This document shows, in pieces, positions 1 through 39,240 of a stretch of DNA of 39,240 nucleotides (position 1 is the first letter of the stretch; each line of letters begins with the position of its first letter). The position numbers and the translations under genes are program-made. This DNA comes from a virus, in the IMG/VR virus record IMGVR_UViG_3300042991_000156, positions 1 through 39,240 of that record. One strand, 5' to 3'. Below the pieces are notes generated by a model, which was given only the letters and a program-made list of their open reading frames with translations, did no database searches and was not told the DNA's origin.

Positions 1-354
1 ATGACCGATATTCAGAAATTAGTACACGAACTTGACATTGAGTTAACCGACGTCACGACGCGGGATATTCGCAAAGTAATCGACTACCTCCACTCTCGCG
101 GATACTTGGGTGGTGTGCCTGAATGGCAACCGATTGAGACTGCGCTAAAAGATTGTTGCATTGATACTATTGGGACAATCCAAACGCATGACGGAAAAAA
201 AGTAAAAGTTCGTGTTACTGATGATTATATGTCAGCGAATAGCCCGTACCCATTAACAACAACCTATTTTGAGCATCCTAATGGGTTGACAGGAAATTAT
301 ACAAGAGAAGCGTGGATGCCGATACCCCCCGCGCCGAAAGGAGAAAACAAATGA
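1..354 (+). CDS. Small phage protein, DUF551-like
   Basis: 117 residues. The segment from about residue 40 holds a WQPIETA motif and the C-terminus ends in WMPIPPAP. This pairing brackets the core of many small phage proteins grouped with DUF551, whose function is unknown. The reading frame starts with ATG at the first base of the window, so I cannot see its ribosome binding site, and a longer upstream start is possible. The stop (TGA) overlaps the ATG of the next gene in an ATGA arrangement, which suggests translational coupling at the head of a compact block of small genes. The family assignment rests on the terminal motifs only; the middle of the protein is not recognised. Confidence 0.6.
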   Translation: MTDIQKLVHELDIELTDVTTRDIRKVIDYLHSRGYLGGVPEWQPIETALKDCCIDTIGTIQTHDGKKVKVRVTDDYMSANSPYPLTTTYFEHPNGLTGNYTREAWMPIPPAPKGENK

Positions 355-512
355 TTTGGTTAATTAAATGTCTTGTTTTCGGGCAGTGTTGCCCGCACAC
401 CTATGAAACTTTTGCGAGTGGTGATATAGTGGACGATGATGGGGACTATATCGCAAGGGCCTATCACTGCCGCTGTACTAAATGCGGCGCACTGAAAAAG
501 TTTAAGCTATAG
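351..512 (+). CDS. 53-residue Cys-rich small protein
   Basis: I start this gene at the ATG at 351, behind AAGGAGAAAACAA, rather than at the longer in-frame start at 312, which lies inside the upstream gene and lacks a good Shine-Dalgarno. The product has two Cys-rich patches: CCPH near residue 13 and a C-terminal HCRCTKCGALKK segment. These could together bind one zinc ion, like a treble clef or zinc ribbon. It overlaps the previous stop by four bases and is followed after 10 bases by the next gene, which has an almost identical ribosome site. No function is recognised. Confidence 0.6.
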   Translation: MIWLIKCLVFGQCCPHTYETFASGDIVDDDGDYIARAYHCRCTKCGALKKFKL

Positions 513-522
513 GAGAAAACAA

Positions 523-762
523 ATGTTATTAAAAGATTGGTTCTTTGTACGCTCCGGTAAATACACGGCCATTAACGGAATCGTAGACAGTGAGGGCGGT
601 AAGTTCCCTGAGGGTAGCCGTATCACGACATCGCGTATCGCTAAAATGGATTTCAATAATATGGTCGCTCAGACTAGAAATTCTGTTTATGCGCTAGAAA
701 AACTTGACAAGCTTAAATTAGTAGAGCACACTTTTGCGGATTCCCAATCAATAGGAGTATAG
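523..762 (+). CDS. Hypothetical protein, 79 aa
   Basis: A soluble-looking small protein with no clear motif. It has mixed charge, no membrane segment and no Cys cluster. The start at 523 follows GGAGAAAACAA, the same leader as the gene before it, so the pair is probably translated at similar levels. The next gene begins two bases after the stop. A pattern of short beta-like N-terminal residues followed by a helical C-terminal half (YALEKLDKLKL) is visible, but I do not recognise the family. Confidence 0.55.
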   Translation: MLLKDWFFVRSGKYTAINGIVDSEGGKFPEGSRITTSRIAKMDFNNMVAQTRNSVYALEKLDKLKLVEHTFADSQSIGV

Positions 763-763
763 A

Positions 764-1159
764 ATGAAAGAACCATTCCTGATTTATAACGCTATCAAGA
801 CACCTGATGGGACAATCCTAGTTAGTCGTACCCGTCATGACTACAGAACCCATCTTGACGCCAACGGAAAAGAATATATGGTAGACGGGGGGTTAGACTA
901 TTGCCGCCGCTCTGCTAATGGGGATGAAGTGAATCTCACTATGACGGACGAGCAGCCCCACAGCGTACAACGAGATGTCCTTGACTGGGGCACCTATGGT
1001 GTAAACGGAGACCAGCCATTAAAGCTGATTCCTATTAGTCAAATGAATACGGATCACATAAAAGCTGTGCTTGAAACTCAAAAGTATATGTATGAGGTTT
1101 ATCGTAATTGCATGGAGCAAGAGCTGAAAGAGAGAGAGCTAAATGAAATTTATAATTAA
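764..1159 (+). CDS. Conserved phage hypothetical protein, 131 aa
   Basis: The protein carries a run of features I know from a family of phage hypotheticals: an N-terminal segment with IYNAI.TPDGT, then RTRHDY, a VDGGLDYCRRS block near residue 45, a WGTYGVNGDQPL block near residue 80, and a Glu-rich helical tail. The function of that family is not established. It is preceded by AGGAGTATAGA, with the start two bases after the previous stop. Its 3' end overlaps the next gene by 17 bases, consistent with a tightly coupled early operon. Confidence 0.65.
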   Translation: MKEPFLIYNAIKTPDGTILVSRTRHDYRTHLDANGKEYMVDGGLDYCRRSANGDEVNLTMTDEQPHSVQRDVLDWGTYGVNGDQPLKLIPISQMNTDHIKAVLETQKYMYEVYRNCMEQELKERELNEIYN

Positions 1160-1343
1160 CGGTCTTTTTATTATGGTTCTCATGTCACTTGTGATTACCA
1201 CGATCGAATTTGTCAGAAATCTTACGCAGGATAAAATGAAAGACACATGGATTGTACAGTGTATGATCGAGCTAAACCGCACCGCCGCGGATTGCGGGGT
1301 GTACTATCGCGTGCTGAAGGATCATGAAGATGACAAAAAATAG
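1143..1343 (+). CDS. Small single-pass membrane protein
   Basis: 66 residues with one hydrophobic N-terminal segment (about residues 2-22), followed by a charged region with two Cys residues (about 40 and 51). This layout fits a small inner-membrane protein with its C-terminal part in the cytoplasm or periplasm. The gene starts inside the 3' end of the previous one (Shine-Dalgarno GAGAG at 1130-1139) and its own 3' end overlaps the next gene by 20 bases. The role is unknown; membrane anchoring and position among early small genes would fit a host-takeover or superinfection function, but that is inference. Confidence 0.5.
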   Translation: MKFIINGLFIMVLMSLVITTIEFVRNLTQDKMKDTWIVQCMIELNRTAADCGVYYRVLKDHEDDKK

Positions 1344-1602
1344 TATAAAGACCTGTGTTCAGAACTACCTCATGGCGGGGTATCTCTATAACGCCACAGA
1401 TATTCCCTCCTTCTTAACCGATGCAGAATGGGATGAGTTATGTAAGTTTATTGAGGAATACTGGGACGAGATAACTCACCATCATAAGGGCTATATTCAG
1501 AGAGATACTTTATCTACTGCTACGGCCATGTATATAACTGAGGAGTATCTTCCTACTATCATTAAGTGCTCAGCGAAGCTTAAAGCTAATGCAAAAAGGT
1601 GA
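1324..1602 (+). CDS. Hypothetical protein, 92 aa
   Basis: Rich in aromatic and acidic residues (EWDELCKFIEEYWDEI about residues 38-53) and predicted largely helical. The start at 1324 is read from AAGGATC; an ATG two codons further (1330) sits at a better distance from the same AAGG, so the true start may be 1330. It overlaps the upstream gene by 20 bases. I see no catalytic motif and do not recognise the family. Confidence 0.5.
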   Translation: MKMTKNSIKTCVQNYLMAGYLYNATDIPSFLTDAEWDELCKFIEEYWDEITHHHKGYIQRDTLSTATAMYITEEYLPTIIKCSAKLKANAKR

Positions 1603-1710
1603 CACTTCTGAGGAATATTTAGTGAACATCTCTTTTTCTAGCTAACAAGCGTCTTTTATTATCCAAAAAATGGGAGTACAATAGATGTACAAAAGCCTAA
1701 GGAGAATCCA

Positions 1711-1980
1711 ATGTATTTAAAAGCTAAATGGAATGAGACTAGGGTATCGCCATCCGTGATAGCGCAAGTTGAGGTTGAGGTGGAAGATTTCTTACTCAGC
1801 CATTTTGGGTCTGCGTCTACCGCTTTTAATATGCGGGCTGCTTTCCTACAACAACATTCACCCCCTAATCACCCATGGAACATAGGCTTTAATAAAGCTG
1901 TTGACTTAGCTGTTAGGGGGATCTCTCCTTCAGTGAAGAAACAGATGTCGGTTCCTAAAATATCTTTCTTTGATGAATAA
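1711..1980 (+). CDS. Hypothetical protein, 89 aa
   Basis: Preceded by AAGGAGAATCCA, a strong ribosome site. The upstream 108-base spacer (1603-1710) holds a TACAAT box and the short inverted repeat GTACaatagatGTAC at 1676-1690, but I see no matching -35, so I do not call a promoter there. The protein has a Val/Glu-rich N-terminal strand region and ends in KISFFDE, an acidic-aromatic tail. No membrane segment, no known motif. Confidence 0.5.
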   Translation: MYLKAKWNETRVSPSVIAQVEVEVEDFLLSHFGSASTAFNMRAAFLQQHSPPNHPWNIGFNKAVDLAVRGISPSVKKQMSVPKISFFDE

Positions 1981-2000
1981 TTGATGAGACTATCTTCTCA

Positions 2001-2029
2001 TTGACTTCCAATCTAATTTAATTCACAAT
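2001..2029 (+). promoter_or_regulatory. Candidate sigma70 promoter
   Basis: TTGACT at 2001-2006 and CACAAT at 2024-2029 with a 17-base spacer, in the gap between the 89-residue gene and the small membrane gene at 2060. The -35 matches five of six consensus bases and the -10 four of six. It would start transcription of the nucleotide-metabolism and RNA-repair block about 25 bases before the ribosome site of the 2060 gene. Confidence 0.45.
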
Positions 2030-2059
2030 CTCTATCTATGCTAATCAAAAGGAGGCGAT

Positions 2060-2194
2060 ATGCCCACACCTAGTACACTAGCTATGGACGGAAGAGAAAA
2101 CTATAAGATGGGCTTCGTTGATGGGATTATCGCCTCGTCGGCAGCCTATATAACTCTAACGCTTATCTTCTTATTTATTTGGAGTTACCAATGA
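2060..2194 (+). CDS. 44-residue single-pass membrane protein
   Basis: A short gene that length cut-offs would skip. ATG at 2060 follows AAAAGGAGGCGAT, one of the best ribosome sites in the window. The product has a polar N-terminus with the motif DGRENYKMGFVDG, then a hydrophobic stretch from about residue 24 to 41 that can cross the membrane. Its TGA overlaps the ATG of the next gene (ATGA at 2191-2194), so the two are translationally coupled. Function unknown. Confidence 0.55.
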   Translation: MPTPSTLAMDGRENYKMGFVDGIIASSAAYITLTLIFLFIWSYQ

Positions 2195-2583
2195 CCGGAA
2201 TCAAACACGATAATGAAAAGCCAATGATGGACCTTCTCCCTATGGCGGCGCTCACCGAAGTAGGGAAGGTCTTAACTGAAGGCTCGAAAAAATATTCAAG
2301 GCATAATTGGAGACACGGATTTAAATATTCTCGTTTACAGGCTGCTTTACTTCGGCATTATTCTGCCTTCTCAGAAGGGGAAGATCATGACCCGGAGACT
2401 AAGCTATTGCACTTAGCGCATCTTACTTGTTGTGCTCTTTTTTTATTGGAACACCAAGTAAAAGGGTATGGTGAGGATGATCGGTATGCTACTGGTGTTG
2501 GCCACCCGGCTTTCCCCCAAGGGAAATCACGCTTTGATATGCACCACATGGAACACGGATTACAAGGAGAGAAAAATGGTTGA
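2191..2583 (+). CDS. dATP/dGTP diphosphohydrolase N-terminal-type protein
   Basis: 130 residues. It contains the conserved pattern KHDNEKPMMDLLP at the N-terminus, then KYSRHNWR, LLRHYSAFSEGEDHDPET and HLAHLTCCALFLLE. This matches the phage family described as dATP/dGTP diphosphohydrolase N-terminal (all-alpha NTP-pyrophosphatase-like), which removes selected purine dNTPs from the pool. I use the ATG at 2191, six bases after GGAG, instead of the in-frame TTG at 2179. It overlaps the MazG-like gene by eight bases, and the two all-alpha pyrophosphohydrolases probably act together on nucleotides. Known from the family: the domain and its proposed substrate. Inferred: activity in this phage. Confidence 0.75.
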   Translation: MTGIKHDNEKPMMDLLPMAALTEVGKVLTEGSKKYSRHNWRHGFKYSRLQAALLRHYSAFSEGEDHDPETKLLHLAHLTCCALFLLEHQVKGYGEDDRYATGVGHPAFPQGKSRFDMHHMEHGLQGEKNG

Positions 2584-2989
2584 TAACAAAGCGTTAGATG
2601 AAGCCCAAGAAGAGTACCACATATACAAAGCCGTCTCCCTTTTACAAGAGAAGTGTCACTATGACATGGTAAAACTGGGTTGGTGGACAGACATGAAAAC
2701 GGGGGAAAGCCTACAGGGTAAACGCAATGTAGGAGAAGCAATCGCCCTAATGCACTCCGAGCTATCCGAAGCATTAGAAGCCCACCGTAAGAACCTTATG
2801 GATGATAAGCTCCCCGAGCGTAAGGGCTTAGAGGTTGAATTAGCTGATACCCTTCTTCGTATCTTTGACTTTGCGGGTGGATTTGATTTAGATCTAGCCG
2901 GGGCGATGATCGACAAGATGGCATATAACCGTAATCGGGCAGACCACAAATTAGAGAATCGTATTAAAGACGGTGGAAAGGCATTTTAA
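2576..2989 (+). CDS. MazG-like nucleotide pyrophosphohydrolase
   Basis: 137 residues from the ATG at 2576 (AAGGAGAGAAAA upstream); longer in-frame starts lie inside the previous gene. The MazG-type metal-binding motifs are visible: EAIALMHSELSEALEAHRK (about residues 48-66) with the EE-type pair, and EVELADTLLRIFDFAGGF (about residues 80-97) with the E..D pair. MazG-family enzymes hydrolyse NTPs or dNTPs to the monophosphate plus pyrophosphate. Phage versions have been linked both to clearing host nucleotides and to (p)ppGpp, so the substrate here is open. It is followed three bases later by the RNA ligase. Confidence 0.8.
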   Translation: MVDNKALDEAQEEYHIYKAVSLLQEKCHYDMVKLGWWTDMKTGESLQGKRNVGEAIALMHSELSEALEAHRKNLMDDKLPERKGLEVELADTLLRIFDFAGGFDLDLAGAMIDKMAYNRNRADHKLENRIKDGGKAF

Positions 2990-2992
2990 ATC

Positions 2993-4015
2993 ATGACTGA
3001 ACGTAAATTAGTAACTCACCGAGTTATCAAAGATATCCTCCCTATTGAGGGTGCAGACCTTATCGAGTTAGCTATCGTGGATGGCTGGCAGTGCGTCGTT
3101 AAAAGGGGAGAGTTTAAAGTAGGCGATATAGGGGTTTATTTTGAAGTTGATAGCTTCTTGCCTATTAAACCTGAGTATGAGTTTCTACGTAAAGGGGGAT
3201 ACAAAGTTGTTGAAGGTTTAGGTGAAGGCTTCCACCTTCGTACAATCAAATTAAAGGGCAAGCTCAGTCAGGGGTTACTCCTTCCTTTACCACCCAGTGA
3301 GCTGCCTTTACTTGGAGAAGACCTTTCTGAAATCTATGGTGTTCGTAAATATGAGAAGCCAATCCCCACTCAATTAGAAGGAAAAGTTAAGGGCAACTTC
3401 CCTGATTTCCTTCGTAAGACAGATCAAGAGCGGGTGCAAAACTTAGACGATACCTCTAAGATTGCGGGGTATACGTTCGAGACAACCCTTAAGCTAGATG
3501 GGTCCTCAATGACGGTATACGTCAGGAATGGCTATATCGGGGTATGCTCTCGTAACCTTGAATTGGATATGGCGGATGAGAGTACTTCCTTTGTGAAGAC
3601 AGCTCACACTTCGGGGGCCTTCGCTGCGTTAGATGTCTTCTACAACGAAACCAGCGGGAATATCGCCTTACAGGGTGAGCTCATGGGTCCGGGTGTTCAA
3701 GGCAACCGTGAAGATCTTCCCTCCTTGCAATTCTTTGTATTTGATATATGGGACATTGATAGACAAGAGTATCTCCCCCCGAAGGGTAGAGAGAAGCTAG
3801 TCCTTGATTTGGGGTTAACTCCTGTGCCTATTTTAGGGGAAACCACTTATGACAGTGACGTTACCTTAGGAGAGATCCTAGAGAATGAGTTAGCTTTTGC
3901 AGAACAAATCCCCTCCCTTAAACACGCCATTGCTGAAGGTATCGTTCAAAAGAGATCTGACGGTAAGTTCTCGTTTAAAGCTATTAATAATAAGTTTTTA
4001 TTAAGTGAGGGATAA
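2993..4015 (+). CDS. RNA ligase, DraRnl (Rnl5)-like
   Basis: 340 residues. An N-terminal domain of about 120 residues of OB-fold type precedes the nucleotidyltransferase core, the order seen in the Deinococcus RNA ligase rather than T4 Rnl1 or Rnl2. Motif I is KLDGS with the adenylated Lys at about 167. Further motifs are CSRN (about 187), GELMGPGVQGN and FVFDIW (about 235-255), EGIVQK (motif IV, about 318) and FSFKAINNKFLL (motif V, at the C-terminus). The enzyme seals 3'-OH/5'-phosphate RNA ends using ATP. The stop shares a base with the kinase start (TAATG), so ligase and end-healing kinase are co-translated as an RNA-repair pair. Confidence 0.85.
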   Translation: MTERKLVTHRVIKDILPIEGADLIELAIVDGWQCVVKRGEFKVGDIGVYFEVDSFLPIKPEYEFLRKGGYKVVEGLGEGFHLRTIKLKGKLSQGLLLPLPPSELPLLGEDLSEIYGVRKYEKPIPTQLEGKVKGNFPDFLRKTDQERVQNLDDTSKIAGYTFETTLKLDGSSMTVYVRNGYIGVCSRNLELDMADESTSFVKTAHTSGAFAALDVFYNETSGNIALQGELMGPGVQGNREDLPSLQFFVFDIWDIDRQEYLPPKGREKLVLDLGLTPVPILGETTYDSDVTLGEILENELAFAEQIPSLKHAIAEGIVQKRSDGKFSFKAINNKFLLSEG

Positions 4016-4542
4016 TGCAAAAATTAGTATTCATTCTTTGTGGGCTTCCCGGATCGGGGAAGTCTACTTGGCGAGAACGGTTTGTGGCTGAGTTCGACCC
4101 AAACGAAAATCCATATACGGTATCCACAGATGATGTCGTAGAAGAATGGGCTAAGCAATTAAATCAAACTTACGCGGAGACTTGGCTTCAAATGCGAGAG
4201 CAATTAGAGCCTATGCTTATGGCGCAGATGTGCGAGGCGATGAAGCACAACATTGTAGTGATTGATTCTACCAACTTATCTAAAGCCAAACGGGATCGTA
4301 TAAAGCAGATATTAGGTAGGGAGCCGCAATACTTTATTGTTGACTTTACCGAGGTATTATTCGATACCCTCCTTGAGCGAAACGCAAAGCGCAAACTAAA
4401 AGGCCGAGACATACCTATTGAGATTCTGCGCCATATGGAGGATACGTCGGATACCCCAACGATACTAGAAGGGACTATTTTACGAGCCGGGAGTGTGTCA
4501 GAGATAAGACAAGTCACGTCAAAATTATATATAAACGATTAG
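4015..4542 (+). CDS. Polynucleotide kinase-like P-loop kinase
   Basis: 175 residues with Walker A GLPGSGKS (Gly10-Ser17), a DSTNLS strand-loop segment (about residue 84) that aligns with the catalytic region of the T4 Pnk kinase domain, and an Arg-rich lid (LLERNAKRKLKGRDI, about 120-135). It lacks a C-terminal HAD phosphatase domain, so it would phosphorylate 5' ends but not remove 2',3'-cyclic phosphates; that step would need another enzyme. Directly coupled to the RNA ligase upstream. Alternative: a general zeta-toxin or AAA_33-type kinase, but the partner gene favours RNA end healing. Confidence 0.75.
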   Translation: MQKLVFILCGLPGSGKSTWRERFVAEFDPNENPYTVSTDDVVEEWAKQLNQTYAETWLQMREQLEPMLMAQMCEAMKHNIVVIDSTNLSKAKRDRIKQILGREPQYFIVDFTEVLFDTLLERNAKRKLKGRDIPIEILRHMEDTSDTPTILEGTILRAGSVSEIRQVTSKLYIND

Positions 4543-4551
4543 GAGATAGCG

Positions 4552-4875
4552 ATGATCCAATTAAAAGAGGATATTAAAGAGGTATTAGCTTGTAGCAATT
4601 TTACCTTTATAAAGTTTGAATCTGATACTTGCCCCCAGTGTAGGGCTATGTCTCCTATTATGGATGACCTTGAAAAGCTATACTCTAAGATTGATTTCTA
4701 CTCCATCAACTTAGATGATACTTACGAGGAAGCTGCCGCGTATGGGGTTAGAGCTCTTCCTACCTTTCTCCTTTTAGAGCAAGGCAAAGTAATGGGCCGC
4801 CTTCATGGGGTTCATCCCTTAGCTTCTACCCAAATGCTTATTGCTTCTTCTTTTTCTGAACCAGATTTAATGTAA
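4552..4875 (+). CDS. Thioredoxin-like protein
   Basis: 107 residues, full thioredoxin length. Active-site motif DTCPQC (Cys27, Cys30), with Gln in place of the usual Gly-Pro pair of host thioredoxins, and the cis-proline loop ALPTF near residue 76. It would act as a cytoplasmic dithiol reductant. A likely partner is the phage ribonucleotide reductase (nrdA at 14.6 kb has the C-terminal CIAC pair that accepts such electrons). Recruitment as a polymerase processivity factor, as T7 does with host thioredoxin, is possible but the polymerase shows no obvious thioredoxin-binding insert. Preceded by AGGAGATAGCG. Confidence 0.85.
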   Translation: MIQLKEDIKEVLACSNFTFIKFESDTCPQCRAMSPIMDDLEKLYSKIDFYSINLDDTYEEAAAYGVRALPTFLLLEQGKVMGRLHGVHPLASTQMLIASSFSEPDLM

Positions 4876-4885
4876 AGGTAAAATT

Positions 4886-5368
4886 ATGCGCCCGGTATAT
4901 GAGTCGGCTAAAGATAGAAAAGCCGAAAGATTTTTCATGTTTCTTTTTCCTGAGTATGTAAAAGTACCTAAGGCTTATGGGTTTGATTTCTTATATCAAA
5001 GTGATGTAGGTGAGATTTACATTAATGAGTTGAAGGTGCGCAGCTACTCTAAAGATCAAGTTCCAGATGGGAGATTGATCCTATCATATAATAAAGTACT
5101 TGAGATGCAACGGTTTCCCGCTGCGGGTAAACGGATTACGTTCCTGTTGACAGACGGGATGTATACTGTCAGTGTAGATGACTGCGTGAGGACGGATGTG
5201 AATAACGACTTTCCGAGATTGACCTTCGCGGGGCGTACAGATAGAAACGATTGGCAGGATAGAGAGCCCTGTGTTCAGTATGATGTTAGTAAGCTACGCC
5301 GGATTAAATCGAAGGAAGAGATTGTAGAAGCTTGGAAGATATTTGAGGAGAAGGAAAAGACATTATGA
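4886..5368 (+). CDS. Hypothetical protein, possible PD-(D/E)XK nuclease
   Basis: 160 residues. The stretch from about residue 30 to 50 runs FDFLYQS...IYINELKVR, with an Asp followed about 15 residues later by ELK. This spacing matches the D...ExK core of PD-(D/E)XK nucleases, followed by a helix with a conserved-looking K/Q (about residues 65-75). No further family signature is recognised, so the nuclease call is inference from motif spacing. It lies between thioredoxin and the helicase block and overlaps the next gene by ATGA. Confidence 0.45.
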   Translation: MRPVYESAKDRKAERFFMFLFPEYVKVPKAYGFDFLYQSDVGEIYINELKVRSYSKDQVPDGRLILSYNKVLEMQRFPAAGKRITFLLTDGMYTVSVDDCVRTDVNNDFPRLTFAGRTDRNDWQDREPCVQYDVSKLRRIKSKEEIVEAWKIFEEKEKTL

Positions 5369-5592
5369 GTATGCCAGACACCTTAACAATTTATAAAGCA
5401 TCTTTTGGAGAAGATGGATTTCTTCTCTCTTTTATCGAACCCCTGTTCGGTGCAAAGGAGGAAGAGGAGTACATAAAGATGTCCAGCTTTAATGGGCTGT
5501 ATGGGAAGTACGTAAGAGCATTCGACAATAAAGAGGAATTAATGCAAGCAAATAGCCGAGTTAAGGGGGATGAAAGTGGGCCAACTACTTAA
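5365..5592 (+). CDS. Hypothetical protein, 75 aa
   Basis: Acidic small protein with a KEEEEYIKM segment in the middle. Its ATG overlaps the stop of the previous gene (ATGA), and its 3' end overlaps the start of the primase-helicase by 23 bases, so it is embedded in a translationally coupled string. No motif recognised. Confidence 0.5.
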   Translation: MSMPDTLTIYKASFGEDGFLLSFIEPLFGAKEEEEYIKMSSFNGLYGKYVRAFDNKEELMQANSRVKGDESGPTT

Positions 5593-7516
5593 AGCAGGTT
5601 TATCCTGTCCTAAATGCGGATCAACAGATGCCGGAATGCTATACAAAAATAGAAATCCTGAAACACAACAGGATTTTTACTTATTCTCTTGTAACTCAAG
5701 TAAACATGACCAAACAGACGGAGTATGGACGATGCCTGTAGTTGATCCCGATAATCACGAAGAAGAGATTACCTCTAAATTGAATGGAACATTCCAAATG
5801 GATGAAGACACCGTAATCGACGCTCCCCCTCAAGACGATCACGTTATCGGTCTTATTGAGGGTGGCGAATACCTGACACTTAATAACGCTAAGCATCCTT
5901 GGGGTGTCCGGCATATCACTGCGGATACGTGCAAACGCTATGGAGTTAAGTACAAAGAACTTCCCTTTTCGCGTAACCAATATGTAGCACACAAAGCCGA
6001 GGCTTCTGGCCTTTCAGTATACCAACCCGCAATGATATTTCCTAACTATGACGAAAAAGGAAAGCTTATTGGGCAGAAGGTTCGTAGCTTAAATCCCGTT
6101 ACAGGGGAACGCACCTTTGATTGGTATAAAGCCACAGAACAATTCTCCGCTCAACGTACCTTCTTTGGCCAGAATTTATGGCTATCTGAAAAGTATCATG
6201 GCAAGAAATTGGTAATCACTTTTGGTGAATTCGATGCTATGGCTTTGTATCAGATGACGGGGGAGCAGTATTGCGTTATCTCCGTTCCTGATGGGGATAC
6301 ATCTTTACGGGTACTCGCTGAGCGGTATTACAACTGGATGAATAAGTTTTCTGAAGTCATTTTCGTTCCGGACAATGACCCTTCAGGGGGTTGCCTTAAA
6401 TGCGTACAGCCTATCGCAGCAAAGTTTCCACGTAAGGCGAAGATCGTTAATTTGGTTAAGTATAAAGATCCTTGCGATTACTTAGCTAATTCGGATTTGC
6501 AAACATTTCGGGAAGAATTCTTTTCTGCTCAGGCTTTCACGCCTCAGAACATTGTCCCTTTGTCGTCTCAGAAACGCTTGCTGCTCGAAGATCCTCCGAA
6601 GCCTGTAGCGGATTATCCCTTCGAAGGCATGAACAAAATGCTAGGTGGTATCTGGCCCGGAGAACTTGTAACTCTTAAGGCGCGTCCCGGTCAAGGGAAA
6701 AGCTCTCTTATGAACGAGATTGCCCATCACTTATTCAGAACTACGGATGCTCGTGTAGGGATGATCTATTTAGAAGAATCCAAACGTGATTTGGTATTTC
6801 GTTTAGTGGGTATGGAGCTTAATCAGAATATGAAACTGAAGGGGACTAATCTGCAAGATCCTTCTATCGCCCTTGCGTTTGACACCCTCACACAGCCTGA
6901 GCGGTTCTTTATTGTCGATCATTGGGGCGCTTGCTCTTCTGACTTCATTGAAGAGAAGATCACTGAATTGGTATTAGCCTCTGGATGCCAGTTCATCTTC
7001 TTCGATCACATCTCTATGGCTATTACGGATGAAACCAATAAAGATGAACGTATTGCATTAGATCGGTTAGTCGCCTCTATTAAATCCTTAACTGTGGGTA
7101 TACTTGATTATGATGATGCGGGTAAGCCTATTGAACGGCATCCAACTATATTTATGGTCACCCATGTTAATGACGATGGCAAACCTCGCGGCTCTCGTGC
7201 GGCATTACAGTTGTCTAATACGGTGATTGATCTGGAGCGAGATGCTACAGCTAAGTCAGCGGTGGAACGTAATACGTTGCGCGTTACGATAGAGAAGAAC
7301 CGTCAATTAGGCGAGACAGGTGTAGCGTCTCTTTTATATTACACGAAAGAGACCGCCCGTTTAACGGAGATCCAAGAAGGGGAGCAGATGCCTGAGGATC
7401 AGCAAAAGGATGTGCCAGTAATGGATAACACACGCTTAGGGCAGGAGATGGCGAATACTAAACCTTACTTTGTAGTAGGTAAGAACTATGTAGCAACTAA
7501 AAAGGAAGGGAAATAA
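5570..7516 (+). CDS. Primase-helicase, T7 gp4-like
   Basis: 648 residues with the full two-domain layout. An N-terminal zinc-binding domain has CPKC (Cys13, Cys16) and a second cluster CNSSKH (Cys41, His46). A TOPRIM primase core has GEFDA (Glu220) and VPDNDPSG (Asp268, Asp270). A RecA-like hexameric helicase domain has Walker A ARPGQGKSS (Lys377), Walker B FFDHIS (about 478) and the later motif GSRAALQLSNTVIDLERD. It makes RNA primers and unwinds the fork ahead of the DNA polymerase encoded 0.5 kb downstream. The second metal site looks like Cys/His rather than the four Cys of T7. Start behind AAGGGGG inside the upstream gene. Confidence 0.9.
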   Translation: MKVGQLLKAGLSCPKCGSTDAGMLYKNRNPETQQDFYLFSCNSSKHDQTDGVWTMPVVDPDNHEEEITSKLNGTFQMDEDTVIDAPPQDDHVIGLIEGGEYLTLNNAKHPWGVRHITADTCKRYGVKYKELPFSRNQYVAHKAEASGLSVYQPAMIFPNYDEKGKLIGQKVRSLNPVTGERTFDWYKATEQFSAQRTFFGQNLWLSEKYHGKKLVITFGEFDAMALYQMTGEQYCVISVPDGDTSLRVLAERYYNWMNKFSEVIFVPDNDPSGGCLKCVQPIAAKFPRKAKIVNLVKYKDPCDYLANSDLQTFREEFFSAQAFTPQNIVPLSSQKRLLLEDPPKPVADYPFEGMNKMLGGIWPGELVTLKARPGQGKSSLMNEIAHHLFRTTDARVGMIYLEESKRDLVFRLVGMELNQNMKLKGTNLQDPSIALAFDTLTQPERFFIVDHWGACSSDFIEEKITELVLASGCQFIFFDHISMAITDETNKDERIALDRLVASIKSLTVGILDYDDAGKPIERHPTIFMVTHVNDDGKPRGSRAALQLSNTVIDLERDATAKSAVERNTLRVTIEKNRQLGETGVASLLYYTKETARLTEIQEGEQMPEDQQKDVPVMDNTRLGQEMANTKPYFVVGKNYVATKKEGK

Positions 7517-7517
7517 C

Positions 7518-7994
7518 ATGACGGCAATTGCTTGGGACGGAACCTATTTTGTGGCTGATAAGCAAGGCCAGAATAGCGATATCAAGATAACCACTACTAA
7601 AGCCTTCGTTAATAAGAAAGGCGATATGGTGTGTGGAATTAGTGGGTACGCGGATAACATTCTCGTGTTGAGAGATTGGGCCTTTAATACGAATATGAAC
7701 CCTAAGAAGTTTCCTGTCTTTAATCGTAAAGATGATGGTTCGGTTCTTACTGTTGTCAAACGCGAGAAACATGGCTTTAAGATATACCGCTTTGAGGGGG
7801 AAGCAACTCCTCTTATTATTGAGGATGAGCTTTATGCGACGGGCTCTGGAAGGGATGTCTGTTTAGGGGCTATGCATGCGGGATATGGCGCGGATGCGGC
7901 TGTGCGGGTTGCACACGAAGTATGCTCTTCCGTAGGTTACGATCAAACCGTTTTTATGTGGAACGGTAAGAAATTTGAAAGTCTTAATGATTAG
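7518..7994 (+). CDS. Proteasome beta/HslV-like Ntn hydrolase
   Basis: 158 residues beginning M-T-A-I-A-W-D-G. If Met is removed, Thr becomes residue 1, as in proteasome beta subunits and HslV. Counting from that Thr, Asp13 (VADKQ) and Lys27 (TTTK) sit where the family has Asp17 and Lys33. The later segment YATGSGRDVCLGAMHAGYG followed by AAVRVA is the characteristic GSG plus helix pair of the fold. These proteins are threonine peptidases that form rings with an unfolding ATPase; no such ATPase is in the window. The gene lies one base after the primase-helicase and nine bases before the DNA polymerase, so it is part of the replication operon. Substrate and ring formation are unknown. Confidence 0.7.
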   Translation: MTAIAWDGTYFVADKQGQNSDIKITTTKAFVNKKGDMVCGISGYADNILVLRDWAFNTNMNPKKFPVFNRKDDGSVLTVVKREKHGFKIYRFEGEATPLIIEDELYATGSGRDVCLGAMHAGYGADAAVRVAHEVCSSVGYDQTVFMWNGKKFESLND

Positions 7995-8003
7995 GAATAG
8001 ATT

Positions 8004-10466
8004 ATGTATTTCATAGATTATGAAACGTATAGCGAATGCGACATTAAATCAGCGGGGGCTTGGATGTATTCCCGCCACCCTTCTACGGAAGTCCTATGTA
8101 TGGCTTACGCTAAGGATGATGAGCCTGTCCAATTGTGGCTCCCCGGAGATCCGTTGCCTGACTTCGTGAAAGATCCTGCTAACTGTGGTGGAATCGAAGC
8201 GCATAATGCTGGCTTTGAAATCAGTATATGGCGCAATGTATGCCAACGCTTATATGGCTTTGCTGAAGCTCCTCTCTTTGTATGGCACGACAGCATGGCT
8301 AAGTGCGGGGCTCATGCTCTTCCTTTGTCATTAGAAAAAGCTGCTGATGCTTTGCACATCATGTTCAAGAAGGATATGCAAGGAAGTCGTATCATGCTTC
8401 AATTAGCACAGCCGCGTATTGCATCTAAGAAGCGACCAGAGTTGAGGTTCCTTAAAGGGGTGTGTCAAGAATGGGATGATAAGTTTGAACGCTTGTACGC
8501 CTACTGCAAACAAGACGTTGAAGTGCAACGTGCTATCAGTAAACGCTTAGCTCCTTTAACAAAGAGAGAGCGCAACTACTGGCTATTAACAGAGGCTATT
8601 AATTTACGTGGTATCCACTTAGATATGGCGCTCGTTAAGAAGGCGCAATCCTTAATGCAGGATTACGTTGCTTACTCTAAATCTCGTATTGCGGAGATCA
8701 CTAATGGAGAATTAACCTCAGTATCTACTGTGGCTAAACTTTTAAAGTATCTTCAAGGTAGAGGAGTGGTAATCCCTAATCCTGAGTATCCTAAACAAGG
8801 CGAGCAATATATCCCGATTGATAATCTGAGATCCGCTACATTAGAGAAGTTGCTTGATAGCTCGGTATTGGATGAGGACGTTATCGCGCGTGAGTGTGTA
8901 CAGTTGCGTTTAAGCACCGGGAAAAGCTCTACGGCGAAGCTCAATAAGATGATGACCATGAGCGATACCGACGATAGGGTTCGCCATAATTACAAATATT
9001 ATGGTGCCACGACCGGACGGGCAAGTGGAAATTCGATACAAACCCAAAATCTGCCACGGGGTAAGTTCGATGGGGATTACCCAGAAGAGATGCTCGAAGC
9101 TTGTGAAGACATCCTCAGCATGAACTTGATCGAACTCATTAAGAAGTACGAAAACTTTACAGGTAAGAACGGTAAGACAATAGCCCTGACACCTTTAGAT
9201 GTTATCTCTTCTTGTGTGCGTGGAATGATACGCGCAGAAAAAGGAAAGATCTTAATCGCAGCGGATTACTCTAATATTGAAGGCCGTATGACTGCATGGT
9301 GCGCTGGAGAAGATTGGAAGATCAAGGCGTTTGAGGAGTATGATGCCGGAACTGGGCCTGACCTTTATAAGCTGGCCTATTCTAAGGCGTTTAACATTGA
9401 TGTGAAAGACGTGACTAAGCCCCAGCGTATGGTAGGCAAAGTAATGGAATTGAGCTGCATCTCGGGAAATGCCTACGTAAGGACAAGCTACCCTAACTCG
9501 GATGGATACAGATATACAAGATTAGACAAGCTAGAACCTACTGATTTAGTATACGATGGTGTTGAATTTGTATCTCATGAAGGTCTGGTAGACAAAGGTG
9601 AGCAAAAGGTTATGCGACTTATGGGTATCGACCTAACCCCCAATCATCTTGTTATGTACAATGAAGAGTGGACCCTCGCTAAGAACTGCTTTTGGTTAGA
9701 CCCGCATACTTATGACTCGCCCAGACAAGTACAGGTTTATGATATTAAGAATTGTGGGCCCCGAAATAGATTTCTTATATGGGCGAACCCTATGCGAGAC
9801 TTCGAGTATTTATGTGTTCACAACTGCGGGTTTGGCGGCTCTAAAGGTGCATTCGCTAAAATGGCTGAAGGTTATGGGGCTAAGTTCACGGAAGCGGAAG
9901 CCCTCGCTAACGTCAAGGCATGGAGAGAGAAGCATCCCAATATCGTTCGTATGTGGTATGCCGTGTCAGATGCAGCGATGAGGGCCTTCATCCAAGCCGG
10001 AACTGTAGTCTATTCCGAAGAAGAACGTGGCAAAGTATCTTTCTTCTATGATAAGAAGAATGACTTCTTGCACATGAATCTTCCTTCTGGTAGATCGCTC
10101 AAGTATTTTGAACCCCGTATTCAAAGCAAGATCAATCCTTGGACGGGGCGTGACCAGAATTGCTTGACAGCTATGGGAACAGATTCCTTCACTAAGAAGT
10201 GGATACGATATGAGCTGAACCATCTCATTCTAACCGAAAACCTAGTCCAAGCTCTTGCTCGGGATAAGATGATGGAAGGGATGCTAAAGGCCGAGACCAA
10301 AGGGTATAGCATAACTATGACGATACATGATGAGCTTGTTTGCGAAGTCCCGGAGGAATTCGGATCTGTAGAAGAGTTTGAGAATATAATCTGTGAGTTA
10401 GATCCGTGGGCTAAGGGGCTGCCTGTATCCGCAGAGGGCTTCAGAGAACACCGATATCGCAAATAA
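8004..10466 (+). CDS. DNA polymerase, family A, with mini-intein
   Basis: 820 residues before splicing, about 697 after. The N-terminal 3'-5' exonuclease has FIDYE (Asp5, Glu7), the HNAGFE segment (Exo II) and YCKQDVEV (Exo III). The polymerase core has motif A DYSNIEGR (Asp421), motif B beginning R475..GK479, and motif C HDE (775-777). Motif B is interrupted by an intein at residues 485-607. After splicing it reads ELS-CGFGGSKGAF, with Leu483 at the position equivalent to Phe762 of E. coli Pol I, a variant seen in many environmental phage polymerases. Replicates the phage genome with the upstream helicase. Confidence 0.93.
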   Translation: MYFIDYETYSECDIKSAGAWMYSRHPSTEVLCMAYAKDDEPVQLWLPGDPLPDFVKDPANCGGIEAHNAGFEISIWRNVCQRLYGFAEAPLFVWHDSMAKCGAHALPLSLEKAADALHIMFKKDMQGSRIMLQLAQPRIASKKRPELRFLKGVCQEWDDKFERLYAYCKQDVEVQRAISKRLAPLTKRERNYWLLTEAINLRGIHLDMALVKKAQSLMQDYVAYSKSRIAEITNGELTSVSTVAKLLKYLQGRGVVIPNPEYPKQGEQYIPIDNLRSATLEKLLDSSVLDEDVIARECVQLRLSTGKSSTAKLNKMMTMSDTDDRVRHNYKYYGATTGRASGNSIQTQNLPRGKFDGDYPEEMLEACEDILSMNLIELIKKYENFTGKNGKTIALTPLDVISSCVRGMIRAEKGKILIAADYSNIEGRMTAWCAGEDWKIKAFEEYDAGTGPDLYKLAYSKAFNIDVKDVTKPQRMVGKVMELSCISGNAYVRTSYPNSDGYRYTRLDKLEPTDLVYDGVEFVSHEGLVDKGEQKVMRLMGIDLTPNHLVMYNEEWTLAKNCFWLDPHTYDSPRQVQVYDIKNCGPRNRFLIWANPMRDFEYLCVHNCGFGGSKGAFAKMAEGYGAKFTEAEALANVKAWREKHPNIVRMWYAVSDAAMRAFIQAGTVVYSEEERGKVSFFYDKKNDFLHMNLPSGRSLKYFEPRIQSKINPWTGRDQNCLTAMGTDSFTKKWIRYELNHLILTENLVQALARDKMMEGMLKAETKGYSITMTIHDELVCEVPEEFGSVEEFENIICELDPWAKGLPVSAEGFREHRYRK
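9456..9824 (+). other. Mini-intein in DNA polymerase (123 aa, no endonuclease)
   Basis: Residues 485-607 of the polymerase. It starts with Cys (CISGNAYV, block A) and has block B with TPNH (T..H). It contains VYDIKNCGPRNRF (block F type) and ends VHN, followed by Cys as the +1 nucleophile. So Cys1, the block B His, the His-Asn end and Cys+1 are all present, and splicing should be possible. There is no room for a homing endonuclease. The host site is the O-helix motif, between the residues equivalent to 763 and 764 of Pol I, so an unspliced polymerase would be inactive. Confidence 0.9.
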
Positions 10467-10471
10467 AAGCA

Positions 10472-10499
10472 TTGACACAAAAGAGATTTACGCTATAAT
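10472..10499 (+). promoter_or_regulatory. Consensus sigma70 promoter for ssb
   Basis: TTGACA at 10472-10477 and TATAAT at 10494-10499, both exact consensus, 16-base spacer. Lies just after the polymerase stop and drives the ssDNA-binding protein gene with a leader of about 60 bases. The sequence around the -10 reads ACGCTATAATAG; GACGCTATA also occurs in two minus-strand leaders at 34.5 and 38.4 kb. Confidence 0.85.
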
Positions 10500-10564
10500 A
10501 GTAGCGTGGATAAACTGAGTTTACTTAGATATTATTTATTAACTTAACAAAGAGGAAAATCACT

Positions 10565-11209
10565 ATGACGAATGATACAAAAGAAGAATTTAACCCGGAT
10601 CAATTCACTGGCCTTGCTATGTATGCTTACTTGAGCAAGCCACGCGCCAGCAATAACCCAATGTACAAAGATGCTTATGAAGTGGATTTGTTATTGGATA
10701 CACGCGGCGTGTCAGAGGCTCAGAAGAAAGGCTATAAAGTCCGTTCGGGAAATAAGCGCTATGATGAGTTCATCACGGATAATGGCTTAGCCGCTAAGGG
10801 TTATGCAGGGCAGTATGTTTCATTCAAGAAAGATGCTATCCGTAAGAAATATGAAGATGGTAACCCAGTCATTCAGATGGATGAAAAAGGCCGCCCGGTG
10901 ATGTTGGACGGGAATGTGGTATTCGAACAAGAACCCTCATTGCCTCCCCGTGTCCGTGACTCTGCTTCACAGCCAATTGACAGCGACGAAGTTCCTATGA
11001 TCGGTAATGGTAGCTTGCTGCGCGTATTTACGACGCCTAAGAATGGTGGTGCTCGCGCTTCGATGCGTGGAGAATGGGGTGCTAAATTGATCAGCGTTAC
11101 TATACTCCAATTGGTCGAGCGTGAGGCGTATGTTCCCCAGTCGCCTATGCCTACTAAGTTTGCCGACGACGATATGGATGATGAGATCCCTGCCTTCGCT
11201 AAGGGCTAA
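10565..11209 (+). CDS. Single-stranded DNA-binding protein, DUF2815/gp2.5-like
   Basis: 214 residues. The N-terminal half has the FTGLAMYAYLSKPR and YEVDLLLD segments typical of the phage OB-fold ssDNA-binding group, and LLRVFTTPK and ISVTILQLVE strands follow. The C-terminus is an acidic tail ending DDDMDDEIPAFAKG, the kind of tail that in ssDNA-binding proteins contacts polymerase and helicase. It coats single-stranded DNA at the fork and in recombination. Start follows AAAGAGGAAAATCACT. It has its own consensus promoter, consistent with the need for stoichiometric amounts. Confidence 0.8.
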   Translation: MTNDTKEEFNPDQFTGLAMYAYLSKPRASNNPMYKDAYEVDLLLDTRGVSEAQKKGYKVRSGNKRYDEFITDNGLAAKGYAGQYVSFKKDAIRKKYEDGNPVIQMDEKGRPVMLDGNVVFEQEPSLPPRVRDSASQPIDSDEVPMIGNGSLLRVFTTPKNGGARASMRGEWGAKLISVTILQLVEREAYVPQSPMPTKFADDDMDDEIPAFAKG

Positions 11210-11216
11210 ATAATGA

Positions 11217-11238
11217 GGGATCGCCTTAGGGCGGTCTC
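11217..11238 (+). terminator. Hairpin after ssb, weak terminator candidate
   Basis: GATCGCC, loop TTAG, GGCGGTC (7-bp stem with one G.T pair at 11219-11236), extendable by two pairs. It starts eight bases after the ssb stop and is followed by TCCTTCTAT rather than a clean U-run, so termination would be partial. Read-through would include the structured RNA that follows. Confidence 0.4.
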
Positions 11239-11245
11239 CTTCTAT

Positions 11246-11389
11246 GTATGGCTATTTACAGTGCCGCTGATCGGGCTGAGTCCCTAGTAGGTTTATCGGG
11301 TTGAAAGAGTATCCGTTTAGGGTGCGATGTCTATCGACAATCCCTCAGATTGTACGACCCTCTGGAGAGAGTGTAAAATTTAGCCATAC
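11246..11389 (+). ncRNA. Candidate structured non-coding RNA downstream of ssb
   Basis: The 261-base gap between ssb and the nuclease gene has no convincing reading frame but folds compactly. The closing stem pairs GTATGGCTA TTTACA (11246-11260) with TGTAAA and TAGCCATAC (11372-11389), 15 pairs with a 3-base bulge. Inside are a hairpin CGGGT/ATCCG (11297-11315) and a three-way junction closed by AGGGT/ACCCT (11319-11323 with 11357-11361). That junction holds CGAT/ATCG and ACAATC/GATTGT hairpins, and a CTCT/AGAG hairpin follows it. No known riboswitch or intron signature was recognised. Probably co-transcribed with ssb. Confidence 0.55.
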
Positions 11390-11470
11390 TTAGAAGGAGA
11401 TTAACCCTGCTGGATGCTTGCATCCAAATTCTTAATTTTCAGTATTCTTAATCAAAGAGAAAAATTAATC

Positions 11471-12364
11471 ATGTCAAAAAGTTTCAATTCTCTCGTAACG
11501 GATATCTATTCTTATGTTTCTGGTAAAGGGCAATACCCCCTACCAACAGAAGATGATTTTAAAGAGCTATCTGATATCCTAGCCAAAATGTGTGTAGGCC
11601 GCTTTACCGAGCGTATGGAACAGCAATCTGCTGAACCTAAATTCAAACTGCGGATGTCTAATTATGGATTAGGTAATCGTAGACTATGGTACGAAAATAA
11701 ATACCCCAGCAATACCAAATATAAAGACAGCGATCTATTAAAGTTCCTTATCGGGGATATCTGTGAAGCTGTACTTCTGTTTATCGCCTCTAAGACAGGC
11801 CATAAAGTGGAGAACCTACAGAAGACTGTGGAGTTCGAGGGAGTGGAAGGCCATTTAGATGCTGTTATTGATGATGTCCTTATGGATGTCAAATCCGCCT
11901 CTAAATACTCATTTACTAAAAAGTTCCTCGATGCGGGTATTCTAAAGGATTCAGATGACTTCGCTTACATCCCACAGATCAAAGGATATGAAGCGGCGTT
12001 AGAGAAGGAAGGGGCCAAGATAAAAGAAACCGCATTCTTAGCCCAGAACAAAGAGACAGGCGAGTTATGCCAGCTAACAATCCCCAAGAGTATAGGGTAT
12101 GATGTCAAGAAAAAGATTGCAGACGTAAGAGAGTGTCTCGATAAGCCTACCCCGCCGCCGGAGAAGTGCTACGCGGATCAAGAAGACGGCGAACAAGGCA
12201 ATAGAATTCTCTCTTCTAACTGTGGTTTCTGTCGATTTAAGAAGATGTGTTGGAAGGATTCTAATTACGGGTACGGCGTGAGAGCGTTTAAGTATTCTAA
12301 TGGAGTTAAGTACTTTACACAGGTTAATAAACTTCCAAGAGTTGAGGAGATCGAACTTGAGTAA
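11471..12364 (+). CDS. Cas4/RecB-type PD-(D/E)XK exonuclease
   Basis: 297 residues from the ATG at 11471; an in-frame ATG at 11414 exists but lies in a stretch unlike the rest of the protein. The nuclease core is EGHLDAVID followed by LMDVKSAS (Asp plus D-x-K), with a downstream PQIKGYEAAL helix. The C-terminal third carries Cys residues spaced C-x17-C-x2-C-x5-C, the pattern of the 4Fe-4S staple in Cas4 and AddB. It probably degrades or processes DNA ends in recombination and host DNA breakdown, filling the role of T7 gp6 next to ssb and polymerase. Confidence 0.75.
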   Translation: MSKSFNSLVTDIYSYVSGKGQYPLPTEDDFKELSDILAKMCVGRFTERMEQQSAEPKFKLRMSNYGLGNRRLWYENKYPSNTKYKDSDLLKFLIGDICEAVLLFIASKTGHKVENLQKTVEFEGVEGHLDAVIDDVLMDVKSASKYSFTKKFLDAGILKDSDDFAYIPQIKGYEAALEKEGAKIKETAFLAQNKETGELCQLTIPKSIGYDVKKKIADVRECLDKPTPPPEKCYADQEDGEQGNRILSSNCGFCRFKKMCWKDSNYGYGVRAFKYSNGVKYFTQVNKLPRVEEIELE

Positions 12365-12572
12365 TGTAATCGAAATAGGTCAGTTTCCTTCCTTCTCCCG
12401 GTTGGATCAGCGTTCCTTAGACAACTTCTATTGGTTTGCAAAATTCACAGAAGATATGGATAAATTTAATGGTCACACGATATCAGTAGGACGAAGAATA
12501 TGGAAGAAAGAACTCGAAAAAGAGATACAAAAACGGCGATCAGATCCCATCACTGGTCAAATATCTCCTTAG
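12357..12572 (+). CDS. Hypothetical protein, 71 aa, TTG start
   Basis: Starts with TTG at 12357, six bases after GAGGAGA, and overlaps the nuclease gene by eight bases. A longer ATG start at 12300 would lie deep inside the nuclease gene. The product has an aromatic centre (NFYWFAKF) and a basic C-terminal helix (RRIWKKELEKEIQKRR). Its last 73 bases overlap the GIY-YIG gene. No family recognised; the good ribosome site is the main reason to believe it. Confidence 0.45.
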   Translation: MSNVIEIGQFPSFSRLDQRSLDNFYWFAKFTEDMDKFNGHTISVGRRIWKKELEKEIQKRRSDPITGQISP

Positions 12573-12955
12573 ATTTTATCCCCTTAGAGCATGAGGGGTT
12601 TATATATGAAGTGTACTACCTAGGCAAGCTTATCTATGTTGGCAAGAAATCTTTCTGGTCTAGCGTATCTGTCGTCGTTCCGGGGAAAAAGCGTAAGCAG
12701 AAGGTTGTCAAAGAGAGTAACTGGAAAACCTACACGGGTTCTTCAGTAGATCTAAATAGCGCTATCCGAAAATTAGGTAAAGAGAAGTTCATATTTAAAG
12801 TTGTATACCTTGCTAAAACCAAGATAGACCTTACCTATTATGAGGTCAAATCCCAAGTAGAGAATGATGTGTTAAACCATCCAGAGATGCTGAATGACTG
12901 TATTTTAGGTAAGTTTTATAAGGGTCGGGTATCAAAACTTAACAAAATTACTTGA
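12500..12955 (+). CDS. GIY-YIG endonuclease, SegE-like
   Basis: 151 residues. The GIY-YIG core appears as GFIYEVYY (33-40) and YVGKK (46-50). After it come ESNWKTYTGSS (about 72-82), a LNSAIRKLGKEKFIFKVVYLA segment, and the candidate catalytic Glu115 in LTYYEVKSQ. That order matches the SegE-like group of phage homing endonucleases, including the WKTY.GSS signature. The ATG at 12500 is 73 bases inside the previous gene, but no later start precedes the catalytic core. Free-standing, without a visible intron next to it. It would nick or cut a recognised DNA site to promote its own spread. Confidence 0.65.
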   Translation: MEERTRKRDTKTAIRSHHWSNISLDFIPLEHEGFIYEVYYLGKLIYVGKKSFWSSVSVVVPGKKRKQKVVKESNWKTYTGSSVDLNSAIRKLGKEKFIFKVVYLAKTKIDLTYYEVKSQVENDVLNHPEMLNDCILGKFYKGRVSKLNKIT

Positions 12956-12979
12956 CATAATTTCCTATTCAATTATAAT
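12952..12979 (+). promoter_or_regulatory. Consensus sigma70 promoter, start at or before ATG
   Basis: TTGACA (12952-12957) and TATAAT (12974-12979), both exact, 16-base spacer, overlapping the last codon of the GIY-YIG gene. The ATG of the next gene is at 12985, only five bases after the -10 box, so the transcript would start on or next to that ATG and be leaderless, unless translation begins downstream. Confidence 0.8.
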
Positions 12980-12984
12980 GAATC

Positions 12985-13416
12985 ATGGCCCGTGGTGACA
13001 GAGTAAATTTCAGATTTCATATAGCTAAATCAGGTTTCTTTAAGAGATTACCTGTCATTGAGCATAACTGCCCTATGGATGCACATAGCGATTATGTAGC
13101 TGAAGTTAAGCTAATGCGAGCAGTGCTAGACCAAGCCATTCATGACCTAGGCTCTGCGATAAAGGCTGTACGAGAAGAAGCCGAAGCTTGGGTTGACCTT
13201 AAGAATGAGGATTTCCTTGTTGTGTGCGAACTAGCCGACCTTGATACAAAGGCTACTTATTGGACTATTAAGAAGACGTTAGATACTCTTACTAAAAGTA
13301 GAAATCCCATGAAGGAGATACTCTCTCAATTTAGTGTCGATAATGAAGATCAACTTGTTGTTAAAATAATGAATAAAGGAGTTAAAGATGCGAAATGTTA
13401 TTCCCCTTCTACATAA
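12985..13416 (+). CDS. Hypothetical protein, 143 aa
   Basis: The middle has a helical block with EEAEAWVDLKNEDFLVVCELADLD (about residues 66-89, given in part), resembling a common phage small-protein motif in which a W-x-x-(S/D) turn precedes (V/C)CE.(A/L)GLD. The function of that motif is unknown. The promoter at 12952-12979 places the transcript start at this ATG. An internal ATG at codon 31 (13075) is the alternative start if leaderless translation is not used. The stop region overlaps the next gene by 29 bases. Confidence 0.5.
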   Translation: MARGDRVNFRFHIAKSGFFKRLPVIEHNCPMDAHSDYVAEVKLMRAVLDQAIHDLGSAIKAVREEAEAWVDLKNEDFLVVCELADLDTKATYWTIKKTLDTLTKSRNPMKEILSQFSVDNEDQLVVKIMNKGVKDAKCYSPST

Positions 13417-13630
13417 CCTAGACTTTACAGGGGATAAGGCTGCGGCCATGTCCTTGGCGCAGAGTATTCAGAATTATTATCTCTCTAAGGGGTATAATAG
13501 TGTACTCGTAGAGATCCTCCCTAGAGTGCTTACCAATTCACAAGGTGATCGTGTAGCTGTACACTGGGACATTAGAAGCAATATCCGTTTTAAGGTGTCC
13601 GATGCTGTGGCGGGCCGGGTATTTGAATAA
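13388..13630 (+). CDS. Hypothetical protein, 80 aa
   Basis: Preceded by AAAGGAGTTAAAG, a good ribosome site inside the previous gene. The sequence suggests a helix (AAAMSLAQSIQNYYLSKG) followed by three beta strands (NSVLVEILPRVL, RVAVHWDIRS, IRFKVSDAV). No catalytic motif. Its stop shares a base with the HNH gene start (TAATG), so the three genes 12985-13902 form one coupled unit from the promoter at 12952. Confidence 0.5.
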   Translation: MRNVIPLLHNLDFTGDKAAAMSLAQSIQNYYLSKGYNSVLVEILPRVLTNSQGDRVAVHWDIRSNIRFKVSDAVAGRVFE

Positions 13631-13902
13631 TGTCTCCGGTTCAACGCAGAAATAAAGCCTACGTAGACAGAGTAAAGCGCTTTAAAGGGTGTAGGGTTTG
13701 TAAGTATAAGAAGTGCTCCACCGCATTAGAGTTTCATCATTTAGACTCAGCGAGTAAGAAATCGTCTATATCAAGACTAGCACAGGACGAGTATAGTCTA
13801 GCTACTATCAAAACTGAACTAAGAAAATGTGTTATCCTCTGTGCGAATTGCCACAGAGAAGAGCATGAAAGATTAGGCGACGAAGTCGAAGCAGACTTCT
13901 AG
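13630..13902 (+). CDS. Small HNH endonuclease
   Basis: 90 residues. HNH signature: CRVCKYKKC near residues 21-29, EFHHLD near 36-41 (catalytic His) and CVILCANCHREEH near 69-81. The four Cys in CxxC pairs would bind the structural zinc. Such small phage HNH proteins are nicking endonucleases that act either in homing or at packaging sites; its place beside a GIY-YIG gene and RNA genes suggests homing. The end of the gene contains an inverted repeat that may pair with the bases just after the stop. Confidence 0.8.
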   Translation: MSPVQRRNKAYVDRVKRFKGCRVCKYKKCSTALEFHHLDSASKKSSISRLAQDEYSLATIKTELRKCVILCANCHREEHERLGDEVEADF

Positions 13903-13946
13903 GTCGTCGAAGACAAAGTAAGTCTTCTTAGGCTTACGCCTGCGAC
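13903..13946 (+). repeat. Inverted repeats forming a three-way junction
   Basis: GTCG (13903-13906) pairs with CGAC (13943-13946). Between them lie two perfect hairpins: GAAGAC/GTCTTC (13909-13914 with 13922-13927, loop AAAGTAA) and AGGC/GCCT (13930-13933 with 13938-13941, loop TTAC). The 3' end of the HNH gene (from about 13878) offers a competing fold with CGACGAAGTC. This may be a 5' element of the tRNA-like RNA that begins 17 bases later, or a processing or terminator structure; there is no long U-run. Confidence 0.45.
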
Positions 13947-13962
13947 ACTGCTTTAGACTAAC

Positions 13963-14030
13963 GGGGGTGAAAATGTTCGATTGCGTTGAAAGATGCAAGA
14001 CGGGGAGTGAAATCTCCTCCATCTCCACCA
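13963..14030 (+). ncRNA. tRNA-like RNA with encoded CCA, no D-stem
   Basis: 68 bases. The acceptor stem GGGGGTG (13963-13969) pairs over all seven positions with CATCTCC (14020-14026), followed by discriminator A and CCA (14027-14030). Position 3.70 is G.U, the main alanine identity pair. An 11-base D-loop-like stretch with GTTCGA but no D-stem is followed by a TTGCG/TGCAA stem (13981-13998) with an 8-base loop, then a GGGGAG/CTCCTC stem (14002-14019) with loop TGAAAT in the T-arm place. Absence of the D-stem, the 5' GGGG and the 3' CTCCACCA recall the tRNA-like domain of tmRNA, but there is no mRNA-like segment. It could be a degraded tRNA. Confidence 0.5.
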
Positions 14031-14049
14031 AATTAGTAATATCTACCTA

Positions 14050-14078
14050 TTGACAAATACCTCACTTTGATTCAATAT
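14050..14078 (+). promoter_or_regulatory. Candidate promoter for structured RNA and tRNA-Arg
   Basis: TTGACA at 14050-14055, exact, with CAATAT at 14073-14078 (three of six) after 17 bases. The predicted start, about 14085, falls on the first base of the closing stem of the RNA that follows, which supports the call despite the poor -10. Confidence 0.45.
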
Positions 14079-14084
14079 ACCCCT

Positions 14085-14237
14085 GTATAAGTGCTCTGTC
14101 CTGTGGAGAGGCTAACATGGGAATCAGTGGGGTTAAGACATTCCCTCTGCTGTTTGTGGGTTCGTATGTAGCGGGCCTAATCCTTGCAAGGTCAAACAGT
14201 GAAATGTTAGGAGCGAGTAGCGACCCTCCCCTTATAC
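14085..14237 (+). ncRNA. Candidate structured non-coding RNA upstream of tRNA-Arg
   Basis: About 153 bases without a reading frame. The closing stem GTATAAG/CTTATAC is at 14085-14091 and 14231-14237. Inside, a CTC..TCC/GGAGAG hairpin lies at about 14095-14110. CTAACAT/ATGTTAG (14112-14118 with 14204-14210) encloses a three-way junction with GGGAAT/ATTCCC (14119-14145) and GCTGTTTG/CAAACAGT (14149-14156 with 14193-14200). The latter is capped by GGGTT/AATCC and a CCTTGCAAGG hairpin. A GGAG/CTCC pair lies on the 3' side. No tmRNA, RNase P or intron core was recognised. It ends 11 bases before tRNA-Arg and is likely co-transcribed and processed with it. Confidence 0.55.
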
Positions 14238-14248
14238 CACAAATTCTT

Positions 14249-14325
14249 GAATGCATAGCTCAATTGGATAGAGCATCTGCCTTCTAAGCAGACGGTTGCA
14301 AGTTCGAATCTCGCTGTGTTCACCA
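14249..14325 (+). tRNA. tRNA-Arg (anticodon UCU), CCA encoded
   Basis: Cloverleaf by eye: acceptor GAATGCA (14249-14255) with TGTGTTC (14315-14321); D-arm GCTC..GAGC with loop AATTGGATA; anticodon stem TCTGC/GCAGA with loop CTTCTAA, anticodon TCT at 14283-14285. The T-arm GCAAG/CTCGC has one A-C mismatch and the conserved GTTCGAATC. ACCA is encoded at 14322-14325. It reads AGA (and AGG), which are frequent in this phage and often rare in hosts, so it likely supports late translation. It could also replace host tRNA-Arg cut by anticodon nucleases. Confidence 0.93.
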
Positions 14326-14343
14326 TCCACCAAAGGAGCTCCC

Positions 14344-14466
14344 ATGAATTTATCCAAATACTTTCAACAAGTCTGCCTTCATAATAAACTATATTATAAG
14401 AATATTTTCTCTATTGCTAAACACCCTCTTTTCTGGCATTATATTCAGACAAGCCAACGACAATAG
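14344..14466 (+). CDS. Hypothetical 40-residue protein
   Basis: ATG at 14344 follows AAAGGAGCTCCC, a strong ribosome site 12 bases after the tRNA. The product is rich in Tyr, His, Phe and Lys and has no membrane segment or motif. It could be a true small protein or a leader peptide for the terminator and nrdA region downstream. The case rests on the ribosome site alone. Confidence 0.4.
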   Translation: MNLSKYFQQVCLHNKLYYKNIFSIAKHPLFWHYIQTSQRQ

Positions 14467-14540
14467 TAAGTCTTTAGACGTTTTGACCGCGATTGCAGCC
14501 TGAGCCCTAAAGCAATAATCAAGTATTATCAAGCCTTTAA

Positions 14541-14572
14541 ACTGCACCCCTTAACTGGGGTGTAGTATTTTT
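14541..14572 (+). terminator. Rho-independent terminator or attenuator before nrdA
   Basis: ACTGCACCCC (14541-14550), loop TTAACT, GGGGTGTAGT (14557-14566), a 10-bp stem with one G.T pair, then ATTTTTG. It ends the RNA-gene unit. No promoter is visible between it and the nrdA ATG at 14597, so nrdA must be reached by read-through. The element could therefore act as an attenuator. The spacer 14467-14540 upstream holds nothing else I can name. Confidence 0.75.
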
Positions 14573-14596
14573 GTATCTTTATCTCAGGAGAATCCC

Positions 14597-17482
14597 ATGC
14601 TATCTATCTACTCTGCTACATCTGAAACAACTGGTGAAACATATCATTTAACAGTAGACCAGAGTAGGGATGCCCTATTAAGCGAAGCCAGTCATGTGCT
14701 TCTAAAAGAAGGGAAATACATGCTCCCTGAAGAGACCTCCCCTCAGGAAGCCTTCGCCCGTGCTTCTATCGCCTTTGGGTCTAATCAAGACCACGCTCAG
14801 CGTCTATATGATGCGGTATCCCGTTTATGGTTTATGTATGCTTCTCCTGTGCTGTCTAATGCTGGCAATCCTAGGGGCCTACCCGCTAGTTGTGCGCTCA
14901 CATATATGGGGGATAGCCGAGAAGAGATTGCGGATTCTTGGAAAGAGATGTTATTCCTCTCTACATTAGGAGCAGGGGTGGGCCTCAATATGAGTGCTCT
15001 CCGTTCTGTGGGTACAGGCAATTCTCGTGGTACATCCACTCCGGGACTTATTCCTTTCATGAAAGTAATTGATTCTATTACATTGGCGTCCAAACAAGGG
15101 GAAGTCCGTAGAGGAGCTACAGCGGTATATCTAGATATTGGTCACCCAGAGTTCCAAGAATTCCTTGTTGCTAGAGAAGCTAGTGATGGAGGGGATATCA
15201 ACCGTAAATGCCAGAACATCCACCATGCAGTAAATATTCCTGATGTATTCATGGAAGCTGTTGTAGAAGGGAAAGACTGGTATTTTGTTGATCCGCATAC
15301 CAAGCAGATTAAAGGGACTACCTCTGCGAGAACCTTATGGATGGATATCCTTAAAATGAGAATGAAAACAGGTGAGCCGTATCTGCACTTTATTGATGCC
15401 AGTAATAGGGCGATGCCACAGGCATTAAAGGATAAAGGATTGAAGATTAGCCAGAGTAATTTATGCTGCGTTACAGGGGACCAGAGGATTGCTGTGAAGG
15501 GGAGAGGCTTAATAAAGGTTATTGACTTGTTGGGTGAACGAGCTACTACATTTGACGCAAACGGCGAAGTAACTTCTAAATCCCCTATGACACTGATATC
15601 CCCTTCTGCGCCTATTCTGCGTATCACGATGGAGGGGGGTCTATCCCACCGGGTTACTCACGAGCATAAGGTACTGACCACCGCAGGGCTGAAACGCGCG
15701 GATGAGCTACGCATTGGCGATAAGATCGAGCTGTCTCCTTCTGGGGCGTTGAATGCTTCAACAAGTTCTTTTTTAGAGAAGGCTGCTCTTGTGGCGGGGA
15801 TGCACACGGGGGATGGTACTGGAACGCATCGTTCTATAATACTGGACCTATGGGAGGGTAAGACGGACTCTTTGCTGTCGGAATTAGAAGATGCTGTAGC
15901 CGAATTAGTGGAGGGGGAGCCGCTGAACACTACCGCCACTCCGACACCGAGATTTGTGTCTTCGGTAGATGTAAACGGAAACGTTAAATTTCGTCTTAGC
16001 TCTAACGCCCTTTATAAAGTCATGGACAGACTAGATTATCAGAAAAATGTTACCCCAGAATTCGTGTGGCAGGGTAATTTAAAGACCGTATCCAACTATT
16101 TAAGAGGGGTATACGCTTCTGACGGGCATTTTCAGGGGTCGAAAAAATCGGGATCTACAACGATAGGCTTGGCTTCTATAAATAAAGAATTCTTATTAGA
16201 GGTTCAGCTTTTATTACGCAATTTAGGAATCACTAGCCAAGTGTACGATCTTGGTTCTGCGGGGGCTCGTGATACGCCCGACGGGAAAGGGGGGCTGTCT
16301 AGCTACGAGTGCAACGCCTCTTATAGACTGTATGTATCCTCTAGGGCCTCTGTTAAGCTATTAAATGATCTGATAGACCTCCATACTTTTAGAAAAGGCC
16401 CAACTGTAGATCATGTTTTATCTGAGATTTCTAAAGAGCCGTTTAGGAATAAACCCAAAACTAGTTTGGCAGTCATAGGGATTGCTTCGGACGGGGAAGA
16501 GCCAGTATATTGCTGGGAGATCGACAGCGATAGCCATTTGTGGACGTGCAATGGGGTATTAACGCATAACAGCGAGATTACCCTCCCTACATCCCCCACT
16601 CGTACGGCCATGTGCTTCCTTTCCTCTTTGAACCTAGAACTCTTCGAAGACTGGAGGGATAGCTCAGTTGTAGAAGATGCGGTTGAAATGCTCGATAACG
16701 TAGTCGAAGTGTTTATACGTAAAGCTCCTCCTGAATTGTGGAAAGCCGTAGCTTCAGCCAAAGCAGAACGCTCTATCGGATTAGGAATGATGGGATTCCA
16801 TTCTTATCTACAAGCTAAGGGGATACCCTTTGAAGGGGTTATCGCTGCTGCTGCTAATCGTAGAATGTTTTCTCATATTCATTCTAAGGCAATAGCCCAT
16901 TCTAAGGTGCTTGCCAAAGAAAGAGGGGAAGCTCCTGATATGGAAGGAACCGGGGAAAGGTTTTCATTCATATCTTCAGTTGCCCCCAATGCTTCGTCGT
17001 CTGTGCTTTGTAACTTTACAAGCCCCTCTATCGAGCCCTTTAATGCAAACATCTTCGTTCAAAAGACACGCAGAGGGGCATTCATCCTTAAGAATAAGCA
17101 CCTCAATGAGGTACTAGAAACGAAGTATGGCCTAAGCGACGGAGACTTAGAGAAAGCTTGGGATAAAATTCAAGAAGATGGAGGCTCTGTTCAAGATCTC
17201 CTTTTTATGGATGACCATGATAAGGGTGTATTTAAGACAGCATTCGAGTTAGATCAAAGATGGATTGTTGAACACGCCGCCCAGAGACAGCCCTTTATCT
17301 CTCAGGCTCAATCAGTCAATCTGTTTTTTCCGCTTGACATTACCACACAAGTTCTACATACTGTCCATAAAGAGGCTTGGGAAAAAGGGTTAAAGACGCT
17401 GTACTATGTGCGTTCTAAATCTGCTTCTCAAATTAAACGTACAACCATTTCTGCCAGCGACTGCATTGCCTGTGAGGGATAA
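14597..17482 (+). CDS. nrdA: Ribonucleotide reductase alpha subunit with intein
   Basis: 961 residues before splicing, about 593 after, shorter than E. coli NrdA (761) and lacking a long N-terminal ATP-cone. The core is class I: SPVLSNAGNPRG near 86, and the active-site motif N-x-C-x-E formed by Asn288, Cys290 and, across the intein, Glu660. The SSSVLCNFTSPSIEPFNANIF loop lies near residue 808. The C-terminal CIAC pair (Cys956, Cys959) relays electrons from thioredoxin. It reduces ribonucleotides to dNTP precursors together with nrdB at 19.1 kb. The intein spans residues 291-658. Start behind AGGAGAATCCC. Confidence 0.92.
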   Translation: MLSIYSATSETTGETYHLTVDQSRDALLSEASHVLLKEGKYMLPEETSPQEAFARASIAFGSNQDHAQRLYDAVSRLWFMYASPVLSNAGNPRGLPASCALTYMGDSREEIADSWKEMLFLSTLGAGVGLNMSALRSVGTGNSRGTSTPGLIPFMKVIDSITLASKQGEVRRGATAVYLDIGHPEFQEFLVAREASDGGDINRKCQNIHHAVNIPDVFMEAVVEGKDWYFVDPHTKQIKGTTSARTLWMDILKMRMKTGEPYLHFIDASNRAMPQALKDKGLKISQSNLCCVTGDQRIAVKGRGLIKVIDLLGERATTFDANGEVTSKSPMTLISPSAPILRITMEGGLSHRVTHEHKVLTTAGLKRADELRIGDKIELSPSGALNASTSSFLEKAALVAGMHTGDGTGTHRSIILDLWEGKTDSLLSELEDAVAELVEGEPLNTTATPTPRFVSSVDVNGNVKFRLSSNALYKVMDRLDYQKNVTPEFVWQGNLKTVSNYLRGVYASDGHFQGSKKSGSTTIGLASINKEFLLEVQLLLRNLGITSQVYDLGSAGARDTPDGKGGLSSYECNASYRLYVSSRASVKLLNDLIDLHTFRKGPTVDHVLSEISKEPFRNKPKTSLAVIGIASDGEEPVYCWEIDSDSHLWTCNGVLTHNSEITLPTSPTRTAMCFLSSLNLELFEDWRDSSVVEDAVEMLDNVVEVFIRKAPPELWKAVASAKAERSIGLGMMGFHSYLQAKGIPFEGVIAAAANRRMFSHIHSKAIAHSKVLAKERGEAPDMEGTGERFSFISSVAPNASSSVLCNFTSPSIEPFNANIFVQKTRRGAFILKNKHLNEVLETKYGLSDGDLEKAWDKIQEDGGSVQDLLFMDDHDKGVFKTAFELDQRWIVEHAAQRQPFISQAQSVNLFFPLDITTQVLHTVHKEAWEKGLKTLYYVRSKSASQIKRTTISASDCIACEG
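15467..16570 (+). other. LAGLIDADG-type intein in nrdA (368 aa)
   Basis: Residues 291-658. It begins CVTGDQRI (block A), and block B is VTHEHKV with T..H. Endonuclease motifs LVAGMHTGDGT (about residue 397) and YLRGVYASDG (about residue 503) match the paired LAGLIDADG helices. Block F is VYCWEIDSDSHLWTCNGVLTHN in outline. It ends His-Asn, and the +1 residue is Ser. All splicing residues are present and the endonuclease looks intact. The insertion point is immediately after the catalytic thiyl-radical Cys (Cys290), so no partial activity is possible before splicing. Confidence 0.93.
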
Positions 17483-17538
17483 CAGTTTAAAATAGCCATG
17501 ATATCTCAACTAATAGTTTACTTTCAGGAGAAAATTTA

Positions 17539-19095
17539 ATGAAGATTACAAAAGATTTGGCATTTCAAGCGGATGCCCGTTCAAAAGTTGTTTCCGGCAT
17601 TAATGCATTGGCGGATGCCGTGCAAGTTACGTTAGGCCCTCAAGGTCAGATTGTTCTCATCGAAGGGGATGGATACACGACATCTAATCTTGTTACTAAA
17701 GATGGCGTTACAGTTGCTAAACAAGTTGTACTGAATGACCCCATCGAAGACATGGGGGCAGCTATGCTTAAGGACGCCGCCCTTCGGGCTAACGAACAAG
17801 CAGGTGATGGCACAACAACTACAGTTGTATTGGCTCGTGCGCTGGTAAACAATGCTATGGGGTGTCTCAATAAGGGAGTGCCTTCAATAGAGCTAATTAC
17901 AGAATTAGAGAAATTAGGAGATAAAGTTGAAACACAACTTCGAGAATTTATTAAACCTATTAGTGCACATGCTGACTTTTATAAAGTTGCATTTACCTCT
18001 TCTAATGGGGATAGCAACGTGGCTACTATTGTCGCAGATGCTTACTCTCATGTTGGTAAGGATGGTGTTGTACTAGCGGAAGAGTCCGCCAAGACAGAGA
18101 CCAGCGTTAAGTTCTTAGACGGGTTCAGCGCGGAATATGGCTACGCATCTCCTCACTTTATCACGAGTATGGATAAGGCTATGGCGGCGTTAGATGAGCC
18201 AGAAGTTATTATCTTCAAAGGTGCTGTTCAGGATCTCTCTTCTATTATGCACACCCTTGAAAAGAATCTCTCTTTAGGGAAACCCACAGTATTGATCGCC
18301 AAGTCATTTGCTATTGATGTCTTGGGGTTGCTTGTCTCTAATAAGTCGCAGAATGGATTGAAAGTGTGCGCGGTCATTCACGATGATAATGAGGAGACCT
18401 TATTTGATATGTCGGTTAAACTCGGCTGTAGAGTGATACCGGAAGGATTAAAACCTAGTGTCGGTGTGGATAATATTGGGAAAGCGGCTCGCGTACAGGT
18501 AACTCAAAAAGGAATTACCATTGTTGACGGTCGTGCTAATACACAGGACTTACAGGACCTTAAATCCCATATTGAAGCGTTGTTAAACGAAGATCATACT
18601 CCAGAAGAGAAAGAGAATTTAGAGAATAGATTGGCGCGTCTCATTGGGGGTGTGGCTATCGTTTCTGTTGGGGGCCCCACTATCGCTTATATGAAGGAAA
18701 AGAAAGATCGTATTGACGATGCTATCTGCGCTGTTCGTTCATCAGCTAAACACGGCGTATTACCGGGTGGGGGATTAGGCTTGTATCATGCCTCTAAAGT
18801 TATTATTGATGACCTCACTCCCGCGGGTAATGCCCTACGTAAGGCTCTTCGCTTACCCTATTCGTTGCTGAATGATTCTGAGCGCACTGCGATAGCCCCT
18901 CCCCCTTTAGTATGGTCCGGCAGAGATGCTCGTACAGATAAAGAAGGTGATATGTTTGATCTGGGGGTTGTTGATCCTGCTTTGTCCACAATCCTTGCTG
19001 TACGTCACGCCATTGCGGTATGTAACATGGTACTGAAAACAGGTTGCGCGGTTACCAATCGCAACGTAGTTAAACCCAAAGCGGAGGAAATCTAA
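17539..19095 (+). CDS. GroEL-like chaperonin
   Basis: 518 residues, slightly shorter than bacterial GroEL (about 548), aligned along the whole length by motif. TLGPQGQ is near residue 31, KDGVTVAK near 54, and the ATPase motif GDGTTTTVV at 89-97 carries the key Asp. VSVGGPTIAYMKEKKDRIDDA and GVLPGGG lie in the C-terminal equatorial part. The flexible Gly-Gly-Met tail is absent. No GroES is found in the window. It would fold phage proteins in an ATP-dependent ring, with host GroES or alone. It sits between nrdA and nrdB in one operon, with an AGGAGAAAATTTA ribosome site. Confidence 0.92.
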   Translation: MKITKDLAFQADARSKVVSGINALADAVQVTLGPQGQIVLIEGDGYTTSNLVTKDGVTVAKQVVLNDPIEDMGAAMLKDAALRANEQAGDGTTTTVVLARALVNNAMGCLNKGVPSIELITELEKLGDKVETQLREFIKPISAHADFYKVAFTSSNGDSNVATIVADAYSHVGKDGVVLAEESAKTETSVKFLDGFSAEYGYASPHFITSMDKAMAALDEPEVIIFKGAVQDLSSIMHTLEKNLSLGKPTVLIAKSFAIDVLGLLVSNKSQNGLKVCAVIHDDNEETLFDMSVKLGCRVIPEGLKPSVGVDNIGKAARVQVTQKGITIVDGRANTQDLQDLKSHIEALLNEDHTPEEKENLENRLARLIGGVAIVSVGGPTIAYMKEKKDRIDDAICAVRSSAKHGVLPGGGLGLYHASKVIIDDLTPAGNALRKALRLPYSLLNDSERTAIAPPPLVWSGRDARTDKEGDMFDLGVVDPALSTILAVRHAIAVCNMVLKTGCAVTNRNVVKPKAEEI

Positions 19096-20088
19096 ATGCT
19101 TTTAGACAAACGTGCAATTTATAAACCCCTTCATTACCCTTGGGCCTTCGAGGCATTCAAGAAGCAAGAGCAGATGCATTGGCTACCCACAGAAATTGTC
19201 CTTACAGATGACGTTAACGATTGGAAGAATAACCTTAACTCAGGGCAGAAGGCTTTTCTTGAGCATCTATTTCGTTTCTTTACTCAAATGGACATTAGCG
19301 TGGGCCATGCTTACGCAGATAAATATCTTCCTCTTTTTTCCGGTAACCCCGAAGTGGGGATGATGCTCGCCACGTTCAATGCGATGGAGGCTATCCACGT
19401 CTGGAGTTACTCTCTTCTTATTGATACGATTGGGTTACCAGAAAGTGAGTATTCTGCTTTCTTAGATTATTCCGCCATGAGAGATAAGTATGAGTTCTTG
19501 GAATCAGTTAATACTGCAACAGAATTCGATATAGCTAAGGCGATTGCTATCTACTCTGCATTCACTGAGGGTATGCAATTATACGCATCCTTTGCCATGC
19601 TTATGCACTTTGAACGGCTAGGTAAGATGCCGGGGATGACCAATATCGTGCGCTTCTCTATGAAGGACGAAATGGTTCATGCAGATAGTCTCATTCAGTT
19701 GTTTAAGGTGTTTTGTAAAGAGTATTTAAACGCCGAAGAGATCTCCCTCCTTGAAGAGCAAGTTAGACAGATTGCCGAGAAGATGGTCGAATTAGAAGAT
19801 AAGTTTATTGATCTAGCATTTTCCGTAGTCACAGAAGAAGAATTAAATCAAGGATTACAAGCTTCGCAAGAAGGTCTAACCAGATCTAAGTTGCGTTTAT
19901 ATATTAGACATATCTCGGACTATCGGTTATCTCAATTAGGATTCCAACCTATCTATGGTGCTACAAAGACACCGTTAAAATGGTTAGATGATCTGATGAT
20001 GAGCCCGGAACACGCTAACTTCTTTGAGGTTAGACCAACCCAATACGCCAAAGGCGCAGTAGACGCAACAGGAGAAATATCATGGTAG
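19096..20088 (+). CDS. nrdB: Ribonucleotide reductase beta subunit
   Basis: 330 residues. All di-iron ligands and the radical Tyr can be placed: Asp66 (TQMD), Glu98, His101 and Tyr105 (EAIHVWSY), Glu158 (TEGM), Glu192 and His195 (DEMVH). The EAIHVWSY spacing equals E115/H118/Y122 of E. coli NrdB, so it is a Tyr-radical class I enzyme. It generates the radical passed to nrdA. The start directly follows the groEL stop (GGAGGAAATCTAAATG), so translation is coupled. The nrdB-groEL-nrdA arrangement is unusual because the two reductase subunits are separated by a chaperonin. Confidence 0.93.
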   Translation: MLLDKRAIYKPLHYPWAFEAFKKQEQMHWLPTEIVLTDDVNDWKNNLNSGQKAFLEHLFRFFTQMDISVGHAYADKYLPLFSGNPEVGMMLATFNAMEAIHVWSYSLLIDTIGLPESEYSAFLDYSAMRDKYEFLESVNTATEFDIAKAIAIYSAFTEGMQLYASFAMLMHFERLGKMPGMTNIVRFSMKDEMVHADSLIQLFKVFCKEYLNAEEISLLEEQVRQIAEKMVELEDKFIDLAFSVVTEEELNQGLQASQEGLTRSKLRLYIRHISDYRLSQLGFQPIYGATKTPLKWLDDLMMSPEHANFFEVRPTQYAKGAVDATGEISW

Positions 20089-20672
20089 CCAGCATAACCG
20101 CTTTAACTATCATCGTATATGGGGGTGTGATATCTCGCATCCACGGAGGGGGTATCATTGCTATTAGAAAGGTATGGACCAACTTAATGTGGGCTCTTCC
20201 TTTTGGTATCTCAACTTTTTTGATCTATGATGTATTTTTTAGCTTGACAACCTCGCTTATCTGCGGCATCATGTGTGTGCTAACGACGATGGCGTTGAAG
20301 GGAACAGGACACGGGCAGTACTTTAATCTAGGGAATTACACAGTTTCTAATGATAAGCCCGAAGCACTAGACCCTCTAGTGGAAGTACTGTGCGGTAAAG
20401 AAACGCCTGACAATAAAGCTAGTAGAGATTTCGTTGGATTGACTGTAGTAGGTGTAGCTGCGGTATTACCAATGGTGATTTTCCTTCTTCCGGTTAATCT
20501 CTTCTTGGCGATTGTCCTCTTCTTAGGGGGAGCATCCAAATCGTTTGCTTATCGGCTAGGTTGGACTTTGTTCAATCCAAATCAATTCCCTTCCCCGACA
20601 AATGTTGGTGAAGTTCTAACTGGAATCTTTGCATTTCTAGGTCTAGCGAATGCACTGTACTATTACATGTAA
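20082..20672 (+). CDS. Multi-pass membrane protein
   Basis: 196 residues with about five hydrophobic segments (about 2-16, 33-50, 54-70, 117-150, 178-195). A RIHGGG motif lies near residue 19 and a polar loop in the middle (residues 75-115). The gene overlaps nrdB by seven bases. Proteins of this general shape, with an R.HGGG start, recur in phage genomes near metabolic genes without a known role. It is not placed like a holin, since the lysis cassette is on the other strand. Confidence 0.6.
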   Translation: MVASITALTIIVYGGVISRIHGGGIIAIRKVWTNLMWALPFGISTFLIYDVFFSLTTSLICGIMCVLTTMALKGTGHGQYFNLGNYTVSNDKPEALDPLVEVLCGKETPDNKASRDFVGLTVVGVAAVLPMVIFLLPVNLFLAIVLFLGGASKSFAYRLGWTLFNPNQFPSPTNVGEVLTGIFAFLGLANALYYYM

Positions 20673-20687
20673 CAAGGAGAATATACT

Positions 20688-21068
20688 GTGGCTACCAATA
20701 AAAAATCGAAATCAAAAGTTATGAAAACCCCTCGTGTTAAAAAAGCAAAAGAAGAAGTTAAACCAACTTTCAGCTTTAATGATAAAGTTAAAGCGTTGAT
20801 CTTCTTTCGTAAGCTGTACACAACCCAGAACCGTAACTTCGCGGTTGGCGAGCTTGTTGTTTTGAATAATTATAATATCTTCGAGGACTCTGTAACGGCT
20901 CCGTATCGTATGGGTATTGTTCTTGCTAAGCCAAGCTTGTTCTCGAAATATCCGACGTATCAATTGGCTGTACTACACGACGATGGTGTCATCCGAAACA
21001 CTTCGCTGGACCTTGAGGAGATCATTTGTCGTTTGGGAGATGCCCCTCTTTCGTTTACCTTTGCCTAG
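20688..21068 (+). CDS. Basic hypothetical protein, GTG start
   Basis: 126 residues from a GTG at 20688, eight bases after AAGGAG. The first 27 residues are mainly Lys with Ser and Thr (KKSKSKVMKTPRVKKAKEE), a disordered nucleic-acid-binding type tail. The remainder looks like a small beta-rich domain (FAVGELVVLNNYNI, YRMGIVLAKP, YQLAVLHDDGVI). No family recognised. It is the last gene of the rightward operon, just before the terminator at 21109. Confidence 0.6.
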   Translation: MATNKKSKSKVMKTPRVKKAKEEVKPTFSFNDKVKALIFFRKLYTTQNRNFAVGELVVLNNYNIFEDSVTAPYRMGIVLAKPSLFSKYPTYQLAVLHDDGVIRNTSLDLEEIICRLGDAPLSFTFA

Positions 21069-21108
21069 TTTTGATTTAACGAGATCTAAGCTAAACCGTA
21101 TATAACTA

Positions 21109-21138
21109 GACCAGCCCTTAAAAAGGCTGGTCCTTTTT
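21109..21138 (+). terminator. Strong terminator ending the rightward arm
   Basis: GACCAGCC (21109-21116), loop CTTAAAAA, GGCTGGTC (21125-21132), a perfect 8-bp stem followed by CTTTTTATT. It lies at the convergence of the two arms and overlaps the stop codon of the minus-strand HNH gene. The minus strand of this hairpin lacks a U-run, so it acts mainly on the plus strand. Confidence 0.9.
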
Positions 21139-21688
21139 ATTGGTTTTTATCTAGCCCTCTTAAGGGGATTACCCTTCCTAAAGAGCTGAGCTGAGCTCTA
21201 TCAATATTTAATTCAAGTTGTTGAGGTTTACGTATCTGCACAACGTTATCCCTGCTGGGTACGACGGTGAGTATAGTAGCCCCCACGATATTAAATATAG
21301 GCGCTAGGGCTTGTTGATTAGAGCGGATATACTTATGATGAAACTCCCGGAACACCTGAGGCCGCTTACGCGCCAGCCAATTGAGATAAGGGCTATATTG
21401 ATAAGCAAATTGCCCGTGACTCGCCGCACCATTATCAAAGTGTCCATCTAACCAGCCGGATAATTTCCCTCTATGTATACGAGTATGATCCATTTCACAA
21501 ATCGGAATTGTCTTATTCAGTTCATTCACTGTCGCGGTCAAATCCCCTGTACGAGCTACCTTACATACCTCGCTAAACTTATCAGCGGGCTTGATGTGAT
21601 GAAAGGTAATATGCTCGAAGGAACCACACACCATGCACCTAGAATTGGCTTTCACATGTTGATGAAATTTCATAGCAAGTTCGGTCAT
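21137..21688 (-). CDS. HNH endonuclease-like zinc protein
   Basis: 183 residues. N-terminal zinc and HNH elements: CMVCGS (about 18-23), ITFHHIKPADKF (catalytic His about 31) and IPICEMDHTRIH (about 62-73). The remaining 110 residues have no known domain. It is the last minus-strand gene, downstream of the terminator that closes the lysis genes, with a good ribosome site (CAAAGGAGAAATAG) but no visible promoter. It could be a homing-type endonuclease gained at the arm boundary. Confidence 0.65.
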   Translation of the reverse strand: MTELAMKFHQHVKANSRCMVCGSFEHITFHHIKPADKFSEVCKVARTGDLTATVNELNKTIPICEMDHTRIHRGKLSGWLDGHFDNGAASHGQFAYQYSPYLNWLARKRPQVFREFHHKYIRSNQQALAPIFNIVGATILTVVPSRDNVVQIRKPQQLELNIDRAQLSSLGRVIPLRGLDKNQ

Positions 21689-21711
21689 TCTATTTCTCCT
21701 TTGATGATAAT

Positions 21712-21734
21712 AAAAAACCCCGCGATTAGTGGGG
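21712..21734 (-). terminator. Rho-independent terminator after Rz1
   Basis: On the minus strand CCCC (21734-21731), a 9-base loop region that can add one C-G pair, GGGG (21721-21718), then TTTTTT (21717-21712). The stem contains the end of the Rz1 gene, whose stop lies in the loop. It closes the late and lysis transcript before the last HNH gene. Confidence 0.75.
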
Positions 21735-21974
21735 CTTGATTGCTTCTAGTTTACGCTTACAGTCGGAGTGGGCTAAGCGGCCACGCTCCATATATGGGAT
21801 CAGCTCAGATTGAAGTTTAACTTGTTTTAAAGGCTTAGGATAATCCTGACATGTATAGTATTCGGGGGAAACGCTACTGACGCTTTTGCAGCCGGGTAAA
21901 ATAATCACGAATAATAGGAGCAACAGGAGCATCGACACCCTGACTAACATCTTCAATAATTTGATTGGATTCAT
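21726..21974 (-). CDS. Outer-membrane spanin lipoprotein (Rz1-like)
   Basis: 82 residues with a lipoprotein signal: basic N-terminus, LLLLLLFVIILPGC hydrophobic core and lipobox ending at Cys29. The mature part is short, polar and contains further Cys (TCQDYP, SDCKR), which may form disulfides. It overlaps the i-spanin gene by 101 bases in another frame, the classical Rz/Rz1 overlap. Together the two would span the periplasm and fuse inner and outer membranes at lysis, which shows the host is Gram-negative. Confidence 0.8.
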   Translation of the reverse strand: MNPIKLLKMLVRVSMLLLLLLFVIILPGCKSVSSVSPEYYTCQDYPKPLKQVKLQSELIPYMERGRLAHSDCKRKLEAIKPH

Positions 21975-22170
21975 CTCGGTCTTCTCCCATTTGCTTGATA
22001 TATTTTAGCACGGATTCCTGTCCTTTGGCCAGTGCTCTCTCAGAGGATTTCAATCTATTATGTTCATGGATATAAGAATTAACTCCTACACCAAACATAA
22101 ATACTACGAATAGCATTAATGCTCTTAGGGCTCTAGGATCTAATAAATATTTAAGTATTAATGCTGTCAT
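21874..22170 (-). CDS. Inner-membrane spanin (Rz-like)
   Basis: 98 residues: one N-terminal transmembrane segment (about 16-32) and then a charged helical region (HNRLKSSERALAKGQES and onward) able to form a coiled coil, ending in IIRDYFTRLQKRQ. Size, topology and the overlapping lipoprotein gene identify it as the i-spanin rather than any sequence family. It overlaps the DUF5675 gene by four bases. Confidence 0.75.
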   Translation of the reverse strand: MTALILKYLLDPRALRALMLFVVFMFGVGVNSYIHEHNRLKSSERALAKGQESVLKYIKQMGEDRDESNQIIEDVSQGVDAPVAPIIRDYFTRLQKRQ

Positions 22171-22568
22171 ATTGCGAACCCTCTAGGCCATAAGATCTTC
22201 AGGTAGAAATCAGTGGACAACTTCGATCGAAGAAAGTCAAGAGTTTCTTTTGATGCGGCTACACCGGGGAAATCCCCAAACATAGCAAAGTACTTACCAA
22301 CGAGGATACATCCATCTACGTCCTTCTCCGTGTTACCGGAGTGTATTAGGATAGCGGATCTGTTTGGTACGTTATTTAAGATCCACACATTTTTGTACTT
22401 CATCCCATTATGAGCCGAGCACTGATACGCGCCCGCAGGAATACAGGATTCAATAGGCTTATTATCCTTCCATGGATTTTCACAGGTCACACAAAGAGGG
22501 ACACCATCTAATGACAGCGTTCCGAAAACCCCCTTAGGAGTAACCAATGTTCTATGAAGTTCTAACAT
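22167..22568 (-). CDS. DUF5675 protein, putative lysis-associated
   Basis: 133 residues. Family signature: VFGTLSLDGVPLCVTCENP, then CIPAGAYQC, VPNRSAILIHSGN and DVDGCILVGK. The combination of a His in ILIHSGN and a Cys in DGCILVG resembles the active site of L,D-transpeptidase-like folds, and DUF5675 proteins often occupy lysis regions of phages. It sits directly before the spanins, and no classical muramidase or amidase gene is visible nearby, so it is the best endolysin candidate in the window. Enzyme activity is inference. Confidence 0.7.
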   Translation of the reverse strand: MLELHRTLVTPKGVFGTLSLDGVPLCVTCENPWKDNKPIESCIPAGAYQCSAHNGMKYKNVWILNNVPNRSAILIHSGNTEKDVDGCILVGKYFAMFGDFPGVAASKETLDFLRSKLSTDFYLKILWPRGFAI

Positions 22569-22805
22569 TTAATAAAACCATCCGTAATCATCCCCATGGA
22601 GATCGTTAGCTGGGGTGCCTATCTCTAGGGATAGAAAGAAGGAGAGAATTACCATTTGCTGTAGCGCACTCTCCTTAATATAAGGCGAGCGTAGCTTACG
22701 GAGACCACTAGTCCCATGGATACTACGTAAGGTGGGTTCTACAGAAAGGACTTGCTCACGATCGGCAAAGCTGGGGAAGGCTTCTTCGTCTTCGAGCGGA
22801 AGCAT
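22569..22805 (-). CDS. Hypothetical protein, 78 aa
   Basis: Acidic N-terminus (LPLEDEEAF), a middle with SIHGTSGLRKLRSPYIKE, one moderately hydrophobic stretch (QMVILSFFLSLEIG, about 50-63) and an aromatic end DDYGWFY. The hydrophobic stretch is short for a membrane span. It starts directly after the stop of the 43-residue basic gene and ends one base before the DUF5675 gene. Unknown function within the lysis region. Confidence 0.5.
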   Translation of the reverse strand: MLPLEDEEAFPSFADREQVLSVEPTLRSIHGTSGLRKLRSPYIKESALQQMVILSFFLSLEIGTPANDLHGDDYGWFY

Positions 22806-22937
22806 TTAGTACTTCCCGCCTTTTTTCATCTTCTTGACCTTACCACCATGTTTCATCTTCTTGGCTTTAGGGTCCATAGCTTCTAATTCGCTAGAGCGTT
22901 TCATACTTCTTTTGGCTTCTGCTGGTGTCATTTTCAT
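22806..22937 (-). CDS. 43-residue Lys/Gly-rich protein
   Basis: A short gene easily missed. ATG at 22937 lies seven bases after AAGGAA. The product has an N-terminal acidic-basic helix (MKMTPAEAKRSMKRSS) and a tail of repeated KKMK and HGGK/KGGK units (KKMKHGGKVKKMKKGGKY). Lys-Gly-Gly tails of this kind recur in small phage proteins next to structural or lysis genes; the role is not known. It abuts the following gene with no spacer, supporting a real operon member. Confidence 0.55.
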   Translation of the reverse strand: MKMTPAEAKRSMKRSSELEAMDPKAKKMKHGGKVKKMKKGGKY

Positions 22938-22953
22938 AGTGTTTTCCTTTTTG

Positions 22954-23229
22954 TTAAACTTTTTTGCCATTCTTTGTTCTAGCCCGATTAGCTGACTTAC
23001 TCATAACCCTTAAATTGCTACGTGAATTGTCGTGTGGGTTGGAATTTTTATGGTCAACCTCAAGCCCGTCTTTTGGTTTTACCTTACCTTCGGCTTCGAG
23101 CATACGACGAGCCCTTTTACGGGCAGCCTGAGCTTCAGCCTGCTCTGGTCTTTTTTGATAAGCCTTATCGTACTCATACGTTCTAGGAGGATTAGAATCT
23201 TTGTTATACGTTCTCTTTTTTGTCGGCAT
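22954..23229 (-). CDS. Small HNH-type protein
   Basis: 91 residues. The C-terminal half reads GLEVDHKNSNPHDNSRSNLRVMSKSANR, the DH...DN...NLR...N pattern of compact phage HNH nucleases without zinc ligands. The N-terminal half is a highly basic helix (RPEQAEAQAARKRARR). It could act in homing or, as for HNH proteins beside terminases, in packaging; no terminase is in the window. Overlaps the next upstream HNH fragment by 26 bases. Confidence 0.7.
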   Translation of the reverse strand: MPTKKRTYNKDSNPPRTYEYDKAYQKRPEQAEAQAARKRARRMLEAEGKVKPKDGLEVDHKNSNPHDNSRSNLRVMSKSANRARTKNGKKV

Positions 23230-23530
23230 TATAGGCTACCTTTCTGCACCAATTAATATATTCTTCAATATCCATATCTATTCTAAACTTATTGACCGCC
23301 ACGCACACCAATTGTATATTATCTTCGGCGTAAGACCCCTTCGCCTCAATTCTGTCTATAGATGCATTTGTTTTATACTTCACTCCGCTCTTACGCAAAC
23401 AAGTCAGAGGTTCTCCACTTAACGCGCACAACCCGTATTGTCGATCAAACACTCTCTGAAGTACATCGACAGTGAGGCCACACGTACGCCTATGCGGTTG
23501 CGCCATAGGGTAACAAAATATTTCTGCCAA
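23204..23530 (-). CDS. HNH endonuclease C-terminal part, -1 frame
   Basis: 108 residues in the -1 frame relative to the upstream zinc-finger gene. The segment LTVDVLQRVFDRQYGLCALSG, then TNASIDRIEAKGSYAEDNIQLVC, is the usual C-terminal HNH module of phage endonucleases whose N-terminus carries CxxC fingers. The frame opens at a TTG without a convincing ribosome site. The sequence homologous to such proteins switches from the upstream frame to this one at about 23495-23480. It is therefore probably the second half of one gene, joined by -1 frameshifting or broken by a one-base change. Confidence 0.6.
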   Translation of the reverse strand: MAEIFCYPMAQPHRRTCGLTVDVLQRVFDRQYGLCALSGEPLTCLRKSGVKYKTNASIDRIEAKGSYAEDNIQLVCVAVNKFRIDMDIEEYINWCRKVAYNADKKENV

Positions 23531-23907
23531 TTGCCAGATAATTTCTCATACTGCTCAGATGTAGGCGTAAGATTCGCATGGTCTTTGCATTTTGCGCAGC
23601 AGTATTTATGAGTCCTCTGTATCTTTATAAATACCCCCCCGCAACCTTGGCACGGGGCTTCCTTGGGTAAAAATTTTCTAGTATAGTTTACTACACCCCT
23701 ACTACGCCCGCTATGAAGTTTCTTAAACACGTCCTCCGACCTTGCTTGTCGTATACCCGTACAAGCCTTGCATTGCCCCCGTAGGCGTTGCTTACCTTTA
23801 GGATCAACATACGCATAGAATTCTGATTTAGACTTCAGCGCATCGCAGTCTAGGCATCTCCTTAGCTCATCAGTACCAGAATGGGGCAGCTCAGACTTCT
23901 CCGCCAT
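23419..23907 (-). CDS. HNH endonuclease N-terminal zinc-finger part
   Basis: 162 residues from the ATG at 23907 (AAAGGGGGAGAAG before it), overlapping the holin candidate by 17 bases. The N-terminal finger has CLDC and CKAC, with the SEFYAY segment between, and a second finger has CQGC and CCAKC. This is followed by SGNWQKYFVTLWRNRIG, which in related endonucleases leads into the HNH module. Here the frame runs on into unrelated sequence and stops, while the HNH module continues in the -1 frame (23204-23530). Confidence 0.6.
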   Translation of the reverse strand: MAEKSELPHSGTDELRRCLDCDALKSKSEFYAYVDPKGKQRLRGQCKACTGIRQARSEDVFKKLHSGRSRGVVNYTRKFLPKEAPCQGCGGVFIKIQRTHKYCCAKCKDHANLTPTSEQYEKLSGNWQKYFVTLWRNRIGVRVASLSMYFRECLIDNTGCAR

Positions 23908-24229
23908 CTTCTCCCCCTTTTCCAATCAGCTTATTAAACAACTTCTTATACAAAGCCTCTTTGTGGTCATCCACATAATCCCCAATACCCACAACGAAGT
24001 TGAGTATGTCCCGTGCGAGCAGGGCTGAGCAAGCGACTAGCAGCATTGCGAGACCATTATTGAACCCCATTTGAACGGTAACTAGTCCTATAAAGGTTGC
24101 CACTATGACGGAAAGCCCAAATTCGATAATATACATCCATGCGCTATTCTTAGTGGGGCGAATAAGAATATTGATAGCACCGAATAAGGCCCCAATCAAA
24201 CCATGCTCTGCCTGTATTCCGTAATGCAT
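23891..24229 (-). CDS. Putative holin
   Basis: 112 residues from the ATG at 24229, which lies six bases after AAGGAG. A second ATG five codons earlier (24244) gives a slightly longer form, a dual-start layout known for holins. There are two or three hydrophobic segments (about 10-22, 32-54 and 58-78) with short loops and a charged C-terminal tail ending in GKGGEDGGEV. Position just upstream of DUF5675 and spanin genes, and a dedicated promoter, support a holin that times lysis. No specific holin family is recognised. Confidence 0.6.
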   Translation of the reverse strand: MHYGIQAEHGLIGALFGAINILIRPTKNSAWMYIIEFGLSVIVATFIGLVTVQMGFNNGLAMLLVACSALLARDILNFVVGIGDYVDDHKEALYKKLFNKLIGKGGEDGGEV

Positions 24230-24281
24230 AAGTAACTCCTTCATCTTTGCTCTCTTATCCTTAAGCGTATATCTACTTCCT

Positions 24282-24310
24282 ATTCTAGCACACGCTAGTG
24301 TTTTACTCAA
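24282..24310 (-). promoter_or_regulatory. Candidate lysis-cassette promoter
   Basis: On the minus strand, TTGAGT (24310-24305) and TAGAAT (24287-24282) with a 17-base spacer. The -35 overlaps the last codons of the 1722-residue gene. A CTAGC/GCTAG inverted repeat lies inside the spacer and touches the -10 box, and could serve as an operator. It would transcribe holin, HNH genes and spanins. Confidence 0.5.
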
Positions 24311-27300
24311 CCTCGTCAAGGTCAAGTTCGTCGGCCAATAGACGAGCGCGTTTGTCTTTGGGTATAGCGAGGATACGCGCTGCCTTAGGATTAATTTCCG
24401 CTATATATTGTTTCTTAAGCCCTTCTCTGAAGTCCGCTAACGCCTCAGAAGGACGAGTTTCAGGGGAGTTGTCTCTTACTTGTTTAACGTACTCCAGCGC
24501 TAAATCCGCCATCTTCTTAGACGCCTCTTCTTGAGTGAGCTTATTCGCGCGGAGGTCATACATTGTTTTAGCCGCTTGGCGTATCACGTTTGTTCCTTGT
24601 TTACCCGCCCCTGCTAAGTTCGCGTTCTGCTCGTAGATGTCTCTTCTTACTTGGGCTACATTTAAAGGAGTAAATCCAAATCCTTGGCGAACAACGTCTC
24701 CTGATGTAACTTCACTTCCCGGTTCTCCCGGAGCAGTAGTTAGCTTATTCCCCGAAGCGGTTCTTAGATCTCCTGTAGCAATCTGTGCTCCTTTTACTAT
24801 ACTCTTTAAAGGCGCGGGCAAAGCCTCCGCTGCGAACTGTGTTAAGTTCTCGCCCAAGGGTTGATTCTCCCTCCAGCGCTTTAACCCGTCAATTACTGGC
24901 TGAGCAATAGCCCCCGGAGCACCTGCGTAATCTAGGGCAGAGGTATTAGCTGGGGGATCGATAACCTTTAACACTGTAGACAGGACGGGGGGGTTGATCC
25001 CAATACGAGTACCAATATTAACACCCAAGACTGTCTGTAGCGGCCCGTGCATAGCAAACTGACGAGTGTTCTTATCAAAGCCCATATCTTTTAATACATC
25101 GTCAATTAACATTTGGGCATCCACTTTACGGGCTCCCAATTTATCAGACAGAAACTTAACGAGCCAGTCGATCACTTGATATCCGGGCATAGCTTGGATA
25201 CCCCCCAATTGCCACGCCGCTAAGGCCATGAACGAGACCACCTTTAATCCTTGAGGGCTAATTTTACCGTCTTGGATCAGCGTTCTTGAGAGCAACTCCA
25301 TCATATGTATAGCGTAGGAGGTCAAGGGGAATATTGTAGCACCCACAAGAGTGTTTAGGAACTCAGGTCTATTTGTTTTACCATAGAAGCCATGATACTC
25401 AAGCATATTGTAAGCAACGGCTGCTTCCAACGTAGGCTGCCCACCAAACTCTGCGTTCAAGAAAGACTGCCACAGATTGTCCCCCTTTACATCGGATAAG
25501 AAACGATCTAACGCTGTGGGGTCTTTGAATGTATCATAAATAATTCTAAAAGAAGTCATACGAGCTGCGCGTTCCATATACGGGATAGCCCCCGCGAGGG
25601 CTTGTCCAGCTTTACTAGCCAGTAGCTTCTCCTGCGTACTCTTTGTATACTTACGTGATAGTTCTGAGCTGAATACATCAGCCTGTTGTGATTCCGATAA
25701 GTAACCCTTACGGTCTAAGTTAGCTAAAAAGCGGATCTCTTCAGGGGACCAGTTCAATTTCTTAGCGTATAATTCCGCTCTTTGTTGGGCGTTCAATTTC
25801 GGTGTAAACCCAGATAAAGCTTTACCCACATCCTTGATCGTCGCCGCAGTTGAGCGCCCGGTATTCCACTTTAATGCCTTACTCGCAGTCATATATCGTT
25901 TCATCATTGGAACAGTTACCATCGCGGGGGTAAACGACTGCATGATGGCCGAGGACACGTTACCAAACATGAACCAGATATATGCTAATTGACGGACTTG
26001 GGCATTCGCGTCGTCCAAAGATGTTACGTGTTCTTTGTATTTATCAAAGTGTTGAATAACGCCTTTAGGCACACTCTTGGCAACAGCCATATTACGAGAG
26101 GTCTCGTGAAGTTTATTTAAGTGATTACCGAATATAAAGTTACCCAAAGAATAGGCACGAGCACCTAAAGCGTCAGATACAGAGCCTAATCTATTCTCCG
26201 TTTCATAGCCGTAATAGCCACCACGTTCTCTCAATCCTTCTGTCATCTTCTCAATATCTTTAGCCCCACCAAGACCGTCTAAAACCTCTTCGATGGTGCC
26301 GCGTTCAATGCCCTCAGCGAATAGCAAAGAGGATACTAATTCGTTCAATGCTGGGGTTGATTTTGTTTTACGCAGCATCTCTTTCATATTCTTGGGGTTC
26401 ATCAAGAAGGGAGATGTTCCTTGTAGGCTACCCCCTTTAAAGGTTACCCATTCTTCGCCTACAGACTTGGCTTTGGCTTCGGCATCCGATATAACTTTTT
26501 GGAGTTGTGTAGCATCTGGCTCATCTCTATATCTTCTTTTTTCGATACCTGTGAAGTAGCGAAGATCTCCAGCTGTACCGTCTTCATTACGCACATAGAA
26601 GGACACCGCATAGGGGCCTTTCTTACGTGTGTGGGGGAAGTAAACCCCATCTGTAGAGTTCTTAATTCGGTCTATCTGGGTAACTGCTTCGATAGCATTA
26701 TCCACCATAGCGATAGTAGAAGGTTTTTCCCCTATCATTGATTCTTTTAATGCGTTTAAATCAGATAATGTGAAATTATCTTTCAATTCTATTCCAGCTA
26801 GACGAAGACGGGGGGCGATTGTCATCTTCATAAGATCGAGCATTTCTCTATGGAACTTCTGAAGATCTTTAAACGCCGAAGTGGTTCTCTTATCCGCTAG
26901 AAGCTTTTTACCTTCGCGTGTTCTAAACATGAGACGACCATCCGAGGCGTACTCAGGCTTTTGGATTTCAGCATTCCAAGGAGCCGACATCTCATCCATA
27001 ACGTAGTAGGCTTTTGAGGAAGAATCTTCCCCATGAGCGTCCACAATCGTTTGGAGTTGTCTATGTAATTCCGTATTGAACTCTTTAACGAAGTTTGATT
27101 TACGTTCAACCGCCCAGAAGAAAGGAGCGTACACCGGGTAACGTCTGATTAAATGCGAGATAGAATTAAACAATACCCTAGCACGATTAACCACAGACAT
27201 TCCGCCCTTAGATTTAGTCCAATCTAAGTTGTCAATATCTACTGTTCCTTTTTCGATACCGTTAACGATCTTGACCACATCTTGGTACTCATCGCTAATT

Positions 27301-29471
27301 GATACCGCGTATTCTACTACGGGGTTATTGGCGGCTTCGTTTGCATCTACTTGTTCTTTTGTAGCTGTAGGGTTATTGAGATCTAATTCAGAGGCGGCTG
27401 TATCACCAACAACCTGTTTTACTTTAGTCACAAACGAGGGAGTGGATTCCCCTGTAGATGCTTTATTATCCTTATTAAGGACAGCATTCGTAGCGGCTTC
27501 TCGTGTAAGGGCAGCAGCCACAGCAGGGGCAGATCTCATCGCTGTTTCTATATCCTTGGAATCGATATCAGGGAATGATGCCTTCACGAAATCATGAGCA
27601 GCGGTCAAGCCCTGTCTGAGGTTTGTGATACCATCAAAAAACCCAACTTGGCGGAGTCCCGTGAAGATGTCATTCAACGCTACGGCTCTATCAGCCGGAG
27701 ATTTTGTACTATCTTTGGCTGTAGCGATACGCTCTTGTAAAGCTGCTTCAGCTTCCGGCTTTAGAGTAATCTTGGGGTTAAGCCCGACATTGCGGAGCTT
27801 CTGAGTAAACACACTCGCTACGGGCATAGGTTGTGGCGCGGAGGGTCTACCTACTGGAGTACTAGGAACTTCAAAGAACTTAGGCACACGTAAGTTACCC
27901 CCACCCGCATTCTTCTTAGCGGCATCCTTTATTTGTAAGCGTAGAGCAGCAGCTTCAGCGTCTACTTCAGAGCGGCTCATTCCTGCCACATCTTGTAACC
28001 ATTTTAAGTAGTCAGCATCTCTATTGGATTTCTTCTTTTGGGAAACGATAAATAAAGCCTTATCTACGTCACTTTCAAAGTCTAGTATATTGCTGTCTCG
28101 CCCAACATTGAATCTAGGCTTGGCTCCGCCTAAATCACGAGGAAGGGATAACTTCCCTTCTACCTTTGGAACAGTGGTATCCGGTAATAGATTAGGCGTA
28201 GTAGCAGGGGCTACCTTTTCATACGTCAATATTTCTTTAGCAAGTTCTGCCTTCGTCTTGCGTACATCAACACCTTTATCGTTTTGTCTAAAAGGAGAGA
28301 TGTTTCTCTTCGTAGCTTCAGTTACAAGACTTTCCATCCTGTGCTGGGATAGACGTTTTAAGCGTTGATCCTCTGTACCAGTAAGCATTGATTTTTCAAC
28401 AGCGGTCAGTACTCTCTTTTCTTCCGTGGATGCTTTAGGTACTGGCTCTGCCGTAAGGGCTACGCCAGTCGGTGCAGCGACTGCTGTATCTTCTTCGACT
28501 TCTTCAAAGGCGGGGGCAGAGAAGGCCCCTTGGTCTTCGCCTGCAGTAGGGGGGTGACCCCCACCTTTATGCGTTACAGGGGCGGCGTTATTCATAATAC
28601 GCATTGCGGTGGCTTCAACAGGAGCTGATACACCCTCAAAAAAGATCTCTGCGGCAATATCAGAGGGGTTTCCTCTAAGTGTTGCTCGCTGTGCGGCAAC
28701 TTCTGATCCGGCGCCGATAGCGGCTTGGCCTAAGGCTTCGGATAATGCGCCTTTTACTGACCACACCTTTGCACCCATAGTAGAGGCGAACTTACCTGAG
28801 GTGCCAATTCCTAAAAGAGTAGCTAGGCCATCCATAACCCCTCTACGGTTGGCAACTGTTTGAATGTCATCCGCTAATTGGGGATTCTCTTTAAGTAACT
28901 GTTTGGCCGTTTCTACATCTGTAGTTCCTGTTTTCTCGTACAGGATATTTAATTCTTCATTACCCGCAGAGGATGACCCGGCCTGTAAAGCGGCCGACCC
29001 TGTTCCTACGGCTCCAGCAATCTCGGGAGTGGCCCCCATAAATCCGGCGGCTGTTTTGCCTGTGATCAAAGCGACTAAGGCCGGGCCAAATTGGCCAAGA
29101 ACTTGCGCCCCCATCGTTCCCGCAAATTTAGGATGCGTTGATAGAAGCTTTAATGCATGGGGGAGGGAGGCTTCGCTGAATTCTTTTTGGATAGCTGCAA
29201 ATTCGGGATCTTGTTTAACTTCAGCAGCTACGTTTTGAAGGTACGCAGCCGTTTCATCAGCACCAAAGAATTTAGCTTGTCCTGCTAAATTAGATACGGC
29301 GCCTTGATAGGCGGACGCACCTAAATTGCCCAAGTACGATCTATCCGGCCCTTCTACAGATGGCGTAGGCTCGGCATCAGGAAGAGTAACTCCAGTTAAC
29401 GTAGAAGCCTGTTCTGGGGTAAAGCCCCGGCCCACTAATCTCTGGAACTTAATTTCCGCTGGAGTAGGCAC
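24303..29471 (-). CDS. Very large internal virion (ejection) protein
   Basis: 1722 residues, the largest protein in the window. N-terminal: a short segment with RLVGRGFTPEQASTLTG, then an Ala/Gly-rich hydrophobic region (about 110-270) that could insert into membranes. The middle is charged and low in complexity (about 290-500), and the C-terminal two thirds are helical with YIWFMFGNVSSAIMQ and IFPLTSYAIHMMELL segments. These resemble the C-terminal region of phage PLxRFG-type internal proteins. It is expected in the capsid core or ejectosome, entering the host with the DNA. I do not see a lytic transglycosylase motif. Confidence 0.65.
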   Translation of the reverse strand: MPTPAEIKFQRLVGRGFTPEQASTLTGVTLPDAEPTPSVEGPDRSYLGNLGASAYQGAVSNLAGQAKFFGADETAAYLQNVAAEVKQDPEFAAIQKEFSEASLPHALKLLSTHPKFAGTMGAQVLGQFGPALVALITGKTAAGFMGATPEIAGAVGTGSAALQAGSSSAGNEELNILYEKTGTTDVETAKQLLKENPQLADDIQTVANRRGVMDGLATLLGIGTSGKFASTMGAKVWSVKGALSEALGQAAIGAGSEVAAQRATLRGNPSDIAAEIFFEGVSAPVEATAMRIMNNAAPVTHKGGGHPPTAGEDQGAFSAPAFEEVEEDTAVAAPTGVALTAEPVPKASTEEKRVLTAVEKSMLTGTEDQRLKRLSQHRMESLVTEATKRNISPFRQNDKGVDVRKTKAELAKEILTYEKVAPATTPNLLPDTTVPKVEGKLSLPRDLGGAKPRFNVGRDSNILDFESDVDKALFIVSQKKKSNRDADYLKWLQDVAGMSRSEVDAEAAALRLQIKDAAKKNAGGGNLRVPKFFEVPSTPVGRPSAPQPMPVASVFTQKLRNVGLNPKITLKPEAEAALQERIATAKDSTKSPADRAVALNDIFTGLRQVGFFDGITNLRQGLTAAHDFVKASFPDIDSKDIETAMRSAPAVAAALTREAATNAVLNKDNKASTGESTPSFVTKVKQVVGDTAASELDLNNPTATKEQVDANEAANNPVVEYAVSISDEYQDVVKIVNGIEKGTVDIDNLDWTKSKGGMSVVNRARVLFNSISHLIRRYPVYAPFFWAVERKSNFVKEFNTELHRQLQTIVDAHGEDSSSKAYYVMDEMSAPWNAEIQKPEYASDGRLMFRTREGKKLLADKRTTSAFKDLQKFHREMLDLMKMTIAPRLRLAGIELKDNFTLSDLNALKESMIGEKPSTIAMVDNAIEAVTQIDRIKNSTDGVYFPHTRKKGPYAVSFYVRNEDGTAGDLRYFTGIEKRRYRDEPDATQLQKVISDAEAKAKSVGEEWVTFKGGSLQGTSPFLMNPKNMKEMLRKTKSTPALNELVSSLLFAEGIERGTIEEVLDGLGGAKDIEKMTEGLRERGGYYGYETENRLGSVSDALGARAYSLGNFIFGNHLNKLHETSRNMAVAKSVPKGVIQHFDKYKEHVTSLDDANAQVRQLAYIWFMFGNVSSAIMQSFTPAMVTVPMMKRYMTASKALKWNTGRSTAATIKDVGKALSGFTPKLNAQQRAELYAKKLNWSPEEIRFLANLDRKGYLSESQQADVFSSELSRKYTKSTQEKLLASKAGQALAGAIPYMERAARMTSFRIIYDTFKDPTALDRFLSDVKGDNLWQSFLNAEFGGQPTLEAAVAYNMLEYHGFYGKTNRPEFLNTLVGATIFPLTSYAIHMMELLSRTLIQDGKISPQGLKVVSFMALAAWQLGGIQAMPGYQVIDWLVKFLSDKLGARKVDAQMLIDDVLKDMGFDKNTRQFAMHGPLQTVLGVNIGTRIGINPPVLSTVLKVIDPPANTSALDYAGAPGAIAQPVIDGLKRWRENQPLGENLTQFAAEALPAPLKSIVKGAQIATGDLRTASGNKLTTAPGEPGSEVTSGDVVRQGFGFTPLNVAQVRRDIYEQNANLAGAGKQGTNVIRQAAKTMYDLRANKLTQEEASKKMADLALEYVKQVRDNSPETRPSEALADFREGLKKQYIAEINPKAARILAIPKDKRARLLADELDLDEVE

Positions 29472-29480
29472 AGAGCCCCC

Positions 29481-31307
29481 TTACTTATTTGCATTGCCGT
29501 AGATACTACGATTGAACTTAATTTCATCCGCTAGTTGTATAGCCTTTGCGTCTGCCAATGTAGCTTGCGCTTCTTTAAGGGTTCGACTGTACGGATCTAG
29601 TATTTTATCCGCGTTCATCTTATTAACTTGGATACGATTAGATTGTGTCTGCATTGCCCCGCGTTCGGCTTCAGCTGCGAGGCCCAAAGCTTTAAGACGA
29701 TCAGCTTCTTTCTCTGATTTAGATTTACCGCTTTGCTCTAACTGACCAGCGAAAGCGTTACCCCCAGCGGCTAAGGCTTCAAAGAAATCTCCATCAGACG
29801 CCATCATAGCTAATCCAGCTTTGAACATCGGCATATAAATTTGACCTTCATATCCTAAAAAATTATACTTCTGATAGTTAGTATCTTCAACTGGTTTTTT
29901 GCTTTCGCCAATTAATTGTTGGATGTACTCATTTGTTACCCTCAATTCAGGCAGGGCACCAGTAGGGACCAGTCCTGTTTGCGGAGCAACTTCTTGAGAT
30001 GCCACAAGCGCCGTCACTTCAGGGGGAACAAAAGCTTCCGGTTTTGCTCCAGCATTCGGGAAGTCTGCAATGCGTTGTGCGACAGGGTTCGGAGAATCCG
30101 GCGCAGTATTCGAGCCGAATAGAGTCTTCATGAAGGGCTGTGTAGGCTCCCCCGTGTCTAAAGGCATGTAGGGGATTTCCTCAGAGGTGGCTATCACTGC
30201 GTCCGGGTCGCTAACGTAACCTGAATTAGCCGCCACATTCGCGGGTAACGCAGAAGCCGGGGCTAAAAGAGCAGCGACATTATTACCACGAATAGCTTCT
30301 CTCGTCTTCATGAATTCTACATCTTCAGGAGTTACTTCTCCACCATTAGCGTAACCATCAACTACACCACCATCTTTAAATCCGGGGCCGGATAAGTTAG
30401 AATTTTGCTGGCCGCGTGATAGAGCCCTCGCAGCTCCTTTGGCGGCTAAACTCCCCCCGCCAGTAAAGTAGGCGGAGGCAACAGTCCCAGCTAATCCGAT
30501 GGCTTGTTGAAGGGCCCCGCCCACTTCTTTGCTGGCCTTATTCGTCGTGCTACCTTTATATGTATCTGTGTACGGTTGTAAAAAGCTCTGCGCCCATTGA
30601 GCTTGCTGGTATGGGTATTGCTGTTTCGTCAGGAAGTCTTGGTAGTTTACATCATTTATGGTTTGATTCTGAACTTGTTGCTGGCTGCCCGATCCTAATA
30701 GCGTCTGTGCATATTGTATGGAAGGGTCGTTATTACTTACGTCTAACGCACGGCCAATCGATTCAGACAGCACGTTGGTTCCTTGGTTATATTGATTAAG
30801 GGCGTTGTTATACGCATCAAATCTTCCGGTATAATCTATATCGGATAAGCGTCTTTGGTTTTGATCTTCTTGTTGAGATTTTTCTATTGCAAAACGAGAG
30901 CCACCGAATGCCCCCGCTAAGGCACTCTCTTGCTTGAGACGCGCCATCTCATCCGCTTGGGATTCTGCTTCTTGTCTTTTCGTTAAACCCAATACTTGCT
31001 CTAAGTAGGGATTCATTAGACCTTGGAGGTCTTCTGAGGTAGGACCTTGGGCGCGTTTATATAGATCTAATACGCCTTGATTGGCAACCTCTCCACGAGC
31101 GGAGGCATCCCCTTGTCCAGCACGAATAAGGTCAAAGGCAGCTAGCTGGTCTGGGGTAAACCCAGCAACGCGATCGCCTGTGTAAGCTATGTAGGGGGTT
31201 TGAGAGAGAGCATCAACTCGGGATATGAGGGCTTTATTTCTCTCATCTAACCAAGCTGGTACGTCTACCCTAGTTGAGGAGGTTTCTTTTGTCTTCTTAC
31301 TGCCCAT
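29481..31307 (-). CDS. Putative internal virion protein, 608 aa
   Basis: Starts with a basic MGSKKTKET and has VPAWLDERNKALISRVDALS near the N-terminus. A Gln/Asn-rich helical part follows (about 120-250, for example KRQEAESQADEMARLKQES and YQQAQWAQSFL), then an Ala/Gly hydrophobic patch (about 265-290) and an acidic, Pro-rich second half. This composition and the position directly before the giant internal protein match a second ejection component. A Lys-Glu-rich coiled helix closes the protein (about 555-600). No enzyme motif seen. Confidence 0.55.
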   Translation of the reverse strand: MGSKKTKETSSTRVDVPAWLDERNKALISRVDALSQTPYIAYTGDRVAGFTPDQLAAFDLIRAGQGDASARGEVANQGVLDLYKRAQGPTSEDLQGLMNPYLEQVLGLTKRQEAESQADEMARLKQESALAGAFGGSRFAIEKSQQEDQNQRRLSDIDYTGRFDAYNNALNQYNQGTNVLSESIGRALDVSNNDPSIQYAQTLLGSGSQQQVQNQTINDVNYQDFLTKQQYPYQQAQWAQSFLQPYTDTYKGSTTNKASKEVGGALQQAIGLAGTVASAYFTGGGSLAAKGAARALSRGQQNSNLSGPGFKDGGVVDGYANGGEVTPEDVEFMKTREAIRGNNVAALLAPASALPANVAANSGYVSDPDAVIATSEEIPYMPLDTGEPTQPFMKTLFGSNTAPDSPNPVAQRIADFPNAGAKPEAFVPPEVTALVASQEVAPQTGLVPTGALPELRVTNEYIQQLIGESKKPVEDTNYQKYNFLGYEGQIYMPMFKAGLAMMASDGDFFEALAAGGNAFAGQLEQSGKSKSEKEADRLKALGLAAEAERGAMQTQSNRIQVNKMNADKILDPYSRTLKEAQATLADAKAIQLADEIKFNRSIYGNANK

Positions 31308-31363
31308 TATCTGAATACCCTAATTAATGTGAGAGGCTATCCTCTAGGCGTAGTCCGAGAAGA

Positions 31364-31828
31364 CTACTTAGTCCTCGATCGGAACATGGTCCAAGAAACG
31401 GCTTTATAGCCTCGCCTCATTATCATCTTTGCCTTTTTCGCCAAGTCCTTATCACTAAAAAAGGAGAGGGCTATTGGGACATTATTAAGTTTAGCAAATT
31501 CTTCCGCAACAGACAACATCCGCTTAAATGCGTTGTAACTACGGAATTCGGGTTTAATGTAGAACATGACATCCATTAGGACAAGTTCATCAGACCACCA
31601 ATATTTGTCAAGTTCTATGCCAAGAAAACCACAAATCTGACTATTATTAACGTAACCGATTAAGCAATTTTGCTTCTGTAGGGTTAGAAGCATCCTGCAC
31701 ATACAAGCGTAATTGGGCTTAGGTAAGTCCGGGCCGAACTCTAGTACAGACGCGGAGAGCAGCATTTCCACACAAGTCTCAACATCTTTTTCTTCTAAAG
31801 CTTTGATTTCAAAAGGAGATCCGCGCAT
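31364..31828 (-). CDS. GNAT-family acetyltransferase
   Basis: 154 residues from the ATG at 31828, preceded by AGGCGG; an in-frame TTG five codons earlier is less likely. GNAT features: FEIKALEEKDVETCVEM at the start, GYVNNSQICGFLGIE (beta strands 2-4) and LVLMDVMFYIKPEFRSYNAFKRMLSVAEEFA (motif A, with degenerate acetyl-CoA loop FRSYNA), then a C-terminal RRGYKAVSWTMFRS strand. Phage GNAT genes of this type lie between virion genes and have no established substrate. The classical Q/RxxGxG/A loop is weak, so activity is uncertain. Confidence 0.7.
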   Translation of the reverse strand: MRGSPFEIKALEEKDVETCVEMLLSASVLEFGPDLPKPNYACMCRMLLTLQKQNCLIGYVNNSQICGFLGIELDKYWWSDELVLMDVMFYIKPEFRSYNAFKRMLSVAEEFAKLNNVPIALSFFSDKDLAKKAKMIMRRGYKAVSWTMFRSRTK

Positions 31829-31894
31829 ATTACCGCCTAACAAGGTCGTTAGCTTCCATCTCCCAAGATGGGAGCTGTCACATGTTTGAAGGGT

Positions 31895-31923
31895 ATTATG
31901 GCAGAGTTTTTAGGTTATGTAAA
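31895..31923 (-). promoter_or_regulatory. Candidate promoter for GNAT gene
   Basis: Minus strand TTTACA (31923-31918), 17-base spacer, CATAAT (31900-31895), each five of six to consensus. The 5' leader contains the perfect hairpin CTCCCA/TGGGAG and then a nine-codon frame (MEANDLVRR) ending just before the GNAT ATG, which might be a leader peptide. Confidence 0.55.
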
Positions 31924-31926
31924 GTA

Positions 31927-32289
31927 TTATTCTGCTGACTTGGCAGGAACGGACAGTATTTGTTTGCCTACTTGAACGACGGCATCCCCAAATAGAGCGG
32001 CGGCCTCTCTATCCATCTTAAGGGCCATCTCGACAATTTGTTCTAATACTTGGACACCCGGATCAGTGGCTCCCCCGCCTAATGCGGATACCGCATCTGC
32101 ACGAACAACGAATTCACCCTCGGACAATAATGCTGGATCAAAGCCCTCGGGGGTCTCTATGGCCGCAGGGATGCTATCTGATACGCCGTTTCCGGGACCC
32201 CGCATTTTACCACCCTTCTGAAAGCGTCTCACAGGCTGAGGAGCTTGGGGCATCTTTGATAACATACTGATAAATTGTTGAGTATCCAT
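31927..32289 (-). CDS. Conserved small phage structural protein
   Basis: 120 residues. Contains the recurring phage motif GGKMRGPGNGVSDSIPA followed by LLSEGEFVVRADAVSALGGG, found in a group of podophage virion-region proteins (SDSIPA and GEFVV are its most constant parts). A C-terminal helix is likely. The role is not defined; it may be a component or cleaved scaffold of the tail or internal structure given its place between fibre and ejection genes. Confidence 0.6.
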   Translation of the reverse strand: MDTQQFISMLSKMPQAPQPVRRFQKGGKMRGPGNGVSDSIPAAIETPEGFDPALLSEGEFVVRADAVSALGGGATDPGVQVLEQIVEMALKMDREAAALFGDAVVQVGKQILSVPAKSAE

Positions 32290-32296
32290 GAGAAAA

Positions 32297-32710
32297 TTAT
32301 ACCACCTTACTTATGATTTGCCAAGAAGTTCCATCGCTTAACACGGTGTAAGACACGTACCTCGTCGTTGTGGACAGAGTACTAGCCCCGTCGATATTGG
32401 ATGTGGAAGATTGGAACCTCACAAAGTTACCCGACGCATCGGTCTTCTTAACTGTATACACCGCATTCTCGACCTTATTGGCATCTGGAAGGGATATTGT
32501 AATATTCCCCGCAGTAGCATTCGCTAGGTACACCGTATATTTACCTATAGCTTGAGTGGAGGCGGTTATCTTAGCATAGATTGGTCTGAAACTTTCTTCT
32601 TCCGAGGTACTTGTGTAGTTCTCTACCTCGCGCACAAGCTCGTCAAGGTATCTTCTCAATTCCATGAGATCCTTGAATTCTGAATACGCTGCGGGAAGTC
32701 TTAATGGCAT
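32297..32710 (-). CDS. Small fibre-type structural protein, 137 aa
   Basis: An N-terminal helix (AAYSEFKDLMELRRYLDELVREVENY) suited to trimeric coiled-coil assembly is followed by a beta-rich domain with NATAGNITISLPDA, YTVKKTDASGN and GTSWQIISK. That pattern of a planar sheet ending in SDGTSW is also present in the central part of the 558-residue fibre (SGGAVIVNLPTV, YKLTSDANTI). It probably decorates the tail near the nozzle protein, with which it shares one base (32710). Confidence 0.55.
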   Translation of the reverse strand: MPLRLPAAYSEFKDLMELRRYLDELVREVENYTSTSEEESFRPIYAKITASTQAIGKYTVYLANATAGNITISLPDANKVENAVYTVKKTDASGNFVRFQSSTSNIDGASTLSTTTRYVSYTVLSDGTSWQIISKVV

Positions 32711-34512
32711 TATCTTTTACCCGCTGTTCGTGAGGCAAACTTTATTCTACCTAATTTATAGTACCCATTTGCGGTGTTACTCTCAAGCTTCACTTCTAGC
32801 AAGCGCCCTCTACTTCTGACATCTACCTTCTCAGTGCCTTGCGGAATAGAGTACGTCTTCGTGGATACTTGAGAGGAAGTGACATATTTACGCGCAGACA
32901 GAGTGAGACGCATTTCTCCATTGAAGACTCCATCAGGGATGTACTTATCAACGAATATGAAATCGTCCCCGTTTGTAACATCTATTTGCCCCGTCTTGAT
33001 AAAACTCTGCATAGCCGATCCATCGTTATTACGGCCTTGTTCATGGATATACAACTTCCCTGTGGAATCATAAGCTATAGGTCTAGCGTCTAATGCCTTA
33101 TCCGTCCAAGTTGTTCGATTAAGTGTTCCGTCATAGGAAGTGTTATTGCCGTAGTTATATACGAAATATCTATCAATCTCGTTCGAACCTGTCGTAGCAT
33201 AGAAGAACCATAGCTCGTTAAAATCGCCATTGATTCCCGCATGGAACTTAATGACTTGATCGTCATTAAATTTGCCCACTGAATTAGGATCGAAGATATA
33301 GTCTTCAACGCTCAAAGGGAGATTTCGTACCTGTCCGGTGTACATCTTGCAGGAGGAATTACTCATCCAGATAACTGTACCGTCAACGTCTGCCGCTGCG
33401 AAGGGAGATAGTAACCCGCAAGCTTTACCTACTAATTCTACTCTGAATACGGCAGAGGTAGCCACAGGGGTCATACGATACAGCGCGGAATCAGTCCACA
33501 CAAGGATCTCGCCGTTCTTTGTTTCTAAGGCTCCAATGATCTTACTGCCAATAGTTAAGCGATACTCTCCAGCGAGACTCCCTACGCCGGGGGTAAAGTC
33601 GGTGTAATCTTCCGAATCTGACCAACGAATAAGCATAGGATCAAACAGGGAACTAACCTCTTCAGTTCCGAATAGAATAACTTGTCTGAACTTGGATGAC
33701 ATTATCATGAAATTACTTCTATCAGGAGCACCCGTTACTTCAGTCACACGAGTACCTACACCTACGGAAGTATCCCAGAAATAGAGCTTACCACCTAACG
33801 GGAGGGCTAAGAGATCTTCCCCCCAATTCTCTAGGCACCACATACGAGCTTCGCCGAATAAGCCGATACTTCTTTCATCGCCCCATTCTTCTTCTCCGTA
33901 ATCGCCAACACCCCAACCAAAGCTTGAAGACCCCGAATCTGCTAATCCCGCTTCTAAATAATAATCAACTGTTACCGCACCGCCTCCCGTTCCGGTCGAA
34001 GATGCGTTAGTTGACGCAGTGATTGTGAAGTTATTAATGTCTACGACTGTTTTGATCTCGTAATCACCGAGTAGCGTTACCCCGTTATACGCGACTGAAG
34101 TGCCTATATTAATCCAATCCCCCGCTCGTGCTCCATGGGCGGTATCTAAGATGTTTATAGTAGGAAGACCAGCTGTTGTTGTTAAAGGACTTACTAATAC
34201 TGAGGTGGCTCTAAAAGGGGTGACATTAAAGTAAGTGCCGCCTGAGCGGATATACAAAAATAGATGAGTGCCGATTGCGCTGTAACTAGACGCGCTTACC
34301 GAACTCCACGAAAGGTTACGCCGGGGAACGCCATTAAACGACCCTTCAATAATCTCTCTTCCCCATCCGCCAATCTTTTCAGGGACATTCGAAGAGAAGC
34401 GTACTTTATCACCATCTACCCAACGGACACCAGAATAGTACGGGCTGTTATTACGATGAATGCCCGGTTCTGGAATGATTCCATCATTAAATGTTGCTGT
34501 TGTTGAGGCCAT
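32710..34512 (-). CDS. Tail nozzle/beta-propeller-type structural protein
   Basis: 600 residues. The N-terminus has GIHRNNSPYYSGVRWVDGDKVRFSSNVPEKIGGW in outline (given in parts: RWVDGDKVRF, PEKIGGW), a signature of large beta-rich tail proteins of short-tailed phages. These correspond to the nozzle (T7 gp12, P22 gp10 type) of the tail tube. Repeated strand blocks with W and D follow (FGWGVGDYGEEEWGD, WCLENWGEDLLALPLGGKLYFWD). A C-terminal jelly-roll-like end is likely. It sits between fibre genes and small virion genes. Confidence 0.7.
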   Translation of the reverse strand: MASTTATFNDGIIPEPGIHRNNSPYYSGVRWVDGDKVRFSSNVPEKIGGWGREIIEGSFNGVPRRNLSWSSVSASSYSAIGTHLFLYIRSGGTYFNVTPFRATSVLVSPLTTTAGLPTINILDTAHGARAGDWINIGTSVAYNGVTLLGDYEIKTVVDINNFTITASTNASSTGTGGGAVTVDYYLEAGLADSGSSSFGWGVGDYGEEEWGDERSIGLFGEARMWCLENWGEDLLALPLGGKLYFWDTSVGVGTRVTEVTGAPDRSNFMIMSSKFRQVILFGTEEVSSLFDPMLIRWSDSEDYTDFTPGVGSLAGEYRLTIGSKIIGALETKNGEILVWTDSALYRMTPVATSAVFRVELVGKACGLLSPFAAADVDGTVIWMSNSSCKMYTGQVRNLPLSVEDYIFDPNSVGKFNDDQVIKFHAGINGDFNELWFFYATTGSNEIDRYFVYNYGNNTSYDGTLNRTTWTDKALDARPIAYDSTGKLYIHEQGRNNDGSAMQSFIKTGQIDVTNGDDFIFVDKYIPDGVFNGEMRLTLSARKYVTSSQVSTKTYSIPQGTEKVDVRSRGRLLEVKLESNTANGYYKLGRIKFASRTAGKR

Positions 34513-34523
34513 CTTTTATGCTC

Positions 34524-34553
34524 TATATAGCGTCTTAAGTATGTTAATGTACA
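34524..34553 (-). promoter_or_regulatory. Candidate promoter with GACGCTATA motif (copy A)
   Basis: Minus strand TGTACA (34553-34548), 18-base spacer, TATATA (34529-34524), in the 85-base leader of the nozzle gene. The flanking words CATACTT and GACGCTATA occur in the same order in the leader at 38.4 kb. Confidence 0.4.
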
Positions 34554-34597
34554 TTATAAAGCACATTAGCCGGGGTTTTTGTATGGTATAGTAAGCA

Positions 34598-35080
34598 TTA
34601 ACCAACTTTAGTAATAAACACGTCTGCGTATACTTCTACACCGCCAAAGCTGTTTGGATCTCCATATCCGTTAGTCCCGTCTGTTACCTCGCAACGGTGC
34701 TGTAATTCTATAACTTTAGATGCGGATAAGGTAAAGTATGCATTTCCCCATGACCATATCCCAGATCCCACGGAATCCGAAGCTTGCACATTCGCCCCAT
34801 AACCTAGTGCAGTGCCGTCCGAAATGTTATGTACTCTGGTTTGATGTTTTTGTACTTGAGATCCGCAAGCACCAAAATTGACTATGTATACTCCCGCAGG
34901 CAGAGTGATTTGATTTGAGGCGAGGGAGGCCCCTGTGATAGTATTCACTTTAGAGGTGTTTAAATCTCTTGTTCTCCACGCTCCACTTGTAAAAGGACCC
35001 CCACTTGTGCCTGAGGATTTCTCATCTCGTACGTGAAGAATTTGATCGCTTATTAATGCAGGTGAAATTATTGTTGTCAT
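34598..35080 (-). CDS. Fibre head/jelly-roll receptor-binding type protein
   Basis: 160 residues. ILHVRDEKSSGTSGGPFTSG and AWRTRDLNT at the N-terminus, then SNQITLPAGVYIVNFG and a C-terminal EVYADVFITKVG strand. This is the typical compact trimeric beta-sandwich found as a fibre tip or capsid decoration in many tailed phages. It lies 11 bases after the long fibre gene and probably forms or caps the receptor-binding end. Binding target unknown. Confidence 0.65.
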   Translation of the reverse strand: MTTIISPALISDQILHVRDEKSSGTSGGPFTSGAWRTRDLNTSKVNTITGASLASNQITLPAGVYIVNFGACGSQVQKHQTRVHNISDGTALGYGANVQASDSVGSGIWSWGNAYFTLSASKVIELQHRCEVTDGTNGYGDPNSFGGVEVYADVFITKVG

Positions 35081-35091
35081 TATTACTATCC

Positions 35092-36768
35092 TTAGTTAAT
35101 CCCAATAAATTGTTCTACGATGATGATACCCGAACCGCCGTTACCGCCTGCATACGCAGGGTTGCCGTTAAATGCAGATCCACCACCCGATCCACTATTT
35201 GCCACAGCGTTTGCCCCGTTATTACCAACAGATCCAGCATTAGACCCCGAAGTACCTCCACCACTCATAAATGGAGATGCACCACCCGGTGGAGAAGAAC
35301 CTGTATTTCCAAGATAACCGGGGCCATCTTGACCAGAAAGATTTAAATCTCCACCAGACCCAGTACCACCGGAGACAGTACCATTTGCTGTATTCCAGAA
35401 CCCACCCGCTCCACCCGTCGCTGAACAATGCGCCCCGAAACTTGATGTCCCTCCAGCAGACCCATTAGCCCCACCTGATCCACCAGCACCGCCCGCGCCG
35501 ACCGTAGCAGTATCCGTTGACCCCAATGATGCTGCGGCGATATACTTGACCGACATTCCCCCGCCAGCTCCAGAACGGGGATATGACCCACCGCTAGACC
35601 CACCACCACCACCTGCTACTGTCGTGACTTTTGCATAGATCAAATTAGCGGGTTTGTTCCACGTATTCGCACCCACCAGTGTAAATACTTGGACTGTTTG
35701 CTGAAAAGGCAATGCCAAAGAAGCACCAACAACAGTCCCAACACTTGGTGTACCTATCGGAAGCGATACTGATTGCCACTTACAGAATACTTTTAACACG
35801 CCTAATGGAATAGCAGACCCAAAGGTAATTAAACCCGTTGAAGGATTATAGGACCACTCGCTTGAGTGCTGATAAATCCCATCAAAATAGATATCCAAAG
35901 TAACGCCAGAGGGAGCAATCGGGGTCGTCGTTAAGGTCAGTGTAGTCGTTGTACCCGCAGTGTAACCCGCTCCACCCGTAAAGGTTTGTGCTTGGTGTTG
36001 CCCAGTCGTAATAGTAGCACCAAATCCAACAGGGACCCAACGATCTGTAGCCGGATCAGGATCAGCCAGTAGAAATACTCCCTCTTGCCTAGCAATCGAA
36101 AGTGACGTAACCCCGCTACCAATTACATCAGATCCCGATCTATTGATCGTAATCGTATTCGCATCGCTTGTAAGCTTATATACACCAAAATTAAATGGGT
36201 TAGCTTGAGAAGCAACCGTCGGGAGGTTCACTATGACGGCACCACCCGAAGTGTCAACTACAAGCATTTTACCCGAATCAGTGGAAGTCACAGAATATGG
36301 ACTTGAAGCAAAAGTTAAGGAGGTACAATCCTTAGCGATTAAACCATCCGCAGGACTCGTATTCGTAGATACTTCGAGGACGTTTGTACCATCGCAATAC
36401 ACAGTCTTTGTAACTCCCATCGCTACATTAACACCCGTCCCAGCAGAGGTCTTAACAACCATATCGAAATTGCCAGTCGTTGCGTTATGAACAACATAAG
36501 TTTTAGTAGTAGCGGGAACAACGATGTTACGCAGGGCAGTCATCAACCCTGTCCCTTTTAATATTGCTACACGCGCCTCATCACTTGCCCCGTTATTCGT
36601 AGACAGAGTATATGTACCTGATCCAGCCAAGCTAAGAGTAGACATCCCGGCAATAGCGTCTTCAAACATCTCGAAGCTATTAGCGTTTACGATGTTTCCC
36701 CAAGTGTTGTTATTTTCACCTGTGGCTTGCTTAGCAATTCTGAGGAGATCACTATATGAGGTTGGCAT
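35092..36768 (-). CDS. Tail fibre with glycine-rich C-terminal domain
   Basis: 558 residues. The N-terminal part has SYSDLLRIAKQATGENNNTWG, a common anchor start of phage fibres that build on T7-like tails. The middle is beta-rich. The last about 190 residues begin TWNKPANLIYAKVTTVAGGGGGSS and are about half Gly, with many GG and GSGG repeats (GAGGAGGSG, GGTGSGGD, SGSGGGSA). This matches the Gly_rich family of fibre tips, in which poly-glycine II helices can form the receptor-binding sandwich. It likely determines host range. Confidence 0.8.
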   Translation of the reverse strand: MPTSYSDLLRIAKQATGENNNTWGNIVNANSFEMFEDAIAGMSTLSLAGSGTYTLSTNNGASDEARVAILKGTGLMTALRNIVVPATTKTYVVHNATTGNFDMVVKTSAGTGVNVAMGVTKTVYCDGTNVLEVSTNTSPADGLIAKDCTSLTFASSPYSVTSTDSGKMLVVDTSGGAVIVNLPTVASQANPFNFGVYKLTSDANTITINRSGSDVIGSGVTSLSIARQEGVFLLADPDPATDRWVPVGFGATITTGQHQAQTFTGGAGYTAGTTTTLTLTTTPIAPSGVTLDIYFDGIYQHSSEWSYNPSTGLITFGSAIPLGVLKVFCKWQSVSLPIGTPSVGTVVGASLALPFQQTVQVFTLVGANTWNKPANLIYAKVTTVAGGGGGSSGGSYPRSGAGGGMSVKYIAAASLGSTDTATVGAGGAGGSGGANGSAGGTSSFGAHCSATGGAGGFWNTANGTVSGGTGSGGDLNLSGQDGPGYLGNTGSSPPGGASPFMSGGGTSGSNAGSVGNNGANAVANSGSGGGSAFNGNPAYAGGNGGSGIIIVEQFIGIN

Positions 36769-36770
36769 AA

Positions 36771-37433
36771 TTAGGCACTCGCTTTCGTCAACGTATTACG
36801 TCCTGTTTCAGGATTGTTAGTTTTAGTATTATCATCTTGTCTATATCTTCTGCCTTCGTTATTGGCGGATAGTAATACTGATTGTAGCTTCTGCTCGTAT
36901 ATGTTCTGCAAATCTGTATCTTTCATCCACTCAGACATCGCACTCATGGAGGCGTTTAACAGCACGTCTGGGAAATACTTCAAAATAGTATTTGTAGCAT
37001 TCGTCACCGAAAGAGCTGTAGGCTTAAGAATAATCTCCGCAGTAATAGTATATGTTGCATTAGGCGTTGGAGCAAGTATCCACGTTAAATCATCTCTATC
37101 TGCGTAATATTTCGGGACATCCGTTAAAGAGGCATTTGGCCAATAATCGTAAATGAAATCTTCTGTCCTCTTAATTAATCTCTGCTTAACAGACCCATTA
37201 GTAACATATAAATTATGAGTGATACGATGTCCTAGAGGTTTTGTAAGCGCATTTGTGGAGATCGTGGTTGGAAGAGTTGTTGTAGAAGAAAAGTCAAAAT
37301 CCAATTCTCTGAATAACCGATCCTCCGCTAATCCAATAGCTGTGGGCAAATACGCGGCGAACTCTGTGGAGCTATCTTCACAAAGAGTGGTAATCGCAGT
37401 CACGAGTTCAGTATATGTAGTGGGTGAGGGCAT
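36771..37433 (-). CDS. Tail adaptor protein (SU10-type)
   Basis: 220 residues. N-terminal TYTELVTAITTLCEDSSTEFAAYLPTAIGLAEDRLFRELD in outline matches the helical start of SU10-type adaptor proteins that ring the portal. Long helices follow (LIKRTEDFIYDYW, KYYADRDDLTWIL strand pair, EWMKDTDLQNIYEQKLQSVLL), ending with RRYRQDD. It connects the portal vertex to the nozzle in short-tailed phages. A portal gene is expected beyond the right edge. Confidence 0.7.
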   Translation of the reverse strand: MPSPTTYTELVTAITTLCEDSSTEFAAYLPTAIGLAEDRLFRELDFDFSSTTTLPTTISTNALTKPLGHRITHNLYVTNGSVKQRLIKRTEDFIYDYWPNASLTDVPKYYADRDDLTWILAPTPNATYTITAEIILKPTALSVTNATNTILKYFPDVLLNASMSAMSEWMKDTDLQNIYEQKLQSVLLSANNEGRRYRQDDNTKTNNPETGRNTLTKASA

Positions 37434-37443
37434 CTTCTATACT

Positions 37444-37704
37444 CTAGGTATCAAAATAAGTGTTTAATGGGCCGGGTCTATTAAAGGCTAATTCTTGTGC
37501 GTCTGCGGGAACCTCTAGTCTATAGTTCATGGCAACCCTATTCCATATACCATCGCTTTCTGTTTTATCCACAATCAAGTCCGTACCTTCCTCGACTACA
37601 GCATTGGAGAGCTTTATTGGCATTCCAGATCTGTCCGAGAAGATAAAAACATTTTTGCCTTTAGCCATCCTTCTGTGTTTTAGTATGCGTTCTGGACCGT
37701 CCAT
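37444..37704 (-). CDS. Hypothetical structural-region protein, 86 aa
   Basis: Small basic-acidic protein with KHRRMAKGKNVFIFSDRSG at the start and LEVPADAQELAFNRPG near the end. The beginning of the gene shares a base with the stop of the adaptor-like gene upstream. No known motif; its place between two adaptors suggests a virion or assembly role. Confidence 0.5.
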   Translation of the reverse strand: MDGPERILKHRRMAKGKNVFIFSDRSGMPIKLSNAVVEEGTDLIVDKTESDGIWNRVAMNYRLEVPADAQELAFNRPGPLNTYFDT

Positions 37705-38384
37705 CAGAACCCTCCTAATACAGGATATAGCTGGATATCTCCTTTTTCACGATCCTCATCAAAGGCCCTTTCTAAATGAGAAGCATATAGGTCTTCTAAT
37801 TTTTGTAACCGATCCATAGGGAACATAGGCTTCTTCATGCCTAAGAAGAAGGCCAGCCCAAATACCATGGCAGGTAAATACCGAGCTGCCACATCTACGA
37901 GTTGATACGACGCTGTAACGCTCTTTGGCTTTTTAACACACCAATAGTTAATTGTGGTGCTAACGGAGGGTGTAGGGTGAAGGAACACTTTGGGGGTAGA
38001 AGAAGATCTATCGAAAGCATACTGGGATACGTTTGTGCTTAACTGGTCTTTCTCAGCTAAGCTGAAATAGTCAAATAGGTTTTGGGCCCTCATGGGGATC
38101 TCTAAGCCATCTGAATTAACAAAGTTAGCGTCGATAATAGACAGAACATCAGAACCTAAAGAATATTGGCTAACATTAGCGGATATCGCTAAGGTTCTAT
38201 TCTCTGTTTGAATTAAGGGGTATCCCCGCGTCATCATATCTTGTAGAAGGAGATTTAAAGATCTACGTGCGGATATCGCATCATACCCAGAAGTGTATTC
38301 TCCCCCTAAATGATCGTACGCCTCTTGTATAAGCTCATCGACAGGGAGATCAAAACTAGTTACTATGGATACTGCTTCAGGCAT
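37704..38384 (-). CDS. Head-tail connector-type protein
   Basis: 226 residues. LIQEAYDHLGG, then GYDAISARRSLNLLLQDMMTRGYPLIQTE in outline: the AxxSLNLLL helix with a preceding GYD is the hallmark of a group of podophage connector or head-completion proteins. Later segments NYWCVKKPKSV and YLPAMVFGLAFFLGMKKP have aromatic strands and one hydrophobic patch, and a helical end (LEDLYASHLERAFDEDREKG) matches gp4- and gp11-type adaptors. It probably forms another ring below the portal. Confidence 0.6.
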   Translation of the reverse strand: MPEAVSIVTSFDLPVDELIQEAYDHLGGEYTSGYDAISARRSLNLLLQDMMTRGYPLIQTENRTLAISANVSQYSLGSDVLSIIDANFVNSDGLEIPMRAQNLFDYFSLAEKDQLSTNVSQYAFDRSSSTPKVFLHPTPSVSTTINYWCVKKPKSVTASYQLVDVAARYLPAMVFGLAFFLGMKKPMFPMDRLQKLEDLYASHLERAFDEDREKGDIQLYPVLGGF

Positions 38385-38392
38385 AATGGTCC

Positions 38393-38421
38393 CTTATAGC
38401 GTCTCGACACGCCTAACTTAA
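38393..38421 (-). promoter_or_regulatory. Candidate promoter with GACGCTATA motif (copy B)
   Basis: Minus strand TTAAGT (38421-38416), 17-base spacer, TATAAG (38398-38393), upstream of the connector gene. The spacer contains GCGT/ACGC as a small hairpin. The words CATACTT and GACGCTATA also occur, in the same order, in the leader at 34.5 kb. Confidence 0.35.
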
Positions 38422-38462
38422 AAGTATGTATTAAGGGTAGCATATCCGAGGATTAAAAGCAA

Positions 38463-38804
38463 TTAGCGGGGTATACGTTTGCGTACCCCAAGAGTGAGGA
38501 TAACAGCTAATACAATCGCAGCGGGTATAGCCCAAACATACCCAGAATGTGTGGCCACAGCTCCCAATACCCAGAAAGCTACATCCAATAAAGCGTCTAA
38601 GAGTTTTGCGCCTTTTATTACATCAAAACCCTCTTTGATAACAGCAATGGCGACTACTACTAATATTCCCCATACCCCCACTATAGCGGATATTACCGCG
38701 CCTAAGAAAGCATGGGACATCTGGTTTGTTGCCCACCCATACCAACTTTGTGCTTGGTCGTCCGGGGTCATTAAATCCTTAAAAACTTGTGTGATGCGTT
38801 TCAC
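38463..38804 (-). CDS. Membrane protein, 113 aa
   Basis: Three hydrophobic segments (about 32-54, 70-85 and 90-106) between an amphipathic N-terminus (DQAQSWYGWATNQMSHAFLG) and a basic C-terminus (GVRKRIPR). In a virion block this may be a holin-type or structural membrane protein; the separate holin candidate at 24 kb makes the assignment uncertain. It overlaps the upstream gene by four bases. Confidence 0.6.
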   Translation of the reverse strand: MKRITQVFKDLMTPDDQAQSWYGWATNQMSHAFLGAVISAIVGVWGILVVVAIAVIKEGFDVIKGAKLLDALLDVAFWVLGAVATHSGYVWAIPAAIVLAVILTLGVRKRIPR

Positions 38805-39184
38805 AGGAAAACCCTCATCGGGAATTCAGGGTCCTTGGCTGCGCCGTCAGGATTGGTCACAAAGAAGCGGGATGGGTCTCCCAACGCGGCGGCGATGGCT
38901 GGATTTGATGCGGCGGCAGTCACCGCCATTTCACCCACACTGAACGGCGTACGCACGTTGATGTGAACGTATTTGTTACCATTCGCGTCTTTCAAAATTG
39001 TTCGTGTGTCCGGCATACCCTCTTCTGGTGGGTCTCCGAATAATTTATACCCGATGTAATCCCAAGTTATATTAGGCCCTGATACAACGGTTTGCCCGTC
39101 CATGGTAATAATACCCATTGCCACGGCGAGCCCAAGTAATGCAGGATAGTCACTTTCGATGCAACGTAATGCGTTATCGGCCAT
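38801..39184 (-). CDS. Hypothetical structural-region protein, 127 aa
   Basis: AAGGGGTATATT precedes the ATG at 39184. It contains PALLGLAVAMG and ITWDYIGYKLFGDPPEEGMP, then a KYVHINVRTPFSVG strand and ASNPAIAAALGDPSRFF. No known motif. It is the first complete gene seen of the leftward late operon, directly downstream of a gene cut by the window edge, and probably encodes a virion-associated protein. Confidence 0.55.
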   Translation of the reverse strand: MADNALRCIESDYPALLGLAVAMGIITMDGQTVVSGPNITWDYIGYKLFGDPPEEGMPDTRTILKDANGNKYVHINVRTPFSVGEMAVTAAASNPAIAAALGDPSRFFVTNPDGAAKDPEFPMRVFL

Positions 39185-39194
39185 AATATACCCC

Positions 39195-39240
39195 TTAAGT
39201 TGTTAAGGTTTGAAGTTGAGCGGCGGAAGCGTCTGCCACT
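39195..39240 (-). CDS. C-terminal end of a gene cut by the window edge
   Basis: The minus strand reads an open frame of 14 codons to TAA at 39195, ending ADASAAQLQTLTT. Spacing to the next gene (10 bases) and the Ala-rich composition fit a real C-terminus, perhaps of a virion protein. The identity cannot be determined from 14 residues. Confidence 0.45.
   Translation of the reverse strand, partial: VADASAAQLQTLTT

Follow-up and report, generated by a model that had tools for sequence, protein, structure and literature searches.

What is the short tRNA-like element at positions 13963–14030 of a 39,240-base IMG/VR contig from a tailed phage, the whole of which we analyzed and refer to here as the window? 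A preliminary description based on sequence alone had likened the element to the tRNA-like domain (TLD) of tmRNA without its mRNA, and had suggested that it might be a decoy or regulator of AlaRS, SmpB or EF-Tu, or simply a tRNA in decay. Bacteria use tmRNA to release stalled ribosomes. In trans-translation AlaRS charges its TLD and EF-Tu carries it; SmpB also binds the TLD and stands in for the lower half of a tRNA (PMC3022190). Our analyses indicate that the element is very likely a TLD-only relative of tmRNA, or mini-tmRNA, and that it belongs to a phage family.

The element is 68 nt long on the + strand, runs from G1 to an encoded CCA, and reads GGGGGUG-AAAAUGUUCGA-UUGCGUU(GAAA)GAUGCAA-GAC-GGGGAG(UGAAAU)CUCCUC-CAUCUCC-A-CCA; its limits are supported by the MFE fold and by R1, a covariance model from which the window was left out. 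The 5' strand of the acceptor, GGGGGUG (13963–13969, with G3 at 13965; sequence, fold and R1), pairs at all seven positions with the 3' strand CAUCUCC, which together with A73 and CCA occupies 14020–14030 (U70 at 14024; sequence and R1). Two of these pairs are wobbles, G3-U70 (13965/14024) and G5-U68 (13967/14022), and A73 and CCA (14027–14030) are encoded in the DNA. Immediately after the acceptor 5' strand come 11 nt, AAAAUGUUCGA (13970–13980; sequence and R1), that form no D-stem; they keep the tmRNA D-loop motif UUCGA and lack its GG. Next come a middle hairpin, UUGCGUU-GAAA-GAUGCAA (13981–13998; fold and R1), which is the counterpart of tmRNA P2 and has no anticodon loop, and a T-arm counterpart (14002–14019) with the 6-bp stem GGGGAG/CUCCUC and the loop UGAAAU. 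The T-arm is supported by the fold and by a relative from another phage contig, L167, in which the loop is the same and the stem changes are compensated.

The MFE fold of the RNA consists of exactly these helices (acceptor, 7-bp middle hairpin and 6-bp T-arm) at −23.8 kcal/mol, with a z score of −2.4 and 5 of 200 shuffles equal or better. Only 21 nt separate UUCGA from the T-arm and these fold as a single hairpin, so there is no tag reading frame and there are no pseudoknots. Sequence, fold and the lack of a tag frame are thus shown, as are the family and its conservation described below. The preliminary description had claimed seven acceptor pairs with wobbles, G3-U70, A73 and an encoded CCA at 13963–14030, all of which held; its claim that the D-stem is absent and that no space remains for a tag segment held for the window and for the family.

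Structure alone is no more than suggestive. When both strands of the window were scanned with a descriptor that combined a 7-bp acceptor, NCCA, an adjacent T-arm and a middle hairpin, the element was the sole match. The loose form of the descriptor gave 0.73 matches per Markov shuffle and the strict form matched in 5 of 60 shuffles, a p of about 0.08; it is therefore homology, not structure alone, that places the element above chance. Standard models do not recognize it. ARAGORN made no call at the element and reported only a tRNA-Arg(UCU) in this part of the window, and the two Rfam searches that the preliminary description had proposed as a check were negative, the tRNA model RF00005 giving no match even at E 10 and the tmRNA model RF00023 giving none at any threshold tried, E 10 included. 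Matches of the element to the group II intron model RF00029, mir-29 and tmRNA_permuted fell far under cut-off and were dismissed.

One rival reading holds that a chance structure lies over a Shine-Dalgarno sequence and a short leader ORF. The weak significance of structure alone (p about 0.08) is in its favor, as is the fact that GGGGGUGAAAAUG reads as a Shine-Dalgarno sequence plus start codon; many chance matches of that string resemble gene starts. A 26-codon ORF, MFDCVERCKTGSEISSISTKLVISTY (13973–14053, + strand), indeed lies behind the Shine-Dalgarno-like GGGGGUG. Against this reading, the ORF at the same place in L167 is in a shifted frame and encodes an unrelated peptide, AUG is absent from most family members, and R1 recognizes the element with an E of 1.7e-7. 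We accordingly rejected the leader-peptide reading of GGGGGUGAAAAUG, judge the ORF coincidental and consider this rival very unlikely.

The element occupies a short intergenic region. An HNH endonuclease gene (13630–13902, + strand), which has many relatives inside phage tRNA clusters, ends 60 nt upstream, and the canonical tRNA-Arg(UCU) called by ARAGORN (14249–14325, + strand) begins 218 nt downstream. No promoter reached threshold in a scan upstream of the element. A SegE-type GIY-YIG gene (12500–12955) makes the HNH gene one of two homing-endonuclease-like genes just upstream. Beyond the tRNA-Arg, positions 14597–17482 encode a ribonucleotide reductase large subunit with an in-frame intein that contains a LAGLIDADG domain (PF14528, with a weak PF14890 match). 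At 2993–4015 lies a phage RNA ligase gene (PF09414 plus PF21189), whose product might repair tRNA-like RNAs after cleavage. In annotated phages, blastn with the intergenic stretch found nothing relevant, no close relatives of the window phage were found, and a DNA polymerase search yielded no relatives; a ribonucleotide reductase search led to four distant loci in which ARAGORN found no tRNA or tmRNA genes.

Relatives of the RNA itself were identified in IMG/VR. An exact search with the first 23 nt of the element gave no match. A scan that specified only the acceptor (GGGGGTGA, 40–54 bases, CAYCYCCACCA, with C70 permitted) yielded 52 stretches representing 34 distinct sequences. An adjacent T-arm was present in 13 of the 34, where random positions, at a rate of 3.5%, would give about one; the other 21 are likely chance matches. 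The T-arm-positive sequences more often contained the tmRNA D-loop motif UCGAY (8/13, versus 1/21 of the T-arm-negative ones) and U70 (12/13 versus 8/21, C being permitted by the scan). When sequences were compared by their interiors alone, which the scan had not used, the six best partners of the window among the 34 were all T-arm-positive. L167 ranked first with an interior score of 55, where the best of 5000 shuffles reached 46.

A second IMG/VR pattern was freer in the acceptor and required UCGAY and a canonical T-loop. At least 93 distinct sequences of 62–83 nt passed a check of stems and fold. The shorter form of this family has a single middle hairpin, and the longer form (mostly 76–83 nt) contains a helix that encloses a UAAAGCC...GCGGA element. 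Neither form has room for a tag frame, and pseudoknots are absent from the family. Long ORFs overlap 29% of these elements, compared with 73% of random positions. The inner UAAAGCC-NNN-GCGGA recurs in long-form members of 80–83 nt (L217, L226 and L287, for example), and its function is unknown. One tRNA-rich contig, L156, carries tandem mini-tmRNA-like genes 11 nt apart (6723–6803 and 6815–6881). Also seen were short RNAs of tRNA-like form (L159, 315–386; L166, 4716–4786) that have the same acceptor and a canonical T-arm and whose D-region lacks UCGAY; these could represent a further class.

Rfam itself recognizes the relatives as tmRNA. In 31 of the 33 phage records tested, RF00023 scored above its gathering score at the TLD-only element, and it aligned end to end (1–374) on these short elements; neighboring tRNAs were filed under RF00005. 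The phage elements are thus tmRNA relatives that have both ends of the TLD and no message part. No SmpB gene was found in any of the 33 records, which does not prove its absence because many of them are fragments. These records also bear on the possibility that such elements are attachment-site remnants, pieces of host ssrA carried by integrating phages. Several temperate phages do have the 3' end of ssrA as their attachment site. Attachment fragments, however, hold only one end, whereas family members have both ends and a covarying closing hairpin, and a tyrosine integrase occurs in only 2 of these 33 often fragmentary records, so the elements as a class are not attachment sites. We regard this explanation as all but excluded.

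Covariation supports the family fold. In 22 short-form sequences, from which the window and L167 were left out, 99.5% of cells were paired and 12 of 18 pairs showed two-sided changes: pairs 5 and 6 of the acceptor, each of the six middle pairs and four of the five T-stem pairs. None of 500 shuffles of this set reached those values of pairing or covariation. In a 79-sequence alignment that includes the window, 15 of 18 pairs were altered on both sides, a count that leans towards structure because the alignment was fitted to the model. The preliminary description had named a lack of homologues with compensatory acceptor changes as grounds for refutation. This was not borne out, since there are many phage homologues and two-sided changes affect two acceptor pairs (5 and 6) and almost all pairs in the remaining helices. 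G3-U70 is present in all 79 sequences, the window's included, though the scans had permitted C70. This pair is an identity element for AlaRS, and its strict retention makes it probable that alanine charging is under selection, an inference from conservation.

R1, the covariance model, was built from the same 22 sequences without the window or L167, in line with the custom model of phage homologues that the preliminary description had suggested. It recovered 13963–14030 to the nucleotide, scoring 42.7 bits (E 1.7e-7) with all pairs standard, while the neighboring tRNA-Arg scored 12.3. The result is partly circular and so not fully independent, because the scans that collected the sequences were modeled on the window's acceptor and UCGAY. 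R1 also scores a tRNA-Ala-like element (L063) at 39.1 bits and, in one bacterial genome, a 98-nt element of unknown identity at 41.2 bits, so its score alone cannot separate a TLD from a tRNA; what it shows is kinship with a tRNA/tmRNA fold that has a G3-U70 acceptor.

The score of the tRNA-Ala-like element is one point in favor of a degenerate or unusual canonical tRNA (tRNA-Ala, for example) that lacks a D-arm, as are the tRNA-Arg located 218 nt downstream and an acceptor that fits tRNA-Ala. Several observations speak against it. The element has no RF00005 match at E 10 and no ARAGORN call, it has neither a D-arm nor a 7-nt anticodon loop, its interior resembles those of mini-tmRNAs, and Rfam files its relatives under RF00023 and their adjoining tRNAs under RF00005. 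We prefer a TLD to a tRNA because the D-arm and anticodon loop are missing, the tRNA match failed and the interior comparison favors a TLD. The canonical-tRNA explanation is very unlikely; the likeness to a tmRNA TLD without its mRNA, as proposed, is supported as fold and kinship by the homologues, by R1 and by the RF00023 matches to relatives.

As a mini-tmRNA, the window RNA is unusual. It keeps UUCGAU without the preceding GG that is found in 91 of 93 other family sequences, and its loop is UGAAAU where the canonical T-loop is UUCRANY. We treat it as related but divergent, not as a typical member, because it lacks the canonical T-loop, a feature that the broad scan itself required. In tRNA and tmRNA alike, the elbow is where the D-loop GG contacts the T-loop UUC. 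Both motifs are absent from the window RNA and from L167, and also from L153, which has a GAAA loop instead. L167 is in the same length class as the window RNA and shares with it AAAAUG(N)UCGAUUG, AAGACG and the 6-base loop UGAAAU; where their T-stem pairs differ, both sides are altered in compensation. No protein similarity between the two phages was detected in the 11.9 kb compared. A pattern for the UGAAAU sub-lineage matched 11 loci, of which L167 is the only real one, the others looking like chance matches. Upstream of the L167 RNA lies a promoter-like TTGCAT-N16-TAAAAT, identified by eye, and directly beside the RNA is a divergent gene (8923–9630) whose product has the head domain of a CCA-adding/poly(A) polymerase.

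The caution that the preliminary description had voiced over the degenerate T-loop is therefore justified, the lineage having lost both the canonical T-loop and the D-loop GG that meets it. These losses could mean that the window RNA is a mini-tmRNA in decay, a descendant of the family that is losing function. The missing match to RF00023 would fit such decay, and there is a precedent in Streptomyces phage Alone3 (L314), whose copy looks decayed (R1 24.4 bits, versus 44.6 in its relative LuckySocke). Yet every stem of the window RNA is intact, its CCA is encoded, and the UGAAAU loop recurs with compensated T-stem changes in a phage without detected protein similarity over 11.9 kb. Because shared derived loops with compensation are unlike an outcome of decay, we consider decay unlikely. 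The joint loss of the contacting GG and UUC, with the remainder kept, tips the balance modestly towards a derived design, on the evidence of only three sequences.

TLD-only tmRNAs also occur in cultured phages. Streptomyces phages LuckySocke, GiJojo, Shaeky and pSt2308 each carry one inside a tRNA array (records L299, OR725497 17977–18057; L312; L313; L315). The four copies score 57–61 bits with RF00023, have no encoded CCA and are not annotated as tmRNA. Near-full-length matches to a type-B sequence among isolates were in Streptomyces phages. Six other isolates were considered and rejected as mini-tmRNA carriers: CcrBL9, S-CAM1, PaMx31, RpAliso and Tunturi_5 have complete tmRNAs in permuted form, and in Shandong1 a piece resembling the 3' part of ssrA adjoins an integrase. 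The five permuted complete genes carry no tmRNA annotation in their records, and the PaMx31 record has no annotation at all.

What might such an RNA do? In the mechanism that we propose, the mini-tmRNA would be a tmRNA TLD in which one short hairpin replaces the mRNA-like domain and pseudoknots. It would be transcribed with the flanking phage genes, trimmed by host tRNA-processing enzymes and charged by host AlaRS through G3-U70 and A73. EF-Tu would then bind it, as would host SmpB, at least for relatives with an intact elbow. A message-less RNA of this kind could occupy the partners of tmRNA, enter stalled ribosomes and block resumption on a tag. Such a decoy role is plausible because a TLD-only molecule similar to that of mycobacteriophage DS6A is reported to inhibit E. 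coli tmRNA strongly, whether or not it can be charged, perhaps by titrating SmpB (work quoted in PMC4131195; repeated in PMC11915505). The suggestion that the window RNA could be a decoy or regulator of AlaRS, SmpB or EF-Tu is plausible by this precedent, and its function is untested. Granting the TLD-only identity, a decoy or inhibitor of host trans-translation is by our estimate as likely as not, since function is inferred by analogy. Taken together, a mini-tmRNA that disturbs trans-translation as a decoy for SmpB, EF-Tu or AlaRS is the best explanation overall, at a probability of roughly 0.45, with transcription, charging, binding and effect all inferred.

The main functional rival is a tag-free rescue RNA. 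An alanine-charged TLD, together with host SmpB, would take over the nascent chain and recycle ribosomes without adding a tag, so that phage proteins would be spared proteolysis. Mitochondrial tmRNA, which lacks a tag frame, co-occurs with SmpB and has been argued to aid on incomplete mRNAs (PMC11915505), and strict G3-U70 suggests a role for charging, with which a pure SmpB sponge could dispense. On the other hand, in the sole cited test a similar molecule inhibited tmRNA (PMC4131195, PMC11915505), and the RNA offers no stop codon or message for normal termination. We consider tag-free rescue unlikely.

Against the preferred decoy reading stand the missing RF00023 match and the absence of the canonical T-loop UUCRAN and the D-loop GG, by which the elbow of the window RNA, and possibly its binding to SmpB, is altered. 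It is conceivable that SmpB binding is weak in this elbow-less lineage and that AlaRS or EF-Tu is the target, which remains conjecture. A bolder version, possible at most and likewise inferred as to function, is that diverse phages encode widespread mimics of tmRNA, devoid of a tag, by which host ribosome rescue is shut down or redirected, with the window's sub-lineage, elbow-less and with its alanine acceptor kept, perhaps acting through AlaRS and EF-Tu rather than SmpB.

Two plastids and a single phage, DS6A, were already known to have a TLD-only tmRNA; the literature that we found cites no other phage case. The literature searched, which excluded most subscription literature, did not describe a broad family of this kind in phages. 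What is new is a set of at least 93 distinct phage sequences with a covarying fold, plus the four unannotated copies in cultured Streptomyces phages; a phage RNA gene that recurs in this way escapes standard annotation. If the family does act like the DS6A-type molecule, phages would commonly tamper with trans-translation by RNA mimicry, and mimicry of tmRNA would be a new route of host takeover.

With the tmRNA/ssrA of RF00023 the window RNA shares the G3-U70 acceptor, A73-CCA, the stemless D-region, UUCGA, the P2 counterpart and the position of the T-arm, whereas it lacks the tag frame, the pseudoknots, the T-loop UUCRAN and the D-loop GG and falls under RF00023 detection. Complete phage tmRNAs, often in two pieces (Melnitz, PMC9004378; CcrBL9, S-CAM1 and RpAliso), are also phage-borne relatives of ssrA, but they carry a message part and are permuted, neither of which is true of the window RNA. 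Mitochondrial tmRNA (RF02544) likewise has no tag frame and is thought to work with SmpB; its genes are organellar and usually permuted. The CDS-less tmRNAs of Mallomonadaceae plastids, at about 65 bp (PMC11915505), fall in the same size class and also lack a tag frame, but are plastid-encoded rather than viral. The DS6A RNA, from which the window RNA differs in having no canonical T-loop, resembles it in being phage-borne and in containing little beyond the TLD of tmRNA.
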